Of a stretch of DNA of 64,000 nt, positions 1 to 64,000 are shown in pieces (positions within the stretch are counted from its first letter, which is position 1; the number at the start of each line of letters is the position of its first letter). A program made the position numbers and the translations under genes. The DNA is from Parascardovia denticolens DSM 10105 = JCM 12538 (GTDB lineage: Bacteria; Actinomycetota; Actinomycetes; Actinomycetales; Bifidobacteriaceae). The DNA is taken from assembly GCF_001042675.1 (NCBI RefSeq), contig NZ_AP012333.1, positions 248,001-312,000 of the forward strand. Reading direction: 5' to 3'. The notes beneath the pieces are model-generated. The model was not told where the DNA came from. It did not search any database and saw nothing but the letters and a program-made list of their open reading frames with translations.

Positions 1-108
1 GCGAGTCCCTGCGCTGAATTTTGGGTTATACTGATAGTGGGATGCCTACGCGATCTTGTAATAACCGTGTTCAAGCCATATGATAGCAATCGTCTGATGG
101 GAGATATC

Positions 109-558
109 ATGAATCTGGACAGGACTGAACGAAGGAGTTCGATTATTGCCCTCACTGATGGCAGCTCTCCTAGCAGGTATTTGCTTTATAAAGATACGGG
201 TTGGGATTGCGATTTCTTCCCTAACGTTAGAACGCAAGAACATTCTGATGCCGATCAAAAGCATGTGCGGGAATGGTTCAGCAAGGAGTATGGTGTTCCC
301 CTGAACTCGATACGCCTTGTGTTCAAGACCAGTCATGAAAGTCGTAAACCGTCAACTGAGCATAATGGCCAAGAACGCTATTACGTTTATAACATTTACC
401 AAGCCACCTTGGCAAAGCTTCCGGATACATGGAAAAAGGACACGTTTTCCATTGGCTCCCGCGAGTGCGTGTGGATGACCTTGGACCAGATGAACGCAGA
501 CCCCCGTATTCGTGAAGTGAATAGCGACGTGGTCTCAGCCGTGAAATCCGTCCAGTAG
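109..558 (+). CDS. NUDIX-like hypothetical protein
   Basis: A 149-residue protein. The ATG at 109 is preferred over an in-frame codon at 37 because GGGAG lies five bases upstream. The C-terminal part (YYVYNIYQATL, then ECVWMTLDQM.ADPRI.EVN.DVV) resembles the end of NUDIX-fold proteins, where a Trp-Met-Thr/Ser segment precedes a final helix. I do not see an intact NUDIX box (GX5EX7REUXEEXGU), so hydrolase activity is unproven; it may be a degenerate or binding-only member. It sits at the left edge of the polysaccharide locus, convergent with the flippase gene, and is followed by a terminator hairpin. The NUDIX link is an inference from weak similarity. Confidence 0.55.
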   Translation: MNLDRTERRSSIIALTDGSSPSRYLLYKDTGWDCDFFPNVRTQEHSDADQKHVREWFSKEYGVPLNSIRLVFKTSHESRKPSTEHNGQERYYVYNIYQATLAKLPDTWKKDTFSIGSRECVWMTLDQMNADPRIREVNSDVVSAVKSVQ

Positions 559-596
559 GAGATGAGAGCACGGGATTTTAGCGCCTCTTTTCTCAG

Positions 597-628
597 GCGA
601 CTTTCGATAAAGAGTCGCTTGCTTTTTT
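597..628 (+). terminator. Rho-independent terminator after the NUDIX-like gene
   Basis: Inverted repeat GCGACT (597-602) and AGTCGC (613-618) with a 10-base loop, followed by TTGC and six T. It lies 38 bases after the stop codon at 558 on the same strand. Confidence 0.75.
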
Positions 629-711
629 GTGGGTCAAGATGTGCGTTGTGTTTTGTGTGAGCCCCTGAGCTGCGCGGGCCTGGCCTTTGCATTTATTTGT
701 TGTGCATTTAC

Positions 712-2259
712 TCATGCATGTTTGCCGTGCTGCTTCCTGCTTATAGCCTTTCCGCGAGAAAGCCTCCCGACGGCCCTGCGTACCAGTCCACGTTCATACG
801 AGTTTGCGCTGACGAGGTAGGCAACGATCAGGAAGGCCAAGGTATAGAGGATGATGCCTAGAAGCAGGGTCCCCCATCGCGCTGGGAAACTCAAAGCGTT
901 CCATCCCCAAGTCGCTGCCGCGCAGAGGATGATGAAGGGGAAGGTTTGCCGGGCGATACTTGCCCAGTAGGCTTTCATATCGAGTCGAATCCTAGCCGCG
1001 TAATACCAGTTGAGGATCAGACCGCTGCTGATGAACATAGCGATTCCGGAGGAGATCGCCGCCCCCACGCTGCCGAAACGGGCCGCCAGGATGATGGTCA
1101 GGAAAATGTTCAAGACGGCGGAGACGATGTACATTTCGGCTCGGAATCCGTATTTGTTCAATACCTGGAGAATTGTCAGTCCGATGTTTTGTGCGAGATC
1201 GATGGTGAAGGGCACGAGCTCGATCACCGCGACCCAATATGCATCCTGGTAGCCGGGGCCAGCCCATAAACGGATAAAGGTCTGCCCAAAAACTATGAAG
1301 CCGGTAAGAACGATCAGCAGGGGGTAAAGGGCGACCCGGCTCACTCGCGTGAACAGCTCCGAAATGGCGTGAATGTCATGATCCTTATGCCAGAGCTGGG
1401 ACACTTTGGGCAGGAAAACGGAGGAGACGGCCGTCCCCAAAGGAAGGTAGGCGTTGACGACCTGGGAGCCGACCGAATATACGGCGACCACGCCCGTCCC
1501 ATACATGAAACCGAGGATGAGCTGGTCGGTCTTCCAAAAGATCTGGTCGGCGACGGCGGCGAGGATGATGGCCCCCGAAAAGGCGAGGAGGCCTTTCTCC
1601 AAGTCTTTATCGAGCCAACGGAGCTTGGAATCCATGCCAAGCTTGCGTTCCGCATATACATGTTGGATTGTGCGGCAGATGGTATTGGCGATGAGCTGGG
1701 TGATGCTGACGGTAAGGGCGTAAGGGAAGAATTTGATGGCTACCAAGACCAACAAAGGCTGCAGGACCGTCGTCGCCAGCATGGTCGCGCGCAGGAAGAC
1801 GAACTCCTCATGGGAAGTGATGACCGCGATGCTGATCGTGTTGTTCATGGTCACAATCAGATTGACCGCCAGGACGGCGATCAGGAGGCAGCTTTCGGTA
1901 AGCTCCCAAGGAGTGAAAGACTTTGCGTAGACCAGGCGGACGGTCACCGTGAGAATCACCGCGGCCGCGGAGAGAATGAAATTGGCCCAGCGGTAAATCC
2001 TTTTCAGAATCCCCAAGGTGTTGGACATACCGTCTTTGTCGCCCAGAACGTAATACTTGCTGTAATAGCGGGTCGCCCCAGCGGAGAGAGTCGAGTTGAT
2101 GACGTTAAGATAGGCGATGACCGATCCGATCATCTGGAAGAGGCCGTATTCGGCCTTCCCGATTCCTCCAAGGAGCAGGGGGACGTAAATCAGATTGACG
2201 ATAACCTGCGCCGCTGAATAAGCGTACGACATGATAGCGCCTGCTTTGCGTTTATTCAC
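712..2259 (-). CDS. Wzx-type polysaccharide flippase
   Basis: A 515-residue, very hydrophobic protein with about 12-14 membrane segments. It belongs to the MOP superfamily of lipid-linked repeat-unit flippases: the start (AYSAAQVIVNLIYVPLLLGG) matches the first helix typical of these proteins, and QIFWKTDQLILGFMYGTGVV is a typical central segment. Role by family: moves undecaprenyl-linked repeat units across the membrane for polymerisation by the Wzy-like protein at 3438-4823. The start drawn is a GTG; an alternative is the ATG at 2232. The C-terminus is basic (RRAVGRLSRGK). It is separated from the rest of the minus-strand cluster by the plus-strand lectin gene. Confidence 0.88.
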   Translation of the reverse strand: MNKRKAGAIMSYAYSAAQVIVNLIYVPLLLGGIGKAEYGLFQMIGSVIAYLNVINSTLSAGATRYYSKYYVLGDKDGMSNTLGILKRIYRWANFILSAAAVILTVTVRLVYAKSFTPWELTESCLLIAVLAVNLIVTMNNTISIAVITSHEEFVFLRATMLATTVLQPLLVLVAIKFFPYALTVSITQLIANTICRTIQHVYAERKLGMDSKLRWLDKDLEKGLLAFSGAIILAAVADQIFWKTDQLILGFMYGTGVVAVYSVGSQVVNAYLPLGTAVSSVFLPKVSQLWHKDHDIHAISELFTRVSRVALYPLLIVLTGFIVFGQTFIRLWAGPGYQDAYWVAVIELVPFTIDLAQNIGLTILQVLNKYGFRAEMYIVSAVLNIFLTIILAARFGSVGAAISSGIAMFISSGLILNWYYAARIRLDMKAYWASIARQTFPFIILCAAATWGWNALSFPARWGTLLLGIILYTLAFLIVAYLVSANSYERGLVRRAVGRLSRGKAISRKQHGKHA

Positions 2260-2420
2260 TGCTCAGCCATCCATTCTCGTCAAATTCGAAGGTAGTTAAA
2301 GCCCCCATGTAAAAGATAGTATACTCTAAAATATTAATTGAATACGAACAGCATTATGCGTTGGTTTTCTGGTCGAGTTATGCTATTCAGGAAAAAGGAA
2401 GGTGCCTTGTTTCGCTTTCG

Positions 2421-2426
2421 AGGAGG
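2421..2426 (+). promoter_or_regulatory. Ribosome binding site fixing the lectin start
   Basis: A full AGGAGG ends eight bases before the ATG at 2435. This makes the ATG much more likely than the upstream in-frame GTG at 2402. Confidence 0.8.
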
Positions 2427-2434
2427 ACTACCGC

Positions 2435-3448
2435 ATGGTGAATCATTTTTTCGGGCAGCCGGTTGTACCAAAGCATGCGAAGAGGTTCTCTGGCTCACAT
2501 ATTCTGGGTGAAGCAGGGTATGATTCCATTGGTGAAGTGACTTTCCACAATCAGGAAGGTTTTCAGTACGAGTTTCTGCCTTTCCAGGGCAGATTATCGA
2601 AAAAAAGTATAGTTATTCTTGAAGTTTTCATGGTTATTTTTCTCACATGGACATTGATCATTGTCTCGAACAGAGTATTGAACGGTCCTTTAACAGTGAC
2701 TACTTCAAATTACTCAACTGCTTTCGGTTCAATGGGGACAGCAATAAATCAATTTAATCCTAAAACCGGTGTTCAGACATTCACAAAAGATACGGATTGG
2801 CAGCAAGGCGCAATCGCTTTAAAAAGTCCAATTAATCTAGACCGAGATTTCAGTATTACTCTCTCCGTCAATCTTGGTAATAAAGATTCTCAGAAGTTTG
2901 GAAGCGATGGTATAGCCTTTTTCTTCCATTCGGGCTCAGCCTGGGAGTTTGGACATTCTGGTGGCAGTCTTGCCATCGGAGGTATCAAGGACGCCTTTGG
3001 ATTCAAATTAGATACATATTATAATAGCCAAAGCGATGCAGAAAAGGGCGCAAAAAAAGGAATGCAGTACTCTGCTGACCCTCCACAATTCGTTGCAAAA
3101 TCTTTCGGCGCTTTTATCAATACGCAAGGCGTGAACTCGCGGGGGGAAAACGATTCGCAGGTTCCGAAAGGCTTTTCGCAAGTCCTATTTTCAAATCCTT
3201 TACCGCAGGAAATCCCCCCACCAGATCACAATGAATTTCGAGATTTCTCTCTAATTTACAACGGTGAGACAAAGATGATGACCATTCGCTACGCTGGAGT
3301 TGTTTGGGAGAAGAATGTTAAAGAGTGGATTGGTCGCTCTTCGAAATGGTATTTTTCTATTGCTGCAACTACAGGAAGTGGTTATCATAATAGGCAGCAA
3401 GTACGAATTCAACGATGCGAATTCACTCCTGCGAAAATCAATTCTTAG
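2435..3448 (+). CDS. Membrane-anchored L-type (legume-like) lectin
   Basis: 337 residues. Order seen: a cytoplasmic N-terminus of about 57 residues, one membrane helix (about 58-79, with ILEVFMVIFLTW), then an extracytoplasmic domain of about 250 residues that reads as a bacterial L-type lectin: SDGIAFFFHSG (157-167), GFKLDTYYN (189-197) with Asp201, and a C-terminal strand KWYFSIAATTG. The D-T-Y-x-N then Asp arrangement matches the Ca/Mn site of legume lectins such as concanavalin A. There is no signal peptide or LPXTG motif. The gene is AT-rich, lies on the opposite strand within the polysaccharide cluster, and its 3' end overlaps the polymerase gene by 11 bases. Sugar specificity is unknown. 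A role in binding the cell's own polysaccharide or a host glycan is an inference. Confidence 0.78.
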   Translation: MVNHFFGQPVVPKHAKRFSGSHILGEAGYDSIGEVTFHNQEGFQYEFLPFQGRLSKKSIVILEVFMVIFLTWTLIIVSNRVLNGPLTVTTSNYSTAFGSMGTAINQFNPKTGVQTFTKDTDWQQGAIALKSPINLDRDFSITLSVNLGNKDSQKFGSDGIAFFFHSGSAWEFGHSGGSLAIGGIKDAFGFKLDTYYNSQSDAEKGAKKGMQYSADPPQFVAKSFGAFINTQGVNSRGENDSQVPKGFSQVLFSNPLPQEIPPPDHNEFRDFSLIYNGETKMMTIRYAGVVWEKNVKEWIGRSSKWYFSIAATTGSGYHNRQQVRIQRCEFTPAKINS

Positions 3449-4823
3449 AAGCATGAGCTGGGTGGAATAAGTTGTTTTCTTGACGATGGTTAAAATTTCT
3501 TGGAAAATGAGTTTTGATGGGAGGGTGGTGGCGCCCGTGCTGTCTGTACGGTCTTCCAGTTAAAAATCGATATAACCATACTCGTTCTAGTATAGAATTA
3601 GTTGAATTTAAATAATCCGGGTTTTGCGAGTAAATTATTGACGCTATCGCTAGTACAAAGAAGTCGACATAGAGCCATAAACAGAGGGCTTCCATAAGAC
3701 CAATGATTATGAAAAGCGAGTATGAAATGAAGATTGTCTTTGGTGCCTTCAATAGCTTCCACTCGCAGTATAAAAGTATAGCGATCCCAGCTGAACCTAT
3801 GAGAATTCCATTTTGGAGAATTAATCTGGCGAACAAATTATCTACTACAAACCGTATTGGTTCCCCATGTAATGAGTATGATTGAGCCGGCGCTTTGCTA
3901 TAATTGTTTCCTAGGAGGGTCAGCCCGTATTTTTCATAGTAGCTATGCATGAGATGGAATCGACCCGAAGAAAGAGAATCGGTTATAGACCAAAATCGTA
4001 TCTTAGGATTAAACAAGAATAGTGCAATAATGCTAAAGAAAGCAATTGCCAGCGATAAAGCTGCGATTAGGGATGTAATGGTTTTCTCGAACCTCACTTT
4101 GAAGTTGGGTTTTAGCTTAGGCTGAATAACCAGTAAATAAAAAATGACAAGTATTATCACAAAAAAACATATTGTAGATGTGCGAGAACCGGTGATGCGA
4201 TACGTAAACAGAGCAAGAATCAGACAGGTTATAGCGTCAAACCATCGTACTGCCCAACGTTTTAGTGTCAAGCATACAAGGCAAATAGTGAACAGATAAA
4301 TCGCAAGTGTATTTGGGTGTGTGAACCCCATAGAGTGACGGATTCCTCGCGATCCAGAGGCATTCAAAATAAAATCTGAAATCGTACCCGAAGCATATCT
4401 TCCAAAAGTTAGGATTCCAATTAGAATGAGGGAAACTATCAAAATAAAGGCTAAAGAGATTAGAGACAGGCCCTGGGCAGTCAAAATGAATAAGAAAATC
4501 CATACTAAAGTTTTTGATGAGGAATATCGTGAAGAAATGGCGAGCAAGCCTCCCGCCAACCCGAGCAGCAATAAATGTTTTACTTTATATTTCTGTAATA
4601 CAGCTTTTGTACAAAGGCAAATGAGAACGATGCCGTAGCAGATTTTTTTAAAGTGATTAAGATCGAGAAAAAGGAGTGTTTTATTACCAGTTAAACCAAG
4701 CCAAGAATTAAAAGTGAAGACAAAGAAAGCGATTAAAAACAAGGCTTCCCCAAGTTGTTTCACAAGATGATTTTGAGTACTGGGAATTTGTAGGTCTAGA
4801 AATCTGCGGATTTGCGACATCAT
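3438..4823 (-). CDS. Wzy-type O-antigen/capsule polymerase
   Basis: A 461-residue polytopic membrane protein with about 10-12 helices and a large loop near the C-terminus (FNPKIRFWSITDSLSSGRFHLMHSYYEKYG), the usual layout of Wzy/WaaL-type polymerases. R-x-H-motif residues follow in that loop. The start at 4823 (ATGATG) overlaps the stop of the upstream glycosyltransferase gene in an ATGA arrangement, which implies translational coupling; upstream in-frame ATGs lie inside that gene. Expected role: joins lipid-linked repeat units exported by the flippase. The gene is markedly AT-rich compared with the window, which fits horizontal transfer. A ligase role is the main alternative. Confidence 0.82.
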   Translation of the reverse strand: MMSQIRRFLDLQIPSTQNHLVKQLGEALFLIAFFVFTFNSWLGLTGNKTLLFLDLNHFKKICYGIVLICLCTKAVLQKYKVKHLLLLGLAGGLLAISSRYSSSKTLVWIFLFILTAQGLSLISLAFILIVSLILIGILTFGRYASGTISDFILNASGSRGIRHSMGFTHPNTLAIYLFTICLVCLTLKRWAVRWFDAITCLILALFTYRITGSRTSTICFFVIILVIFYLLVIQPKLKPNFKVRFEKTITSLIAALSLAIAFFSIIALFLFNPKIRFWSITDSLSSGRFHLMHSYYEKYGLTLLGNNYSKAPAQSYSLHGEPIRFVVDNLFARLILQNGILIGSAGIAILLYCEWKLLKAPKTIFISYSLFIIIGLMEALCLWLYVDFFVLAIASIIYSQNPDYLNSTNSILERVWLYRFLTGRPYRQHGRHHPPIKTHFPRNFNHRQENNLFHPAHASKN

Positions 4824-5908
4824 ACACCTGCCAGGCCAGCATGAGATTTTTGGGAGTGAATTTTTGAGGAAACTTTGAATATCAGTGTTAATAGAGTAGC
4901 ATTCTGGTATTTCGCAGCGAGGCATACTAGGAACCCTCGTGCCGAAAGGTTATATTCAGATAAGCGAATTCTACGGAGGAGTCGGAATGATTTAATCCGA
5001 AAAATTGCGCTTAGGCAGTTGCGCAGAAAGCAATTACTCAACTTCAGCGAATTATTGCCCCAACGATAATTCAGTTCTGAATACATGCGCATTCCTAGAT
5101 CAGAGGCATCCCAACCGAATCTTTCTCCTGATTCGCAATAAATGTTGAAACTCTCAAATTGATGTATTACATTGCGAAGGTCAAGATGCTTCGTTGTCGA
5201 GCCCGCCGATTGTATATACCAATACCAAACTTCATCAACAATGACCACAGTGTGTGCATTTTGAATTGTAATACTTCCGAATAAACCATCTTCGGCTAAT
5301 GACATTTTTTCAGAGAACCTTTCATCCTTGATAAGGTTGCTCGAATATAGTCTTGGAGCTATTGGATGTGGGCGAATGCCGAAATAGTCTGATCGGGTAT
5401 GGCCTTTTAGAGGGGTTCCAGAGATTGTAAATCGTAAGAAGGAACTAAGTTCAGACCCTGATAATGCCTTTTCACGCGAAACCAGGTTAGAAGGTAGCTG
5501 CGGCTTTGACTCTCCCAAACTAGAATGCGCCAAACGTCCAATCGCGATATCCGCGTTATTGCCCCGCAATGCTTGGGACGCATGTTCCAAGAAAATCGGT
5601 TCAACGGTGTCATCAGCGTCAACAAAAGTGATGTACCGCCCTCTACAGGTATCCAATCCGAAATTCCGAGCCTTGGAGACCCCTCCACGGGGCAGATGAT
5701 AAACATGTATACGGGGATCCTCATGCCCTGCTTCGTCGAGCATGGCGACCGTGTCATCGTCACTCCCGTCGTCAAGGAGGAGCCATTCAAAATCGGTCAG
5801 GGTCTGGTTCAGAACGCTGTTTTTGCATGCCAGGAAAAGCTCTTTGGGGGTATTGTAAACAGGAGTGATGATGGAGACGAGAGGGTGGTCTGAGGTGGTT
5901 GCCGTCAT
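4820..5908 (-). CDS. Family 2 glycosyltransferase
   Basis: 362 residues with a GT-A fold domain in the first 220: VSIITPVYNTP near the start, LLLDDGSDDDT as the nucleotide-binding acidic motif, and the metal-binding FVDADDTVEP. A C-terminal region of about 130 residues without membrane helices follows. Family role: transfers a sugar from a nucleotide sugar to the lipid-linked acceptor; the sugar cannot be told. The start overlaps the stop of the SDR gene (ATGA), and the stop overlaps the start of the polymerase gene, so three genes are chained by overlap. Confidence 0.9.
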   Translation of the reverse strand: MTATTSDHPLVSIITPVYNTPKELFLACKNSVLNQTLTDFEWLLLDDGSDDDTVAMLDEAGHEDPRIHVYHLPRGGVSKARNFGLDTCRGRYITFVDADDTVEPIFLEHASQALRGNNADIAIGRLAHSSLGESKPQLPSNLVSREKALSGSELSSFLRFTISGTPLKGHTRSDYFGIRPHPIAPRLYSSNLIKDERFSEKMSLAEDGLFGSITIQNAHTVVIVDEVWYWYIQSAGSTTKHLDLRNVIHQFESFNIYCESGERFGWDASDLGMRMYSELNYRWGNNSLKLSNCFLRNCLSAIFRIKSFRLLRRIRLSEYNLSARGFLVCLAAKYQNATLLTLIFKVSSKIHSQKSHAGLAGV

Positions 5909-6987
5909 CGGACCGCCTCCCCGGAATCGGCGTCATCGCCCAGTATCTCCAAGGTCCGGCGGAGCCCGTCGGCGATGGAATAATGCGCTTCCCAGCCCAG
6001 GGACCGCAATCTGGACCCGTCCATCATGGCCTTGGTGGCTGTGGAGTAACCCGCCGCTTCAATGGCGTCCGGCAGCTTGAAAATCACCTGCTGGCCGCTG
6101 GCTGCGGCGATCGCGCTGGCCAGGTCTTTCAACATCACGTCGGATTGGGCGTCGGCCACGTTGTAGGCTTGTCCAGCTTCCCCTCGCGTCAGCGCCGTCA
6201 GCAGGCCCTCCACCGTATCCGCCACGTAGAGATAGGAATATTCCTGGGTCCCTTCGCTCTTGAGGACTATGTCTTCGTGGGCCAGACCTTTCTTGATGAA
6301 TTGGGAGAGGGCTTTGGAATCCGAAGAGAGCATGGTGGGGCCATAAGTGCGCGGCAGACGGGGGATGAAGACGGGGACGTGCTTTTGGGCCAGAAAGGCC
6401 TGGCACAAGGCCTCCCCGCAGCGTTTGGACTCGGGGTAGCCGGCGCGCAGGGTGTTGCTGTTGATGTATCCGCAGTAGTCTTCGCTGAATTTTTCGGTGT
6501 CTTCGCGGTTCTGCCCGTAGACTTCCACCGAGGAGGCGAAGACGAACTTGGCCGGCGTCTCGCCCATGCAGGCGTAATCCAAGAGGTTCATGAGGCCTTG
6601 GATATTCGAGGTCACTGTTCCGATGGGGTCGGTGGCGTAGGCACGGGGGTGGGTGGTGCTGGCCAGGTGGATGACCACGTCGGCCGGGTGTGAAGGACGG
6701 CTTCCGGGGAGGCTTACGTCCACCTGGTCAAAGGAGAAATGCGGGTCATCAAAGTAAGGGAGCCGCTTGTGTGCCTTCTCTTCGTCGCGGCCCATGGCGA
6801 TCACGCGGATGCCGGCCTCGTCCTTGGCTGTTTTATGCATGAGGAGGTCAACCAGGAAAGTGCCAATCATGCCGGTCGCGCCGGAAATGGCGATCGTCGC
6901 CCCTTTGAACGAAACCCAGTCGATGCTGAGCGATTTCGCGACCGTTTCCAAGTCTTCCTGATAGAGCTTGTTTTCCAACCTGTGCAT
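5905..6987 (-). CDS. NAD-dependent epimerase/dehydratase (extended SDR)
   Basis: 360 residues. It shows the extended-SDR glycine motif SGATGMIGTFLVD, the HLASTTHP segment, a catalytic Tyr-x3-Lys (GYPESKRCGE) and SSVEVYG. The ATG at 6987 is preferred because GGAAGG precedes it; an in-frame ATG at 6999 is possible. It lies just downstream of the IspD/TarI-like gene. An IspD-like nucleotidyltransferase beside an SDR is the known pattern for CDP-polyol synthesis (for example CDP-ribitol or CDP-arabinitol), so reduction or epimerisation in such a pathway is a reasonable inference. A nucleotide-sugar epimerase is the alternative. Base composition is GC-rich, unlike the AT-rich genes on both sides. 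Confidence 0.8.
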   Translation of the reverse strand: MHRLENKLYQEDLETVAKSLSIDWVSFKGATIAISGATGMIGTFLVDLLMHKTAKDEAGIRVIAMGRDEEKAHKRLPYFDDPHFSFDQVDVSLPGSRPSHPADVVIHLASTTHPRAYATDPIGTVTSNIQGLMNLLDYACMGETPAKFVFASSVEVYGQNREDTEKFSEDYCGYINSNTLRAGYPESKRCGEALCQAFLAQKHVPVFIPRLPRTYGPTMLSSDSKALSQFIKKGLAHEDIVLKSEGTQEYSYLYVADTVEGLLTALTRGEAGQAYNVADAQSDVMLKDLASAIAAASGQQVIFKLPDAIEAAGYSTATKAMMDGSRLRSLGWEAHYSIADGLRRTLEILGDDADSGEAVR

Positions 6988-7078
6988 GATGCCTTCCATC
7001 CGTCCGAGTGTGTCCTAGCGTGTCTAAGTGTGTTGGCGTATCCGAACATGTCCTAGTTTACTGCCACCTGGCTTGAGC

Positions 7079-7804
7079 CTACTTGAGCCAGGTGTCTTCA
7101 TCCTGACGCAGGTAAGCCTTGAACATCTCCAGATTGTCTTTGGTCGTGAGCTTGATGTTCTTCTCCGAGCCGGCGGCGAAGTAAAGGCGGACCCCCAGCT
7201 GGACCATCATGGTGTTGGTGTAGTTGGACCCGTCGATACCGATCTTCTTCTCGAAAGCTTCATGATATTTGGAATCCAGGAGGTCGAAACGGTAAGCCTG
7301 CGGGGTGGAGACGCGACGGAGCTTTTCACGCGGAATGTATTCGGTGGTGGTGGAAGGGTCTTCCGGATCCACGAAGAAGATTTGCTCGTTGTAAGGCAGG
7401 GAGGTCACGGCGTTGCCATGTTGACGGGCGATGCGCAATACGTCGGAAAGGATGGCGGAATCGACCAAAGGGCGCACGCCGTCATGGATGACCACCAGGT
7501 CGTCCGGTTGGGCGATGCCTTCTAGGCTATAGACTCCGTTGCGGATGGATTCTTGGCCGGACTCGCCTCCGGGGACGATTGTGATCAGCTTGTCGATGTT
7601 GAACTGCTTGGCGTAGGCGCGGGTGACCTCTTCCCAACCTTTGATGCAGACCACGACGATTTTATCGATTTCGGGGTGCCGCTGGAAGCTTTCCAAAGTA
7701 TAGACGATGACGGGTTTGTCGAAGACGTTGATGAATTGCTTGGGCAGGTCCTGGCCCATGCGGGAGCCTGAACCGCCTGCGATGAGTACCGCGATGTTCG
7801 CCAT
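7079..7804 (-). CDS. IspD/TarI-family cytidylyltransferase
   Basis: 241 residues, close to the family length. Motifs: AVLIAGGSGSRMG with PKQF (CTP binding), VIHDGVRPLVD, and TPQAYRFDLL, all diagnostic of the IspD/TarI family. GGAGG six bases before the ATG supports the start. The context (LicD, SDR, glycosyltransferases, flippase) points to a TarI-like enzyme making a CDP-polyol for surface polymer decoration rather than the isoprenoid enzyme IspD. That choice is inferred from neighbours, since sequence alone does not separate the two cleanly. Confidence 0.83.
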   Translation of the reverse strand: MANIAVLIAGGSGSRMGQDLPKQFINVFDKPVIVYTLESFQRHPEIDKIVVVCIKGWEEVTRAYAKQFNIDKLITIVPGGESGQESIRNGVYSLEGIAQPDDLVVIHDGVRPLVDSAILSDVLRIARQHGNAVTSLPYNEQIFFVDPEDPSTTTEYIPREKLRRVSTPQAYRFDLLDSKYHEAFEKKIGIDGSNYTNTMMVQLGVRLYFAAGSEKNIKLTTKDNLEMFKAYLRQDEDTWLK

Positions 7805-7890
7805 TTAAAACCTCCGCTGGACAGACCCTGCCTGAATTCCTTCTTTTTTATAGAGCTTACACGCATGTTTAGTCTTGACTGGGCTTTCGC

Positions 7891-8742
7891 TTACTCCCGC
7901 CATGCTTTCATTTGATGATTCACCCTCTTTTCCACAGGTGGCAAAGTCATGTAATCGCCGTATATGCCGGTCAGATAGCTATCCCAGCAAGACATGGCTT
8001 TGAATCGTTCGCCTTCGAAGGTCACTTCAACCGTGTCTTCATACCCCTTGATGGGCATGCGTTCGCCAGCCCCGTAGAGTCCGTTGGTGAGGGCACCGAC
8101 ATACCCCGTGGATCCATATGGGTTTTCCTTGGCGATCCGATTGATTTTGTGCATGGCCTTTTTCCCCAGCCAATGATTCCTATCTATTGACTGGAAACAG
8201 CGTTTGACGATTTTTCGTAGGAAAGTTGTCCCCTCGTGAGGATTTGCATAGGACATGCTAAGAATTTTACGGTAAAAGGTCACGCGACGGTAAAGCTTTT
8301 GGGTTGCTGCAGCTGAATCGGGCAAGCCATCGATAGGCATGATGTCGATCCATAGATGCCCTGGATTTTGATTAAAACGTTCTTGAACATGCACTTTTGT
8401 CGAGACGAGTTTAACGAAGGTCGATTCCTCGAGGGGGACCAGATAGATATCTTCCAACTCGAGCCTTTTGAGTGAATGGTTGTGGTGGATGAAATCGATC
8501 ATTTTCATGTAGTCATATCGTGGCATTCCAACGTCGATGTCATCGTCCCAGGGGATGAATCCCTGATGACGGATTGCGCCAAGCAGAGTACCGCCGATGA
8601 GCGTGTATTTCAAATTCAGACTGCTGCAGAGTTCCTTGAAAGCAAGAAGGATGTTAAGCTCTTCTTTCTTTATCTCGTCCGCTGAGAGAAGGTTGCTTGT
8701 CCTATTCTTCGCAGGTTGGATCAGGGTTCTTACGTTGCTCAT
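7891..8742 (-). CDS. LicD-family phosphotransferase
   Basis: 283 residues. The hallmark LicD segment is present: TLIGGTLLGAIRHQGFIPWD, then DDIDVGMPR, near residues 43-70. LicD proteins transfer phosphocholine, phosphoribitol or similar groups from a CDP donor to sugars in surface polymers. Here the likely donor is the product of the IspD/TarI-like gene downstream on the same strand. No ribosome binding site is visible; a TATAAT box lies eight bases before the ATG, suggesting a leaderless message. The gene is AT-rich relative to its neighbour at 7079-7804. Confidence 0.87.
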   Translation of the reverse strand: MSNVRTLIQPAKNRTSNLLSADEIKKEELNILLAFKELCSSLNLKYTLIGGTLLGAIRHQGFIPWDDDIDVGMPRYDYMKMIDFIHHNHSLKRLELEDIYLVPLEESTFVKLVSTKVHVQERFNQNPGHLWIDIMPIDGLPDSAAATQKLYRRVTFYRKILSMSYANPHEGTTFLRKIVKRCFQSIDRNHWLGKKAMHKINRIAKENPYGSTGYVGALTNGLYGAGERMPIKGYEDTVEVTFEGERFKAMSCWDSYLTGIYGDYMTLPPVEKRVNHQMKAWRE

Positions 8743-8750
8743 AACAGTAC

Positions 8751-8756
8751 ATTATA
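8751..8756 (-). promoter_or_regulatory. -10 box of the licD-type gene (leaderless start)
   Basis: On the minus strand a perfect TATAAT (8756-8751) is followed by eight bases and then the ATG at 8742. Transcription would start at or next to the start codon. The -35 position has only TCTGTC, a poor match. Confidence 0.55.
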
Positions 8757-8883
8757 TATGAGGAGCCTTCCGAGACAGATGAAGCGAATCCAACAAATTC
8801 CTGACATGTAAAAGCAACGAATCGGCGCTCAAAGATGAATATATGCTTTCTGCGGTTTTTTGAATGGAAAATCGTGGTAGAGC

Positions 8884-9879
8884 TTATTTTCTGCTGACGA
8901 GCCGCAACAAGCAGTCGTGTAGCTTTGGGCATAAGGCGAAGATGAGAAATCGAATTTTTGAGGATAACGGGCAGTCCGAATCCATTAGAAGTTTTCCGTA
9001 ATGCCGTCTTACATATTTAATGATTCGTGAGTCAATCTTCCGGGCTTGAAGCGGCTGATCAATGATGGTTACTACCACTGAATGCAATCGTACATAGGAG
9101 AGAACTGTACGGTACAGGATAGCGGCCTTCAGCGGTCGTGGCTGTGAATAAGCCCATCTAGTCAGAGAGTTGATGGCATCGATATAATCATTTGCTTGTG
9201 TCAGTTTTGCATGGCGTCTATGCACTATTGAGCCAGTCCGCTGAACATAGCCGTATGTAGGCTCGGAAATTAGAACGAAACTACGGCAGCTGGAAAGAAT
9301 TTTGCCTATCGTAGCCAAGTCTTCATACACTTTTCCGATTGGGAAAAAATCGTCTGTAAGATCCGACCGTAAGAATAGCTTGCCACAAGCACACTCGGGT
9401 ATGCGATTGTAAAGTGTGTCGTGAATCATCTGTTCTTGGGAGATCATGCGGTTGTGAGACGGTTTTTCCCATTTGATGTCATGGGCCACAGCCTTCTTGA
9501 AACTTTCATTTTGAATTTTTGCGATTGCCATTGAACCAGGGTTCTGTTTGGCGGCGGCTACCATAGATGCGATGTAGTAGGGCGAGACTACGTCATCGCC
9601 ATCTACGAAAGCGACATACTTACCAGTTGAGCTGGCGATGCCGGTATTTCGTGCGGTTGACAGCCCCCCGTGTTTCTGATGAATAACGATGATTCTTTGG
9701 TCTAAATCTTGGTAATGGTCGAGAAGCTTTCCCGTCATATCTGTCGAGGCATCATCGACTAGTATAAATTCGCAACTCGGATAGGTCTGTCGTAGAAGGC
9801 TATTTACACAATACTCCACGCAGTCGTGGATATTGTAGAAAGGAACTATCACGGAAACTTTCGGGCAAGAATCTTTCAT
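8884..9879 (-). CDS. Family 2 glycosyltransferase
   Basis: 331 residues with a typical GT-A domain: VSVIVPFYNIHDC, FILVDDASTDMT, TARNTGI and the DxD-type FVDGDDVVSP. The C-terminal 110 residues are basic and mixed, without clear membrane helices. AAAGG eight bases before the ATG supports the start. It is probably the first gene of the minus-strand polysaccharide cluster in this window. Donor and acceptor sugars are unknown. The gene is AT-rich like the LicD gene that follows. Confidence 0.9.
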   Translation of the reverse strand: MKDSCPKVSVIVPFYNIHDCVEYCVNSLLRQTYPSCEFILVDDASTDMTGKLLDHYQDLDQRIIVIHQKHGGLSTARNTGIASSTGKYVAFVDGDDVVSPYYIASMVAAAKQNPGSMAIAKIQNESFKKAVAHDIKWEKPSHNRMISQEQMIHDTLYNRIPECACGKLFLRSDLTDDFFPIGKVYEDLATIGKILSSCRSFVLISEPTYGYVQRTGSIVHRRHAKLTQANDYIDAINSLTRWAYSQPRPLKAAILYRTVLSYVRLHSVVVTIIDQPLQARKIDSRIIKYVRRHYGKLLMDSDCPLSSKIRFLIFALCPKLHDCLLRLVSRK

Positions 9880-10197
9880 AGTTGAGGCCTTTCACTATTA
9901 ATTCCTATCTTGATTTCTGCACTCCTCGGGGCTGTGGAGAGCAAAGGGGCGGATTTATACCCATATCAATTATGTATTTATTGCTCGACGCACGTTAGCG
10001 CCCCGGGTACACTGGTAGGGACAGAAGAAATCAAAATCACGGAGAAAAGAGAGGCGGTGCCAAGAAGACTCCGCAAGAAAGCTTGAAAGCTGGAATCATC
10101 ATAAGCCAATAACCAAGAAACCAAGAAAAGCAGGCGACGTAAGAGGCAATAAGGCAAGCAAGGTCGGGTAAGGTAAAACAGGATACAGGAGAAGGCC
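9880..10197. other. Divergent intergenic region
   Basis: 318 bases between two divergent genes. The left half is AT-rich and probably holds the promoter of the minus-strand cluster. The right half (about 10020-10190) is purine-rich on the plus strand and ends with AGGAGA, the ribosome binding site of the acyltransferase gene. I cannot assign a convincing -35/-10 pair or a hairpin terminator. Confidence 0.5.
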
Positions 10198-11451
10198 ATG
10201 GAGCAGAGGAAACAAGCCAAACATCTACCGGATGATCAGCAGGTCGAGGGGAAGCTGCTCTGGCGCAAGGCCAGACACGTGGATGAACCGGCGGACGGTC
10301 AGACGAAAGCGGCGGGGAAGGCCCTGGCTGCGGTGGCCCCATCCCCTCGGCGCGAGCGCAACTACGGGATCGACTTCATGCGCATCTTCTCCATGTTCTA
10401 CGTGCTGATCCTGCACACCCTCGGCGCCGGCGGGGTGCTGGACAACGCGGCGGCCGGCTCCTTCCAGTACGCGGTCAGCTGGCTGATGGAGATCGGGGCC
10501 TACGGGGCCCTCAACGTCTTCGGTCTCATCAGCGGATATGTGGGCTACCGACCGACGCCCAAGGAGCCCGGTCAGCCCCGGCGTGTCCTCAAAATCTCCA
10601 GCTACCTCAGCCTCTGGCTAGAAGTGGTCTTCTACGGGGTCGGCTGCTGCCTGGTCTATATGGTCATCGCCCCCGGCAAAGTGACCGGGGCGGACGTGCT
10701 GCGCTGGGTTTTCCCGGTCTCCAACGGGGTCTACTGGTTCTTCACCGCCTACACCGGGGTCTTCTTCGTCATGCCCCTGCTGAACCTGGCCGTGGAGCAT
10801 TGCGACCGCCGGACCACCGCCGTCTTTCTGATAGTGGTTTTCTTCGTCTTCTCCCTCTTCGACACCTTCTTCACCCGTTTCGACCTGGAAGGCGGCTATA
10901 GCTTCACCTGGCTGGCCATGCTTTACCTGATCGGGGCCATCGTCAAGAAGTATCGATTCAGCGACTACGTGAAGCCGCCGCTGGCCCTGCTGGGGATCGT
11001 GCTCATGACCTTGGTCTCCTGGGGCTGGCTCATGTCCGGCTTCTCCTTCAGCGTGTACGACACCGACGTGGCCAAGGACGTGCTTGTCTCCTACACCTCG
11101 CCGACCATCCTGGTCATGTCCGTGCTGTACCTGATCATCGGCGCCCAGTTCAAACCCAGCAAGACCCTCACCAAGATCGTCAAGTTCCTGGCGCCCGGGG
11201 CCTTCGCGGTTTATCTGATCAACACGCAGGATTACATGTGGAACGTCGGCATGTCCGACCGGTTCGTGTGGCTGGCGAGCCGACCGACCATCCTGATCAT
11301 CCTGGTCACGCTGGGCTTCTCTCTGGTCTACGTGGCCGCCTGCCTGCTGATTGACAAAGCGCGCGCCTGGCTCTTCCGCCTTCTGCGCGTTCCTCAGGCG
11401 ACGGCCGCACTTGAGCGCGGTTGCCGGAAGTCGCTTGGCCGTGGACTGTAA
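10198..11451 (+). CDS. Membrane acyltransferase (acyltransferase 3 family)
   Basis: 417 residues. After about 55 hydrophilic residues the protein begins RNYGIDFMRIFSMFYVLILH, the characteristic first helix of acyltransferase_3/OafA-like proteins with Arg and the conserved His, followed by about nine more membrane helices. Family role: O-acetylation or O-succinylation of surface polysaccharides or other envelope glycans. AGGAGA five bases before the ATG supports the start. It is next to the polysaccharide cluster but on the other strand and GC-rich, so it may be an older resident gene. The acceptor is unknown. Confidence 0.85.
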   Translation: MEQRKQAKHLPDDQQVEGKLLWRKARHVDEPADGQTKAAGKALAAVAPSPRRERNYGIDFMRIFSMFYVLILHTLGAGGVLDNAAAGSFQYAVSWLMEIGAYGALNVFGLISGYVGYRPTPKEPGQPRRVLKISSYLSLWLEVVFYGVGCCLVYMVIAPGKVTGADVLRWVFPVSNGVYWFFTAYTGVFFVMPLLNLAVEHCDRRTTAVFLIVVFFVFSLFDTFFTRFDLEGGYSFTWLAMLYLIGAIVKKYRFSDYVKPPLALLGIVLMTLVSWGWLMSGFSFSVYDTDVAKDVLVSYTSPTILVMSVLYLIIGAQFKPSKTLTKIVKFLAPGAFAVYLINTQDYMWNVGMSDRFVWLASRPTILIILVTLGFSLVYVAACLLIDKARAWLFRLLRVPQATAALERGCRKSLGRGL

Positions 11452-11479
11452 GGCTATGCGGCGTCGGCTTGCGGATGAA

Positions 11480-12382
11480 TCATTTGGGAGATGGGTAGCA
11501 AATGCCCTCTTGATAGTCGGAATCTGAGCCGATCAAGTCCGTGATTGCTTTGGAGACGGATGTATCGCCATCAATATGTTTGCGATAATCATTCAACATG
11601 ATGATGGTGGAGAAGACGCTCTGATTACTGTATTTCATTTGTTTCGGCCGTAGCTTTTTAGGAACAGGGGCCGCAATATCAAGTGGCCTGTGCCAGAGTT
11701 GACTATGGTGAGCGCAGCGATTTCGCAGAGTGGAAATCGAGTGTAAAGTGTTCGGGAAAGGGACCCACTGGATTCCAAGACCGCTAGTCACTGCTTTCGC
11801 TGGTCCGTTATCTTTAAAATCGCTGAGCATGCGGGAGAATTTTCCCAGACTGATGACTTCAACCGCGACCCAAATCGGAAGCTTTTCATAGCCGGCATAG
11901 GCATTATCCAGATGATCGCTGCGGTAATGCAATATCATCTTGCTATTGCTTCGTTGAATGTTAGAGAGAAGCCCGCCTGGAACATTGATCGGTTCGCCGT
12001 CGTGAGTTGTATTTGGGAAATAGAGTTCGGGCTTAAGGTAGAACGCTCCGTTCCCGTAGGATTGCCCTAAAGCATGTGCATACCTCGTTTTTGTGGCGGT
12101 TTCCACATAGCTGATTTGTTCGAGAAGCAGATGTCGAAGTTGGTGGTCTTTCAGCATAATTTCGCAGATGTGGTTGAAATTGGTAGAAGGCATGAAATTA
12201 TTTTTTCCGTGGCGTGGGTCCTCCTGCCAATGGCGGGCATACCCGGAGAATCGATAGTAGTTCATATTCGTCAGGAACTCTTTAAGTGCGTTCGAGTCCT
12301 GACAATTCAGGCCACGTTCTTCAATCAACAAATCAGTCAATTGATCAATCGTCTTAAAAGGCTTCGATGAGGGGGCGGCCAT
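11480..12382 (-). CDS. Abi_2/AbiF-type abortive infection protein (HEPN)
   Basis: 300 residues. Features of the Abi_2 (AbiD/AbiF) family: N-terminal KTIDQLTDLLIEERGL, NMNYYRFSGYARHW, LRHLLLEQISYVETATKTRY and a HEPN RNase motif R-x4-H in RNRCAHHSQLWHR at about residue 220. Family role: phage defence by RNA cleavage in infected cells. The ATG at 12382 is preferred over the in-frame TTG at 12397 because AAGGAG sits between them at the right spacing. A strong double-stem structure lies directly upstream (12410-12466). The gene stands alone between housekeeping and surface genes, the usual setting for a single-gene defence island. Confidence 0.87.
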   Translation of the reverse strand: MAAPSSKPFKTIDQLTDLLIEERGLNCQDSNALKEFLTNMNYYRFSGYARHWQEDPRHGKNNFMPSTNFNHICEIMLKDHQLRHLLLEQISYVETATKTRYAHALGQSYGNGAFYLKPELYFPNTTHDGEPINVPGGLLSNIQRSNSKMILHYRSDHLDNAYAGYEKLPIWVAVEVISLGKFSRMLSDFKDNGPAKAVTSGLGIQWVPFPNTLHSISTLRNRCAHHSQLWHRPLDIAAPVPKKLRPKQMKYSNQSVFSTIIMLNDYRKHIDGDTSVSKAITDLIGSDSDYQEGICYPSPK

Positions 12383-12409
12383 TGCTCTCCTTAGCAAGAA
12401 TACAAAACG

Positions 12410-12466
12410 GCCCCCCGCATTTCAGGATAAAACCCGGAAAAAGGATTTTATTAACCTTGGGGAGGC
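12410..12466 (-). ncRNA. Structured leader, possible AbiF-associated RNA
   Basis: On the minus strand GCCTCCC (12466-12460) pairs with GGGGGGC (12416-12410), with one G-U pair. Inside it ATAAAATCC (12451-12443) pairs with GGGTTTTAT (12435-12427) around a 7-base loop. The outer stem is followed by CGTTTT, so an RNA could end here, 28 bases before the AbiF-like start codon. Members of this family have been reported to work with a small structured RNA. Calling this one is an inference from position and folding only. Confidence 0.4.
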
Positions 12467-12619
12467 GCTGTTAAGACTGATTTTACTCCTTCCGAATGAA
12501 AAAGTCATTGTTATAATTGGCTGGCGGGTCATACGCGAATATGGATAAATATTGAGATAAGTTTGGCTAAACGAGAATAACGAGAACCGGCTGACGAGAA
12601 TCCAGCGGTCCCAGGAATT

Positions 12620-12628
12620 TGCTAGCCT
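12620..12628 (+). promoter_or_regulatory. Extended -10 box of manC (leaderless start)
   Basis: TGC followed by TAGCCT (12623-12628) forms an extended -10 element; six bases separate it from the ATG at 12635. No ribosome binding site is present before that ATG, consistent with a leaderless transcript. Confidence 0.45.
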
Positions 12629-12634
12629 GACCCT

Positions 12635-13828
12635 ATGGGAAGCCTTGAAAATTCAGCCGAGTATTGCCATGATCAAGATGCCGATGACCGCCATGATGCC
12701 GGTCCTTGCCCTGATTTCTATGCCTTGATTCCGGCTGGGGGGGTGGGCTCGCGCCTGTGGCCTCTGAGCCGGGCAGACAAGCCCAAGTTCCTTTACGACC
12801 TCACCGGTTGCGGCCGCACCATGATTCAGGACACGGTGGATCGGCTGGTTCCTTTGTGCGGGGCAGAGCACCTAGCGATCAGCACAGGCCTGAGGCATGT
12901 GGACGCGGTCATGAGGCAGCTGCCGGGGCTTGCGCCAAGCCAGATTTTCGCCGAGCCGATCGGACGGGATTCCATGACCGCCATCACCTTAGGGACGGCG
13001 ATTCTGGCCAAGCGTCATGGGCAAGATATCATCGTGGGATCTTTCGCCGCCGACCAAGTCGTTTCCGACCGCGGCCGCTTCGAACCCGTTGTGCGCACGG
13101 CCATCGCCGCCGCCCGCGCCGGCTACGTAACCACCATCGGCATCACCCCTGATGGGCCATCCACCGCATTCGGATACATCCACCAGGGGGGCCACTTGGA
13201 GGGCAAGTCTTTGCAGGGCGAGGGCCAGGCTTACCGTGTCCGGCGCTTCGTGGAGAAGCCGGATGCCGCTACCGCCGCCGGCTACCTCGCCCAAGGCGGC
13301 TACCTGTGGAACGCCGGCATGTTCATCATGAAGGCCGGCGTCCTGCTGGACCACGTGGAGCGCCTGCATCCGGACATGTTCCAACAGATCCAATCCATCG
13401 TCGCCGCCTGGGACACCCCCGCCCAAGAGGAAACCGTGGCTGCTATCTGGCCGCGGATCGAGAAGATCGCCTTCGACTACGCCATCGCCGAACCGGTCTC
13501 CGCCGAGGGCGGGGTGGCGGTGGTCCCCGGGGACTTCGGCTGGAACGACATCGGCGATTTCGGCTCCCTTTCCGCCTATATCCCCGCGGTCGATGAGGCC
13601 GGGAACCGGATTTTGGAATCCGGCAAGAGGATCGTGAAACTGATCTCAATAGACTCGAAAAATAACCTGCTTGTTCGGGATAAGTCGAGTGAAGAGTCGG
13701 CGAAAACTATCGCCCTGATTGGCGTGGAAGACTTTGCTATCGTCGACACCGAAGACGCCTTGTTGGTCATGCCAAAATCCCAAGCTCAAAAAGTGAAGAA
13801 GGCGTCCGGACTCGCCGAAAAAGCCTAG
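12635..13828 (+). CDS. manC: Mannose-1-phosphate guanylyltransferase
   Basis: 397 residues. The pyrophosphorylase signature PAGGVGSRLWPLSRADKPKF is at about residues 33-52, followed by FAEPIGRDSM and VEKPDAATAAGYL; GDFGWNDIGDF is the usual late motif. It makes GDP-mannose from mannose-1-phosphate and GTP in the cytoplasm. The length fits the short, single-function form without the C-terminal isomerase domain of AlgA-type proteins. The first 28 residues are not conserved in character, so the start is less sure, though a -10 box six bases upstream supports it. It is divergent from the AbiF-like gene. Confidence 0.9.
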   Translation: MGSLENSAEYCHDQDADDRHDAGPCPDFYALIPAGGVGSRLWPLSRADKPKFLYDLTGCGRTMIQDTVDRLVPLCGAEHLAISTGLRHVDAVMRQLPGLAPSQIFAEPIGRDSMTAITLGTAILAKRHGQDIIVGSFAADQVVSDRGRFEPVVRTAIAAARAGYVTTIGITPDGPSTAFGYIHQGGHLEGKSLQGEGQAYRVRRFVEKPDAATAAGYLAQGGYLWNAGMFIMKAGVLLDHVERLHPDMFQQIQSIVAAWDTPAQEETVAAIWPRIEKIAFDYAIAEPVSAEGGVAVVPGDFGWNDIGDFGSLSAYIPAVDEAGNRILESGKRIVKLISIDSKNNLLVRDKSSEESAKTIALIGVEDFAIVDTEDALLVMPKSQAQKVKKASGLAEKA

Positions 13829-14015
13829 CCGGGCAGCGTCCGTCATCAAAGAAAAAGAACGTTCAAATCCCCGAGAATTAGCCATTCTCCAGGCGACACA
13901 CAGTGTCCTTTCAAGCCGATACCATAGTATGCGTAACCGAACGGCGCTGGCGGTTCAAGCTGCGGCGCTTGACAAGGGCTTTGCGAACGGCGCAAGGCTG
14001 TAGAAAGGGACCTCA

Positions 14016-15710
14016 ATGTCTATCAATCCTCCCGTGGATGCACAGAAGACCCAGGCTTGGGCCAATTTGCAGAAGCATTTCGACCAGTTGCAGAAGGATG
14101 GCATCAACCTGCGCCAGTGGTTCGCACAGGATTCTCAGCGTGTGCAGAGCCTGAGCTTTGACGCCGGCGACCTTCATTTCGACCTGTCCAAGAACCTGGT
14201 GAACGCTGAAACCATGCGCCTGCTGGCCCAGCTCGGCCACGAGGTCGGCCTGGAGCAGCGCATCCAGGACCAGTACCATGGCGTGCACATCAACAACACC
14301 GAAGACCGCGCCGTGCTCCACACCGCCTTGCGTCGCCCCGCTTCCGATGAAGGCAAGTTCGTCGTTGACGGTCAGGACACGGTCAAGGACGTCCGCGAAG
14401 TTCTGGACAAAATCTACGCCTTCGCCAACAAGGTCCGCTCCGGCGAGTGGGTCGGCGTGACCGGCAAGAGGATCGAGACCGTGGTCAACATCGGCATCGG
14501 CGGCTCCGACCTGGGTCCCAACATGGCCTACGAAGCCCTCAAGCCTTACGCAGACGCCGGCATCTTCGCCCGTTACGTCTCCAACATCGACCCCAACGAC
14601 CTGGCCGAGAAGACCAAGGGCCTCAACCCCGAGACCACCCTCTTCATCATCGTTTCCAAGACTTTCACCACTCTGGAGACCTTGACCAACGCCCGTTGCG
14701 CCCGCACTTGGCTGCTTGACTCCCTCCAGGCCCGAGGAGCCATCGACGGCTCCGATGAGCAGAAGGCCGACGCCATCAGCAAGCACTTCGTGGCCGTTTC
14801 CACCGCTTTGGACAAGGTCGCCGCCTTCGGCATCGACCCCACCAACGCCTTCGGCTTCTGGAACTGGGTCGGCGGCCGCTACTCCGTGGATTCCGCCGTC
14901 GGCACCTCCCTGGCCGTGGTCTTCGGGCCGGAGAACTTCGAGAAGTTCCTCCAGGGCTTCCATGCCATTGACGACTACTTCGTCAACACCCCGCTGGAGC
15001 AGAACGTGGTGGCTCTCATGGGCCTCATGAACGTGTGGTACGTGAACTTCTTCGGCGCCCACTCCCACGCCGTCCTGCCTTATGATCAGTACCTGCACCG
15101 CTTCCCCGCCTATCTGCAGCAGCTGACCATGGAGTCCAACGGCAAGTCCGTGCGCTGGGATGGCACCCCCGTCACTTATCAGACCGGCGAGATTTTCTGG
15201 GGCGAGCCCGGCACCAACGGCCAGCACGCCTTCTATCAGCTGATTCACCAAGGCACCCGTCTGATTCCCGCTGACTTCATCGCTTTCGCCAACACCCCCA
15301 ACCCCACTAAGGATGGGGACCAGGACGTGCACGAGCTCTTCCTGGCCAACTACCTGGCACAGACCCGTGCTCTGGCCTTCGGCAAGACCGCCGATGAAGT
15401 GCGCGCTGAAGGGACCGCCGAGGCCATCGTGCCCGCCCGCGTCTTCTCCGGCAACCGTCCCACCACCTCCATCTTCGGTGACGCTCTGACCCCCTTCTCC
15501 TTGGGTGAGCTGATCGCTCTCTACGAGCACATCACACTGGTGGAAGGCACTGTTTGGGGTCTGGATTCCTACGATCAGTGGGGCGTGGAGCTGGGCAAGG
15601 TCCTGGCCAAGGAAATCACCCCCGCCATCTCCAAGGATGACAACGCCCTGGCCGCTCAGGACGCTTCCACCCAGTCCCTGATCCGCTTCTACCGCGCTCA
15701 TCGCCGGTAA
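14016..15710 (+). CDS. pgi: Glucose-6-phosphate isomerase
   Basis: 564 residues, the usual length for long bacterial Pgi. All signatures are present: [61 protein letters not shown] and [11 protein letters not shown] with the catalytic Lys. It interconverts glucose-6-phosphate and fructose-6-phosphate, feeding the bifid shunt and, with manC, sugar nucleotide synthesis. AAAGGG precedes the ATG. Codon use is strongly biased, as expected for a highly expressed gene, and this creates a 562-codon antisense open frame that is an artefact. A strong terminator follows at 15851. Confidence 0.98.
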
Positions 15711-15850
15711 AGCGGGCTGGCTCAGAGCTGTCTGAGAACTGCCGTATAGCTGATATTGGCTGAGGCTGTCTTATGATCGACTTAGGGATGTCTACTGGCT
15801 GAGAGCTGTTGTAGGTATCGATAGCAGCCGAAAATAGCGGCCGAATATGG

Positions 15851-15884
15851 AAAGACCCCGGATAAAACCGGGGTCTTTCTCGTC
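15851..15884 (+). terminator. Rho-independent terminator after pgi
   Basis: Perfect 11-bp stem AAAGACCCCGG (15851-15861) and CCGGGGTCTTT (15868-15878) with the loop ATAAAA. It is nearly symmetric and could also act for transcripts from the right. Confidence 0.85.
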
Positions 15885-15888
15885 CTAA

Positions 15889-15975
15889 TTTATTTAATCT
15901 TTAATCTTTAACTTTTAACTTTTAATCTTACTTTCGCCTACTATTTATCTATTACTTTATCTATCCTTTATTTTC
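15889..15975. repeat. T-rich degenerate tandem repeat
   Basis: A T-rich tract of 7-8 base units of the type TTTAATC/TTTAACT, repeated about five times at 15890-15930 and decaying into TTTATCTAT units. It lies between the pgi terminator and the 3' end of the minus-strand lipoprotein gene. No gene is seen. The composition is far more AT-rich than its flanks. Confidence 0.6.
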
Positions 15976-15994
15976 TGCTTTGTCAACTTTCTGC

Positions 15995-16732
15995 TTATCT
16001 TTCTCCCCGTTGGAAGGGCCGAACGGTGAGAATTTTCGTATTCGGATTGCTGCAGCCGATGTATCCCTTACCTTTGAGGGGGATGGTCAAAGCCTTGGTC
16101 TGATCCGGCGGGTAGACCATCAGCGTGTCCGCCGTGATGGGGGAGCAGGCGGAGGAGTCGAAGAGGTCGGCGTGGACGATCCGCAGCTCGGCGTGGGCGG
16201 ACTGACCCGGCTGGAGCCTGACGGTGGTGGGGGAGACGGAGGAATCCATGGTGGCCGCCGCCCCGATTTGCTTGCCTTTGGCCAGCAGGGAGACCCCGGC
16301 GTAACCGCGGACGGTGCAAGAGCGCGAGCCGGTGTTGGTCAGGACCAGGTAGGGGTAGCTGCTGCCGGCGCCTGAGCCGGAGCCGAAGGTCAGTTTGGCG
16401 CTCAGCTCGTCGCTGGAGCATTCGCCCGCAGTGGCCGCATGACCACCTTTCGGGTTTGAAGGGCGTGCGGAGGTCGAGGACTTGCCTTGGCCCTCTGAGC
16501 CTTTCGATTGGGGGGAAGACGAGCCCTTCCCCCCGGTTGAGGGGGACGAGGGCGTCGAGGAAGACGAGGAAGACGAGGTTTGGGAGCTGGTCGATTCTCC
16601 ACCTGTCTGATTGTTGGCGGAGGATGATCCGCACGCGGACAAGGGGGCGATCAAAAAGGCGCAAATCGCTAGCAGGGTGGCGGACGATTTCGTCGCCTGG
16701 CACATCCACTTTGATGCATGATGATGAATCAT
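15995..16732 (-). CDS. DUF4232 lipoprotein
   Basis: 245 residues. A lipoprotein signal ends in APLSAC (Cys34), followed by a Ser/Gly/Pro-rich linker of about 70 residues and then a compact domain with TAGECSSDELSAKL, YLVLTNTGSRSCTVRGYAGVS and a C-terminal Cys pair. This is the layout of actinobacterial DUF4232 lipoproteins, which are surface-exposed and of unknown function. The ATG at 16732 is chosen because a TATGAT box lies six bases upstream; the ATG at 16705 is a possible alternative. It is divergent from rho. Confidence 0.8.
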   Translation of the reverse strand: MIHHHASKWMCQATKSSATLLAICAFLIAPLSACGSSSANNQTGGESTSSQTSSSSSSSTPSSPSTGGKGSSSPQSKGSEGQGKSSTSARPSNPKGGHAATAGECSSDELSAKLTFGSGSGAGSSYPYLVLTNTGSRSCTVRGYAGVSLLAKGKQIGAAATMDSSVSPTTVRLQPGQSAHAELRIVHADLFDSSACSPITADTLMVYPPDQTKALTIPLKGKGYIGCSNPNTKILTVRPFQRGER

Positions 16733-16738
16733 AAACCC

Positions 16739-16744
16739 ATCATA
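16739..16744 (-). promoter_or_regulatory. -10 box of the DUF4232 lipoprotein gene
   Basis: TATGAT on the minus strand, six bases before the ATG at 16732; TCGACG lies at the -35 position with 17 bases between. No ribosome binding site is seen. Confidence 0.5.
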
Positions 16745-16936
16745 CCTTCGTTTTCGCGGTGCGTCGAGACACGGGCACGCGCGAGTTTTCTGTCTGTGAG
16801 AAGGGGTATAGTGAAATCATTCATCCCTCGTGGACGTGAATTTGCCGCCGATGTCAGGTGCGGCAAATATTTCCGGCAGAACTCCCTGAAAGGGCTTATT
16901 CTGTCTACTTATCCGAACTATGAAAGGGTTAGTCCC

Positions 16937-19408
16937 GTGGCACAAAGCCAAGATCTTTCTACTATGAAGCTGACAGAGCTCCGCGAGACCGCGAAGAAAA
17001 TGGGGCTCAAGAACGTGTCCGTCCTGCGTAAGGCGGATTTGATCAGCACGATTGAAGGAGCACGCAGGGACGCGTTGGCCGCCGCCGGCGCTGATATGAC
17101 GGGAATGACGGCGCCTGCCGCATCTTCATCTTCCTCCGCGGCCACTGCCGGGTCGGCTCCTGTCAACTCGGCTTCAACCGAGCCTGCTTCAACCGAGCCT
17201 GCTTCAACCGAGTCTGCAAAGGCGGGCTCGGCTTCTGCCGGCTCAGCCGCTGCTGGCTCATCCGCTGCTGATTCAGCGAACACGAACCCGGCGAACGCCG
17301 CTAACTTGGCGAACGCCACCGATTCGGCGAGAGCCGCCACTTTTTCATCTGGAGCTGACGACGATTTTCGACAGTCCCGGCATTCCAACGATTTTAACGG
17401 CCGTGAAGAGTCCAGCGTGAACAGGTCGGACCGCTCTGACCGCGCCGATTATGGCAACCATGGGGATAGGACTGAGCGTGGCGAGCGGGCCGAACATACC
17501 GACCGCGCGGCTCGTTTCGACTATTCTGACCGGGATCGGTCCGAATATTCCGGCAACCGGAGCTCCAGCCATCGCCCTGGCCGTCGCGTCAACGTTCGGC
17601 GTGCCCGGAAGGGTGAAGAGACCATCCCGCGCGTGCGCGTCTCCCGTTTTGGCGACGAGCCTCAGAAGCCGGAAGGCGACCTGCTGGATACCTTGGGTAT
17701 CAAGCTTCCCATTCCCGACGAGCAGGATTCCCGTTCTGACCGCTCCTCGCACGACCTGGACACTGCTCCTCGTCGCCGTCGCAACCGGAACGACGACCGC
17801 TCCCAGGACGATCAGGGGGACGGTTCCGACCGTCTGGCCCGTCTGAACGCCGATCTGGACAATCTTCTGGCCGCCATCCCCGACCGGTCCGGAGCCGAAG
17901 GGACCGTTCGTAATGCCGGCCTCTCTCGTGATGACGAGACGGATTTCGGACGGCGTCCCCACGAATCCCGTTCGTATTCCGACCATGATCTCCGCTTGGA
18001 TCGGTCCTCCGACCGCGGAGACCGTAACGACCGCAATGCTCGCGGGGGGCGCGATGATCGTGGTGATCGTAACGAGAGGAACGACCACAGTGACCGTTCC
18101 GAGCGAACCGACCGTGGTGATCGCACTGATAGGTCCGACCGCTATAATCGCTCCGACCGGATGGATCGCTCTTCCGATCGCGTCGATCGCATGGACCGGC
18201 CCGACCATGATCAGCCCCTGAATCGTCGCAATCGCAAGAACCGCAATCACGAGGCCGAAGACCAACAGCCCGAGTTCTTGGTGCCCGTCGCCGGCATCGT
18301 CGATATCCTCGATTCCTATGCCTTCGTGCGCACCAGTGGCTATCTGCCCGGTCCCAGCGATGTCTACGTCTCCATGGGGCAAGTCAAGAAATATGGCCTG
18401 CGCAAGGGTGACGCCGTCCGAGGCACCATCAAGCCGCAGCGCGAGGGAGACAAGCCGAACAAGCGCCAGAAATTCGTCCCCCTGCAGACCATCGAATCCG
18501 TCAACGGGATGGGCATCGAAGAATCCCTGGCCCGACCGCAATTCTCCAAGCTCACCCCTCTCTATCCGCAGGAACGCATGCGCATGGAGACCACCCAAAA
18601 CAAGCTGACCGGCCGTGTGATGGATCTATTCTCGCCCATTGGCAAAGGGCAGCGCGGTCTCATCGTGTCGCCTCCGAAGGCGGGCAAGACCATCACCCTG
18701 CAGGAGATCGCCAACGCCATCGCCACCAACAACCCCGAGGTGCACCTGATGGTCGTCCTGGTGGATGAGCGCCCGGAAGAAGTGACCGACATGCAGCGGA
18801 CCGTTAAAGGGGAAGTGATCTCCTCCACCTTTGACCGCCCCGCCACTGACCACACCACCGTCGCCGAGCTGGCCATCGAGCGCGCCAAGCGCCTGGTGGA
18901 GTTGGGGCAAGACGTGGTGGTCCTGCTGGATTCCATGACCCGCCTGGCTCGTGCTTACAACATCGCTCAGCCGGCGTCCGGACGCATTCTGTCCGGCGGC
19001 GTGGACGCGCAGGCCCTGTACCCGCCTAAGAAGTTCTTCGGCGCCGCCCGCAACATCGAAAACGGCGGGTCCCTGACCATCATCTCTTCGGCCCTGGTGG
19101 AGACCGGGTCCAAGATGGATGAAGTCATCTTCGAGGAATTCAAGGGGACCGGCAACATGGAACTGCGACTTTCCCGCGATCTGGCGGAAAAGCGGATGTT
19201 CCCCGCCATCGACATCAACGCTTCCGGCACCCGCCGGGAGGACCTTATCACCCCGCCTGCGGAGCTGGCCATTATTTATCGCCTCCGTCGCGCTTTGGGC
19301 GGGCTGGAGCCTGAAGCCGCCTACCAGCAGATCGTCACCCGCCTTAAGCAGACCAAGTCCAACCAGGACTTCCTGGCCCTGATGGGGCGCGGCTCCTCTG
19401 CGGCCTAA
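16937..19408 (+). CDS. rho: Transcription termination factor Rho with long disordered insertion
   Basis: 823 residues from the GTG at 16937, chosen because GAAAGGG precedes it and the Rho_N domain begins at once ([20 protein letters not shown]). Order: Rho_N (about 8-50), an Ala/Ser-rich stretch with three EPAST repeats, an Asp/Arg-rich stretch ([21 protein letters not shown] types) to about 440, the cold-shock RNA-binding domain (about 445-525), Walker A SPPKAGKT (about 578-585), [12 protein letters not shown], and [13 protein letters not shown]. Rho is a hexameric RNA-dependent ATPase that ends transcription. Most Rho proteins are 420-600 residues; the roughly 390-residue insertion here is long even for an actinobacterium. 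Confidence 0.97.
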
Positions 19409-19426
19409 AGCCGCCTTCGTCGTGGG

Positions 19427-19490
19427 CCCTTGCTCAGGCTGTGTACTTTATGTACTTGGTACTTGGTACTTGGCCTGGGCAAGGGTTTTT
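19427..19490 (+). terminator. Terminator after rho
   Basis: CCCTTGCTCAGGC (19427-19439) pairs with GCCTGGGCAAGGG (19473-19485), 13 pairs with one wobble, followed by five T. The 33-base loop holds four GTACTT repeats. Confidence 0.75.
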
Positions 19491-19793
19491 AATTTTTTGG
19501 GGCTGGAGGCTGGAGTTGGACAGGTTCAGTTGACCTAGGCCGGGGCTTAGGTTTACCTGTGGACTTGGCCAAGCTTGGGATTTGGCCGGACTTAGATCTG
19601 CGCTGCGTGCCTTGCCGGGCTTGGATTGGCCTAGGTCGAAGCCATGTACTTGCCCATAGGAGTTGGTGGGACCTCGGACTCACGCCTGAACCCGGGGTCG
19701 GATTGAGTCTAGGTTTCTGTGAGCTACTTTGCGTGTTTTCCGTGTGTTTTTTCGTGAGTTTTTCGTGCGTGCGCTAGGTCTGGCTTCCCCGCC
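19491..19793. other. G/T-rich low-complexity spacer
   Basis: About 300 bases between the rho terminator and a 74-bp repeat. The plus strand is rich in short motifs such as GACTTGG, GGCCTAGG and GCTTGG repeated with variation. The only open frames are short and lack ribosome binding sites. I see no gene. Confidence 0.5.
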
Positions 19794-19867
19794 GTGGACT
19801 AAGTCAAAGTATAAAAAATGAGTGGCTTAAAAGGCGGGGTCCTTTCCGCAACATTGAGTTAGTCCAC
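19794..19867 (+). repeat. 74-bp palindromic element, copy A
   Basis: Left end GTGGACTAAGTCAAAGT, right end ACATTGAGTTAGTCCAC; these are inverted repeats matching at 15 of 17 positions. The core reads TGAGTGGCTTAAAAGGCGGG. Three other copies of the same length are at 40794, 42067 and 43682. This copy lies in the convergent region between rho and valS. There is no T-run, no open frame and no clear target duplication. Confidence 0.85.
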
Positions 19868-20079
19868 ACGAGGTGACGGATGAAACGCAGGAAAGTGAAA
19901 AATCGAGCTGAAAAACACCAAATAATAGCCGCGGATTGATAAAAACGCCGTTCAACCCCTAGCTTTTCCCGTTATGTCCGTGATTTTTCCGTGAAATGCG
20001 CCTGAAATGCGTCGGCGTATGGGCGATACGCGCCTGCGTATGCCCGATGCATACCTGTGCGCGTCGAGCTAGCACTGAA

Positions 20080-20099
20080 TATGCACTTCAACGTGCATA
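20080..20099. promoter_or_regulatory. Perfect inverted repeat, possible protein-binding site
   Basis: TATGCAC, six bases, GTGCATA. Just to the left (about 20025-20055) is a longer imperfect inverted repeat, GGGCGATACGC and GCGTATGCCC. The region is convergent, so a promoter operator is not expected; the function is unknown. Confidence 0.35.
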
Positions 20100-20142
20100 A
20101 TTCCGCATTCGCGACATTCGCAGTCGCTGAAAAGGGGAAATT

Positions 20143-20182
20143 AAAAAGGTGGTTGCCCAACCTATCAGGTTGGGCAACCACC
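20143..20182 (-). terminator. Terminator after valS
   Basis: Perfect 15-bp stem: GGTGGTTGCCCAACC (20148-20162) and its complement (20168-20182) around a 5-base loop. On the minus strand it is followed by five T, so it serves valS. Confidence 0.92.
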
Positions 20183-20205
20183 GTGAACTTAGACCGTGGC
20201 TTGTC

Positions 20206-23169
20206 TTACTTCTTTTTGGCTGGAGCTTCTCCCAGAACGCTTTCCACGGCTACCACGGAGTTTTGTGCTTCGGCGGGAGCGGTGGATACGGCGATGCCTT
20301 GCGCTTCGGCGGATGCAGAAGCAGAGGCGGTCTGCGCTTCGACGGCGGAGGCGGATGCGGCGGCCTTAGCAGCAGTAGCAGCTTCGGCAGCTCCGGTACC
20401 CTTTTTATCTCCGGCACTCCCAGTACTCCCGGTCGATTCCAGAGTGATTGGCCCGGTCGCATGACCGGCCTCGGCAATGTCCACCAAAGCCGACTTCACG
20501 AAGTCAAGCCCGGAAACATCCATTTGCAAGGTTGCACTGAGAATAGGGGTCTTCATGGGAACCTTGTTCTCGGACTTGATTTTGCGCAGGGCGGCCAAGG
20601 CGTCACCGGCCCATTGGAGCATGGCAGGGTCCATGCCATCAGCGGCTTGGCGGTAAGGAGCGGCCTGGGGCCAGGCAGCGCGGTGAACCGAGCCGCCGTC
20701 CTCGTGCATCCAAGACCAGACCTCTTCCGTGGCATAAGGCAGGTAGGGGGCCAGCAGACGGGCGAATGCGTCCAAAGCCAAGCCCAGAGTGGTGCGGGCG
20801 GAAAGCACTTCCGCCTCGGATGGCACCTGGCCGGTGGCCTTGGCCGTGCCGTAAGCGCGGTTCTTGGCCAGCTCGATGTAGTCGTCGCAGAACTGCCAGA
20901 AGAAGGTCTCGATGGTTTCCAGAGCCCGGGCGTGGTCGTAAGAGTTCAGCGCCTCGGTCGCGGTCTCGATCACGATGGCCAAAGCTGCCATGACGGCCTC
21001 ATCCAGGTCTACGGTCACGTCTGAGAACTTCCACTCGGCCTGCTGGCTGGCTCCCACATGATGGTTCTCGTCTTCGCGGCCAATGGCCAAGGCGAACTTG
21101 GTGGCGTTGAGCAGCTTGATGGCCAGGCGGCGGCCGATCTTCATCTGACCGACCTCATAAGCGGCGTCGGTTCCCAGACGGGCGCAAGCGGCCCAGTAGC
21201 GCACGGCGTCGGCTCCGAACTTCTCGATCGGCTCGGTCGGCACGACCACGTTGCCCTTGGACTTGCTCATCTTCTTGTGATCGGGGTCCAGAATCCAGCC
21301 GGACAAAGTGGTATGAGCCCAAGGCAGGCAACCGTTTTCCAGGTGAGATCGGTCGATGGAGCTGAAGAGCCAGGTCCGGATGATGTCCTGCCCTTGAGGA
21401 CGCAGATCCATGGGGAAGGTGGCCTTGAAAAGGGCCTCGTTCTCTTCGCCCGGCTCCGCCCAGCGGGTGACGATTTGCGGGGTCAGGGAGCTGGTGGCCC
21501 AGGTGTCCATGATGTCCTTCTCGGCGGTGAAGCCGCCGGGCTGGTCGCGCTGCTCTTCCTGGTAACCTTCGGGCACATCGTTGGTGGGGTCAATCGGCAG
21601 GCGGTCCTCGGACGGGGCCAAAGGATGGGCGTAGTCCACGGTCCCGTTCTCGCTGATGGGATACCAGAGGGGGAAGGGGACGCCGAAGAAGCGCTGGCGG
21701 GAGATCAGCCAGTCGCCGTTGAGTCCGTTCACCCAGTTTTCGTAGCGGACCCGCATGAAATCGGGGTGGAAGTCGAGCTCCTTGCCGCGCTGGATGAGCT
21801 GGGCCTGCAGGTCGCGGTCGCTGCCGCCGTTCTTCAGGTACCACTGGCGGGAGGTGACGATTTCCAAAGGCTTGTCGCCCTTTTCGTAGAAGTTGGTCAT
21901 ACGCTTGGTGGGCTTGGGCTCGCCGTCCATAGCGCCGGTCTCGCGCAGCTCATCCACGATTTCCTTGCGCGCGGAGAAGGTGGTCTTGCCAGCCAGACGG
22001 GCATAGAAATCGCGCCCGGTGGGGTCGGTGATCCAGTCCGGGGTGTCCATGACCAGGCGGCCGTTGCGCTGCAAAATGGAGCGGGTGGGCAGATTAAGCT
22101 CACGCCACCACTGCACGTCGGTCACGTCGCCGAAGGTGCAGCACATGGCGATGCCGGCGCCCTTGTCCATCTCCGCGGCCGGATGCGCCACCACGGGAAC
22201 CTCCACGTGGAAGAGGGGGGAGGAGACCTTCTTGCCGAAGTAAGCCTGGTAACGCTCGTCGTCAGGGTGGGCGATCAGGGCCACGCAGGCGGGCAGGAGT
22301 TCGGGGCGGGTGGTCTCGATGTAAATGGGGGAGCCGTCTTCTAGGTAGAAGGCGATCTTGTGGTAGAAGCCGTCATACTCGCGGCTTTCCAGCTCGGCTT
22401 GGGCGACCGCGGTCTGGAAGGTTACGTCCCACAATCCGGGAGCGTCCTTCTGATAGGCCTCGCCTCGAGCCAGATTACGCAGGAAGGCCTTCTGAGCCAC
22501 CCGCCGGGGATGTTCGCCGATGGTGTGATAAGTCTGGGACCAGTCGATGGACAGGCCCAAAGTACGCCACAAGTCTTCGAAAAGCTTCTCATCTTCGGCG
22601 GAAAGCCTTTCGCACAGTTCGATGAAGTTCTGCCGGGAGACGGGAACCTGGTCCTTGGCCTGGATCTTCTTGCCGTTGGTGCCTTCGTAAGGCGGCTTGA
22701 AGTCAGGGTCGTACTTGAGGGAGGTATCCACGCGCACGCCGTAATAATTCTGCACCCGGCGTTCGGTCGGCAGGCCGTTGTCGTCCCAACCCATGGGATA
22801 GAAGACGTCGTAGCCGTTCATGCGCTTGAAGCGGGCGATGATGTCGGTGTGAGTGTAAGAGAAAACGTGGCCCACGTGCAGGTGTCCGGAGACGGTGGGC
22901 GGCGGGGTGTCGATGGAGTAGACGGCCTTGCGGTCGCGGGTGTTGCCGAATTTGTAGGTCTGCTTGGCCTCCCAGTCGGCTGTCCACTTCTTTTCCAGGC
23001 CTTCCACGCCCACCTTGTCCGGCAAGGGGCTGAGGTCGGCCTTGACGAAGGCCTCGCCTGCGCCTTCGTCCGCGAGTTCGCTTTTGCCCGCGTCTGCGTT
23101 CGCGCCTGAAGCGGCCATGGCGAGGTCATTCCCCTCGAAAAGGGTCGAATTATCAGTCTTTTCAGTCAT
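20206..23169 (-). CDS. valS: Valyl-tRNA synthetase
   Basis: 987 residues. Class I synthetase motifs: HLHVGHVFSYTHTD (HIGH type) near residue 97 and KKMSKSKGN near 635; the editing-domain region with TTRPELLPACVALIAHPDD is intact. It charges tRNA-Val. The last 75 residues are an Ala/Ser-rich low-complexity tail ending APAKKK, in the place where the family usually has a coiled coil. A TAAAAT box seven bases before the ATG and the lack of a ribosome binding site suggest a leaderless message. The opposite-strand frames of up to 428 codons are shadows. Confidence 0.97.
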   Translation of the reverse strand: MTEKTDNSTLFEGNDLAMAASGANADAGKSELADEGAGEAFVKADLSPLPDKVGVEGLEKKWTADWEAKQTYKFGNTRDRKAVYSIDTPPPTVSGHLHVGHVFSYTHTDIIARFKRMNGYDVFYPMGWDDNGLPTERRVQNYYGVRVDTSLKYDPDFKPPYEGTNGKKIQAKDQVPVSRQNFIELCERLSAEDEKLFEDLWRTLGLSIDWSQTYHTIGEHPRRVAQKAFLRNLARGEAYQKDAPGLWDVTFQTAVAQAELESREYDGFYHKIAFYLEDGSPIYIETTRPELLPACVALIAHPDDERYQAYFGKKVSSPLFHVEVPVVAHPAAEMDKGAGIAMCCTFGDVTDVQWWRELNLPTRSILQRNGRLVMDTPDWITDPTGRDFYARLAGKTTFSARKEIVDELRETGAMDGEPKPTKRMTNFYEKGDKPLEIVTSRQWYLKNGGSDRDLQAQLIQRGKELDFHPDFMRVRYENWVNGLNGDWLISRQRFFGVPFPLWYPISENGTVDYAHPLAPSEDRLPIDPTNDVPEGYQEEQRDQPGGFTAEKDIMDTWATSSLTPQIVTRWAEPGEENEALFKATFPMDLRPQGQDIIRTWLFSSIDRSHLENGCLPWAHTTLSGWILDPDHKKMSKSKGNVVVPTEPIEKFGADAVRYWAACARLGTDAAYEVGQMKIGRRLAIKLLNATKFALAIGREDENHHVGASQQAEWKFSDVTVDLDEAVMAALAIVIETATEALNSYDHARALETIETFFWQFCDDYIELAKNRAYGTAKATGQVPSEAEVLSARTTLGLALDAFARLLAPYLPYATEEVWSWMHEDGGSVHRAAWPQAAPYRQAADGMDPAMLQWAGDALAALRKIKSENKVPMKTPILSATLQMDVSGLDFVKSALVDIAEAGHATGPITLESTGSTGSAGDKKGTGAAEAATAAKAAASASAVEAQTASASASAEAQGIAVSTAPAEAQNSVVAVESVLGEAPAKKK

Positions 23170-23176
23170 AAAGTGA

Positions 23177-23182
23177 ATTTTA
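23177..23182 (-). promoter_or_regulatory. -10 box of valS (leaderless start)
   Basis: TAAAAT on the minus strand followed by seven bases (TCACTTT) and the ATG at 23169. No Shine-Dalgarno sequence is present. No clear -35 box. Confidence 0.5.
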
Positions 23183-23316
23183 CGGTTTCAGTCTGACATG
23201 GTTTTTCTAGGTTCTTTCTGGGTTTCCCCCCAAGTTTTTCCTGGCATTTCGGGCTGATTAAGTCGCCTGTGACCGGCTTTCTGCTTTCTGGCATTCCCAT
23301 TTACGACTTTTGCCTT

Positions 23317-25008
23317 CTACTTTTTCTGTAGACCGTCCGCAAGGGGCAGGTAAGAGGAAGGGGATGTGGTCCGGATGGAAGTGAGGGAATTCTGGTGGAT
23401 GACTAGGGCGTCCTCCTCGAACAGCCAGGCGACGGCGGCTTGGTCGGTCAGGCGGGCGGCGGTTTTCTGCAGGTTGGACTGGTACTGGGAGTCGTTGCGG
23501 GAAAGGCCAAGGGCCGCCCGGTTCTGATCGGTGACCGAATCGGTGAAGTTGAGGAAGCCGTCGGGGTTGGTCAGGTCATCCATGTCGTGCGAGCCGGAGA
23601 AGGGGACGATGGCCAGGTCGTACTTTTTGTCTTGCAGGACCTGCTTGGTGAAGGCGGCGTCATCGACCACGGTCAGATTGAGGTGCTCGCCGGCCGCCGC
23701 CAGCTGCGCGTTGACCGCCCGCCCGATCTTCTCCAGGCTCTTGGGGCAGAGGAAAAGGCGGGGTCGATAGCCGAAGTAGGAGAGGAGTTTTTGCCCGGCT
23801 TGCACGTCCTTGTGGTATTGGGAGGTGAAGTCCTGGAATCCCGGCTCCACGCTGGGGATGGGCCCGGTGAGGGCGTGCGCGTGAAGGCCGGTCGCGGAGA
23901 TGAGGGCGTTCTGATCCAGAAAGTAGCGGTAGGCCTCGCGGAACCTTTGCTCGGAGAAGACCGAGTCGGCCGAGGAGTTGAAGGCCAAGCCGACTCGCCG
24001 GCTGGACCCGCTGGTATCCACGGTCAGGTTCATGGAGGATTTGGCTTGGGAGAAGGTCTTCTGGCTGGTCGGTTGCGCGGGAAGATAGGCGTCGATGGTC
24101 GCGGCCTGCACGTCTTTCCAGGCTTGCTCAGGGTCGCTGTAGTAGCGGAAGGTCACGTTGGACCCTCGGAAGGACGCGTATTGATGGTCCCTGCGGGCCG
24201 TCAGCTTCAAAGAGGCGGGGGCCGATTCCCCTCCTTGGGATTTCGCGCCTGCCTTGGCAGGAGAAAGCTTCGAGACCGTGTAAGGGCCGGTCCCCACCGC
24301 GCTCGCGTCCTGGGGCCCGCCCGCCGCCTGGCTGTAGACGACGCCCAGGCGCCCGCACAGGAGCCAGGCCAATTGCGGCAAGGGGGACGAGAGGCGGATG
24401 ATGACCGTCCTTTCCCCCTGGTTTTCCACGGATTTGGCCGCCCGGAGAGGGGCGTAGGCCGCTTCGTTGCGCTGGATGCCGGTCTTGAGGGACCAGACCA
24501 CGTCGGAAGCCGTGAGTTTCGAGCCATTCGAGAAGTAGATCCCGTCTTTGAGATGGAAAGTATAGGTCAGGCCATCAGGGCTGAGGGACCAGGAGTCCAG
24601 CAGGGGGGAGGCGGAAGCGGGGACGTTCTGATTGGGGTCGCGTTTGAGCAGGCTTTGGTAGACGTTGTCCTGCAAGGCCTGGCTGGTGGCGTCGTCGGTG
24701 GAGGCTGCCAGATTGAAGTTGGCTGGGGCCATGGTCGTTCCAATGGTGATTTCGTCCGTGGATTGGCCGGGCAGGGAAATCCGCTTGGTCGTGATGTAGC
24801 CGTAAGCGAGATAGGCGATCAAAGAGAAGACGATGAGCAGAATCAGGAAAAGGACCCATTGTCTGGGCATGATATGCTGACTGCTGCTTCTTCCGCTTTT
24901 ACCGCTTCCACCGTTTATGGCATATCCGCCGCTTTTGGCGCTTCCGCTATCCGCTTTTGCGCTTGCCTTTTCCGCTGCCGTGGTGTCAGAGTTCCCTGAA
25001 GTCTCCAT
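23317..25008 (-). CDS. Membrane-anchored family 5 (peptide-type) solute-binding protein
   Basis: 563 residues. About 50 Ser/Gly/Lys-rich residues, one membrane helix (about 51-72, WVLFLILLIVFSLIAYLAYG), then an SBP_bac_5 domain: DNVYQSLLKRD, LSPDGLTYTFHLKDGIYFSN, TASDVVWSLKTG and TGPYTVSKL. Family members bind oligopeptides or similar ligands for ABC import. No permease or ATPase genes are adjacent, and the anchor is a transmembrane helix rather than the usual lipobox, so its transporter partner must lie elsewhere or it acts alone. The ATG at 25008 is supported by TAGACT seven bases upstream. Confidence 0.85.
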   Translation of the reverse strand: METSGNSDTTAAEKASAKADSGSAKSGGYAINGGSGKSGRSSSQHIMPRQWVLFLILLIVFSLIAYLAYGYITTKRISLPGQSTDEITIGTTMAPANFNLAASTDDATSQALQDNVYQSLLKRDPNQNVPASASPLLDSWSLSPDGLTYTFHLKDGIYFSNGSKLTASDVVWSLKTGIQRNEAAYAPLRAAKSVENQGERTVIIRLSSPLPQLAWLLCGRLGVVYSQAAGGPQDASAVGTGPYTVSKLSPAKAGAKSQGGESAPASLKLTARRDHQYASFRGSNVTFRYYSDPEQAWKDVQAATIDAYLPAQPTSQKTFSQAKSSMNLTVDTSGSSRRVGLAFNSSADSVFSEQRFREAYRYFLDQNALISATGLHAHALTGPIPSVEPGFQDFTSQYHKDVQAGQKLLSYFGYRPRLFLCPKSLEKIGRAVNAQLAAAGEHLNLTVVDDAAFTKQVLQDKKYDLAIVPFSGSHDMDDLTNPDGFLNFTDSVTDQNRAALGLSRNDSQYQSNLQKTAARLTDQAAVAWLFEEDALVIHQNSLTSIRTTSPSSYLPLADGLQKK

Positions 25009-25015
25009 AGGCCAC

Positions 25016-25021
25016 AGTCTA
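25016..25021 (-). promoter_or_regulatory. -10 box of the peptide-binding protein gene
   Basis: TAGACT on the minus strand, seven bases (GTGGCCT) before the ATG at 25008; no ribosome binding site. A short triple direct repeat CACATAGT lies a little upstream at about 25068-25090. Confidence 0.45.
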
Positions 25022-25129
25022 CATGGTCAGACCGTCATCCGATCCCAGGCAGTCGTCTGATTCCGGGCACATAGTCACATAGTCACATAGTTAATCAGGC
25101 AATCAGCCAAAAATAATCAGTCAAATATG

Positions 25130-26077
25130 TCAGATATAGAGACCGAAACTGGGGCAGGTGTCCCGCAAGGGGCAGATCAGGCATTCGGGCTTTCGGGCGT
25201 GGCAGGTATCGCGCCCGAAATCGATCAGCCGATGGCTCAGGTCCCGCCATTCCGTAGGCTCGAAGGCCGCGGTGACTTCCTTCTCGATGGCCACGGGGTC
25301 GTCCTTGGTCTTGTTCCAGTCGGAACGCCAATGCAGGCGCTTGGTGACCCGCATGACGTGGGTGTCCACGGGGAATCCCGGCAGGTCGAAGGCGTTGCCC
25401 AAAATCACGTTGGCCGTTTTCCGACCGACGCCCGGCAGGGTGGTCAGCTCTTCCATGGTCCGGGGGACCTCGCCCCCGAAGCGGGTGATGAGGTCGTTGG
25501 CGATCATGACCGCATGCTGAGCCTTGGTCCTGAAGAAGCCGATGCTGTTGATGATCTCGGCCACCTCGCTGGGATTCGCCTGGGACAGGGCCAGCGGGGT
25601 GGGGAAGCGGCGGAAGAGCTCCGGGGTGACCTTGTTGACCTGCACGTCCGTGGTCTGCGCGCTCATCATGGTGGCGATCAACAGTTCGAAGGGGTTGGAG
25701 AAGGTGAGGGCTGATTTGGGGGTCGGGTAGACCTGGCAGAGGATGGCGTATTCCTTGTGCATGCGCAGGTAGCGGGTTTTCTTGGATTCGCGTTTGGCCG
25801 CATTCGTTGCTTGTGCCGCCTTCGCCTTGCTTTTCGCTCCTTTGGCTGGGTTCGGACCTTTCATTTCGCGTTTCGCTGCTGTCTTGTTCGTGGTTTTGAC
25901 CGCGCTTTTAGCAGTGCCTTTTGCGGCCTTGGCCGCGCCTTTGGCCGTTCTTCTGGCCGGCTTCCGTCTCTTGCTCGCTGCCTCCTGGATTTGCGGGCTT
26001 TGGTCTGGTTGGCTCCGTTGGAGGTCATGGTCGTGCTGGTCTTCCGCGTCCTGTGCTTTCCGTGTCCTGGCTGTCAT
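25130..26077 (-). CDS. nth: Endonuclease III with histone-like N-terminal tail
   Basis: 315 residues from the ATG at 26077. The last 210 form a normal Nth: helix-hairpin-helix LPGVGRKTANVIL with the catalytic Lys, PVDTHVMRV with the catalytic Asp, and a 4Fe-4S loop with Cys spacing C-x6-C-x2-C-x5-C (CHARKPECLICPLRDTC). It removes oxidised pyrimidines from DNA and cuts the strand. The first 100 residues are rich in Lys, Ala and Arg (KGAAKAAKGTAKSA type), resembling histone H1 or mycobacterial HupB tails. The start is chosen from a TATAAT box seven bases upstream; in-frame ATGs at 26113 and 26086 lie before or inside that box. Confidence 0.93.
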   Translation of the reverse strand: MTARTRKAQDAEDQHDHDLQRSQPDQSPQIQEAASKRRKPARRTAKGAAKAAKGTAKSAVKTTNKTAAKREMKGPNPAKGAKSKAKAAQATNAAKRESKKTRYLRMHKEYAILCQVYPTPKSALTFSNPFELLIATMMSAQTTDVQVNKVTPELFRRFPTPLALSQANPSEVAEIINSIGFFRTKAQHAVMIANDLITRFGGEVPRTMEELTTLPGVGRKTANVILGNAFDLPGFPVDTHVMRVTKRLHWRSDWNKTKDDPVAIEKEVTAAFEPTEWRDLSHRLIDFGRDTCHARKPECLICPLRDTCPSFGLYI

Positions 26078-26084
26078 GGGGACC

Positions 26085-26090
26085 ATTATA
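26085..26090 (-). promoter_or_regulatory. -10 box of nth (leaderless start)
   Basis: Perfect TATAAT on the minus strand followed by GGTCCCC and the ATG at 26077. No Shine-Dalgarno sequence. Confidence 0.55.
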
Positions 26091-26149
26091 TCGCCGGCGG
26101 GCAGTCGTTGCATTAAACTGGAACCATTACGATTTTAAGGAGGCTTTCC

Positions 26150-26869
26150 ATGGCGCAGGACGCGAAGCAAGGCGATGCCGGGGTTCTGAATCCGGCTGAT
26201 TCTCAAGGCGCTCGGGATGCGCGAGCGAACGTGGGCCGGTCGCATGGACTCGCCGTGATTTGCATGGTCTGCATGCTGATTCTCACTTATCTGACGCCCA
26301 ATCGAGGGCCTTTCAACGTCTTCACCGCGGTCGCCGGGGTCTTGGTCACTTTGGCTTTCGCTTACAGCTATCCATTCTCGCGGACTGCGCCCACTCCTGC
26401 CATCCCGAAAGCGGCCGCCGTATGGGAGGCAGTGGCCGGCCTGGTCCTGACGATGATTGTCAAATCGGCTTTCGCCTGGCTGGCCCTGATGGGCCTGGTC
26501 ACCGTCCTCATGATCATCTCGGCTTTCCTGGCCGAGCTCCTGCGTGAGAAGCGCCTCCATCTGATCAGCTCCTTGGGGACCACCCTTTTGGCTGGCGGCG
26601 CTGGTCTGGCTGCGGCCGGGTGGGGGGTCTTCCCCTCTCCTCGCGGTCTTGGCCCCCTCTTTTCCGCCCATCCTCTTTTCGCTTGGATCTCCACCATCGT
26701 CGCCGTGGTTTTCCTGGTGGCTTTGATGGGCGTAGCGGCTCTTTGGGTCAAGGAGGAAAGCCCTGCAGTGGCGGCCTCATCCGGCTGGGCTGGGGTGGCG
26801 ATGCTGCCGGTCATGATTTCCGGGGCTTTTCCACTCCTGCTGTCCGTGGCCGCTCTCTTGTGGCTCTGA
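26150..26869 (+). CDS. Polytopic membrane protein of unknown function
   Basis: 239 residues with about six or seven membrane helices, for example GLAVICMVCMLILTYL, FTAVAGVLVTLAFAY, VWEAVAGLVLTMIV and ISTIVAVVFLVALMGVAA. The first 25 residues are polar. AAGGAGG four bases before the ATG gives a very strong start. I do not recognise the family. It is divergent from nth with only 72 bases between. No catalytic motif is visible; transport or stress-related membrane roles are guesses. Confidence 0.8.
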   Translation: MAQDAKQGDAGVLNPADSQGARDARANVGRSHGLAVICMVCMLILTYLTPNRGPFNVFTAVAGVLVTLAFAYSYPFSRTAPTPAIPKAAAVWEAVAGLVLTMIVKSAFAWLALMGLVTVLMIISAFLAELLREKRLHLISSLGTTLLAGGAGLAAAGWGVFPSPRGLGPLFSAHPLFAWISTIVAVVFLVALMGVAALWVKEESPAVAASSGWAGVAMLPVMISGAFPLLLSVAALLWL

Positions 26870-26942
26870 AACGGGCTTCGGTCTTCTGGTTCCCATCTCC
26901 CGGTTTCCTCGCGTCTCAGTCAGCTGAGTTAGCTGAGTCCAC

Positions 26943-27014
26943 TGAACTTATTCCGCTGGAATTGCGGAAAAGAACGCCTCGTGCGCATCATGTCCGCGTG
27001 AACTTATTCCGCTG
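26943..27014. repeat. 16-bp direct repeat and small hairpin
   Basis: TGAACTTATTCCGCTG occurs at 26943-26958 and 26999-27014. The first copy forms part of a hairpin, TTCCGC (26951-26956), seven bases, GCGGAA (26964-26969), followed by AAAG rather than T. It lies between the convergent membrane protein and lacI-type genes. A weak terminator for the minus-strand gene is possible. Confidence 0.5.
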
Positions 27015-27046
27015 AGATTCCCCTCTTTGCTGAGGTTTCTGATTCC

Positions 27047-28069
27047 TCAGAACAGCTGATGCTTCCTGATTTCTCCTGTGGACCGCCTCACGACCAGTTC
27101 CACCGGGAATTCCTCATGCTGGATTTCGGGCTCGCGTGATTCGATGAGCTGCAACGCCTTCGAGGCGGCTTCCCTCCCCATGGCATAAGGGTCTTGGCGG
27201 ATGGTGGTCAAGCCGACGTCCTGGGCGAAGGAGCTATCGTCATAGCCCATGATGGACAGATCGTCCGGGATGGAGAGGCCGATGCTTTGCGCCCGGAAGA
27301 GGAAGGGGAGGGCTTGGGAATCCTGATGGACGCAAACCGCAGTCGGGGGGTCGTCTTCGCTGAGGATTCCGGTGGTGAGGGCGTCGAAGGCCTCATGAGG
27401 GTTTTCGAAGGATTTCACGATTCCCGTGATTCCCGGCTTTTTCGCGCAGGCGTCCTTGAAGGCTTGGATGCGGCCGTAAGAGCTGAATTTGATGGAGGAA
27501 TGGAAGGTCTGGTATATGTAGAGGATTTTCCTATGGCCTAGGAGGCTGAGATGGCGGATGGCGAGTTTCATCCCCGTCCGGTCACTGGTGTGCACGGTGG
27601 CGGAGAAGTTCAGGGTGCTGGGCGAGTTGATTCCGACAAGGGGGACGTGGGCACTGTGTAGGCGGGTGATTTCCTTGGCCGTGGCGGTGAAGGAGGAGAT
27701 GATGACCGCATCCACATTGTTGCGCACGGGCAGTTCCTCGAAGAAGGCTCTGCGGTCTTCCACGCTGGAGATGGGGTAGAAGACCAGGTCGTATCCTTGG
27801 TCCAGGATTACGCTGTTGAGCCCTTCCATGATGTTGGCCGTGAACCATTCGATTTTGTTGCTGCCGACCAAGAGGGCGATGCGTCTCGACTTTCCTGACT
27901 TGAGGTTGCCGGCGGTCCGGGAGACGGAGAAATCCAATTCCTCGGCTATGGCCTGGATCTTTCGTCTCGTCGACTCCGAAACCATCTCGGGGCGGGATAA
28001 GGCTCGGGAGACCGTGGAAACGGACACCCCGGCCCGGGATGCTACATCGCGGATAGATACTTTTTCCAT
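27047..28069 (-). CDS. LacI-family transcriptional regulator
   Basis: 340 residues, normal for the family. The N-terminal helix-turn-helix is clear: VSIRDVASRAGVSVSTVSRA, then the hinge helix, followed by a periplasmic-binding-like effector domain (RRIALLVGSN, PLVGINSPS, MGYDDSSFAQDVGLTTIRQD). Divergent from the sugar-binding protein gene, it most likely represses the ABC importer and GH31 gene and responds to their sugar. A 14-bp LacI-type operator lies in the shared upstream region at 28219. Confidence 0.93.
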   Translation of the reverse strand: MEKVSIRDVASRAGVSVSTVSRALSRPEMVSESTRRKIQAIAEELDFSVSRTAGNLKSGKSRRIALLVGSNKIEWFTANIMEGLNSVILDQGYDLVFYPISSVEDRRAFFEELPVRNNVDAVIISSFTATAKEITRLHSAHVPLVGINSPSTLNFSATVHTSDRTGMKLAIRHLSLLGHRKILYIYQTFHSSIKFSSYGRIQAFKDACAKKPGITGIVKSFENPHEAFDALTTGILSEDDPPTAVCVHQDSQALPFLFRAQSIGLSIPDDLSIMGYDDSSFAQDVGLTTIRQDPYAMGREAASKALQLIESREPEIQHEEFPVELVVRRSTGEIRKHQLF

Positions 28070-28218
28070 CAGCAGGAAAGACTCCTCACTGGGTCGTGGC
28101 AGGGCCCCTTATCTGTGCCTTCGTCAGCGCTGTTAGGCGGCGTTTTTTTCATTCTACTGCCAAAAAGGTGGGGAAATGACGATTCGCGAGACAAAATGAT
28201 TGATTCTCATGGAAATTC

Positions 28219-28232
28219 TGCAACCGTTTTCA
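28219..28232. promoter_or_regulatory. LacI-type operator
   Basis: TGCAACCGTTTTCA; its complement TGAAAACGGTTGCA fits the LacI/CcpA-type consensus TGnAAnCGnTnnCA with the central CG. It is 150 bases from the regulator start and 77 bases from the binding protein start. Only one site is seen. Binding by the adjacent regulator is an inference. Confidence 0.7.
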
Positions 28233-28308
28233 TTTTTCTTCCATTTTCTATGCAGGCTTGAAAAAGTGTGTTATCATTGAGTTACCCATTTACGAGGAGG
28301 TAACTGGT

Positions 28309-29706
28309 ATGAGAATGAAAAGACTGCTTACCGCTGCTTTAGCAACCGTTTGCATAGCTGGTATGGCCGCCTGTGGTTCAGGTCCGCAAGGGGCCACCGA
28401 CACGAAAGCCAACAAGGGTCTGCCCACCGTGGGCCAGGCCGTCCAGTATAACCCCAATCATCTGGTGAACGGGGGCAAACCCATCACCATCGATTATTGG
28501 ACGTGGAACGGGACCGGCGACACCGCCCTTCCCAGCTTCAAGGCTTATACGAAGATCCACCCCAATGTGCGCATCGTCCGTCATGATGTGAACTGGGATG
28601 ACTACTTCACCAAACTGCCCCTGCAGCTGCGCGGGAAGAACGGCCCCGCCCTCTTCGCCGTCCACAATTCCTTCGACAGCGTCCTTTCCCCTTACATGGC
28701 CACTTACGACATCCCTCTGAAGAGTCTGGAGGCCGACTACCGCAACGTGGCTCCTCACGCCGTGGATGGCAAGGTCAAGTACATCGACTCCATCATCAAC
28801 ACCGGCATGTGGTACTACAACAAAGACATGTGGAAGGAGGCCGGCCTTAGCGACAAGGACCTTCCCAAGACTTGGGACCAGATGCGCGAAGACGCCAAAA
28901 AGCTGACCAAGCGCAACGGTTCCGGCAAACTCACCCGGGCCGGGATCAACTTCAACGGCAGCGGCGAATACAACGCCATGTGGCAGGGTCTGAATTACCA
29001 GCAGGGCAAGCTCCTGTTCAAGTCCGACCAGACCACGGTCAACTACGATACGGCTGCCACCAAGGAAGTCCTCAAGACCATCAAGGCCATCTACGAGGAC
29101 GACAAGTCCGGTTCAGCCAACTTCGGCACCGATGCCCAGAAGAGCTTCGGCAACGGTCAGACCGCCATGGTCTACCAGTGGGGCTCTTTCGCCATCACCC
29201 TCAAGAGCAAGTATCCCAAGATCAATTGGGGTGTCTTCGCTCCTCCGCTCTGGAAGGCCGAGACCAAGCCTTTGGCTTACGACCGCTACAACGGCGAATC
29301 CACCCCAGGCATCAACAAGAACGCCCGCCCCGAACAGCAGGCCGTCGCCCAAGACATCATGAAGTATCTCCTGGCCTCCGACGACTTCATGAAGAACACC
29401 GCCATCAACTTCCAGTCCGTCCCCGCCAAGAAGAGCCTGGATTCCGATAAGCAGATCACCGCCATGCCCTCCTATCAGGCCATCCACCCCGTGGTCGACC
29501 GTCTGATCTGGCCCGGACCCGTCCCCTCCACCTTGGAGGACACCTCCAAGCAGGTCTTCGAAAACGTCTTCTACAACAAGAAGTCGATCGATTCGGCGGT
29601 CGCTGATGGACAGAAGACCATGCAGAAGGATCTGGATGGGATCTCCCCCAAGTTCACTTCTCTGGAGAAGAACTACGCCTTCTATAAGGAGGCCGCGGTC
29701 GATTGA
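28309..29706 (+). CDS. Sugar-binding lipoprotein of an ABC importer
   Basis: 465 residues from the ATG at 28309, which has AGGAGG eight bases upstream (an earlier in-frame codon at 28258 lacks one). Signal peptide RLLTAALATVCIAGMAAC with lipidated Cys22, then a family 1 solute-binding fold: ITIDYWTWNGTGD, YNKDMWKEAGL, PKTWDQMREDAKKL, QTAMVYQWGSFAI. It captures a carbohydrate, probably an oligosaccharide, at the cell surface and passes it to the permeases encoded next. The ligand is unknown; the linked GH31 gene suggests an alpha-linked sugar. Confidence 0.92.
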   Translation: MRMKRLLTAALATVCIAGMAACGSGPQGATDTKANKGLPTVGQAVQYNPNHLVNGGKPITIDYWTWNGTGDTALPSFKAYTKIHPNVRIVRHDVNWDDYFTKLPLQLRGKNGPALFAVHNSFDSVLSPYMATYDIPLKSLEADYRNVAPHAVDGKVKYIDSIINTGMWYYNKDMWKEAGLSDKDLPKTWDQMREDAKKLTKRNGSGKLTRAGINFNGSGEYNAMWQGLNYQQGKLLFKSDQTTVNYDTAATKEVLKTIKAIYEDDKSGSANFGTDAQKSFGNGQTAMVYQWGSFAITLKSKYPKINWGVFAPPLWKAETKPLAYDRYNGESTPGINKNARPEQQAVAQDIMKYLLASDDFMKNTAINFQSVPAKKSLDSDKQITAMPSYQAIHPVVDRLIWPGPVPSTLEDTSKQVFENVFYNKKSIDSAVADGQKTMQKDLDGISPKFTSLEKNYAFYKEAAVD

Positions 29707-29753
29707 CCCCCCGTCTTTCCTGATTGATTCTGACGGCTTGCAGCGAACGTTTT

Positions 29754-29824
29754 CCCCGCTTGGCGCCTGGGGACCGAAACCCGGAGCCATGGGCTCGGGC
29801 ACCGGGTGGCCCGGCGGGGAGCGT
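29754..29824 (+). other. Branched stem-loop between binding protein and permease genes
   Basis: CCCCGC (29754-29759) pairs with GCGGGG (29814-29819) and encloses two hairpins: CCCG-G-AGCC with GGCTCGGG (29780-29799) and CCGGG with CCCGG (29802-29814). There is no T-run. Such structures after a binding-protein gene usually protect its mRNA so that more of it than of the permeases is made. Confidence 0.6.
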
Positions 29825-29855
29825 TTATAAGACCGAAAATATGAAAGCATGAATT

Positions 29856-30755
29856 ATGAGTAACCGAAGAAATAGCTTCGGGGCGGCGGTAAAGCCCTTC
29901 TTCAGATGGCTGAGTCTGCGGAACATAGCCATCTTCTTCCTGGTCGCGAACCTGGCCATCTTCACCATCTATCCCATCGGGAAGGCCTTTGCGGGCAGCA
30001 TGCACCAATGGAACCCCCTGAATGGAACCTACAGCTGGGTCGGGCTCAAGAACTTCCAGGCGATCCTGACCGATGGGCTTTTCTGGAAGTCGATTTGGAA
30101 CACCTTCTATTTCTCCGCCTTCTCCGTGATTTTCAGGATCGTCATCGGTCTGGGCATCGCCCTGATGCTCTATTCCAAGATGACCAAATACAAGACGGTA
30201 TTGAGGGGCCTGTTCTACATGCCCACCGTCACCCCTTTGGTGGCCGTCTCCCTGGTTTGGGTCTGGATGTACGACCCCCAGTTCGGCCTCATCAACCGGA
30301 CCACCCACCTGGACGTCAACTGGCTGCATAGCGCCACCTGGTCCCTGCCGGCCATCATCATCATGACCATCTGGAAGGATTTCGGATACGCGACCGTCCT
30401 CTACCTGGCGGCTCTGATGAACGTCCCCAAAGACCTGTACGAGGCCGCCGAAATCGACGGGGCCAACAGCAGCCAGATCTTCTGGCGCATCACTTTGCCC
30501 ATGATCCGGCCGACGACCATCTTCGTCCTCATCACTTCCATCATCACCTACATGCAGGCTTACGTCCAATTCCTCATGATGACCGAGGGCGGACCGGGCA
30601 CGTCCACGTACACGATCAGCTATCTCATCTACGACACCGCCTTCGTCAAATACAACTTCGGCGAGGCGTCGGCCATGAGCATCGTCCTCTTCGTCATCAC
30701 CGGCATCCTCACCTTGATCATGTTCAAGGTGACAGGGGAAAGCGACGAACGATGA
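29856..30755 (+). CDS. ABC sugar permease, MalF type
   Basis: 299 residues with six predicted helices and the EAA loop EAAEIDGANSSQIFWRITLP that contacts the ATPase. First of two permeases; its stop overlaps the next start (ATGA at 30752-30755). Together with the binding protein it forms a CUT1-type oligosaccharide importer. No ATPase gene is present in the cluster, as is common in Gram-positive bacteria where one MsmK/MalK-like ATPase serves several importers. Confidence 0.93.
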   Translation: MSNRRNSFGAAVKPFFRWLSLRNIAIFFLVANLAIFTIYPIGKAFAGSMHQWNPLNGTYSWVGLKNFQAILTDGLFWKSIWNTFYFSAFSVIFRIVIGLGIALMLYSKMTKYKTVLRGLFYMPTVTPLVAVSLVWVWMYDPQFGLINRTTHLDVNWLHSATWSLPAIIIMTIWKDFGYATVLYLAALMNVPKDLYEAAEIDGANSSQIFWRITLPMIRPTTIFVLITSIITYMQAYVQFLMMTEGGPGTSTYTISYLIYDTAFVKYNFGEASAMSIVLFVITGILTLIMFKVTGESDER

Positions 30756-31567
30756 AAATCAAACAGATCCTTTTCAACATCGTCCTCTGGCTGCTGGCCC
30801 TGATCACCATCATCCCCTTCGTGTGGATGCTGATTTCCTCCTTCGCGCCCAACAGCGCCATCGTCAGCGTGACCGGGGGCTTCTTCCCCAAACCCAGCAC
30901 CGTCCAGAACTACATCAACATCCAGCAGAAATTCAACTTCCTGCAGCTGTTCGCCAACTCGCTCTTCATCAGCGTGGTCAAGACGGTCATCGTCCTTTAC
31001 ACCAGCGCCCTCTTGGGCTACGTCTTCGCCAAGATGCGATTCCGCGGGAGGAACCTGCTTTTCGGGATCGTCCTGGCGACCATGATGATCCCCTGGGCCG
31101 TGACCATCATCCCCCAGTATGAGATGATGACCAACTTCGGTCTGACAGATTCCTACTGGGCCTTGATCCTGCCCGCGATGATCAACGCTTTCGGCGTCTT
31201 CCAGCTGAGGCAAGGCATGAGCAGCGTCTCCGACGAAATCGTGGAGGCCGCCCGGGTGGATGGGGCCAGCGAATTCCGCATCTTCCACCAGATCATGATC
31301 CCCTTGTGCCGCAACAGCATCTCCGCCTTGGGCATCTTCGTTTTCCTGTGGAACTGGGAAGACTACCTGTGGCCTTTCCTCATGATCACCGACGAGAACA
31401 AGATGCTCCTGTCCGTGGGGCTCAAGGCTTTCGATGGGCAGTTCGGGACGGATTACGGCGGGCTTTTCGCGGCGACTTCGCTGGCGATCATCCCCGTTTT
31501 GCTGGTCTATCTGATTTTCCAGAAGCAGTTCATCGCCGGCATCGCTTCGGGCAGCACCAAGGGATAG
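30752..31567 (+). CDS. ABC sugar permease, MalG type
   Basis: 271 residues with six predicted helices and the EAA loop EAARVDGASEFRIFHQIMIP. The start codon overlaps the upstream stop by four bases, so translation is coupled. It forms the heterodimeric channel with the MalF-type protein. Confidence 0.93.
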   Translation: MKIKQILFNIVLWLLALITIIPFVWMLISSFAPNSAIVSVTGGFFPKPSTVQNYINIQQKFNFLQLFANSLFISVVKTVIVLYTSALLGYVFAKMRFRGRNLLFGIVLATMMIPWAVTIIPQYEMMTNFGLTDSYWALILPAMINAFGVFQLRQGMSSVSDEIVEAARVDGASEFRIFHQIMIPLCRNSISALGIFVFLWNWEDYLWPFLMITDENKMLLSVGLKAFDGQFGTDYGGLFAATSLAIIPVLLVYLIFQKQFIAGIASGSTKG

Positions 31568-31781
31568 GACTGGGGCCGCTGATATGTGAGGTACTGACCC
31601 GTGGGTATGCCGCGGGGGAGAGACGGCGCGGCGAGCGCTTTCATCGCCCGCTGCCCTGCCCCCGCTCCCCGGCCTCCGCCTTTCAGCCTTGCGTTCTTTC
31701 GTCCTTTTAATTTTTGGTTTTGGTTTTAGTTTTTAGTTTTTTCAGCCCCCTTTGCGGGTTTCCTGGATTCGAGGCGTCGAC

Positions 31782-34565
31782 ATGGACATCAATAAGACCA
31801 TGGATTTCAACAGCGGTACGGGCGAAAGCCAATACGGCCGGATGGGGGAGAGGCTGGATCAAAAGCAGTTCCGGCGTTTCATCGATCAAGCCCGTCCCCG
31901 GATGCTCCCGGAGAACGTCGTTCAAGGGGACCGCTGGCGAATCGGGGTCCTTACCCCCTCCCTCCTGCGTCTGGAATGGTCGGACTCGGGCGAATTCGAA
32001 GATGGGATCTCCCAGATGGTCGTCAACCGCCAGTTCGGCGGGCAAGTGGACTTCCATGTCACGCGGGCTGCCGGGGGGGACGTCGTCATCGACACCGAAG
32101 CCTTGCATCTGGTCTATGACGGGAAGAAGTTCAGCAAAGAAGGCCTGAGCGTGGTGGTGAAAGGCGTGCCCGGGTCGCAGTTCAACACTTGGCATTTCGG
32201 GGACGCCGGCAAGGGGAACCTCAAAGGGACGGCCCGGACCTTGGATGAGGCGGACGGGGCCATCCCTCTGGATGACGGGGTCCTTTCCCGCGATGGCTGG
32301 GCGGTCATCGACGATTCAGCCAGCGGCATCATCGGCTTGGCATCCCCGGCTTCCGGAGGAGATGACTTCCATGGGGAGCAGGGGGAACACGAGCGAGGGG
32401 AGCTTGAGCAAGACGAGCATGGGCAAGATGAGTATGGTCAAGGGCAATTCGGACCGGGGATTGAGGTCAACCCGCGCTCGCATCAGGAGATCGACCTGTA
32501 TTTCTTCGGCTACGGGCTGCGGTTCGTCGAAGCCGTGCAGGGCTTTTATGGTTTGACGGGGGCTGCCCCCCTGCTGCCGCGTTTCGCCTTGGGGAATTGG
32601 TGGTCCCGCTTTTATCCCTACTCCCAAGCCAGCTATGGGGCTTTGATGGACCGGTTCGCCAAGGCTGGGATCCCCTTCAGCGTGGCTGTGATCGACATGG
32701 ATTGGCATCGGGTGGACGTGCCCGCCCGGTTCGGGTCAGGTTGGACGGGCTATTCCTGGAACCGGCGGCTTTTCCCCGATCCGCAAGGGTTCCTGTCCGG
32801 CTTGCATGACCGGGGGCTGCGGACGACCTTGAACGTGCATCCCCGGGATGGGGTGCGCGCCTTCGAGGATTGCTACCCGGCCATGGCCCGGACGATGGGG
32901 GTGGGTCCTTCGGCCGAGTCCCCGATTGAGTTCGATTTGACCGATCCCCGTTTCGTGGACGCTTATTTCGCCATGCATCACGGTTTTGAGGATGAAGGCG
33001 TTGACTTTTGGTGGGTGGATTGGCAGCAGGGAGGCGTTTCCCGGCGGCGGGGAGTGGATCCCCTGTGGCTCCTGAACCATTTGCATTACGTGGATTCGGG
33101 TCGGGGAGGCCGCTGGCCTTTGACCTTCTCCCGGTATGCGGGCCCGGGGTCGCACCGGTACCCGGTCGGCTTTTCCGGGGACACGGTCATTTCGTGGGAT
33201 TCCTTGCGTTTCCAGCCTTACTTCACGGCGACGGCTTCGAACATCGGCTACGGATGGTGGAGTCATGACATAGGCGGGCACATGTTGGGTGCTCGCGACG
33301 ACGAGTTGGAGGTCCGCTGGTATCAGTGGGGGGTCTTCAGCCCGGTGAACCGTTTGCATTCGTCCGCCTCGGCTTTCAGCGGAAAGGAGCCGTGGAACTT
33401 TCCCGGGGATGCCCAGCAGGTGATGATTGATTTCCTGCGCCTGCGGCATCGGATGGTCCCTTACCTGTATTCGATGGATTATCGGGCGCATGAGCAGGGG
33501 CTTCCTTTGGTGGAGCCGGTCTATTGGTGGTTCCCACAGGTGGCTGACGCCTACCTGTGCCAGAACGAGTACTTTTTCGGAGATCGTTTGCTGGTCTCTC
33601 CGATTGTGGAGAAGGCTGACGCTTCTTCTTTGATGGGAGGGGCCGATGTATGGCTGCCGCGAGGGATCTGGTTCGACGTTTTCACTGGCCGCCGGTATTT
33701 GGCGGCCTGCGACCGGTCGGGAGAGGGCTTGTCTACGGGGGCGGCCGGCCGACGGGTGCGGGTGCACCGTCCTTTGGGACTGATGCCGGTGTTCGCCCGG
33801 GCCGGGGCCGTGGTTCCCCTGCAGGATCTGACGGAATCGGGTTCGGCCTCAACGGTCAACGACCTGTCGAATCCGCAGCGGATGACCGTGATGGTTTTCC
33901 CGGGGGCCGATGGGGACTTCCTCCTGCGGGAGGATTCCGGACGATTGGGCTCCGACGGACGGCCAAGCGGGCGGATGACGACCACGATTTCCGCGGTCTG
34001 GGATGATGGACCAGGGCACAGGAGGAAGGTCGTCATCGGTCCTGCTATCCGTCGAGATGGGGATGACCAAGATAAGGCTGAGGACGGCGATCAGGATGAC
34101 GGCCGGATCCAGGCGATCCCGCAGGCCCGGACCTGGACCGTGACTTGGCGCGGGGTCGGCCGCTTGGATGAAAACGAGGTGACGGCGACGGTCGGCGGCC
34201 GTCCGGTTGACGGCCTCCAAGTCTCCTATGACGAAGACAAACTGAGTCTGACCGTCACCCTCCCGGCCTGTCCGACGAGCGGAGAAGTCGTCCTGATCTT
34301 CCCCAGCGATTTGGACGTCGCTCCCGACCCCTATCTGGTCGACTGCCAGGAGATCCTGGCCCGGGCCCAAATGCCTTATCTGACCAAGGATCTGGCTTGG
34401 TCGATGGTCCAAGAGGTCGGGGCCGCCGCTTTGAGCGGTCTGCGTACCCTCAATTTCACGGGTGGGGTCCCTGGGGAGAAGGAAATCAGCCAAGAAGAGA
34501 GCAAATTCGCATCCTCTCTGCCCGAATCGGTCTTGGCCGCCTTGGAGGAGGTCCTGCTGCGCTGA
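31782..34565 (+). CDS. Family 31 glycoside hydrolase
   Basis: 927 residues from the ATG at 31782 (GAGGCG upstream; an in-frame TTG at 31752 is less likely). N-terminal beta domain, then the (beta/alpha)8 barrel: LPRFALGNWWSRFYPY, IDMDWHRVDV, and DFWWVDWQQGG with the likely nucleophile Asp413, followed by GFSGDTVISWDSLRF with the likely acid/base Asp467 and WWSHDIGGHM. The usual WxDMNE signature of alpha-glucosidases is replaced by WVDWQQGG, so the substrate may differ. About 30 Glu/Gly/Gln-rich residues (near 200) form an unusual acidic insertion. No signal peptide: it acts inside on sugar imported by the adjacent ABC system. Confidence 0.92.
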   Translation: MDINKTMDFNSGTGESQYGRMGERLDQKQFRRFIDQARPRMLPENVVQGDRWRIGVLTPSLLRLEWSDSGEFEDGISQMVVNRQFGGQVDFHVTRAAGGDVVIDTEALHLVYDGKKFSKEGLSVVVKGVPGSQFNTWHFGDAGKGNLKGTARTLDEADGAIPLDDGVLSRDGWAVIDDSASGIIGLASPASGGDDFHGEQGEHERGELEQDEHGQDEYGQGQFGPGIEVNPRSHQEIDLYFFGYGLRFVEAVQGFYGLTGAAPLLPRFALGNWWSRFYPYSQASYGALMDRFAKAGIPFSVAVIDMDWHRVDVPARFGSGWTGYSWNRRLFPDPQGFLSGLHDRGLRTTLNVHPRDGVRAFEDCYPAMARTMGVGPSAESPIEFDLTDPRFVDAYFAMHHGFEDEGVDFWWVDWQQGGVSRRRGVDPLWLLNHLHYVDSGRGGRWPLTFSRYAGPGSHRYPVGFSGDTVISWDSLRFQPYFTATASNIGYGWWSHDIGGHMLGARDDELEVRWYQWGVFSPVNRLHSSASAFSGKEPWNFPGDAQQVMIDFLRLRHRMVPYLYSMDYRAHEQGLPLVEPVYWWFPQVADAYLCQNEYFFGDRLLVSPIVEKADASSLMGGADVWLPRGIWFDVFTGRRYLAACDRSGEGLSTGAAGRRVRVHRPLGLMPVFARAGAVVPLQDLTESGSASTVNDLSNPQRMTVMVFPGADGDFLLREDSGRLGSDGRPSGRMTTTISAVWDDGPGHRRKVVIGPAIRRDGDDQDKAEDGDQDDGRIQAIPQARTWTVTWRGVGRLDENEVTATVGGRPVDGLQVSYDEDKLSLTVTLPACPTSGEVVLIFPSDLDVAPDPYLVDCQEILARAQMPYLTKDLAWSMVQEVGAAALSGLRTLNFTGGVPGEKEISQEESKFASSLPESVLAALEEVLLR

Positions 34566-34716
34566 ATTCCTGAGCTCCACGTCCATCGGCCTCGGTCGGT
34601 CGAAAATGGCTTCATTGGTCTGGTCCAGCGTCTGCCTGAGCCTTGCATTCGCTCAGGCGAGCCGGAGGATTCCGCCATGTGAAAAGGCGGTGGCGCCTGA
34701 CGCTGGGGAGGGCGGA

Positions 34717-34722
34717 TATAAT
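34717..34722 (+). promoter_or_regulatory. -10 box upstream of the ABC exporter genes
   Basis: Perfect TATAAT in a GC-rich setting, 72 bases before the exporter start at 34795. No good -35 hexamer at 16-18 bases. Confidence 0.5.
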
Positions 34723-34794
34723 CGCTATACTTATTCCTATATTCCGTCCCATCGGGCGGTTTTCCGTCGAAAAAACGTCGAAGGACCAGCATCC

Positions 34795-36699
34795 ATGTAT
34801 GTGAACCCAGACAGGAACCGAGAAGCCGGCAATCTACGCTGGATTCTGCCTTACTGCAAGCCTGATTGGCCTCGGGTGGCGGGGTCGGTCCTCCTTTTCT
34901 GCGTCAATGATACGACCGCCCTCATCATCCCCCTCCTGTCCGGGGCCATCGTGGACCAGGTAATCACCGGAGGCAAGCGGGGGCTGCTGGTCCCCCTCTG
35001 CCTGCTCATGATCGGTCTGACGGTCATCCGCGTCTTCTCCCGCTACGGTTATCAGATGTGGATGGAGCGTTTCGGCCAGAACACCATCTTCCGCCTGGTC
35101 AGCGATGAGTACGAAAAGCTGCACGAGCTGGATTTCACCTACTTCAACCACACCCGCAACGGGGACATCATGAGCCGCATGACCTCGGACACGGACGCCA
35201 TCCGCCACGGCCTGGCTTGGGCCAGCTACCAGATCCTGGATTGCGTCGTCATGTTCGTGGGGGCCCTGGCGGTCATGTTCGCCATCGACTGGCGCTTGGC
35301 TCTGGCCCTGGCCGCCGTCACCCCGCCCCTGTTGATGCTGACCCGGGCCTTGGCCTCCCACGCCCATCCCTTGTATTTCGCCATCCGCAACTCCTTGGCC
35401 GACCTCAATTCCCGGGTCGAAGAGAACATCGAAGGCAACCGGGTGGTCAAGGCTTTCGTGCGTGAGGATTACGAGACCCAGGTCTTCGACAAGCACAACG
35501 ATGACTACATGCAGAAGAACATGGCTTTGGCCTATAACAGCCGCAAATACATGCCTTGGCTGGATGGTCTGGGCTTCGGACTGGAACTGGTCACTTTGGG
35601 GCTGGGAGGCTGGCTGGTCATCCGTGGGGAGATGACTTTGGGAGACCTGGTCGTTTTCAACAGCTTTCTATGGATGATTGAATGGCCGGTGCGCAGGTCC
35701 GGCTGGCTGGTCAACGATTGGCAGCGTTTCAATGCCTCCTGCATCAAGATTCGCAAACTTTTGACGGCCCGCTCTCGGATTGTGGATTCGGCGGTTACTC
35801 CCTCCTCGGCGGTTTCGGCTGAACCCCTTATGAGAGGGGAAGTCCAATTCGATCATGTCTCCTTCGCCTTCCCGGATGAGCCGGAAGCCCCTGTCTTATC
35901 CGACCTCAATTTCACCCTTCCCGCTGGCTCCAAGCTGGGAATCCTGGGCGAGACCGGTTCAGGCAAATCCACTTTGGTCAATCTGATCGCCCGTTTTTAT
36001 GACCCCGCCGAGGGCCGAGTGCTCATAGACGGGAAAGACGTCCGCGATTGGCCCCTCAAGACCTTGCGTAGCAAAGTGAGCATCGTCGCCCAAGACACTT
36101 TCCTTTTTTCGGACACGATCGGCAACAACATCGGTTTCGGGGCCGGCCTGATGATTGAGGGGCCGGCGTCCACGTCCATGTCCGCCCCGGTTTCCGCCCC
36201 GACGTCCGCAGGGGACTCCCAGCAAAACCCCCGGTCTCAGGCTGCCGGCGAATTCATCCGCCGCATGGCCCAGATAGCCGGAGCGGATAATTTCATCGAA
36301 TCCATGCCTGAAGGCTATGACACCGTGGTTGGGGAGAGAGGGGTCGGCCTGTCCGGCGGGCAGAAGCAAAGGCTGAGCCTGGCCCGGTCCCTGGCCGACA
36401 ACCCTTCCATCCTCATCATGGACGACACCACCTCGGCCGTGGATATGGAGACCGAATCGCGCATCCAGGAATCCCTGCGAAAGCTGGAAGGAAGCCGGAC
36501 CATCGTGACCATAGCCCACCGCATCTCCTCCATCAAGGATGCGGATCTGATCTTGGTCCTGGAACATGGCTCAATCGTCGAGCGGGGGAGCCACGAGCAG
36601 CTGGTCGCCCTCCACGGCCGCTATTGGGAGATCTACCGGAGGCAGTTGGGGCTGCAAGCCGGGAATTCCCAAGGATTCGAACGAGAGGAGGACCGCTGA
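34795..36699 (+). CDS. ABC exporter half-transporter, degenerate-site subunit
   Basis: 634 residues from the ATG at 34795 (AAGGA nine bases upstream; the long upstream in-frame stretch is non-coding in character). Six-helix exporter domain, then an ATPase domain with Walker A GETGSGKST, signature LSGGQKQR and Walker B ILIMDDTTSAVD, where the catalytic Glu is replaced by Asp. A 30-residue Ser/Ala/Pro-rich insertion sits between the Q-loop and signature. It pairs with the next gene, with which it overlaps by one base (TGATG). Heterodimers of this kind export drugs, lipids or peptides; the substrate is unknown. Confidence 0.92.
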   Translation: MYVNPDRNREAGNLRWILPYCKPDWPRVAGSVLLFCVNDTTALIIPLLSGAIVDQVITGGKRGLLVPLCLLMIGLTVIRVFSRYGYQMWMERFGQNTIFRLVSDEYEKLHELDFTYFNHTRNGDIMSRMTSDTDAIRHGLAWASYQILDCVVMFVGALAVMFAIDWRLALALAAVTPPLLMLTRALASHAHPLYFAIRNSLADLNSRVEENIEGNRVVKAFVREDYETQVFDKHNDDYMQKNMALAYNSRKYMPWLDGLGFGLELVTLGLGGWLVIRGEMTLGDLVVFNSFLWMIEWPVRRSGWLVNDWQRFNASCIKIRKLLTARSRIVDSAVTPSSAVSAEPLMRGEVQFDHVSFAFPDEPEAPVLSDLNFTLPAGSKLGILGETGSGKSTLVNLIARFYDPAEGRVLIDGKDVRDWPLKTLRSKVSIVAQDTFLFSDTIGNNIGFGAGLMIEGPASTSMSAPVSAPTSAGDSQQNPRSQAAGEFIRRMAQIAGADNFIESMPEGYDTVVGERGVGLSGGQKQRLSLARSLADNPSILIMDDTTSAVDMETESRIQESLRKLEGSRTIVTIAHRISSIKDADLILVLEHGSIVERGSHEQLVALHGRYWEIYRRQLGLQAGNSQGFEREEDR

Positions 36700-38519
36700 T
36701 GGCTCAGCCGAACACCTTCCGCGAAGACGAGGAACTGGAAGAGAAGATCAACTTCCGGGACCTGGCTCGGGTCGGCCACTACCTCAAACCTTACCTGAAG
36801 CAGATCGCGGTCATCATCCTGGCCGTGATCGCCATGTCCTGCGTCCTGGTGGTCGAGCCTTACCTGATCAAAGTGGTCATCGACAGCGCCATACCCCAGA
36901 AAAACCTGACCCTCCTCATCCAGCTGGTCGTCCTCCTCGCCACCCTCATCGTTCTGTACGAAGTGGGGCTGGCCTACCGGACTGTCGCCATCACCCGGGT
37001 CGGTCAGCTCATGCTTAAAGACATGCGGCGGGACATCTTCACCCACATCCAGACCCTGCCTTTCGACTACTTCGACTCCCGCCCTCATGGGAAGATCCTC
37101 ACCCGCGTGGTCAACTACGTCAACACGCTGTCTGACACCCTCTCCTCCGGCCTTATTTCGGTCATCGCCGACCTTTTCACCTTCGCGGTCACCCTGATCG
37201 TCATGTTCGTCATCGACTGGCGGCTGACCCTCTGGAGCCTGGCCCTCTTCCCCCTCATGGTCCTTTTCGTCTGGATCCTGCAGAAGTGTCAGAAGAAGGC
37301 CTTCCAGAAGCTGTCCAACAAACAGTCGAACCTGAACGCTTACATCCACGAATCCATCGCCGGGGTGAAGACCACGCAGACCTTCGCCCAGGAAAAGGCC
37401 AAATACCGGACTTTCCAAGGGCAGCTGTCCGATGTGCGGGGCTCCTACATGAAGGCCGTCCACCTGGAGTTCCTCATGTGGCCGGGCGTGGCCATCATCT
37501 CCACCAGCGCCATCGCCCTCATCTATTACCTGGGGATCACGGCCCTGGGAGGGGTGCATGTGACCACGGGCGTGCTCATCGCCTTCGTCGGTTACGCCAA
37601 TGATTTCTGGAGCCCGGTCATCAACATCGGGGACTTCTACAACCAGCTGATCACCTGCTCGGCTTATCTGGAGCGGATCTTCGAGACCATGGACATCGTC
37701 CCGTCCATCACCAACAAGCCCGGGGCCGTGGATCTGCCGCCGATCCAGGGGCGGGTGGATTTCAACGACGTCGTCTTCCGCTACGAGAACGGTGGGCGAA
37801 ACATCCTCAACCTAGTGGATCTCCACGTCTCCCCGGGGAAGACCATCGCTTTGGTGGGGCCGACCGGGGCCGGCAAGACCACCATCATCAGTCTCCTGTC
37901 CCGCTTTTATGACGTGGCCGAAGGGTCGGTCTGCATCGACGGGCATGACGTGCGCGACGTGACCCTCCAGTCTTTGCGGCGGCAGATGGGAGTCATGCTG
38001 CAGGACACTTTCGTCTTTTCCGGGACGGTCAGGGAGAACATCCGCTATGGGCGGCTGGACGCGACCGACGAGGAGATCTCGGCGGCCGCGAAAGCCGTTC
38101 ACGCCCACGACTTCATCATGAGCCTGCCCGATGGCTACGACACCGTCATCCAGGAGCGGGGGGCCACTCTGTCCGCCGGGCAGAGGCAGCTGATCGCCTT
38201 CGCCCGGGTGCTTCTGGCCGACCCGCGGATCCTCATCTTGGACGAGGCCACCTCCAACATCGACACCCGCACGGAGGAGGCCCTGCAGGCGGGTCTGGCC
38301 CATCTACTGGTCGGTCGGACCTCCTTCATCATCGCCCATCGGCTGTCCACCATCGAGAACGCGGATGAGATCTTTTACATCGACCATGGGCAGGTCGTGG
38401 AGCATGGATCCCATGCCGAACTCCTGGCCAGTCGCGGGGCTTACTACCGTCTTTATGAGTCGCAGTACACCATGATTCGCGCCGATTCCGGGGTTTTCGC
38501 CGACGGGGATGAGGCATAG
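36699..38519 (+). CDS. ABC exporter half-transporter, consensus subunit
   Basis: 606 residues; GAGGAGGA precedes the ATG at 36699. Six helices, Walker A GPTGAGKTT, signature LSAGQRQL (Ala for the usual Gly) and Walker B ILILDEATSNID with the catalytic Glu intact. Its altered signature faces the Asp-containing Walker B of the partner, so one of the two ATP sites is degenerate and the other normal, the known arrangement of heterodimeric exporters such as BmrCD and TM287/288. Confidence 0.93.
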   Translation: MAQPNTFREDEELEEKINFRDLARVGHYLKPYLKQIAVIILAVIAMSCVLVVEPYLIKVVIDSAIPQKNLTLLIQLVVLLATLIVLYEVGLAYRTVAITRVGQLMLKDMRRDIFTHIQTLPFDYFDSRPHGKILTRVVNYVNTLSDTLSSGLISVIADLFTFAVTLIVMFVIDWRLTLWSLALFPLMVLFVWILQKCQKKAFQKLSNKQSNLNAYIHESIAGVKTTQTFAQEKAKYRTFQGQLSDVRGSYMKAVHLEFLMWPGVAIISTSAIALIYYLGITALGGVHVTTGVLIAFVGYANDFWSPVINIGDFYNQLITCSAYLERIFETMDIVPSITNKPGAVDLPPIQGRVDFNDVVFRYENGGRNILNLVDLHVSPGKTIALVGPTGAGKTTIISLLSRFYDVAEGSVCIDGHDVRDVTLQSLRRQMGVMLQDTFVFSGTVRENIRYGRLDATDEEISAAAKAVHAHDFIMSLPDGYDTVIQERGATLSAGQRQLIAFARVLLADPRILILDEATSNIDTRTEEALQAGLAHLLVGRTSFIIAHRLSTIENADEIFYIDHGQVVEHGSHAELLASRGAYYRLYESQYTMIRADSGVFADGDEA

Positions 38520-38528
38520 GCTGGTTTG

Positions 38529-38547
38529 TTTTTTTTTGGGGGGGGGG
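38529..38547 (+). repeat. T9-G10 homopolymer pair
   Basis: Nine T directly followed by ten G, starting nine bases after the stop codon of the exporter gene. Long mononucleotide runs are prone to slippage. No terminator stem is evident, though CTTTTTG follows. Confidence 0.7.
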
Positions 38548-38559
38548 CTTTTTGCGGGC

Positions 38560-38806
38560 TCTGGGGTTTTGGTGGACTTTGAAGGAGAGAGAGGGCTTGG
38601 GGGCTTGAGGAAGCTTCGTGGCGAATGACGCTCACGAGGTGAAACCCGAAGTTCGAAATTCGAGACTTGAAATTCAATGCTCGAAGTGTAATGAGAAATT
38701 AGAAACTCAAAACTCAAAATTCAAAACGAAATTCGAAGCGAGGCTCAAGGTAAAGCTCACAGTGAAGAGCAAAGTCAAGTCCAAAGTGAGATTCATGGCG
38801 TAACTT
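38560..38806. other. Purine-rich low-complexity spacer
   Basis: The plus strand is dominated by short AAATTC, GAAATTC, AACTCAAA and AAAGTGA/CAAAGTC motifs with variation. Short open frames lack ribosome binding sites and have composition unlike the genes here. No gene is called. Confidence 0.5.
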
Positions 38807-38862
38807 CTGCGCTATGAATTCTGCACCATGAACCTTGCACGGTGAACTCTGCTTCATGTACT
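38807..38862 (+). repeat. Four tandem 14-bp repeats
   Basis: Units CTGCGCTATGAATT, CTGCACCATGAACC, TTGCACGGTGAACT and CTGCTTCATGTACT follow one another without gaps; the consensus is CTGCACCATGAACT. The 14-bp period is not a multiple of three, and no frame stays open across it with a start signal. Confidence 0.7.
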
Positions 38863-38879
38863 CCGGTCGGAATATTTGC

Positions 38880-38910
38880 GCCGCAAAGTTCATGACGTGA
38901 GATTTGCGGC
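38880..38910. repeat. Inverted repeat upstream of the DUF805 gene
   Basis: GCCGCAAA (38880-38887) and TTTGCGGC (38903-38910), a perfect 8-bp stem with a 15-base loop, 169 bases before the ATG at 39079. Confidence 0.55.
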
Positions 38911-39078
38911 AAAAGCGTTCGGATCCATCCAGCGAATAAGGTAATCTCAAGTTAGCGACTGTGAATATCGAAATAGAATATTCTCAAGAAGAGTTCGAAA
39001 AATATAGTCGAAAAAGTAACTAGTTCAATCGGAGCGTGGGCTTCCCGAGACTCACGCCCGAATAGAGGAGGAGTCTTC

Positions 39079-40107
39079 ATGACTTTTGAGAACCCTGGGT
39101 ATCCTGGCAAACCAATGGATCCCGCGAATCCCAGCAATCCCGTGAATCCTGTCAATCCGACCAACCCTGTCAATCCTGCTTATTCCGCGGATTCCGCCGG
39201 GTCTGTCAATCCTATTGATCCTGCAGGATCCACCAACCTTGCTGGGGCCGCCGCTGGATCCGACCAAGCCCAAACCCATAATTTCGGCGACCCTGCAAGC
39301 ATGACGTCCCCATCGTCTTGGCGGCCGGGATCCATCAATCCCGCTTCGGCATCTGGCCCGTCGTCGGATATGGCCCAGAATGCCAATGCTAATACCAACG
39401 CCAATACTTATGCGCCGTACTCTGGGTATGCATCGAACCCTGGGTATTCGCGAGCTGCCGGGTCCGCTCAGCAGAACGCTGGATATGCAACGAATAACGG
39501 ATATGCGCCTGTGAACGGAAATCCTTCGAATGGATATGCGTCAGCTAATGGTTATGCCCCAGCGAATGGATATACGCAAGGCGCAGGGTATGCGGCCAAT
39601 GCCGCTTATTCCCCCGCTCCTGCCTCTCCTGCCCCCGGTTACGCCGGGGGATACGGTTATGGGCCTTATGCGCCGGCGGCTCCTCTTTCCATCCCAGCGG
39701 ACCTGGCGCCCCTGCCTGGATGCAGCCTGGGTGAAGCCGTTCAGCGCTTCTTCACCCGCTACGCCCTTTTCAAGGGGGCCGCTTCGCGCAGTGAATACTG
39801 GTTCATGGTCCTCTTCAACGTCCTCGTCGAGACGGCGGCCGTTGTTTTGGCCGCGCTCTTCGGCGGCGGTCAGGACAATTCCAATAACCCCATGGCGATT
39901 TTCTTCGGATTCGTTCTGGTGGTTTATACGCTGGTCGCCATTATCCCCGGTATCGCGCTGACAGTTCGTCGTCTGCATGACGCGGGTTATGCCGGACCAT
40001 GGATTTTCATCGGGCTTGTGCCGGTCGCCGGCCCCATTATCCTGATCGTTCTGTTGGTCTCCGATTCCAACCCGGTCAAGTGGAACCCAGTCTGGTTCAT
40101 GCGCTAG
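39079..40107 (+). CDS. DUF805 membrane protein with Asn/Pro- and Tyr/Gly-rich N-terminus
   Basis: 342 residues; GAGGAGG precedes the ATG. The first 210 residues are low complexity: first NPxNPVNP-type repeats, then NGYAPxNGY-type repeats. The last 120 form a DUF805 domain: LGEAVQRFFTRYALFKGAASR, SEYWFMVLFN, four helices and VRRLHDAGYAGPW. DUF805 proteins are small membrane proteins of unknown function common in bifidobacteria. Two more occur at 52553-54716, one with a similar Tyr-rich tail. The repeats at the DNA level (CCTGTCAATCC-like) are degenerate. Confidence 0.88.
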   Translation: MTFENPGYPGKPMDPANPSNPVNPVNPTNPVNPAYSADSAGSVNPIDPAGSTNLAGAAAGSDQAQTHNFGDPASMTSPSSWRPGSINPASASGPSSDMAQNANANTNANTYAPYSGYASNPGYSRAAGSAQQNAGYATNNGYAPVNGNPSNGYASANGYAPANGYTQGAGYAANAAYSPAPASPAPGYAGGYGYGPYAPAAPLSIPADLAPLPGCSLGEAVQRFFTRYALFKGAASRSEYWFMVLFNVLVETAAVVLAALFGGGQDNSNNPMAIFFGFVLVVYTLVAIIPGIALTVRRLHDAGYAGPWIFIGLVPVAGPIILIVLLVSDSNPVKWNPVWFMR

Positions 40108-40132
40108 TCGCTAGTCCGGTTTGCCTTTTCTC

Positions 40133-40157
40133 GCCCTCCCCTCTGGGAGGGCTTATT
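40133..40157 (+). terminator. Terminator after the DUF805 gene
   Basis: Perfect 8-bp stem GCCCTCCC (40133-40140) and GGGAGGGC (40145-40152) with loop CTCT, then TTATTT. Confidence 0.85.
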
Positions 40158-40491
40158 TGATTCAGGCTTGATTGCAGCCGAGTGAACCTTGTTAACTTTA
40201 CTAGTGAACCTTGTTAGCTCATTAAAAGGTCCGATTGCTTGGGTCGCCTCAGATTTGCCGTCCTGCGGAGGGGGAGTAGGGAGAGAAGGAGGGAAGGATG
40301 AAAGTCACACACGCATGGGAAATATGACGGGTGTCGTTACGCGCCATCGGATGGTGCTTATAATTTGCGACCGGTGATCTATGGTCGGCCTAACGAATGA
40401 AGGCAGGATGTCATAAGCAGATGACTGGTGTTTCGTGAAGGAAATGAGCCGATTTTTATAAGAAAATCTAAGAAAAATGAATAAGAAATCA
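40158..40491. other. Intergenic region with a 13-bp direct repeat
   Basis: Holds GTGAACCTTGTTA twice (about 40183 and 40206, 23 bases apart, roughly two helical turns), then a G/A-rich stretch near 40265-40300. Short open frames lack support. No gene or RNA recognised. Confidence 0.45.
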
Positions 40492-40519
40492 GAAGGCCCC
40501 ACCTGACGGCGGGGCCTTC
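40492..40519 (-). terminator. Terminator after tRNA-Ser
   Basis: 12-bp stem between GAAGGCCCCACC (40492-40503) and GGCGGGGCCTTC (40508-40519). The single non-matching pair is A-C on the plus strand but G-U on the minus strand, so it folds best as minus-strand RNA, downstream of the tRNA. Confidence 0.75.
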
Positions 40520-40546
40520 CTTTATGTCCTCATTCAATTATGAGCG

Positions 40547-40631
40547 CGGAGGATACGAGATTCGAACTCGTGAGGGCTTGCACCCAACACGCTTTCCAAG
40601 CGTGCGCCATAGACCACTAGGCGAATCCTCC
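40547..40631 (-). tRNA. tRNA-Ser (anticodon GGA)
   Basis: Minus-strand 85-base class II tRNA: acceptor GGAGGAT pairs with ATCCTCC, discriminator G, anticodon loop TTGGAAA with GGA, a long variable arm, and the T-loop GTTCGAATC. CCA is not encoded. Reads UCC/UCU serine codons. Confidence 0.96.
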
Positions 40632-41048
40632 ATTGCGAAAGCAACCCCTAAAATATAACACATTGCCAAGAATAATGGTTTCCGGTGTGTCTGCCGGCGA
40701 TCCCTCCCTTCGCCTTCCCTTTGTCTCTCTTCGTATCTTTCCTTTCTGTCTTTCTCTATTTCTCCTCCTCGTTGCTCCTATCCTTTACCCTTCGTGTACT
40801 AAGTCAAAGTAGAATGAAAGACTCCGCCTTCCAAGCCCCTCGTTTTTTGAACTTTGAGTTAATACACAGCCGGCGGTAAAGCAACGCCAAAGTGAGGTCG
40901 GAGTAATTCCGAAATGATGCTAGAGCAACGTCCGACGAGGTCGAAGTGCAAGCCGAAGTAAGATCAGAATCAAGCCGAAGTATGGCCGGAACCAAGAAGT
41001 GAGGAAGCGAGATCAAAACATGGCTTCAACAACGGCTTGGAAACCCAA
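40632..41048. other. Intergenic region with skewed composition and repeat copy B
   Basis: A pyrimidine-rich stretch (about 40690-40800), then the 74-bp element copy B (40794-40867), then a purine-rich stretch containing CAAGCCGAAGTA twice (40949-40960, 40971-40982). No gene is supported. Confidence 0.5.
40794..40867 (-). repeat. 74-bp palindromic element, copy B
   Basis: Inverted relative to copy A. Ends GTGTACTAAGTCAAAGT and ACTTTGAGTTAATACAC. The fourth base differs from the other copies on both arms (G to T and C to A), so pairing is kept. Core on this strand: CCGCCTTCCAAGCCCCTC. Lies between tRNA-Ser and the DUF559 gene. Confidence 0.85.
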
Positions 41049-41963
41049 TTAATCCAAAGGAATCCCGTTTTTCTTCCAACGCCGGCCATCGGCGAGGTCC
41101 TTGAGCTCCAAGGGCTCATCTCGGAGGATGACTCGCCTGCCGCCCTTGTCGGACAAGGCCTGAGCGATGCTGGTCATCAAACGTTGACAGAGGTAAGTGG
41201 ATTCGATGTTCTCCTTCTCGGCCACGAAAATCGTCCAACCGTCCGCAGTCAAGGCGTTCGCGCGGTCCCAGTCCTCAGCCTGCTGCTGGTGATGGTGGCG
41301 TCCGTTGTACTCCACGCCGATCCGTGCCTGCGGATAAGCCATGTCGAGGAGGTATCGGCCGCACTCCTCATCCAGACTGAAATTGACGTGAGGCAGGGGG
41401 AGCCCGTACTGAAGCATCCGTAGGCGTAAGAGTGTTTCCTGAGGGGAGTCGGTGTCTTCTTGAATCAGGCGGAGGGCCCGCCGGCACTGAGGAAGCCCCC
41501 GGAACGAGTCGCATTCGTGGAGGTAACGGTTCAGCCGGGCCTTACTCGTGCGCTTGAGAAAGGGATTTCGGCAGGTCAGACTGTCGCCCAGCAGAACCAG
41601 GTCCTCGAGTTTGAGGGTGCGGGAGAGCTGCGCGAACGTGGCTTCGGGCGAAGCGCAGGGAACGGTGAAAATGCGGGCTTGCGATGACTCGAGCGAGGTG
41701 TTGCCGAGCACATGGCAGACGAATGGCTTTCTGTGGATTCGGTCTTTCCGCCGTCCCACGGTGATGTGGATTTTCCGACTGCGGCGAAACAGTGTCACCC
41801 CCATCAGGCTGGCCGCGGTTTCATGGCTCACGATGAGGTCGCAGCGCTTCGCTGGCAATTCCTCCTCGGCCATTTGAAGCTGTTTCCACGTGTCCACTTG
41901 GCGGCGGGCGGCCTGGGAGAGCATGATCTGCCGGCTGGGGATGTTGGGCGGTAATTCGTACAT
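41049..41963 (-). CDS. DUF559-domain protein, possible PD-(D/E)xK nuclease
   Basis: 304 residues. The C-terminal third holds the DUF559/Vsr-like fold: LLDMAYPQARIGVEYNGRHH, then WDRANALTADGWTIFVAEKEN, where Asp, Glu and the following residues match the PD-(D/E)xK pattern. The N-terminal region is about 190 residues, in a layout seen in actinobacterial proteins related to the AbiEi antitoxin. Activity is unproven. TATGCT six bases before the ATG and no ribosome binding site suggest a leaderless message. It is bracketed by repeat copies B and C. Confidence 0.75.
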   Translation of the reverse strand: MYELPPNIPSRQIMLSQAARRQVDTWKQLQMAEEELPAKRCDLIVSHETAASLMGVTLFRRSRKIHITVGRRKDRIHRKPFVCHVLGNTSLESSQARIFTVPCASPEATFAQLSRTLKLEDLVLLGDSLTCRNPFLKRTSKARLNRYLHECDSFRGLPQCRRALRLIQEDTDSPQETLLRLRMLQYGLPLPHVNFSLDEECGRYLLDMAYPQARIGVEYNGRHHHQQQAEDWDRANALTADGWTIFVAEKENIESTYLCQRLMTSIAQALSDKGGRRVILRDEPLELKDLADGRRWKKNGIPLD

Positions 41964-41969
41964 ATGTCG

Positions 41970-41975
41970 AGCATA
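41970..41975 (-). promoter_or_regulatory. -10 box of the DUF559 gene
   Basis: TATGCT on the minus strand, six bases (CGACAT) before the ATG at 41963. Confidence 0.45.
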
Positions 41976-42066
41976 TGCGGGGTCGGCGGGGCGAAGGAAA
42001 TTTTAGAGGGAATGTGGTCAAATGTGCGTTTTTCGGGAAGTTTTCCCCATTTATCGCTCGCCGGCT

Positions 42067-42140
42067 GTGGATTAACCCAAAGTTCAAAAAATGAGGGGCT
42101 TAAAAGGCGGGGTCTTCCATTCTACATTGATTTAGTCCAC
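42067..42140 (+). repeat. 74-bp palindromic element, copy C
   Basis: Same orientation as copy A. Ends GTGGATTAACCCAAAGT and ACATTGATTTAGTCCAC; core GAGGGGCTTAAAAGGCGGGG. Lies in the divergent region between the DUF559 gene and glf. Confidence 0.85.
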
Positions 42141-42166
42141 AGACGGCTGCGTACCGCACTGGCTTA

Positions 42167-42215
42167 GCCCGCCGGTGACCGCGTTTTACATCGACTTTGC
42201 CCGCCGGTGACCGCG
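42167..42215. repeat. 17-bp direct repeat upstream of glf
   Basis: GCCCGCCGGTGACCGCG at 42167-42183 and again at 42199-42215, 32 bases apart (about three helical turns). It could be a paired regulator site for glf. Confidence 0.5.
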
Positions 42216-42276
42216 CAGCGCCCCCGGTCTCCGGGTTTCCCTACAGCGCTTGAGCTAGAATGAAGGCGTTCCTTTC

Positions 42277-42299
42277 GTTCGAACAAGTCATTCGAATGA
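42277..42299. promoter_or_regulatory. Palindromes upstream of glf, possible operator
   Basis: GTTCGAAC (42277-42284) and TCATTCGAATGA (42288-42299) are both perfect palindromes sharing TTCGAA, 64 bases before the glf start. The function is inferred from position. Confidence 0.4.
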
Positions 42300-42362
42300 T
42301 CCGAATTCGTTCGAGGAAGTAGAAAAGTGCAAGGCACAAAGCGCAAAGCAGAAAGGCGAATC

Positions 42363-43541
42363 ATGGCAGAAGAGTCACCGATCGATGCCGACATCGTTAT
42401 CGTGGGAGCAGGCCTCTTTGGCTTGACCATTGCCCAGCAGGTCGTGGAGCATACGGGCAAGCGGGTGCGCATCATCGACGTGCGGGACCACATTGGCGGC
42501 AACGCTTACTCCTACTTCGACGAGCGCACCGGGGCGGAGATCCACAAGTACGGCGCTCACCTTTTCCACACCAGCAACGAGCGGGTGTGGAAGTACGTGA
42601 ACCGCTTCACTTCCTTCACGAATTACGTCCATCGCGTGTACACCACGCATAATGGCGAGGTCTTCCCCTTGCCGGTCAACTTGGGCACCATCAACCAGTT
42701 CTTCCGCGCCGCTTACACCCCGGCCGAGGCGAAGGATCTGGTGGAGAAGCAGGCCGGCGAATACGCGGACATCGAGCCCAAGGATCTGGACGAGCAGGGC
42801 AAGAAGCTGATCGGCCAGCCTTTGTATGAGGCCTTTATTCGCAATTACACGGCCAAGCAGTGGCAGACCGACCCCAGCGAGCTGCCGGCTTCCATCATCC
42901 GCCGCCTGCCCGTGCGTTTCAACTACAACAATCGTTATTTCAAGGACACTTGGGAGGGCCTGCCGACCGACGGCTACACCGCCTGGTTCGAGAAGATGAT
43001 CGACGACCCGCGCATCACGGTCAGCTTGAACGTGGACTTCTTCGACGAGTCCCAGCCTTACAACAAGAAGGCTTTGGTGGGCAAGGTCCCGGTCATTTAC
43101 ACGGGCCCGGTGGACCGCTACTTCGATTACGAGCTGGGTGAGCTCAAGTGGCGCACGGTCGATTTTAAGGAGAAGCGTTACGCCGAGGACGACCATTTCG
43201 GCTGCGCGGTCATGAATTACGCCGATTCTGACGTACCCTACACCCGCGCCATCGAGTACAAGAATTTCAACCCCGAGCGCTACGACAAGCAGAGCCATGA
43301 AGAGACGGTGGTCTGGGAGGAGTACTCCCGCTTCGCCAATCGCGGGGACGAGCCTTACTACCCGATCAACACGGATGAGGACCGCCAGCTTTACGCCGAT
43401 TACAAGGCTAAGGCGGCCCAGGAGCCGCAGGTCGTTTTCGGCGGTCGCTTGGGCACTTACGCCTACTATGACATGCATCAAGTGATCAATTCCGCTTTGA
43501 TCGCTTATGAAGAGGAAGTGGCTCCTTTGCTTGCCGATTAA
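42363..43541 (+). CDS. glf: UDP-galactopyranose mutase
   Basis: 392 residues from the ATG at 42363 (AAAGGCG upstream). FAD-binding DADIVIVGAGLFGLTIA, then HIGGNAYSYFD, YGAHLFHTSNERVWKYVN, TAKQWQTDP and the C-terminal GRLGTYAYYDMHQ, all characteristic of bacterial UGM. It converts UDP-galactopyranose to UDP-galactofuranose, so the cell surface probably contains galactofuranose. The gene stands alone, flanked by inverted copies of the 74-bp element (C on the left, D on the right), and is followed by a strong terminator. Confidence 0.96.
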   Translation: MAEESPIDADIVIVGAGLFGLTIAQQVVEHTGKRVRIIDVRDHIGGNAYSYFDERTGAEIHKYGAHLFHTSNERVWKYVNRFTSFTNYVHRVYTTHNGEVFPLPVNLGTINQFFRAAYTPAEAKDLVEKQAGEYADIEPKDLDEQGKKLIGQPLYEAFIRNYTAKQWQTDPSELPASIIRRLPVRFNYNNRYFKDTWEGLPTDGYTAWFEKMIDDPRITVSLNVDFFDESQPYNKKALVGKVPVIYTGPVDRYFDYELGELKWRTVDFKEKRYAEDDHFGCAVMNYADSDVPYTRAIEYKNFNPERYDKQSHEETVVWEEYSRFANRGDEPYYPINTDEDRQLYADYKAKAAQEPQVVFGGRLGTYAYYDMHQVINSALIAYEEEVAPLLAD

Positions 43542-43591
43542 TTCTGACGACCTTTTCATCGATTCATTCTGGTGAGGGTTTGTCCTACGAA

Positions 43592-43618
43592 GAGGCCTGC
43601 ATTCCAGGCCTCTTTTTT
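43592..43618 (+). terminator. Terminator after glf
   Basis: Perfect 8-bp stem GAGGCCTG (43592-43599) and CAGGCCTC (43605-43612), followed by six T. Confidence 0.92.
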
Positions 43619-43681
43619 ACTTCTTTATTTCTCATTCCGTGATTGATTTTCTCGTGTTTTGCGCGTTCTGCTTCTTCCGGT

Positions 43682-43755
43682 GTGGACTAAGTCGAAGTTG
43701 AATGAATGACCCCGCCTTTTAAGCCACAAATTTTTCGAACATTGAGTTAGTCCAC
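43682..43755 (-). repeat. 74-bp palindromic element, copy D
   Basis: Opposite orientation to A and C. Ends GTGGACTAAGTCGAAGT and ACATTGAGTTAGTCCAC; core CCCCGCCTTTTAAGCCACAA. Lies downstream of the glf terminator. Confidence 0.85.
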
Positions 43756-43767
43756 AGCAGGAGTCTT

Positions 43768-44205
43768 CTAGGGCTTCGAAGTTTCCTCGAGAACCCAGAG
43801 TATGACCGGATCTGGGCTCTTGGAGACCGTATCAGTCGGATGAAAGATGGAAATTTTAATGGGGAAAAGCGTGTATTTTGGATTAGGGAAGGGGACGAGG
43901 GTGTCCAGCAGTGATTTAGGAGTGGGCCTAGAATAGAATAAATGAAATAGTGTGAAAGGCTTGCTTTTGCTGGCAAGGCAGGCGGTTACGATGGCAGAAA
44001 TCACAATCAGAATGGAGTATACATATATGAAGGCGGCGGTTTTTGTCGACCACGGAAGGATCGACACTGGTGACAACGCCCCCATGCCGCATACAGACAA
44101 TCCGCAGGATATGGCCATCAAAGCAAGCGGTTTGGCTCTGACTTTCACGGTTAGGCCGCCGGCCACAATGCTGTTGGTTTTGATCTCCGCTCCCGTTGTC
44201 GCCAT
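43768..44205 (-). CDS. Small membrane protein, unknown
   Basis: 145 residues. Two hydrophobic segments, ALMAISCGLSVCGMGAL and FIYVYSILIVISAIVTACL, separated by a short loop, then about 60 polar residues. It is divergent from rmlB with 56 bases between. There is no usable ribosome binding site: GGCGGGA touches the ATG. An overlapping plus-strand frame (43952-44257) is less protein-like. Not recognised; it may be real but is low in evidence. Confidence 0.45.
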   Translation of the reverse strand: MATTGAEIKTNSIVAGGLTVKVRAKPLALMAISCGLSVCGMGALSPVSILPWSTKTAAFIYVYSILIVISAIVTACLASKSKPFTLFHLFYSRPTPKSLLDTLVPFPNPKYTLFPIKISIFHPTDTVSKSPDPVILWVLEETSKP

Positions 44206-44261
44206 TCCCGCCTATATGATTGAGGCGAAGACCATGTCTTCGATTTTGAGGAGTTAGATCG

Positions 44262-45467
44262 ATGGCAGGCAGGCAAGGGGATAGTGGGGTCTTCGACTTC
44301 ACGAACCCGGAGGCGCGGCCGCTGCGGGTGCCAGTGTCTCTGCCGGACCTGGAGTCCGACCAGCCCCGTTACCGGAAGATCCTGGTGACCGGGGGAGTGG
44401 GTTTCATCGGTTCGAATTTCGTCCGCTATACGGCAAGGCGTTATCCCCAGGTGAGGATCACGGTTCTGGACGCCCTGACTTACGCCGGGAATCTGGCGAA
44501 TCTGGAAGGGCTTTTGCCTTCTGGTCGGAATGCTTCCGAGCGAGACGGTTGCGCTCAGGACGATTCCGGGCATGATACCTCCGATCAAGATGCTTCCTGC
44601 CTGACCTTCGTCCACGGGGACATCCGCGACCGGGAGCTCTTGGAGAACTTGGTCCCCGGCCATGAGGCCATCGTCCACTTCGCCGCCGAGTCCCATAACG
44701 ACCGGGCCATAGCCGACCCCGAACCTTTCATCTCCACCAACGTGGTCGGCACTTACCGTCTTCTGGAGGCGGCCAGGGTCAACAAGATCCGCTTCCACCA
44801 CATTTCCACGGATGAGGTCTACGGGGACCTGCCTTTGGACTCGCGCGAGAAGTTCTCCGAGGTCAGCCCCTACCGTCCTTCTAGTCCATATTCCGCATCC
44901 AAGGCGGCTTCCGACCAGCTGGTCATGGCCTGGCAGAGGACTTATGGGCTGGAAGCGACCATTTCCAACTGTTCCAATAATTATGGTCCTTACCAGCATG
45001 TGGAAAAATTCATCCCCAGGCAGATCACCAGCATTCTGGAAGGCATCCCTTTGCAGATTTATGGGGATGGCTCGGCCGTCCGCGACTGGATTTCGGTGGA
45101 GGACCAGTGCTCGGCCATCTGGGCCATACTCAACCGGGGCCGAAGTGGCCAGACTTATGTGATTTCCGCGGATGGGGAGCGGTCGAACCTGCGGATCATG
45201 GATATGATCCAAGCTCTGATGGGGGACCATACCCCACGTGTGTCCGTGCCTGACCGTCCGGGGGCCGACCGCCGTTACGCCCTGGATTCGACGAAAATCA
45301 GGACCGAGCTGGGCTGGCGGCCGCGGCACGCCGATTTGGAAGCCGGCTTGAAGACCACCATCGCTTGGTATGAATCCCATCGAAGCTGGTGGAAAGCCCA
45401 GAAGGAAGAGACCGAACGGGCCTACGCGGCCCAGTTTGAAGCCCGCCGGAAGCAGGAGAAACGATGA
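44262..45467 (+). CDS. rmlB: dTDP-glucose 4,6-dehydratase-like protein
   Basis: 401 residues; GAGGAG eight bases before the ATG. Extended SDR with TGGVGFIGSNFVRYTARRYP, LDALTYAGNLANL, HFAAESHNDRAI, STDEVYGDLPLD and the catalytic SPYSASKAASDQ, all RmlB hallmarks. It makes dTDP-4-keto-6-deoxyglucose, the precursor of rhamnose. Oddities: a 38-residue N-terminal extension and a 25-residue Ser/Asp-rich insertion after the second strand. rmlA, rmlC and rmlD are not in the window. The stop overlaps the next start (ATGA). Confidence 0.9.
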   Translation: MAGRQGDSGVFDFTNPEARPLRVPVSLPDLESDQPRYRKILVTGGVGFIGSNFVRYTARRYPQVRITVLDALTYAGNLANLEGLLPSGRNASERDGCAQDDSGHDTSDQDASCLTFVHGDIRDRELLENLVPGHEAIVHFAAESHNDRAIADPEPFISTNVVGTYRLLEAARVNKIRFHHISTDEVYGDLPLDSREKFSEVSPYRPSSPYSASKAASDQLVMAWQRTYGLEATISNCSNNYGPYQHVEKFIPRQITSILEGIPLQIYGDGSAVRDWISVEDQCSAIWAILNRGRSGQTYVISADGERSNLRIMDMIQALMGDHTPRVSVPDRPGADRRYALDSTKIRTELGWRPRHADLEAGLKTTIAWYESHRSWWKAQKEETERAYAAQFEARRKQEKR

Positions 45468-46333
45468 CCGTATCGACAGCCTCAACCGGTTCCGCCCGTG
45501 GCCGGTCCGTCGCGAGGGGAGGCCGCCTCCTGACTCACCTCCTGCTGATAGGGGTTATCATCGCCCTGGTATGGGAGGGAAGCGCTGTCCTGAACCGGAA
45601 CCGCGAAATCCACGCCGCCCAGGAGAACCAGACCAAGCTCTTCCAAGAGTATGACTTCGACCCCGGCTATATCATCTCCGACCGGTCCTTCTTCGACTCC
45701 GACGCCTTGACCAGCTCCCAGATCCAGCGCTTCTTCGATAAGGTCAACAGCGGCTGCTCCGGCGACTTCTGCCTGAAATCCTATAAATTCAAGACCGACA
45801 AGGTGGGCGCCGACGGTCTTTGCAAGGGTTTCTCGGGCGGACAGGATCAGACGGCGGCCGCCATCATCGATGGGTCAGCCCGGTCCTGCGGGATCAGTCA
45901 GAAGGTCCTGCTGGTCATGTTGCAGAAAGAGCAGGGGCTGGTCACGGCCAAGTCGGTCGACCGGACCCAGGTCAATTCGGCCATGGGCCTGTCCTGTCCG
46001 GACAACGGCCCTTGTGACCAGGATTATCTCGGTTTCTTCAAACAGGTCTATGGGGCGGCGAAGAGGTTCAAATACTACCAGGCCCACGCTTCGAGGTACC
46101 CTTACAAACCGGCCTCTTTGGCCGAGGTGCGTTATAATCCGGCCCCGTCCTGCGGGAGCTCCCGGGTTTACATCCGTAATCAGGCGACGGCGCTTTTGTA
46201 TACTTATACCCCTTATCAGCCCAATGAGGCGGCTTTGAAGGCCGGGGATGGGCAGGGGGACTCCTGCTCGACGTATGGGAACCGGAATTTCGCCTTCTAT
46301 TACCGCTACTGGTTTGGCAGCCCCTTCCTGTAG
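45464..46333 (+). CDS. Secreted lysozyme-like cell-wall protein
   Basis: 289 residues. One N-terminal membrane helix (about 22-43) acts as a signal or anchor, followed by YDFDPGYIISDRSFFDSDAL, GISQKVLLVMLQKEQGLVT, a region with paired cysteines (eight in all) and a C-terminal NRNFAFYYRYWFGSP. This domain is common in actinobacterial secreted proteins, sometimes labelled hemagglutinin, and LQKEQGL resembles the catalytic-Glu helix of lysozyme-like muramidases. Peptidoglycan cleavage is inferred. Its start overlaps the rmlB stop by four bases, so the two are translated together. Confidence 0.75.
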   Translation: MTVSTASTGSARGRSVARGGRLLTHLLLIGVIIALVWEGSAVLNRNREIHAAQENQTKLFQEYDFDPGYIISDRSFFDSDALTSSQIQRFFDKVNSGCSGDFCLKSYKFKTDKVGADGLCKGFSGGQDQTAAAIIDGSARSCGISQKVLLVMLQKEQGLVTAKSVDRTQVNSAMGLSCPDNGPCDQDYLGFFKQVYGAAKRFKYYQAHASRYPYKPASLAEVRYNPAPSCGSSRVYIRNQATALLYTYTPYQPNEAALKAGDGQGDSCSTYGNRNFAFYYRYWFGSPFL

Positions 46334-46360
46334 GCCTTGCAGGCCTTCTTCGGATTTCGC

Positions 46361-46400
46361 GGGTTGGCGGGTTGATGGGTTGATGGGTTGATGGGTTGGC
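46361..46400 (+). repeat. Five tandem 8-bp repeats
   Basis: GGGTTGGC, three GGGTTGAT units and GGGTTGGC in direct succession, 28 bases after the lysozyme-like gene and about 170 bases before rpsF. Confidence 0.8.
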
Positions 46401-46569
46401 GAATCGGTTGCGGCCTTCGAGCCCGGTCGAGTTCTGCCGCTATAGTGGGTGAGTCGCCGTGGTGGACTACGCCTTGTCGGATCATCGCATCCGCAGGAGG
46501 CCTCCGGCGCGCGTAAACACATCTTCTGTCGCGGAAAGTCCGTGGCCTATAGTCCGAAGGAGGTGGGTG

Positions 46570-46866
46570 ATGTCTGCGCATAAATACGAACTCATGCTGA
46601 TCGCTGATCCAGAATTGGATGACCGCGCTCTGAAGAAGTTGGTGGATCAGTATCTGGAAACCGTCACCAATGAGAAGGGCACTGTGGACGACATCGATAT
46701 CTGGGGTCGCCGCAAGCTCGCTTATGAGATCGATGGCAAGAACGAAGGCTCCTACGCCGTGGTCAACTACACGGCTGAGCCCGCGACCAGCGACGAGCTG
46801 GACCGTCTGCTGAACCTCAACGAATCCATCATCCGTACGAAGATTCTTCGTAAGGACGTCAAGTAA
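46570..46866 (+). CDS. rpsF: 30S ribosomal protein S6
   Basis: 98 residues, normal length. YELMLIADPELDDRALKKLVD, WGRRKLAYEIDGKNEGSYAVV and the C-terminal ESIIRTKILRKD are typical. GGAGG nine bases before the ATG at 46570 fixes the start; the 37 codons upstream in frame are non-coding. First gene of the rpsF-ssb-rpsR-rplI block. Confidence 0.98.
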   Translation: MSAHKYELMLIADPELDDRALKKLVDQYLETVTNEKGTVDDIDIWGRRKLAYEIDGKNEGSYAVVNYTAEPATSDELDRLLNLNESIIRTKILRKDVK

Positions 46867-46945
46867 ATCTTCCTCATCTTCATTCTTTTCCCGGGACTGC
46901 CGGGAATCAGCCCGTTTCAAAGATCAAGAACAATAGAGGCATAAC

Positions 46946-47572
46946 ATGGCTGGAGAAACACCGATTACCTTGGTTGGCAACCTTACCGCCGACCCAGAGC
47001 TTCGTACCACGGGCAACGGCGTACGCGTGGTGAATTTCACCATCGCTTCCACCCCCCGGACCTATAACCGCAACAGCGGCCAGTGGGAAGACGGGGAAGC
47101 CCTTTTCCTCCGCTGCTCCTGCTGGGATTCCCAGTACAGCACCATGGCCTCGAACATCGCCGAATCCCTGTCGAAAGGGATGCGGGTGATCGCCCAAGGC
47201 AATTTGGTCCAGCGCTCCTACCAGACGCAGAACGGTGAGAACCGTACCGTCTTCGAAGTGCGCGTGAACGAAATCGGTCCGGCTTTGAGCCGTAACACCG
47301 CTTCCGTCCAGCGGAACCCGAGTTCCGGCGGCAACGGTGGTTATTCCGGTGGCAACCGGGGTGGCTATCAAGGTGGGGCTTCCCAGGCCGGCGGCGCTTC
47401 ATCCTCCCGTCAAGGTGGGGCTTCCGTCCCTCGCGGCGGCAATGGCGGTGGCTTCGCCGCTCAAGGGACCGACCCCTGGGCCAATTCCGGCGGATCCTTT
47501 GACTCCGGCGCCGCTTTTGGCGGCAACGGCGATTTCGGTTCCGACGACGAATTCGGCGATCCCGAGTTCTGA
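46946..47572 (+). CDS. ssb: Single-stranded DNA-binding protein
   Basis: 208 residues. OB-fold in the first 115 ([54 protein letters not shown]), then a Gly/Ser/Gln-rich linker and an acidic tip. The tip ends GDPEF, whereas most bacterial SSBs end in a DDxIPF or PPF form. It binds single-stranded DNA and recruits replication and repair proteins through that tip. The ATG at 46946 follows the weak purine motif AGAGG. Confidence 0.96.
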
Positions 47573-47741
47573 TCGGACCGATCAGTCCGGCTGGACCGAT
47601 TGAATAAATCGAATCGATTGAATCGATTGAATTAATCGGGCCAAGCGGAAACGTCGCCATCGGCGAGCTGATCGAAAAAGACAAGAATCAAGATAAGAAT
47701 TCAAGCGAAAATCAGTCTATTTTTTTACAAGGAGTGTGCAT

Positions 47742-48017
47742 ATGTCACGCAAAAGGCCACAGCCTCCAGTAAAGCCTTTTAAGAAGAAGCCGAATCCGTT
47801 GAAGACGGCCAAGGTCACCGAGATCGATTACAAGGACGTGGCTTTGCTGCGCAAGTTCATCTCCGACCGCGGCAAGATCCGTTCCCGCCGCATCACCGGC
47901 GTCTCCGTGCAGGAGCAGCGCAAGATCGCCCGCGCCATCAAGAACGCCCGCGAAATGGCCCTGCTGCCTTACAGCACCACCGGCCGTCCTTCCCGCAACT
48001 CCAAGTCTTCCAAGTAG
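47742..48017 (+). CDS. rpsR: 30S ribosomal protein S18
   Basis: 91 residues from the ATG at 47742 (AAGGAG upstream). [39 protein letters not shown] and the [17 protein letters not shown] helix identify S18. No zinc-binding cysteines are present. Upstream, 47597-47636 is a short run of GAATCGATT-type repeats. Confidence 0.97.
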
Positions 48018-48025
48018 GTGATCGC

Positions 48026-48487
48026 ATGGCTAAGAACGTGAAAGTTATTCTTCGCAAGGAAGTCCGCAACCTCGGCATGCCGGGAGACACCGTGGAAGTG
48101 AAGGCCGGTTACGCTCGCAACTTCCTCATCCCCCAGGGCGAGGCTTTCGCCTGGTCCGAGAAGGCCGGCAAGCAGATCGAGCAGATGCAGCGCGCCCGTC
48201 GCGCCCAGGCTCTGGCCAACCGTGAGGATGCCGTCGCCGCCAAGGCCGCCATCGAAGGCAAGGTCGTTGAGATCTCCGCCAAGGTGTCCGAGTCCGGCAA
48301 GCTCTTCGGTGGCGTCAGCGCCGAGAAGATCGCCCAGGCACTGGCCGCTTCCGTGGTCGAAGCCGGTTCCGTGGAAGCCCGCAGCATCACTGTGGAGAAC
48401 ATCAAGACCACAGGCGAATATCCCGTTACCGTGAAGCTGCATCCGGAGATTTCCGCCAACTTCACCGTCAAGGTGGTCGCCGAGTAG
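48026..48487 (+). CDS. rplI: 50S ribosomal protein L9
   Basis: 153 residues. [36 protein letters not shown] and the C-terminal domain [19 protein letters not shown] are diagnostic. Eight bases after rpsR; AGGTGA upstream. Last gene of the block. Confidence 0.97.
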
Positions 48488-48494
48488 TCCGGGT

Positions 48495-48575
48495 CGTCTC
48501 CCGGGGAAGGGAACTGGGCTCTTAAGGTTTCTTAAGGTTTAAGTTCCCAAGTCCCTATGTTCCCCGGAAGAGACG
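48495..48575 (+). other. Long imperfect hairpin after rplI
   Basis: CGTCTCCCGGGGAA (48495-48508) pairs with TTCCCCGG-AA-GAGACG (48560-48575). Inside, GGGAACT (48509-48515) pairs with AGTTCCC (48542-48548). The loop has CTTAAGG twice. No T-run follows directly; it may protect the message or act with the next terminator. Confidence 0.6.
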
Positions 48576-48628
48576 GGTTCGGCTTCATCGCCATCCGGTA
48601 TCAATCACCGTTGCTTAAGCAGGGTCGG

Positions 48629-48658
48629 GGCCTGAGGCTCCGGCTCTTTTCTTTTTCA
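48629..48658 (+). terminator. Terminator of the rpsF-rplI block
   Basis: GGGGCC (48629-48634) and GGCTCC (48638-48643) with a 3-base loop and one G-U pair, followed by GGCTCTTTTCTTTTT. Confidence 0.55.
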
Positions 48659-48751
48659 TTTCCCTCTCCGGATTTTCCCTTTCATTTCCCTTTCTTTCCC
48701 CCTCTTTTCCCTTGATTTTCCGCCGTCTTTCAGGCCCTTCTAGGGTCCCCA

Positions 48752-48760
48752 TGCTTAAAT
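48752..48760 (+). promoter_or_regulatory. Extended -10 box of gtrA (leaderless start)
   Basis: TGC then TTAAAT (48755-48760), seven bases (GGGGCTT) before the ATG at 48768. No ribosome binding site. Confidence 0.4.
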
Positions 48761-48767
48761 GGGGCTT

Positions 48768-49511
48768 ATGAAAAGACTGATCGAGCAAATAATCAAATTC
48801 GGGATTGTAGGCGTCATCGCCTTCCTCATCGATTTCGGCCTCTTGAACCTTCTGGTTCATTTCGGCATGAACGCGGTGGTGGCCGGAACCATTTCCTTCA
48901 CCATCTCCCTGATTTTCAATTATCTGGCCTCCATGCGGTACGTCTTCGTCCATCGGCCTGATATGGCCCAGTGGATGGAGATCCTGATTTTCGTGGTCTC
49001 GTCGGTCATCGGTCTGGGAATCAATGACTGGATCATCTGGATCGGGACCGGGCGTATGCTCCCGGCCGGCACCCAGACCAGCGACCCGACCAAATACCAA
49101 ATTTATACCATTGGGTCCAAGCTGGTGGCCACCGTCGTGGTCATGGTCTGGAACTTCCTCATCAGGAAATGGCTTTTGGACGCCCCCAAGCCGGGCACGC
49201 CCATCAAGGAGAATTCGGTGGCCCACAAGATAGGGATCTGGTCTTTGAACCATGGGCCGCAATCATCGGTCGACAGGCGGGCCGCGGCCCCGGAAGCCCC
49301 GGCCAATCAAGCCGATGGACAAGCGTCAGGACAAATGTCCGGGCAGGCTGCCGGCGAAGTTGTCAACGAAACTATCGGCGAAACCGCCGGCGAAGTTGTC
49401 GGCAAGACTGCCGGCGAAGTTGTCGATCACGAAGAAGGAAAGCGGCCGGAAGGGCCCGCGGCCCAGCCCCAGAGCGAAGCCCCTCGTGCCGAACAGGTCC
49501 AGGCTGTATAA
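48768..49511 (+). CDS. GtrA-family membrane protein with repetitive tail
   Basis: 247 residues. Four membrane helices in the first 140: IIKFGIVGVIAFLIDFGLLN, FTISLIFNYLASMRYVF and others, the GtrA pattern. Family members help move lipid-linked sugars across the membrane for polysaccharide modification. The 90-residue C-terminal tail is low complexity and has the segment AGEVV three times (GCCGGCGAAGTTGTC repeated in the DNA). Start at 48768 by the -10 box; an in-frame ATG at 48759 lies within that box. Confidence 0.87.
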   Translation: MKRLIEQIIKFGIVGVIAFLIDFGLLNLLVHFGMNAVVAGTISFTISLIFNYLASMRYVFVHRPDMAQWMEILIFVVSSVIGLGINDWIIWIGTGRMLPAGTQTSDPTKYQIYTIGSKLVATVVVMVWNFLIRKWLLDAPKPGTPIKENSVAHKIGIWSLNHGPQSSVDRRAAAPEAPANQADGQASGQMSGQAAGEVVNETIGETAGEVVGKTAGEVVDHEEGKRPEGPAAQPQSEAPRAEQVQAV

Positions 49512-49563
49512 TGAAATGCTAGTCATGGACCAGCGTGATTCAAGGAAATAAAGGAGTTTCGCC

Positions 49564-49911
49564 ATGCCAGTCATCCATACCCATGTGAGCGTCACCACCA
49601 GCCAAGAGCAGCGTCAGGCCTTGAAAGAGGCTTACGGGAAAGCCATCTCCATCCTGCCTGGGAAGTCGGAATCTTGGCTCATGTGCCCCTTCGAGGACTC
49701 CATGCCCATCTATTTCGCCGGAAGCGACCAGGAGCCCGCCGCGTATGTGGAAGTGAACGTCTTTGGTTCTTCCGTGGACAGCGAGCGGTGGGAGAAGTTG
49801 GGACAGGCCATCCAGACGGCCATCCACGAGGTCTTGGGGATTTCCGAGGACCGCATGTACGTCCGATTCACGGCGACCCCTGACTGGGGCTGGAACGGCG
49901 GGAATTTCTAA
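49564..49911 (+). CDS. MIF-like tautomerase
   Basis: 115 residues, the usual length. Starts MPVIHTHVSV with the catalytic Pro exposed after Met removal, has SWLMCPFEDSMPIYFAG and ends WGWNGGNF, matching the macrophage migration inhibitory factor family (phenylpyruvate/dopachrome tautomerase fold). AAAGGAG precedes the ATG. The in vivo substrate in bacteria is not known. One base separates its stop from the next start. Confidence 0.87.
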   Translation: MPVIHTHVSVTTSQEQRQALKEAYGKAISILPGKSESWLMCPFEDSMPIYFAGSDQEPAAYVEVNVFGSSVDSERWEKLGQAIQTAIHEVLGISEDRMYVRFTATPDWGWNGGNF

Positions 49912-49912
49912 G

Positions 49913-50566
49913 ATGGCCTATACCACCGTTCACATGGTCCGCCATGGTCAGGTGGACAACCCTCAGCACCTGCTTTACGAGCGTCTGCCCGGCTTCCACC
50001 TATCCGCCAAAGGCCGGAGAATGGCCCGGGCGACCGCCGATTACATGGCTTCCCAGCCGGATATGGCCTCAGCGGTGGCCATCTTCAGCTCCCCCTTGGA
50101 AAGGACCAGGGAGACGGCCCAGCCGATTCTGGAAGCCATCAACCACAGTCGGGACGAGGGGGATAAGTTGGTCTTGCAGACCGATCGCCGCATCATCGAG
50201 GCCGGGAACAACTTCCGCGGGACCCGCATCGGCCATGGGGACGGAGCCTTGTGGCGCAGGGGGAACTGGCGGCTGGTCCTCAATTTGTGGAAACCCAGTT
50301 GGGGGGAAAGCTACCGGTCCATCGCCCGGCGGGTCGGCCAGTTCGTGTACGAGAAGGTGGACCAGTACCCGGGGCAGAACCTGATCGTGGTCTCGCATGA
50401 GTCTCCGATTTGGAGCTTCCGTCACCTATTGGAGACCGGCCACGCCGAGCATAACATGCTCCTGCGCCATACCGATTTGGCTTCGGTCACCTCTTTCACT
50501 TTCGAGACGGGAAGCCATGAGCTGGTCAACATCAGTTACGCCAGCCCGGCCGCTCAGGCGGATTAG
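49913..50566 (+). CDS. Histidine phosphatase family protein
   Basis: 217 residues. VHMVRHGQVDNP with the catalytic His in RHG, LSAKGRRMARATADYM, FSSPLERTRETAQPI and VVSHESPIW are the four motifs of the phosphoglycerate mutase-like phosphatase branch. The substrate is unknown. The ATG is one base after the stop of the tautomerase gene, so the pair is an operon. Confidence 0.93.
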   Translation: MAYTTVHMVRHGQVDNPQHLLYERLPGFHLSAKGRRMARATADYMASQPDMASAVAIFSSPLERTRETAQPILEAINHSRDEGDKLVLQTDRRIIEAGNNFRGTRIGHGDGALWRRGNWRLVLNLWKPSWGESYRSIARRVGQFVYEKVDQYPGQNLIVVSHESPIWSFRHLLETGHAEHNMLLRHTDLASVTSFTFETGSHELVNISYASPAAQAD

Positions 50567-50670
50567 GGTCGGTTGTCCGGAAGGTCGCTCAGACGGAGCG
50601 AGCCTAGGTGCCGGAGAGGCGGAAGGCGCCGAAGGAACGGAAGGCGCTGATTGATTTGGAAGGGAAACGG

Positions 50671-51639
50671 ATGATGAACGTATTATCAGGATTCGGAGAA
50701 AACGATATCGCCGCTTTGACGGACGAAGAGCGTGACCAATTGCTGGAGGCCTTGGTTGCGGACAAAGACCTCGTGGCCGCGGCTCAGATGGGGGAGGCCT
50801 TGGTCTCCTTGTGGCCTTTGAAGGATGGTTTGCAGCTCGACAACGACGTCAAGTACAACGAGAACCTGCGGGTGCGGCAGACGAGGGAGTTCGCCCAGGT
50901 CCTGATCCGCGCTTTCGACGTGACCCTGCCGGACGCCGAATACGTCTACGAAGGGGCTGAAGACATTCCGGGCCGGCCTCAGGAAGTGGTGGACGCTTTG
51001 ATTTTGGCGAACGACGTGATTGATGACGTGGCTGACTTCAGTCAGGGATGCGACCCGGCCGTCTTCCATCAGGTGATCGAGCGCATGGGCTCTTCCTTGG
51101 ATGATTCGAACAAGGAGGCCCTGGACCAGGTGATTTCCGACTGCGATCAGCTGATGAAGGACAAGGCGGGCCAGGCCGGGGGCTCTCCGGCCGGCGGTTC
51201 TCAAACCGGCGACGGGCAGACGGATCGGCCAGCGGAGTCCTCCCCGGATCCGGTCGCCTTGATGGCGGCGAAATTCGCGGTCTCCCTTTACTCCTACACC
51301 CGCGTCCGCCAGTGCGTGGCGGCTTTCACCGCGGACAACATCGCCCGCCTGGTGGCGGTCCTCTTCCTCAACGAGTTCCATGAGCGCTGGTCTTTGCCCC
51401 GCCTCTTCGTCAAACATGAGAATCTGATGATCCCCTTCATGCACTCCGCCGAATCGTGGTCCGCCTTGTCCCAAGCGGCCGCCGTTGAATGGGACCGGCA
51501 TAGGACGGATGTCCTGTGGGACCCGGCCGAGGCGAAGCGCTTGGCCAAGGAGGAGGATGAGGCCAAGAGCAAGGCTGCTCTGGCCAAGAAGTTCGAGCAT
51601 GTGAAAGACGATCCGACCAAGCCTCCGGTCGAGCTTTAA
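50671..51639 (+). CDS. Hypothetical acidic cytoplasmic protein
   Basis: 322 residues from ATGATG at 50671, with GGAAGGGA upstream. Mostly helical, rich in Asp and Glu, with no membrane segment or signal. A Gly/Ser/Gln-rich linker (about 170-195) divides it. I do not recognise it. It follows the phosphatase gene by 104 bases on the same strand and may be co-transcribed. Confidence 0.75.
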   Translation: MMNVLSGFGENDIAALTDEERDQLLEALVADKDLVAAAQMGEALVSLWPLKDGLQLDNDVKYNENLRVRQTREFAQVLIRAFDVTLPDAEYVYEGAEDIPGRPQEVVDALILANDVIDDVADFSQGCDPAVFHQVIERMGSSLDDSNKEALDQVISDCDQLMKDKAGQAGGSPAGGSQTGDGQTDRPAESSPDPVALMAAKFAVSLYSYTRVRQCVAAFTADNIARLVAVLFLNEFHERWSLPRLFVKHENLMIPFMHSAESWSALSQAAAVEWDRHRTDVLWDPAEAKRLAKEEDEAKSKAALAKKFEHVKDDPTKPPVEL

Positions 51640-51716
51640 GAGCCAGCCAGCGGCGGAATTTGAGGGGAGCGGGATTTCAAAGTGGGATTCCGGGGGCTTC
51701 ATCCTAGGGGCGGAAT

Positions 51717-52553
51717 CTAATCGATGGAATCCTCGCTGGCCGGCCCCAGCAGGATCCGCTCGACGAGGGCGACCAAGGCCATGACCAGACCGGTGAGGAC
51801 CACCATGACCACAGTCGCGGCGAAAACCATGGGGGTTTGGAAGGAATTGTAAGCCGCCTGCATCCACACCCCGATTCCGGCCTTGGCCCCGATGTATTCT
51901 GCCGTCGCCGCCGTGGCGAAAATGTAGGTGGCGGAGATGCGGATCCCTGAGAAAATCTGACGTCCGGCCACCCGCAGCTGCACATGCCAGAGGGACCAAG
52001 CCGGGGTCGCCCCGCAGGTCAAAGCCACGTCACGGAAGTAACGGGGGACGGCTTCCAGCCCCCGGCAGGTCTGCACGGCGATGGGGAAGAGGCTGAAAAC
52101 GGTCACAAGGACGATTTTTCCCAGAGAGTCATAGCCGAACCAGATGACGAACAAGGGGGCGATGGTGATGATCGGCAAGGTCTGGGCCCCCGCCAGGAGG
52201 GGGTAGAGGGAGGAATAGAGAATCTTGGATAGGAAGAGCCCGACCCCCAGCAGGATGCCGACCACGATGGCGATGAGAAAGCCGCTGATGGCCTCGAAAG
52301 CCGTCACATAGGCGCTCAGGGAGAGCTGGGGCCAGTTGTAGACCAAGGCGTCCCAGATTTGGCTAGGGGAGGAGATGATCCTTTCCGAGGCTTTGCTTGC
52401 CATCACCCCGATTTGCCAGACCATCAGCAGTCCCAGAACGGTGATGGCGCAAGGAAGCCAGGAGCCGATGGCCATCCCCGGCTTTTTCTTTCCGGCTGTC
52501 CCCTGTGGGCGGCCGTGGTCGTTTTCAGTCATGAATCGCCGTGTCTGTGGCAT
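51717..52553 (-). CDS. Orphan ABC permease, TauC/SsuC type
   Basis: 278 residues with six helices and the NitT/TauT-type loop AVPRYFRDVALTCGATPAW. Relatives import sulfonates, nitrate, taurine or thiamine precursors with a binding protein and ATPase, neither of which is nearby. The ATG at 52553 overlaps the stop of the DUF805 gene by one base (TGATG), so they are translated together. The alternative ATG at 52532 would leave a gap. Confidence 0.85.
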   Translation of the reverse strand: MPQTRRFMTENDHGRPQGTAGKKKPGMAIGSWLPCAITVLGLLMVWQIGVMASKASERIISSPSQIWDALVYNWPQLSLSAYVTAFEAISGFLIAIVVGILLGVGLFLSKILYSSLYPLLAGAQTLPIITIAPLFVIWFGYDSLGKIVLVTVFSLFPIAVQTCRGLEAVPRYFRDVALTCGATPAWSLWHVQLRVAGRQIFSGIRISATYIFATAATAEYIGAKAGIGVWMQAAYNSFQTPMVFAATVVMVVLTGLVMALVALVERILLGPASEDSID

Positions 52554-53380
52554 CAGTTGACGCCGACCGCAGTCGCCGGCGCTGGCGCATAAGTCATCGT
52601 GGCAGCGAGGTTCTCCTTGGAATCCGCGTCGGAATCAGGAAGGGGACCCTCCGCGGGGACCAGGACCGTCAGTTGGTCGAAACGCTTGCCTTCCTTCCGG
52701 GCCGGCAAGGACAAGAGGACCAGGAAGGCGATGCGGAGAAGAAGTCTCAGCCCGTAGATGATCAGGAACCCTTCCATCAGATTGAGCAGAAAGATCCAGG
52801 CTTCAGAGGAGGGGATCCGGTCCATGAAAGAGTCGATCATGGCCTGCCAATGGGGGACGGAGCTGGCGGAATTCGCGAAGACGATGATGAGCCCGAAGAA
52901 AAGGGCGAGCTGGATCAGGCAGTAGGCGGCCAGCCAAGCGGCGCCCAGATTGGCGTCATGCAACCGCCGGGAATACAAGGCCAGGGTCGGCACCAGGGTG
53001 GCCAAGCGGTAGAAGAAGATGAGGGTGACGGTCAGGATCACCGCCGTCATGGCGGCGAAAGGGGAGATCTGGCCGTTCAAACCGTAACCGAGGGCAGTGT
53101 AACGCATGAACCATTCGACGAGCACGGCGCAGGCATAGGGGGCCAAGGCGTTGAAAAGGAAGGCCCACCAGAATTCGCTGCGGGAGGCCCGGCCGGAGAA
53201 GGTGGCGTATTTGAAGAAGAAGCGTTTCACCGCATAGGCGAAGGGGATTCCCCTCCAAGGCTGGTCTTTCCTGGGAGCGGTAGGGGCGTCGGCGGGAAGC
53301 GACGTGGCCTTGAAAGGGACCAGGTCCCCTTCGCGATGCCTTTTACCGTTGATTGCGCCCGCCTGTGGTTCAGGCCTCAT
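52553..53380 (-). CDS. DUF805 membrane protein
   Basis: 275 residues from the ATG at 53380, which overlaps the end of the upstream DUF805 gene by 11 bases; the upstream in-frame extension lies inside that gene. IPFAYAVKRFFFKYATFSGRA, SRSEFWWAFLFN and LYSRRLHDANLGAAW mark the DUF805 domain with about four or five helices. It forms an overlapping string with the other DUF805 gene and the permease. Function unknown. Confidence 0.85.
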   Translation of the reverse strand: MRPEPQAGAINGKRHREGDLVPFKATSLPADAPTAPRKDQPWRGIPFAYAVKRFFFKYATFSGRASRSEFWWAFLFNALAPYACAVLVEWFMRYTALGYGLNGQISPFAAMTAVILTVTLIFFYRLATLVPTLALYSRRLHDANLGAAWLAAYCLIQLALFFGLIIVFANSASSVPHWQAMIDSFMDRIPSSEAWIFLLNLMEGFLIIYGLRLLLRIAFLVLLSLPARKEGKRFDQLTVLVPAEGPLPDSDADSKENLAATMTYAPAPATAVGVN

Positions 53381-54716
53381 GAGGGAAGGTCTCCGGCGAG
53401 TTGAAGGAGCTAGGGGTTTCAGGAGCTGCAGGTGTATCAGAAGACCGTGGGGTCTCAGGGGCTTGGGGAACTTCGGGGGACTGAGGAGTCTCAGGGGCTG
53501 CAAGCGCCTCTCCCGGATTGGACTGCGGGGGCCAGGTCTGCTGGTCCATAGTGGAGGAGAAACCGTCGGCGGACGGGAAAGAGGAATCGGAAGAGAAGCC
53601 ATTGGTCTGGGGTGTCCCCTGGACCGGCTGCGTCTGCTGGTAGGGGGAGGCCTGCGGGGCCTGATAAGGCTGGACTGGGGCTGCCTGATAGGGAGGGTTC
53701 ATGGCCTGATAGCCGTCAGCTTGGTACCCATTGGCTTGGTAGCCATCAACCTGGTAGCCGCCCGCCTGATATCCGTTTGGCTGGTAGCCATTCTGCTGAT
53801 AGCCTTGCGTCGGGTATTGATAGGGCTGGAATCCCTGATAAGCCATCTGGGTTTGTTGGATGAAGAAATTGGGGTTGTCCTCCGGCCGGTCGAAACGCTG
53901 GCCTTCGATCCGAGGAGGCAGGCAAAGGAAGACAAGCAAGGTGATGCCCAAGGCCAGGTCCAGGATGCCGAAGATGGCGTAAGTCCCTAGGAAGCCCATG
54001 AGGCTGTTGACGATATCGGCCTCCACCCCTGAGGGAAGGGCGTTGGTGTCGATCCCGCTTTCCAGCTCGGCTCCGTATTTGTGCATCAAAGAGGTGATCC
54101 AACTGATGAAGACGATGGAAGCGGTGATCCCCATGACGATTTTCGCCACGACGTACCCCAAGAGCCACCAACCGCTGTGATTGGAGTCGTGCAGTCGTCG
54201 GACGATGATGGCGATGGAGGGGACGAGGCAGGCCAGGGAGTAAACGACCAAGGCGATGGCCAGAATGACCATGATGAAGGAGACGAAGACGTTGTTGGAG
54301 CCCGTTTCCTTGTCAAAGGTCATTCCGTCGGCGAAGGAGAGGAGGAAGAAGAGGATGATCGTCCCGACGTAGACGAAGACGTTGAAAAGGACGACGAGCC
54401 AGTACTCGCTGCGGGAGGCCCGGCCGGAGAAGGTGGCGTACTTCTTGAAAAAGCGCTTGATCGCCTTGCCGAAAGGCACCCCGTACCAAGGCAGGCCCAA
54501 GGGGACGTCAAAGGCCCGGCCGGAAGGATAAGGGGCTGGCGCCACTGGCATTCCCATCCCAGCGGGAGCTCCTGAGGCCTGATCGTCATTGGGGCGCGCG
54601 GACTGGGCCGCGGGCTGTGAGGCAGGCTCGGGGTTTTCGAAGGGAGCTTGCCGCGATCCGTCTTCAGGCGCCGGATCCGTGAAGTCCGCGGGGGTTGGGT
54701 CTTGTTGATAAGTCAT
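53370..54716 (-). CDS. DUF805 membrane protein with Tyr/Gln repeat tail
   Basis: 448 residues; AAGGA before the ATG at 54716. About 70 Pro/Ala-rich residues, then the DUF805 domain (VPFGKAIKRFFKKYATFSGRA, SRSEYWLVVLFN, VRRLHDSNHSGWW) with five helices, then 180 low-complexity residues: five-residue GYQxN/GYQxD repeats followed by a Pro/Glu-rich end. The tail composition resembles prion-like sequences. Function unknown; probably arose by duplication with its neighbour. Confidence 0.88.
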   Translation of the reverse strand: MTYQQDPTPADFTDPAPEDGSRQAPFENPEPASQPAAQSARPNDDQASGAPAGMGMPVAPAPYPSGRAFDVPLGLPWYGVPFGKAIKRFFKKYATFSGRASRSEYWLVVLFNVFVYVGTIILFFLLSFADGMTFDKETGSNNVFVSFIMVILAIALVVYSLACLVPSIAIIVRRLHDSNHSGWWLLGYVVAKIVMGITASIVFISWITSLMHKYGAELESGIDTNALPSGVEADIVNSLMGFLGTYAIFGILDLALGITLLVFLCLPPRIEGQRFDRPEDNPNFFIQQTQMAYQGFQPYQYPTQGYQQNGYQPNGYQAGGYQVDGYQANGYQADGYQAMNPPYQAAPVQPYQAPQASPYQQTQPVQGTPQTNGFSSDSSFPSADGFSSTMDQQTWPPQSNPGEALAAPETPQSPEVPQAPETPRSSDTPAAPETPSSFNSPETFPHEA

Positions 54717-54873
54717 GATTGTCCTTTTCGCCTGGCTTTTCCAAATCGATATCCTGCCCGCCTGGTCTTGCCCTCGGCTGGCGGGCGATCAGAGGAGGGA
54801 TCTTCTCCGTAAGGTCGTCAGTTTATGGAGAAGATTATATAAAAATCGGTAAACATTCGTCTTAAGAGGGGGG

Positions 54874-54879
54874 CAGAAT
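54874..54879 (+). promoter_or_regulatory. Candidate -10 box of gltX
   Basis: CAGAAT followed by seven bases (AGGGACC) and a GTG at 54887. The arrangement closely matches that of plsC (CACAAT, seven bases, ATG). Confidence 0.35.
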
Positions 54880-54886
54880 AGGGACC

Positions 54887-56506
54887 GTGTCCATTGGCCG
54901 GACTTTGGCTGGAAAGGCGAAGTCGAAGGCGAAGTCACACGCTAAGTCGAAACAAACCCGTTTGATAGAGGATGAAAAACTGATTATGGCTCAAAAGTAT
55001 GAGGGTAAGCCTCAGATGCCTGATAACGTTCGTGTTCGCTTCTGCCCCTCGCCCACGGGGATCCCTCATGTGGGCATGATCCGCACCGCCTTGTTCAACT
55101 GGGCCGAGGCCCGTCATACCAAGGGGACCTTGGTCTTCCGCATCGAGGATACGGACAATGCCCGCGACAGCGAGGAGAGCTACGACATGATCCTCGAATC
55201 CCTCAACTGGTTGGGGATTGATTGGGATGAAGGCATCAACGTGGGCGGTCCTCATGGGCCTTACCGTCAATCCGAACGCCTGGGCATCTACGCCGATGTG
55301 GCCGCCAAGCTTCTGGAGGCCGGCTACGCCTACGAATCCTTCTCCACCCCGGAGGAGACCAAGGAACGCAACCTGGCCGCCGGCCGTCCGGCCGAATTCG
55401 GCTACGACGGCTATGACCGGACCCTGACCGCCGAGCAGAAGGAAGCCTTCCGCCAGGAAGGGCGCCAACCCGCCCTGCGCATCAAGATGCCGGATGAAGA
55501 CGTCACTTTCACCGACCTGATTCGCGGGGAGATCACCTTCAAGGCCGGCTCCGTGCCGGACTACGTGATCGTCCGTCCGAACGGGGACCCCCTTTACACG
55601 CTGACCAACCCGGTGGATGACGCCCTCATGGACATCAACGTGGTTCTGCGCGGGGAAGACCTCCTGTCCTCCACCCCTCGCCAGATCGTCCTCTACCGCT
55701 ACCTGATGGAGCTGGGCCTGGCCAAGCAGATGCCCATCTTCGGCCACATGCCTTACGTGATGGGGCAGGGCAACAAGAAGCTGTCCAAGAGGGACCCGGA
55801 GTCCAACCTCTTCCTCCACCGCGACAACGGCTTCATCCGCGAAGGCCTGCTCAACTATCTGGCCCTGCTGGGCTGGTCCATCGCTCCCGACCGCGACGTC
55901 TTCACCATGGACGAGATGATCGCGCACTTCGACGTGCGCGACGTCAAGGCCAACCCCGCCCGCTTCGATCTGGACAAGGCGGTGGCCATCAACGCCGAAC
56001 ACATCCGCCTGCTGGATCCCCAGGACTTCCTCGACCGTTCCGTCCCTTACCTTTTCCGCGACCAGGTGGTCTCCGCCGATAAGTGGGAGGATCTGACCGG
56101 GCGGGAAAAGGAGATTCTGACCGCCGCCGGCCCCCTGGTCCAGACCCGGGTGCGCCTACTGGGCGAAGTCTCCGGCATGGCGGGCAGCCTTTTGTCTTCC
56201 GCCGATTATCTGGAGCCCGACGCCGACGCCCGCAAGCAGCTGAAGGAGTCCGCCTCTGACGTGCTGGCCGCCGCCATTTCCGCTTTGCAGGCCGTGGACC
56301 CGGCCGATTGGAAGACCGATACCCTGCATGAGACCTTGAAAAAGGCCTTGATAGAGGAGGGTGGCTACAAGCCCCGTCTGGCCTTCGGACCTGTGCGAGT
56401 GGCCCTGTCCGGCCGCCGGGTTTCCCCGCCTTTGTTCGAGTCCATGGAGATCATCGGCAAGGAGTTGACACTCGCGCGACTCGCCAATTTGCAAAAGAAC
56501 CTCTAG
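54887..56506 (+). CDS. gltX: Glutamyl-tRNA synthetase, possible Lys-rich N-terminal extension
   Basis: 539 residues from the GTG at 54887, or 506 from the ATG at 54986. Class I motifs [19 protein letters not shown] (HIGH type) and [10 protein letters not shown] (KMSKS type) are clear. It charges tRNA-Glu and probably tRNA-Gln for amidation. The ATG has only a distant purine motif (13 bases), while the GTG has a leaderless-type -10 box. The extra 33 residues are Lys/Ala/Ser-rich ([13 protein letters not shown]). Which start is used is open. tRNA-Glu and tRNA-Gln follow directly. Confidence 0.96.
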
Positions 56507-56576
56507 GTGTGCTATAGTCGCTTTTCGTTGCTTGAGTTGCGAGTCCTCTTGCGCTTGGGCGGCGAAAAACGAAAAC

Positions 56577-56652
56577 GCCCCCGTCGTATAGCGGTCTAGT
56601 ACGTCGCCCTCTCACGGCGTTAACACCGGTTCAAATCCGGTCGGGGGTACCA
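56577..56652 (+). tRNA. tRNA-Glu (anticodon CTC)
   Basis: 76 bases with encoded CCA. Acceptor GCCCCCG pairs with CGGGGGT (first pair G-U), anticodon loop CCTCTCA with CTC, T-loop GTTCAAATC. 70 bases after gltX. Confidence 0.96.
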
Positions 56653-56694
56653 GGCTTGTACAGGCTTAGGTCTATAACTTAAGGTGCAAGCCAT

Positions 56695-56769
56695 TGGGGT
56701 ATGGTGTAATTGGCAACACAGGTGATTCTGGTTCATCCGTTCTTGGTTCGAGTCCAGGTACCCCAGCCA
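56695..56769 (+). tRNA. tRNA-Gln (anticodon CTG)
   Basis: 75 bases with encoded CCA. Acceptor TGGGGTA pairs with TACCCCA, anticodon loop TTCTGGT with CTG, T-loop GTTCGAGTC. The gltX, tRNA-Glu, tRNA-Gln order is typical of actinobacteria. Confidence 0.95.
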
Positions 56770-56801
56770 TGAGTTAAGATCTCCATCAAGATTGATGACT
56801 T

Positions 56802-56826
56802 GGCCTCCTTCCGGGAGGCCTTTTTA
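56802..56826 (+). terminator. Terminator after tRNA-Gln
   Basis: GGCCTCC (56802-56808) and GGAGGCC (56814-56820), a perfect 7-bp stem, followed by TTTTTATT. Confidence 0.92.
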
Positions 56827-56838
56827 TTACTCTGATTT

Positions 56839-56847
56839 TGATAGTCT
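56839..56847 (+). promoter_or_regulatory. Extended -10 box of the metallophosphoesterase gene
   Basis: TGA then TAGTCT (56842-56847), seven bases (AAAAGGT) before the ATG at 56855; the AAAGG there is too close to be a good ribosome binding site. Confidence 0.5.
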
Positions 56848-56854
56848 AAAAGGT

Positions 56855-58300
56855 ATGACGGGCGATACGGATATAGAAGCCGGTGACACGGGAGTCGGTT
56901 CCGGCCACGACGATCAGGCGGGTCAAGCAGGCCGGGCTGGGCAGGTGGCCCAGGCTGACCAAACCGGTCGGACGGATCAGGCGGGTCAGATAGGGCAGGC
57001 GACCCAGGTAGCCCAATCCGGGCCGAGGCCCCTTGCTCCCTTGTCGGTTTCCGCCACCCTTGGTCGTCTTCAGTTCCACAAGTCGGATAAATTCCGCATC
57101 CTCCAGCTGTCCGACATCCAGGACGGCTCTTCCGTTTCGGCCGATACCATCCGTCTGATCGAGGCCGCGTGCGACGCCTCCCGGCCGGATCTGGTCGTCT
57201 TCTCCGGCAACCAGGTCGCCGGTTACGATTCCGAATTCTCCCAGACGGCCACCAAAAGACCCTGGTCCAGCCCCTGGGACCTGGGCCTGAGCGAAACCGA
57301 CCGACAGGCGGCCACGGACGCGACCAGGGCCTTGGTCAAGAAGAACATCCAGACCACGACCGCTCCCTTGGTCTCCCGGGGGATCCCCTTCGCCGTCACC
57401 TACGGCAACCATGACTTCCAGTGCGGCCTGGACGAGTCCGTCTTGGACGCCTTGTACCGGGAAGTGCCCGGCTGCTGCAATCCTCCTTCCATTTCGGCTG
57501 ACCCGGCCCAGGCCCAGAACTTGCCTTCCAGCGGCTTGAAAGGCCAGGTGGCCTACGCCTGCGAGCCGGGGACCTTTTGCCTGCCTGTCCATGACGAAGA
57601 CGGGGCCGTGGTCTTCCTGATCGTCCTCCTCCATTCCGGCACTTACGCCTTGGAAGGCGGCTGCGGGTCTTTGAGCGTGGACGCCCGCGAATTCCTCAAA
57701 GACCAGCCGCAGAAACTGGACGCCCAGGGGATTATCTTCCAGAACATCCCTTTGCCCCAGTATTACCGTCTGCTCAAGCCCGTCCCGCCCACTCGGGCCC
57801 ATGCCGTGGAGGGGTATCGGACTTTTTCCAAGACTTATTACGAGATCGATCCCGAGAAAACCGTCCCTGGCAGTTACTTGGGCGAAGGGATTTCCTGCCC
57901 GGACAAAGACACGGGGGAGTTCGCCATCGCCCGGGACCAAGGTTATTTCGCCATCTCGGCCGGGCACGACCACCGTAATGGTTTCGCCGGCAGCCTGGAA
58001 GGGGTCATGCTCATGGCCACCCCCACCTGCGGCTTCGGATCTTATGGGCCGGCTCCGGCGAAGAGGGCGGCTCGCTTGCTGGAATTCGACCTGCGGCATC
58101 CTTACGAGCCCCGCACCCAGCTTTTGGAGTTCGGCGACCTGGTGGGCAAGGCCTCATCCAAGAAGTCCTACTCTTTCGGGGCCAACTATGTGCCCCAGGC
58201 CGGGGAGGAGGAGTACGACCTGGTCAGGCCGCTGAGCAGGTGGGAACGCTTCATCAGGGCGGCCAAGGCCTTCTTCCGCAGGCAGAACAAGCAGGATTGA
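56855..58300 (+). CDS. Metallophosphoesterase with altered metal motifs
   Basis: 481 residues. After a 65-residue Gln/Ala/Gly-rich N-terminus comes a calcineurin-like domain: FRILQLSDIQDGS, DLVVFSGNQVAGYD, VTYGNHDFQCG and ISAGHDHRNGF. The GNHD and GHDH motifs are standard, but the first is D-x-Q instead of D-x-H and the second has GN instead of GD. This resembles the Dcr2-like branch. No signal peptide. The substrate is unknown. It sits between the tRNAs and the IclR gene, a place not occupied in the classic actinobacterial order. Confidence 0.85.
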   Translation: MTGDTDIEAGDTGVGSGHDDQAGQAGRAGQVAQADQTGRTDQAGQIGQATQVAQSGPRPLAPLSVSATLGRLQFHKSDKFRILQLSDIQDGSSVSADTIRLIEAACDASRPDLVVFSGNQVAGYDSEFSQTATKRPWSSPWDLGLSETDRQAATDATRALVKKNIQTTTAPLVSRGIPFAVTYGNHDFQCGLDESVLDALYREVPGCCNPPSISADPAQAQNLPSSGLKGQVAYACEPGTFCLPVHDEDGAVVFLIVLLHSGTYALEGGCGSLSVDAREFLKDQPQKLDAQGIIFQNIPLPQYYRLLKPVPPTRAHAVEGYRTFSKTYYEIDPEKTVPGSYLGEGISCPDKDTGEFAIARDQGYFAISAGHDHRNGFAGSLEGVMLMATPTCGFGSYGPAPAKRAARLLEFDLRHPYEPRTQLLEFGDLVGKASSKKSYSFGANYVPQAGEEEYDLVRPLSRWERFIRAAKAFFRRQNKQD

Positions 58301-58389
58301 GGCCGTTCAACGCTGGCCAGATGCTGTTGGACTGAGGCCATTCGCTACTGGCCAGATGCCGGCACCGACGACTAGGGGCAAGCTGAAGC

Positions 58390-59634
58390 TCAGCGGAAAT
58401 TATGATGGGAGATGGCGTCGCTTAGATGCTTGGCCGCGCTTAAGACCACAGGGGCGTACAGGTGACCCGGATGCCCGCCCATCCGTTCGGAGGGGCCGGA
58501 GAGGTTGATGGCGGCGATCACTTGGCCGGCCGCGTTGCGGATGGGGGCGGCCACGGAAGACACCCCGATCTCCCTTTCATTGACCGACTCCGCCCAATCG
58601 CGGCGGCGGACGTCGCCCAAAGTCTTCGCGCTGAAATGGGCTTTGGACAGGATGTCGTGGATGTCGTCGTTGTTCTCCCAGGCCAGAAGCACGTGGGAGG
58701 CGGCCCCGGCGATCAAAGACAGGGAAGTGCCCACAGGGACGCTGTCCCTCAGACCGGTGGTCCTTTCCACCGAGGCGATGCAGGTCCTCTGGCTCCCCTG
58801 GCGACGGTAGATCTGCGCCGATTCGCCCGTGCGGTCATGCAGGGACTGGAGGATGGGCAGGCCGGCCGAGAGCAGTTGGTCGTTGCCGGCGGCGATGGCC
58901 AGGTCGGAGAAACGGCTCCCGAGGATGAAGCGGCCGCTGTCGTCCCGATTGACGAAATGATGGGCTTCCAAGGCGGTGGCGATGCGGTGGGCGGTCGGCC
59001 GGGACAAGCCCGAACGCGAGGTCAGCTCGACCAGGGTGGCCGGACCCGCCTCCAGGGAGGCCAGGACGATGGCCGCTTTGTCGATCACCCCTACGTTCGA
59101 ATGGGTCGCCTGGTCGAGGGCGATGGTGTCCTCATTGGTGGCCGGGTTCAGCGTGGCGGATTTGGTGTCGCCATGTTTGACCTGACGGGGGTCTTGGAAG
59201 ACGGACAAGGCGGACTTGGATTGGTTGCGGCCCCGGCCGGAACCAGGACGGCCCCCGGCGCCCGGCTTTTTGCTTTCGCCTTCCTCTTCCAAGGAGGCGG
59301 GGATGGTCCTGACCGGAGGGGCGAACATGCTGGTGTTGGAATCGGCCCTGTCCGTGCTGTAGGAGAGGGCGTCGCCGGTTCCGCCTTGGGAATCCTTGTT
59401 TTCGGAGGCGAAATGCAGCTCGTAGACGGGTACGAAAGTGGAAGGGATCGACCAGCTGGTCGTATTGGGGCGCAGGCTTCGCACGGCGGAGCGGTCCTTA
59501 TCGCGGTCTTTGCCGCCTGTGGCTTCCGTGGCAGCCTTGGCGTTTTGGGGATTCACGGCCTCTTCGGCTTTCCGATCGCCCTTGTCTTCCTTGTCCGCGC
59601 GGTCGTCCTGAAACGAGTTCTGGTCGTCGCTCAT
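58390..59634 (-). CDS. IclR-family regulator with long disordered N-terminus (NdgR/LtbR-like)
   Basis: 414 residues from the ATG at 59634 (GAGG six bases upstream); the further upstream frame is non-coding. The first 175 residues are polar and low complexity. Then an IclR winged helix, ATLVELTSRSGLSRPTAHRI, and the effector domain (SLHDRTGESAQIYRR, SVPVGTSLSLIAGAASHV, SVAAPIRNAAGQVIAAINLS). By position, after gltX and the two tRNAs and before murA-plsC-gpsA-ddl, it corresponds to NdgR/LtbR, which controls leucine genes in other actinobacteria. leuC and leuD are not present here. Confidence 0.87.
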   Translation of the reverse strand: MSDDQNSFQDDRADKEDKGDRKAEEAVNPQNAKAATEATGGKDRDKDRSAVRSLRPNTTSWSIPSTFVPVYELHFASENKDSQGGTGDALSYSTDRADSNTSMFAPPVRTIPASLEEEGESKKPGAGGRPGSGRGRNQSKSALSVFQDPRQVKHGDTKSATLNPATNEDTIALDQATHSNVGVIDKAAIVLASLEAGPATLVELTSRSGLSRPTAHRIATALEAHHFVNRDDSGRFILGSRFSDLAIAAGNDQLLSAGLPILQSLHDRTGESAQIYRRQGSQRTCIASVERTTGLRDSVPVGTSLSLIAGAASHVLLAWENNDDIHDILSKAHFSAKTLGDVRRRDWAESVNEREIGVSSVAAPIRNAAGQVIAAINLSGPSERMGGHPGHLYAPVVLSAAKHLSDAISHHNFR

Positions 59635-59961
59635 TGCTACCTCATTCGTCGCAAAACCGGTATCTGTGCAGTCAGCACCCCAACTACCATCATTGTGTCT
59701 CATAATACGGACAATCGTCCTGTATATGGACGAATTCTTGACGGATGAAAGATTGTGCCAGGAAAGAAAGCCGATTCCTGGACGGGTCTTTTCACCATGT
59801 CGGCACAGGGCATATGGCAGAATAGATAAGGGCATATATGTGTTCGCGGTTTTCGCTGTCGGAGTGCCGGGGGCGCTCAAGGGAATAGCGAGGAAGGACC
59901 GCGAGTTTACGCTTGCGAACAGCAGTTGTTTCCAACGGTCCGCCGTAGTTAAGGAGTAGTA
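59635..59961. other. Divergent regulatory region between IclR gene and murA
   Basis: 327 bases with no supported gene. It contains the GGAC/GTCC repeat array at 59709-59731, a TTGACG at 59738-59743 without a matching -10 at the right distance, and the murA ribosome binding site at 59951. Confidence 0.55.
59709..59731. promoter_or_regulatory. GGAC/GTCC array, candidate IclR operator
   Basis: GGAC, four bases, GTCC, seven bases, GGAC: two overlapping inverted repeats 75 bases upstream of the IclR start. Autoregulation by the IclR protein is inferred from position only. Confidence 0.4.
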
Positions 59962-61293
59962 GTGAACGCTGTCAAGCCAGAGGAAGACGTTTTGCGAGTC
60001 CAAGGCGGAAAGCCTCTCAACGGTACGATCAAGGTGCGGGGCGCCAAGAACCTGGTCAGCAAGGCCATGGTGGCCGCGCTGCTGGCGCCGGGGACTTCCG
60101 TTTTGAAAAACGTCCCTGAAATCCGCGACGTGCAAGTGGTCTCCGACCTCCTGCGCCTGCACGGGGTCTCAGTGGATGTGAACGGGGAGACCGGGGTGGT
60201 CACCATCGACGCCAAACATGTGGAGATGCCGGCCGTCTCCGATGTGGAGACCCTGTCCGGAGCCTCCCGCATCCCCATCCTTTTCTCCGGCCCCCTCCTG
60301 CATCGTCTGGGAGAGGCCTTCATCCCGACTTTGGGCGGCTGCCGCATCGGGGACAGGCCCATCGACTTCCATTTGGAGACCCTGCGCAAGCTGGGCGCGG
60401 ACGTGGATAAAGAGCACGAAGACGGCATCCACATCACCGCCCCCAACGGCCTTCACGGGGCCAAGATCCACCTGCCTTATCCGTCCGTCGGAGCCACCGA
60501 GCAAACCGTCCTGGCCGCCGTCCTGGCCGATGGGAAGACCGAGCTGTCCGGGGCCGCCGTGGAGCCGGAAATCATGGATCTGATCGCCATCCTGCAGAAG
60601 ATGGGGGCCATCATCTCCGTGGACGTGGACCGGACCATCCGCATCGAAGGGGTCAAAGAGCTCAAGGGCTACACCCACACCGCCTTGACCGACCGCATCG
60701 AGGTCGCCTCCTGGGCCTCCGCCGCCTTGGCCACCCGCGGCGACGTCTTCATCAAGGGGGCCACCCAGCCTGAGATGATGACCTTCCTGAACGTTTACCG
60801 GAAGGTGGGCGGGGCCTTCGACGTGACCGACGAGGGCATCCACTTCTGGCATCCGGGCGGGGACCTGCATCCCGTTGCCATCGAGACCGACGTCCACCCC
60901 GGCTTCATGACCGACTGGCAGCAGCCTCTGGTGGTCGCCCTGACCCAGGCCAACGGGCTGAGCATCGTCCACGAGACCGTCTACGAGAACCGGTTCGGTT
61001 TCACCAAGCCCTTGGTCCAGATGGGGGCCACCATCCAGCTTTACAAGGAATGCCTGGGCTCTCTGCCCTGCCGTTTCAAACAGCGCAATTTCGAGCATTC
61101 GGCCGTCATTTTCGGGCCCACTCCTTTGACCGGGCAAGACATTGACGTGCCGGACCTGCGAGGCGGTTTCTCCCACCTGATCGCGGCCTTGGCCGCCCAA
61201 GGGACCTCGCAGGTGCGGGGAATCTCCCTGATCGACCGCGGCTATGCTGATTTCCGCGGCAAGCTTGCCGCGCTCGGCGCCGATATCGACTAA
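59962..61293 (+). CDS. murA: UDP-N-acetylglucosamine 1-carboxyvinyltransferase
   Basis: 443 residues from a GTG; AAGGAG five bases upstream. First committed step of peptidoglycan synthesis: adds enolpyruvate to UDP-GlcNAc. KVRGAKNLVSKAMVAAL carries the substrate-binding Lys; LGGCRIGDRPIDFHLETL carries the active-site Cys127, the residue attacked by fosfomycin (mycobacteria have Asp there). The C-terminal DLRGGFSHLIAALAA is typical. First of the murA-plsC-gpsA-ddl series. Confidence 0.97.
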   Translation: MNAVKPEEDVLRVQGGKPLNGTIKVRGAKNLVSKAMVAALLAPGTSVLKNVPEIRDVQVVSDLLRLHGVSVDVNGETGVVTIDAKHVEMPAVSDVETLSGASRIPILFSGPLLHRLGEAFIPTLGGCRIGDRPIDFHLETLRKLGADVDKEHEDGIHITAPNGLHGAKIHLPYPSVGATEQTVLAAVLADGKTELSGAAVEPEIMDLIAILQKMGAIISVDVDRTIRIEGVKELKGYTHTALTDRIEVASWASAALATRGDVFIKGATQPEMMTFLNVYRKVGGAFDVTDEGIHFWHPGGDLHPVAIETDVHPGFMTDWQQPLVVALTQANGLSIVHETVYENRFGFTKPLVQMGATIQLYKECLGSLPCRFKQRNFEHSAVIFGPTPLTGQDIDVPDLRGGFSHLIAALAAQGTSQVRGISLIDRGYADFRGKLAALGADID

Positions 61294-61323
61294 GGGATCT
61301 CTTCGACTCGAAGATCTCGTCCG

Positions 61324-61352
61324 TTGGGGATTTCCGCTGATCCGGGCACAAT
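61324..61352 (+). promoter_or_regulatory. Promoter of plsC
   Basis: TTGGGG (61324-61329), 17 bases, CACAAT (61347-61352), then seven bases to the ATG at 61360. This gives a leaderless start. Confidence 0.45.
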
Positions 61353-61359
61353 AGGGGGT

Positions 61360-62301
61360 ATGTCTTCTCCTGGAAAAGTTTCATCCCGTAAAAGCGTGCC
61401 CGCCTTGTCCGACGCCCAAGTGGCCCGGTTGGGCCGGCGTCATCATCTGGTGGATTCCACCCGTCCTTTGCCGACGGGCCCGCGGAAGGTGAACGAGGCG
61501 GAGATCCAGGACCAGAACCCTAAGGCGACCATGCGGCTTCTGAACGCGGTCGCGGCCGTCATAAGGCAGCGGATGAAGGTGAAATCCTGGGGCCTGGAGC
61601 GGGTTCCCGAAGAGGGGGTCTTCATCACCGCCGCCACCCACGTGACCCAGTTCGACGTCTTCGTCCCCATGGCCGGCATCTTCTATCAGGGCCGTCGTCC
61701 CCGGTACATGGCGAAAGCCGAGTTGTCCAGCCTGCCCATCCTGGGCCGCTGGTTCCGGCTGGTGGGCATGCAGTCCGTCCACCGGCGCAAGGGCAAAGCC
61801 AGGGCGATCGAAGAGGAATCCATCCGGATCCTCACTTCCGGCCGGCCTTTGACCATCTGGCCGGAGGGGACGCTGACCAGGGATCCCCAAAAGTGGCCGA
61901 TGACTCTGAAACCGGGCATGGCCTACATCGCTTTGGAAACCTCCCGCAGGCTGGGCCATGAGGTCCCCCTTTATTGCGCCGTGACCTGGGGGGCCGCCAG
62001 CATCAATCATTTCTGGCCCTGGCCCCGCAAAAACGTGGTCTTTTGCTTCGATAGCCGTCTTCCTTATGACGACCTTCTGACCGATATGGATTCCTGGGGG
62101 CAGGAGCCGCCGAAGGAGGCCGTCCGGGAATTGACCAACCGGGTCCGTCAGCGGATGGAGAACGTCATGGCCGAGATCCGCGGGGAGGAGCCCCCGGTCG
62201 AAGGCATGTGGAATTACCGAACCATGTCCCGCGAACCCCGTCCCAGCTTGACCCGGGACGTCTCTCTGACCACCTTGCCGGATGATGGGAGCCGGCCCTG
62301 A
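61360..62301 (+). CDS. plsC: 1-acyl-glycerol-3-phosphate acyltransferase
   Basis: 313 residues. Acyltransferase motifs: THVTQFDVF (H-x4-D), the KAELSSLPILGRWFRLVG segment and WPEGTLTRDP (EGT motif). It makes phosphatidic acid from lysophosphatidic acid, working with GpsA encoded next. About 65 polar residues precede the domain. GGGGG touches the ATG, too close for a ribosome binding site, so a leaderless start is likely. Confidence 0.92.
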   Translation: MSSPGKVSSRKSVPALSDAQVARLGRRHHLVDSTRPLPTGPRKVNEAEIQDQNPKATMRLLNAVAAVIRQRMKVKSWGLERVPEEGVFITAATHVTQFDVFVPMAGIFYQGRRPRYMAKAELSSLPILGRWFRLVGMQSVHRRKGKARAIEEESIRILTSGRPLTIWPEGTLTRDPQKWPMTLKPGMAYIALETSRRLGHEVPLYCAVTWGAASINHFWPWPRKNVVFCFDSRLPYDDLLTDMDSWGQEPPKEAVRELTNRVRQRMENVMAEIRGEEPPVEGMWNYRTMSREPRPSLTRDVSLTTLPDDGSRP

Positions 62302-62406
62302 AAAGCGGATATGGTGAATTCACAGGGGGCTTGCCAGCCTGTTTCCAATAAGGCCGGTAAAATATAGGGGTAAGAAAAATCCTCCGCAAGGCTGAAGGGA
62401 TATGAA

Positions 62407-63405
62407 ATGGCAAATGTAACGGTTCTAGGCGCTGGAGCCTGGGGAACTGCTTTTGGACAGGTTTTGGCCGATGCAGGCAACAAGGTGACCATGTGGGCCA
62501 TCGAGCCGGAAATCGTGGACGCGATCAACACGCTCCACCAGAATCCCGTCCGTCTGCCCATCGTGGAGAAACTTCCCGAGAACATGACGGCCACCGGGGA
62601 CAGGCGTAAGGCCGTGGCCGAGGTCGACGTCATCATCGTCACCATCGCCGCCCAGTTCGCCCGTCAGGCCTTGGAGGAGTTCAAAGGCCTGATTCCTGAC
62701 CAGGCCGTTGTGGTCTCCCTGATGAAGGGGATCGAACGGTCCACGGACAAACGCATGGATCAGGTGGTCATGGAGGCCCTGGACCTTCCGGCCGACCGCT
62801 TCGCCTGCCTGTCCGGCCCGAACTTGAGCAAGGAAATCGCCCTGAAGCAGCCGGCGGCGGCCGTGGTCGCCTCCAGCAAGGAGGAGGTGGCCACCCGCGT
62901 GGCGGCGATCGTCTCCACCGAATATTTCAAGATCCTGACTTCAAACGACGTGATCGGCGTGGAGATGTGCGGATCCCTGAAGAACGTGGTGGCTTTGGCC
63001 GTGGGCATGTCCCGCGGGGCCGGCTACGGCGAGAACACCGCCGCCATGATCGAGACCAGGGGTATGGCCGAGCTGACCGCCTTGGGCGTGGCCGCCGGGG
63101 CCAAGGCCCAGACTTTCTTCGGCCTGGCCGGGGTGGGCGACCTCATCGCCACCTGCGGTTCTCCTTTGAGCCGGAACTATACTTTCGGCGCCAACCTTGG
63201 CAAAGGCATGAGCGTGGACGAGGCCACCAAAGTGAGCAATGGGGTGGCCGAAGGCGTCCCCACCACGGCCGCCGTGGTCGCTCTGGGCAAGAAGTACGGG
63301 GTGGAGACCCCCCTGGCTTCGGCCATGCTTCGCGTCCTGAACGAAGGCATCTCCTGCGATCAGATGTTGGGCGAGATCTTCGCCGAGGGCATCGTCGCGG
63401 AGTAA
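62407..63405 (+). CDS. gpsA: Glycerol-3-phosphate dehydrogenase [NAD(P)+]
   Basis: 332 residues, normal length. NVTVLGAGAWGTAFGQVLAD (NAD binding), SGPNLSKEIALKQPAA, the catalytic-Lys region CGSLKNVVALAVGMSRGAGYG and GLAGVGDLIATCGSPLSRNY. It reduces dihydroxyacetone phosphate to glycerol-3-phosphate for phospholipid synthesis. GAAGGGA precedes the ATG. 105 bases after plsC. Confidence 0.97.
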   Translation: MANVTVLGAGAWGTAFGQVLADAGNKVTMWAIEPEIVDAINTLHQNPVRLPIVEKLPENMTATGDRRKAVAEVDVIIVTIAAQFARQALEEFKGLIPDQAVVVSLMKGIERSTDKRMDQVVMEALDLPADRFACLSGPNLSKEIALKQPAAAVVASSKEEVATRVAAIVSTEYFKILTSNDVIGVEMCGSLKNVVALAVGMSRGAGYGENTAAMIETRGMAELTALGVAAGAKAQTFFGLAGVGDLIATCGSPLSRNYTFGANLGKGMSVDEATKVSNGVAEGVPTTAAVVALGKKYGVETPLASAMLRVLNEGISCDQMLGEIFAEGIVAE

Positions 63406-63531
63406 GGCAATAGCGAAATAACGGAGCAGCGAAATCGCGGAACAGCGAAGTACGGGATACGGAGTGGTGGAATAGGCGGGAATTCCCCGATCGATCACTC
63501 TGACAATCATCCAAATTCAATAGGTCATCTC

Positions 63532-64000
63532 ATGGAAAAGAGCGACATGGCTGAATCACGACCAGCAGAAAACACCAACAAGAGCGCCGAGACCCCATCC
63601 GCCTCAGGGCGGAAGAGAATCGTCGTCCTCTACGGGGGCCGGGCGGACGAGCACCCCATCTCCTGCATCTCCGCCGGGTCGGTCCTGCGTGAGTGGGACC
63701 AGGAGAAGTTCGAGGCCGTCCCCATCGGCATCACCAAGGAGGGGGTCTGGATCGTCGACGGGGTGGACCCCCGTCAGTGGGAGCTTGGCGCTCAGCTGCC
63801 GGAAGTGAAAGAGGTCCCTGGCTCCCGCCGGGTGGTCCTGGACGTGTCCGCCGGAGGGAATGGTTTCCTGGCCCGCGATGGGCGGACCGGAGCCGTGGAA
63901 TCCCTTGGCCATGTGGACGCCGTTTTCCCCGTCCTTCATGGCCCTTATGGCGAAGACGGGACCATCCAAGGCCTGTTGGAGATGATGGGCCTGCCTTATG
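63532..64000 (+). CDS. ddl: D-alanine--D-alanine ligase (cut by window end)
   Basis: The first 156 residues are in the window and the frame is open to its end. [21 protein letters not shown] and [19 protein letters not shown] are the N-terminal Ddl signatures (GGRSxEHxxS type and LHGxxGEDG). It joins two D-Ala for peptidoglycan. Start is ATG 63532 or ATG 63547; neither has a strong ribosome binding site. About 27 polar residues precede the conserved part. Confidence 0.93.

Follow-up and report, generated by a model that had tools for sequence, protein, structure and literature searches.

The closest described relatives of the protein reported here are L-type lectins of Pfam family PF18483, a domain whose bacterial examples are known chiefly as adhesins. 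In the lectin domain of SraP, a single Ca2+ has Asp365, Asp382, Asn369 and the main chain of Tyr367 as its ligands, and the second metal of plant lectins is absent (PMC4047093). In YwfG, the Ca2+ ligands are Asp152, Tyr154, Asn156 and Asp166, and the mannose contacts include Asp117, Asn156 and Tyr154 (PMC9815576). The YwfG study notes the view that adhesins perform best with their binding site held as far out as it can be (PMC9815576). A sugar-binding jelly-roll domain has also been described in Wzc of E. coli. This domain adjoins the membrane and bound repeat-unit-like glycans; capsule production was almost lost upon its deletion, and a function in repeat-unit loading was proposed (PMC12881504). 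Here we describe a small, membrane-anchored L-type lectin encoded within a polysaccharide locus of Parascardovia denticolens. A search of the titles and abstracts of the open-access literature for L-type lectins associated with polysaccharide loci, or for Parascardovia exopolysaccharide, yielded no description of such an arrangement.

A stalkless lectin with a single membrane helix

The window, the whole 64,000-nucleotide stretch of DNA analysed, which spans 248001-312000 of the P. denticolens contig, contains an intact open reading frame at 2435..3448 (+) coding for a protein of 337 aa, which Pfam and the structure model identify as a small membrane-anchored L-type lectin. A strong ribosome site, gaggagg, read directly at 2420..2426 (+), precedes its ATG at 2435 by 8 nt; a GTG upstream, at 2402, is a possible but less likely alternative start. 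The lectin domain (2696..3412, +) occupies residues 88-326 and matches PF18483 (Lectin_L-type_dom) over profile positions 1-214 of 215, with a score of 219.6 bits (E=5.7e-65), far beyond chance; the curated cut-off is 78.3 bits. Among solved structures, SraP is the best match (4m01, E=1.6e-36), with YwfG also among the nearest. In the AlphaFold model, one helix at 56-80 is followed by a jelly-roll, for which Foldseek ranked SraP first (E=2e-23, TM 0.64 over the whole query), together with YwfG; other L-type lectins came next. The outer L-type lectin domain proposed in the preliminary description, and the legume-lectin fold by which it was to be checked, are thus both borne out.

The single transmembrane helix that had been predicted was likewise found. 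It spans residues 58-80 (2606..2674, +), carries K/R on its inner side, appears in the AlphaFold model and coincides with the only hydrophobic stretch of the protein (Kyte-Doolittle maximum of 2.76 at 59-77). By the positive-inside rule, the lectin domain would lie on the outer side of the membrane, beginning about 5-8 residues past the helix. Neither an LPXTG motif nor a lipobox was found in the 337 residues, in agreement with the small size and missing wall-sorting motif noted earlier. Nor was a stalk, a wall repeat or a second domain found, PF18483 being the only Pfam match. The co-polymerase build of Wzz, Wzc and CpsC, a PF02706 match with two flanking helices, is also absent from this one-helix protein. 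The inner part (2435..2605, +) does have the 57 residues originally given, but this length is not a conserved property: the model is of low confidence over the first 51 residues, and the inner part comprises only about 20 residues in the counterpart of Scardovia inopinata described below. Judged by its sequence, the protein is a stalkless, single-helix form of the already known PF18483 lectin family.

The predicted Ca2+/sugar site

In an alignment with SraP and YwfG, D193-T-Y195-Y-N197 and D215 (3011..3079, +) fall on the Ca2+ ligands of both, and D158 (2906-2908, +) falls on the sugar-contacting Asp of YwfG. All of these SraP/YwfG site positions, D193, Y195, N197, D215 and D158, are kept. The residues first described as ConA-like (D-T-Y-x-N, D) are therefore present; the likeness to ConA probably does not extend to a plant Ca2+/Mn2+ pair, since the closest relative, SraP, binds only Ca2+. 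In the S. inopinata lectin, Asp replaces the Asn that contacts the sugar in YwfG. The loops around the site also depart from those of the adhesins: the loop at the C-terminal end (Gly250-Ala251-Phe252 in YwfG) is apparently one residue longer in P. denticolens (TTGSGYHN), and a TG pair common in the PF18483 family is missing from the S. inopinata sequence in the alignment. Since these loops are unlike those of the adhesins, the sugar specificity is probably different as well.

The lectin gene lies between flippase and probable polymerase genes

P. denticolens JCM 12538T was isolated from human dental caries (PMC4432353). Upstream of the lectin gene lies a Wzx-type flippase gene (PF13440/PF01943; 712..2259, -), the sole PF13440 match of the genome. 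Downstream lies a probable Wzy polymerase gene of 39% GC (3438..4925, -). Its product has no Pfam Wzy match, and the name is deduced from the multi-helix build, the place in the locus and a short similarity to an S. inopinata protein. The order is thus flippase, lectin, probable polymerase, with the lectin gene on the strand opposite to both; its 3' end and that of the probable wzy are convergent and overlap by 11 bp. Beyond the polymerase gene, Pfam identified, all on the minus strand, a GT2 glycosyltransferase (4820..5908), an NAD-dependent sugar epimerase/dehydratase (5905..6999), an IspD/TarI-type cytidylyltransferase (7079..7804), a LicD-family phosphotransferase (7891..8742) and a second GT2 glycosyltransferase (8884..9879), and, on the plus strand, a membrane acyltransferase (PF01757; 10198..11451). 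The occurrence of a flippase together with glycosyltransferases marks this as a Wzx/Wzy-type locus. The priming transferase is encoded elsewhere, near 1.80 Mb of the genome, and a search for PF02706 (Wzz) in the whole genome gave no match at E<=1.

The lectin gene, wzy and the first glycosyltransferase gene have a GC3 of 0.38-0.44, as compared to 0.71-0.87 in 10 of the 13 other window genes sampled; the low values point to these three having been acquired. The lectin gene has a GC of 0.42, versus about 0.6 for housekeeping genes. A search for inverted repeats that could mark an invertible promoter gave short pairs only, one arm of each lying in a coding region. A promoter scan did not rise above shuffled sequences, and nothing was detected just upstream of the lectin gene.

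Several other features of the surroundings were recorded. The cytidylyltransferase gene adjoining LicD (7079-8742, -) suggests a polymer with phospho-substituents such as polyol- or choline-phosphate. At the edge of the locus, 11480-12397 (-) codes for an Abi_2-family protein (PF07751, E=7e-42), possibly a phage-defence gene. A gene for a surface protein with an Adhesin_P1_N domain lies at genome positions 240992-242731 (L021:7992-9731), some 8 kb upstream of the lectin; the C-terminus of this surface protein has the hydrophobic segment and basic tail typical of wall-anchored proteins. Elsewhere in the genome (G000:C1:1701489-1701806), a sortase match contains one in-frame TGA and may be a broken gene.

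A counterpart in Scardovia inopinata

A second lectin of the same build was found in S. inopinata (JCM 12537T; genome described in PMC4432351), at L022:9381-10259. It is a protein of 292 aa with one N-terminal helix, and is 33-36% identical to that of P. denticolens. Its gene lies in a row on one strand, in the order GT32-like, lectin, a 203-residue two-helix protein and Wzy-like, with gaps of 38, 15 and 17 bp, a tight packing that appears operon-like. The sole PF13440 flippase gene of that genome lies close by on the opposite strand. The link to polysaccharide genes suspected from the P. denticolens locus is thereby strengthened: the only other membrane-anchored relative found also lies in a wzx/wzy-type locus.

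The polymer genes of the two species have diverged strongly. The flippases are 22% identical over 181 aa and the Wzy-like proteins 31% over 90 aa, versus 64% for the priming transferases. The lectins appear to have diverged along with the polymer genes, unlike the better-kept priming transferase, which we count in support of a function connected to the polymer. A third genome of the group (G002) has neither a PF13440 flippase nor the lectin. The presence of both in two of three genomes, and the absence of both from the third, is suggestive only.

The two-helix protein between the S. inopinata lectin and Wzy-like genes (L022:10275-10886) resembles a co-polymerase in build, a label which rests on that build and on its place in the row. 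Pfam gave no match for it, and none of the other 188 Bifidobacteriaceae genomes contained a relative; its predicted structure (pLDDT 52.6) was too poor for the Foldseek matches to have meaning.

The linkage to polysaccharide genes and the retained Ca2+/sugar site would also be expected of a retention anchor, which would tether finished capsule or exopolysaccharide non-covalently, outside synthesis. The orientation of the P. denticolens gene, opposite to its neighbours and hence transcribed on its own, would fit such a function too. However, finished polymer should be less accessible to a stalkless domain held at the membrane under the wall, and in S. inopinata the gene sits between glycosyltransferase and polymerase genes, a position expected of assembly. 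We therefore regard a retention anchor as unlikely, though to be kept in mind.

Elsewhere the family consists almost entirely of large adhesins

Above the cut-off, PF18483 was found in only 2 of 189 Bifidobacteriaceae genomes, those of P. denticolens and S. inopinata. Three of 395 genomes of the class had a match, the two besides P. denticolens being in frames of 754 and 1184 aa. The family was present in 85 of 298 Lactobacillales genomes and, at E<=1e-30, in 11 of 400 Bacilli genomes. Among the matches listed from these approximately 1,280 genomes (the sum of the group sizes, with some overlap between draws), there was no other intact small membrane-anchored PF18483 lectin, although small, weakly matching Lactobacillales members could be missed. 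Only two open frames below 420 aa were present among the Lactobacillales and Bacilli matches listed, and neither qualified: one (G784) is cut by the end of a contig, and the other (G844) adjoins WxL-type genes and is broken into two ORFs. Outside Parascardovia and Scardovia the domain thus occurs almost entirely in large adhesins, as had been supposed when the small protein was contrasted with the large wall-anchored L-type lectins of bacteria. Relatives unconnected to polysaccharide genes, which would weaken the proposed link, do exist for the domain family at large, in the Lactobacillales adhesins; none was seen for the membrane-anchored form.

A protein-only scan of genome contigs gave no confirmed relative. 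Four relatives were retrieved with an alignment of the two sequences, and all of them look like large surface proteins; the one from Kurthia runs off its contig. Matches listed from plasmid and phage records covered no more than 75% of the lectin query, and never the helix. A possible parallel case is a 421-aa PF18483 lectin with no obvious wall anchor in a Lactobacillales genome (G618; L045:6818-8083), near polysaccharide deacetylase-like and GT2 synthase-like genes. Three other Bifidobacteriaceae have Wzy-like relatives but no such lectin above the cut-off; therefore, the lectin is not a general requirement.

A compact adhesin must also be considered. Like SraP, YwfG or Llp1, it would bind glycans from saliva, the diet or neighbouring cells, and it would owe its place in the locus merely to horizontal transfer into a variable region. 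The known relatives bind Neu5Ac (PMC4047093) or alpha-1,2-mannose (PMC9815576), the source of P. denticolens is dental caries, and the low GC of the gene suggests acquisition. Against this, the protein has neither stalk nor wall anchor, and the same setting is found in S. inopinata, where the polymer genes are different. Moreover, a membrane-bound domain measuring about 5 nm would not be expected to extend beyond the Gram-positive wall. We consider an adhesin somewhat less probable even than a retention anchor.

In a tree of 24 domains, from which one very long row (L080) had been left out, the P. denticolens and S. inopinata lectins paired with a support of 83/89; with this row included (25 domains) they did not pair. 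Their branches are 1.55 and 1.97 long, versus a median of 0.71, and a false join of the two is therefore possible. A segment, FGAF[IV]NTQGV[ND]SRG, is common to both and was seen in none of the 23 remaining aligned rows. A common origin of the two lectins is likely rather than demonstrated. The long branches, the non-conserved inner part and the low GC might also be expected of a functionless, decaying remnant of a wall-anchored adhesin that has lost its stalk and anchor. Such decay is hard to reconcile with the intact frames of both species, their shared compact build, the conservation of metal and sugar residues, the strong ribosome site and the operon-like packing in S. inopinata, and we hold it to be very improbable.

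A proposed function in polysaccharide assembly

We propose that the lectin is a membrane-tethered sugar receptor of Wzx/Wzy assembly and that its ligand would be the repeat unit or nascent chain of the cell itself, a reading to which we give about an even chance. The helix would keep the Ca2+-dependent lectin domain close to the external surface of the membrane, at which undecaprenyl-linked repeat units would reach it from Wzx and chains would grow on Wzy. Binding there, possibly in contact with Wzx or Wzy, the lectin might either help to pass the repeat unit to the polymerase or hold the growing polymer, and so affect the polymer made. The same function was proposed for the membrane-proximal jelly-roll domain of E. 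coli Wzc. A self ligand rather than a host sugar is probable because of the stalkless, membrane-proximal position of the lectin.

Counted in favour of the assembly function were the lectin fold and site, the lack of a stalk, the locus order in two species, the co-occurrence with a flippase, the divergence with the polymer genes, the Wzc precedent and the lack of a PF02706 match in the P. denticolens genome. Counted against it were the small number of examples (two species), the strand of the P. denticolens gene, which is opposite to that of its neighbours and so gives no sign of co-transcription, the lectin-less Wzy-like relatives, the Asp for Asn in the S. inopinata site, the host or yeast glycans known as ligands of the relatives, and the moderate support, on long branches, for common ancestry.

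If the proposal is correct, a domain of adhesins has been reused inside a polymer assembly line. A separate small lectin would then offer a tractable handle on the transfer of repeat units from flippase to polymerase and on the holding of nascent polymer, and a first functional approach to the surface polysaccharides of two caries-isolated relatives of the bifidobacteria.

Comparison with known systems

With the SraP/YwfG/Llp1-type lectins of PF18483, the P. denticolens protein shares the domain, the fold and the Ca2+ ligands (D-x-Y-x-N ... D), most of the aligned domain relatives being 30-39% identical to it. Those lectins are adhesins, either secreted or bound to the wall, and have stalks, Mub repeats, or WxL or LPXTG anchors, whereas the P. 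denticolens lectin is stalkless, has a single helix and is encoded in a polysaccharide locus. The likeness to the Wzc jelly-roll of E. coli K12 is one of working, and no homology is claimed: in both cases a membrane-proximal, sugar-binding jelly-roll would act beside Wzx and Wzy, the binding being predicted in P. denticolens, but the Wzc domain is part of the co-polymerase and the lectin is a separate one-helix protein. By this analogy we tentatively suggest, as a less probable extension of the proposal, that a stand-alone lectin could serve as a repeat-unit receptor or co-polymerase subunit in Gram-positive Wzx/Wzy assembly, its specificity evolving with the polymer. Finally, ERGIC-53, VIP36 and Emp46-47 are eukaryotic L-type lectins, likewise anchored in a membrane, which act in sorting glycans of the cell itself. 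They are proteins of the secretory pathway with type I topology, opposite to that predicted for the P. denticolens lectin. They appeared among its Foldseek matches, with identities of only 10-16% among the matches listed, and are compared to it here by analogy only.
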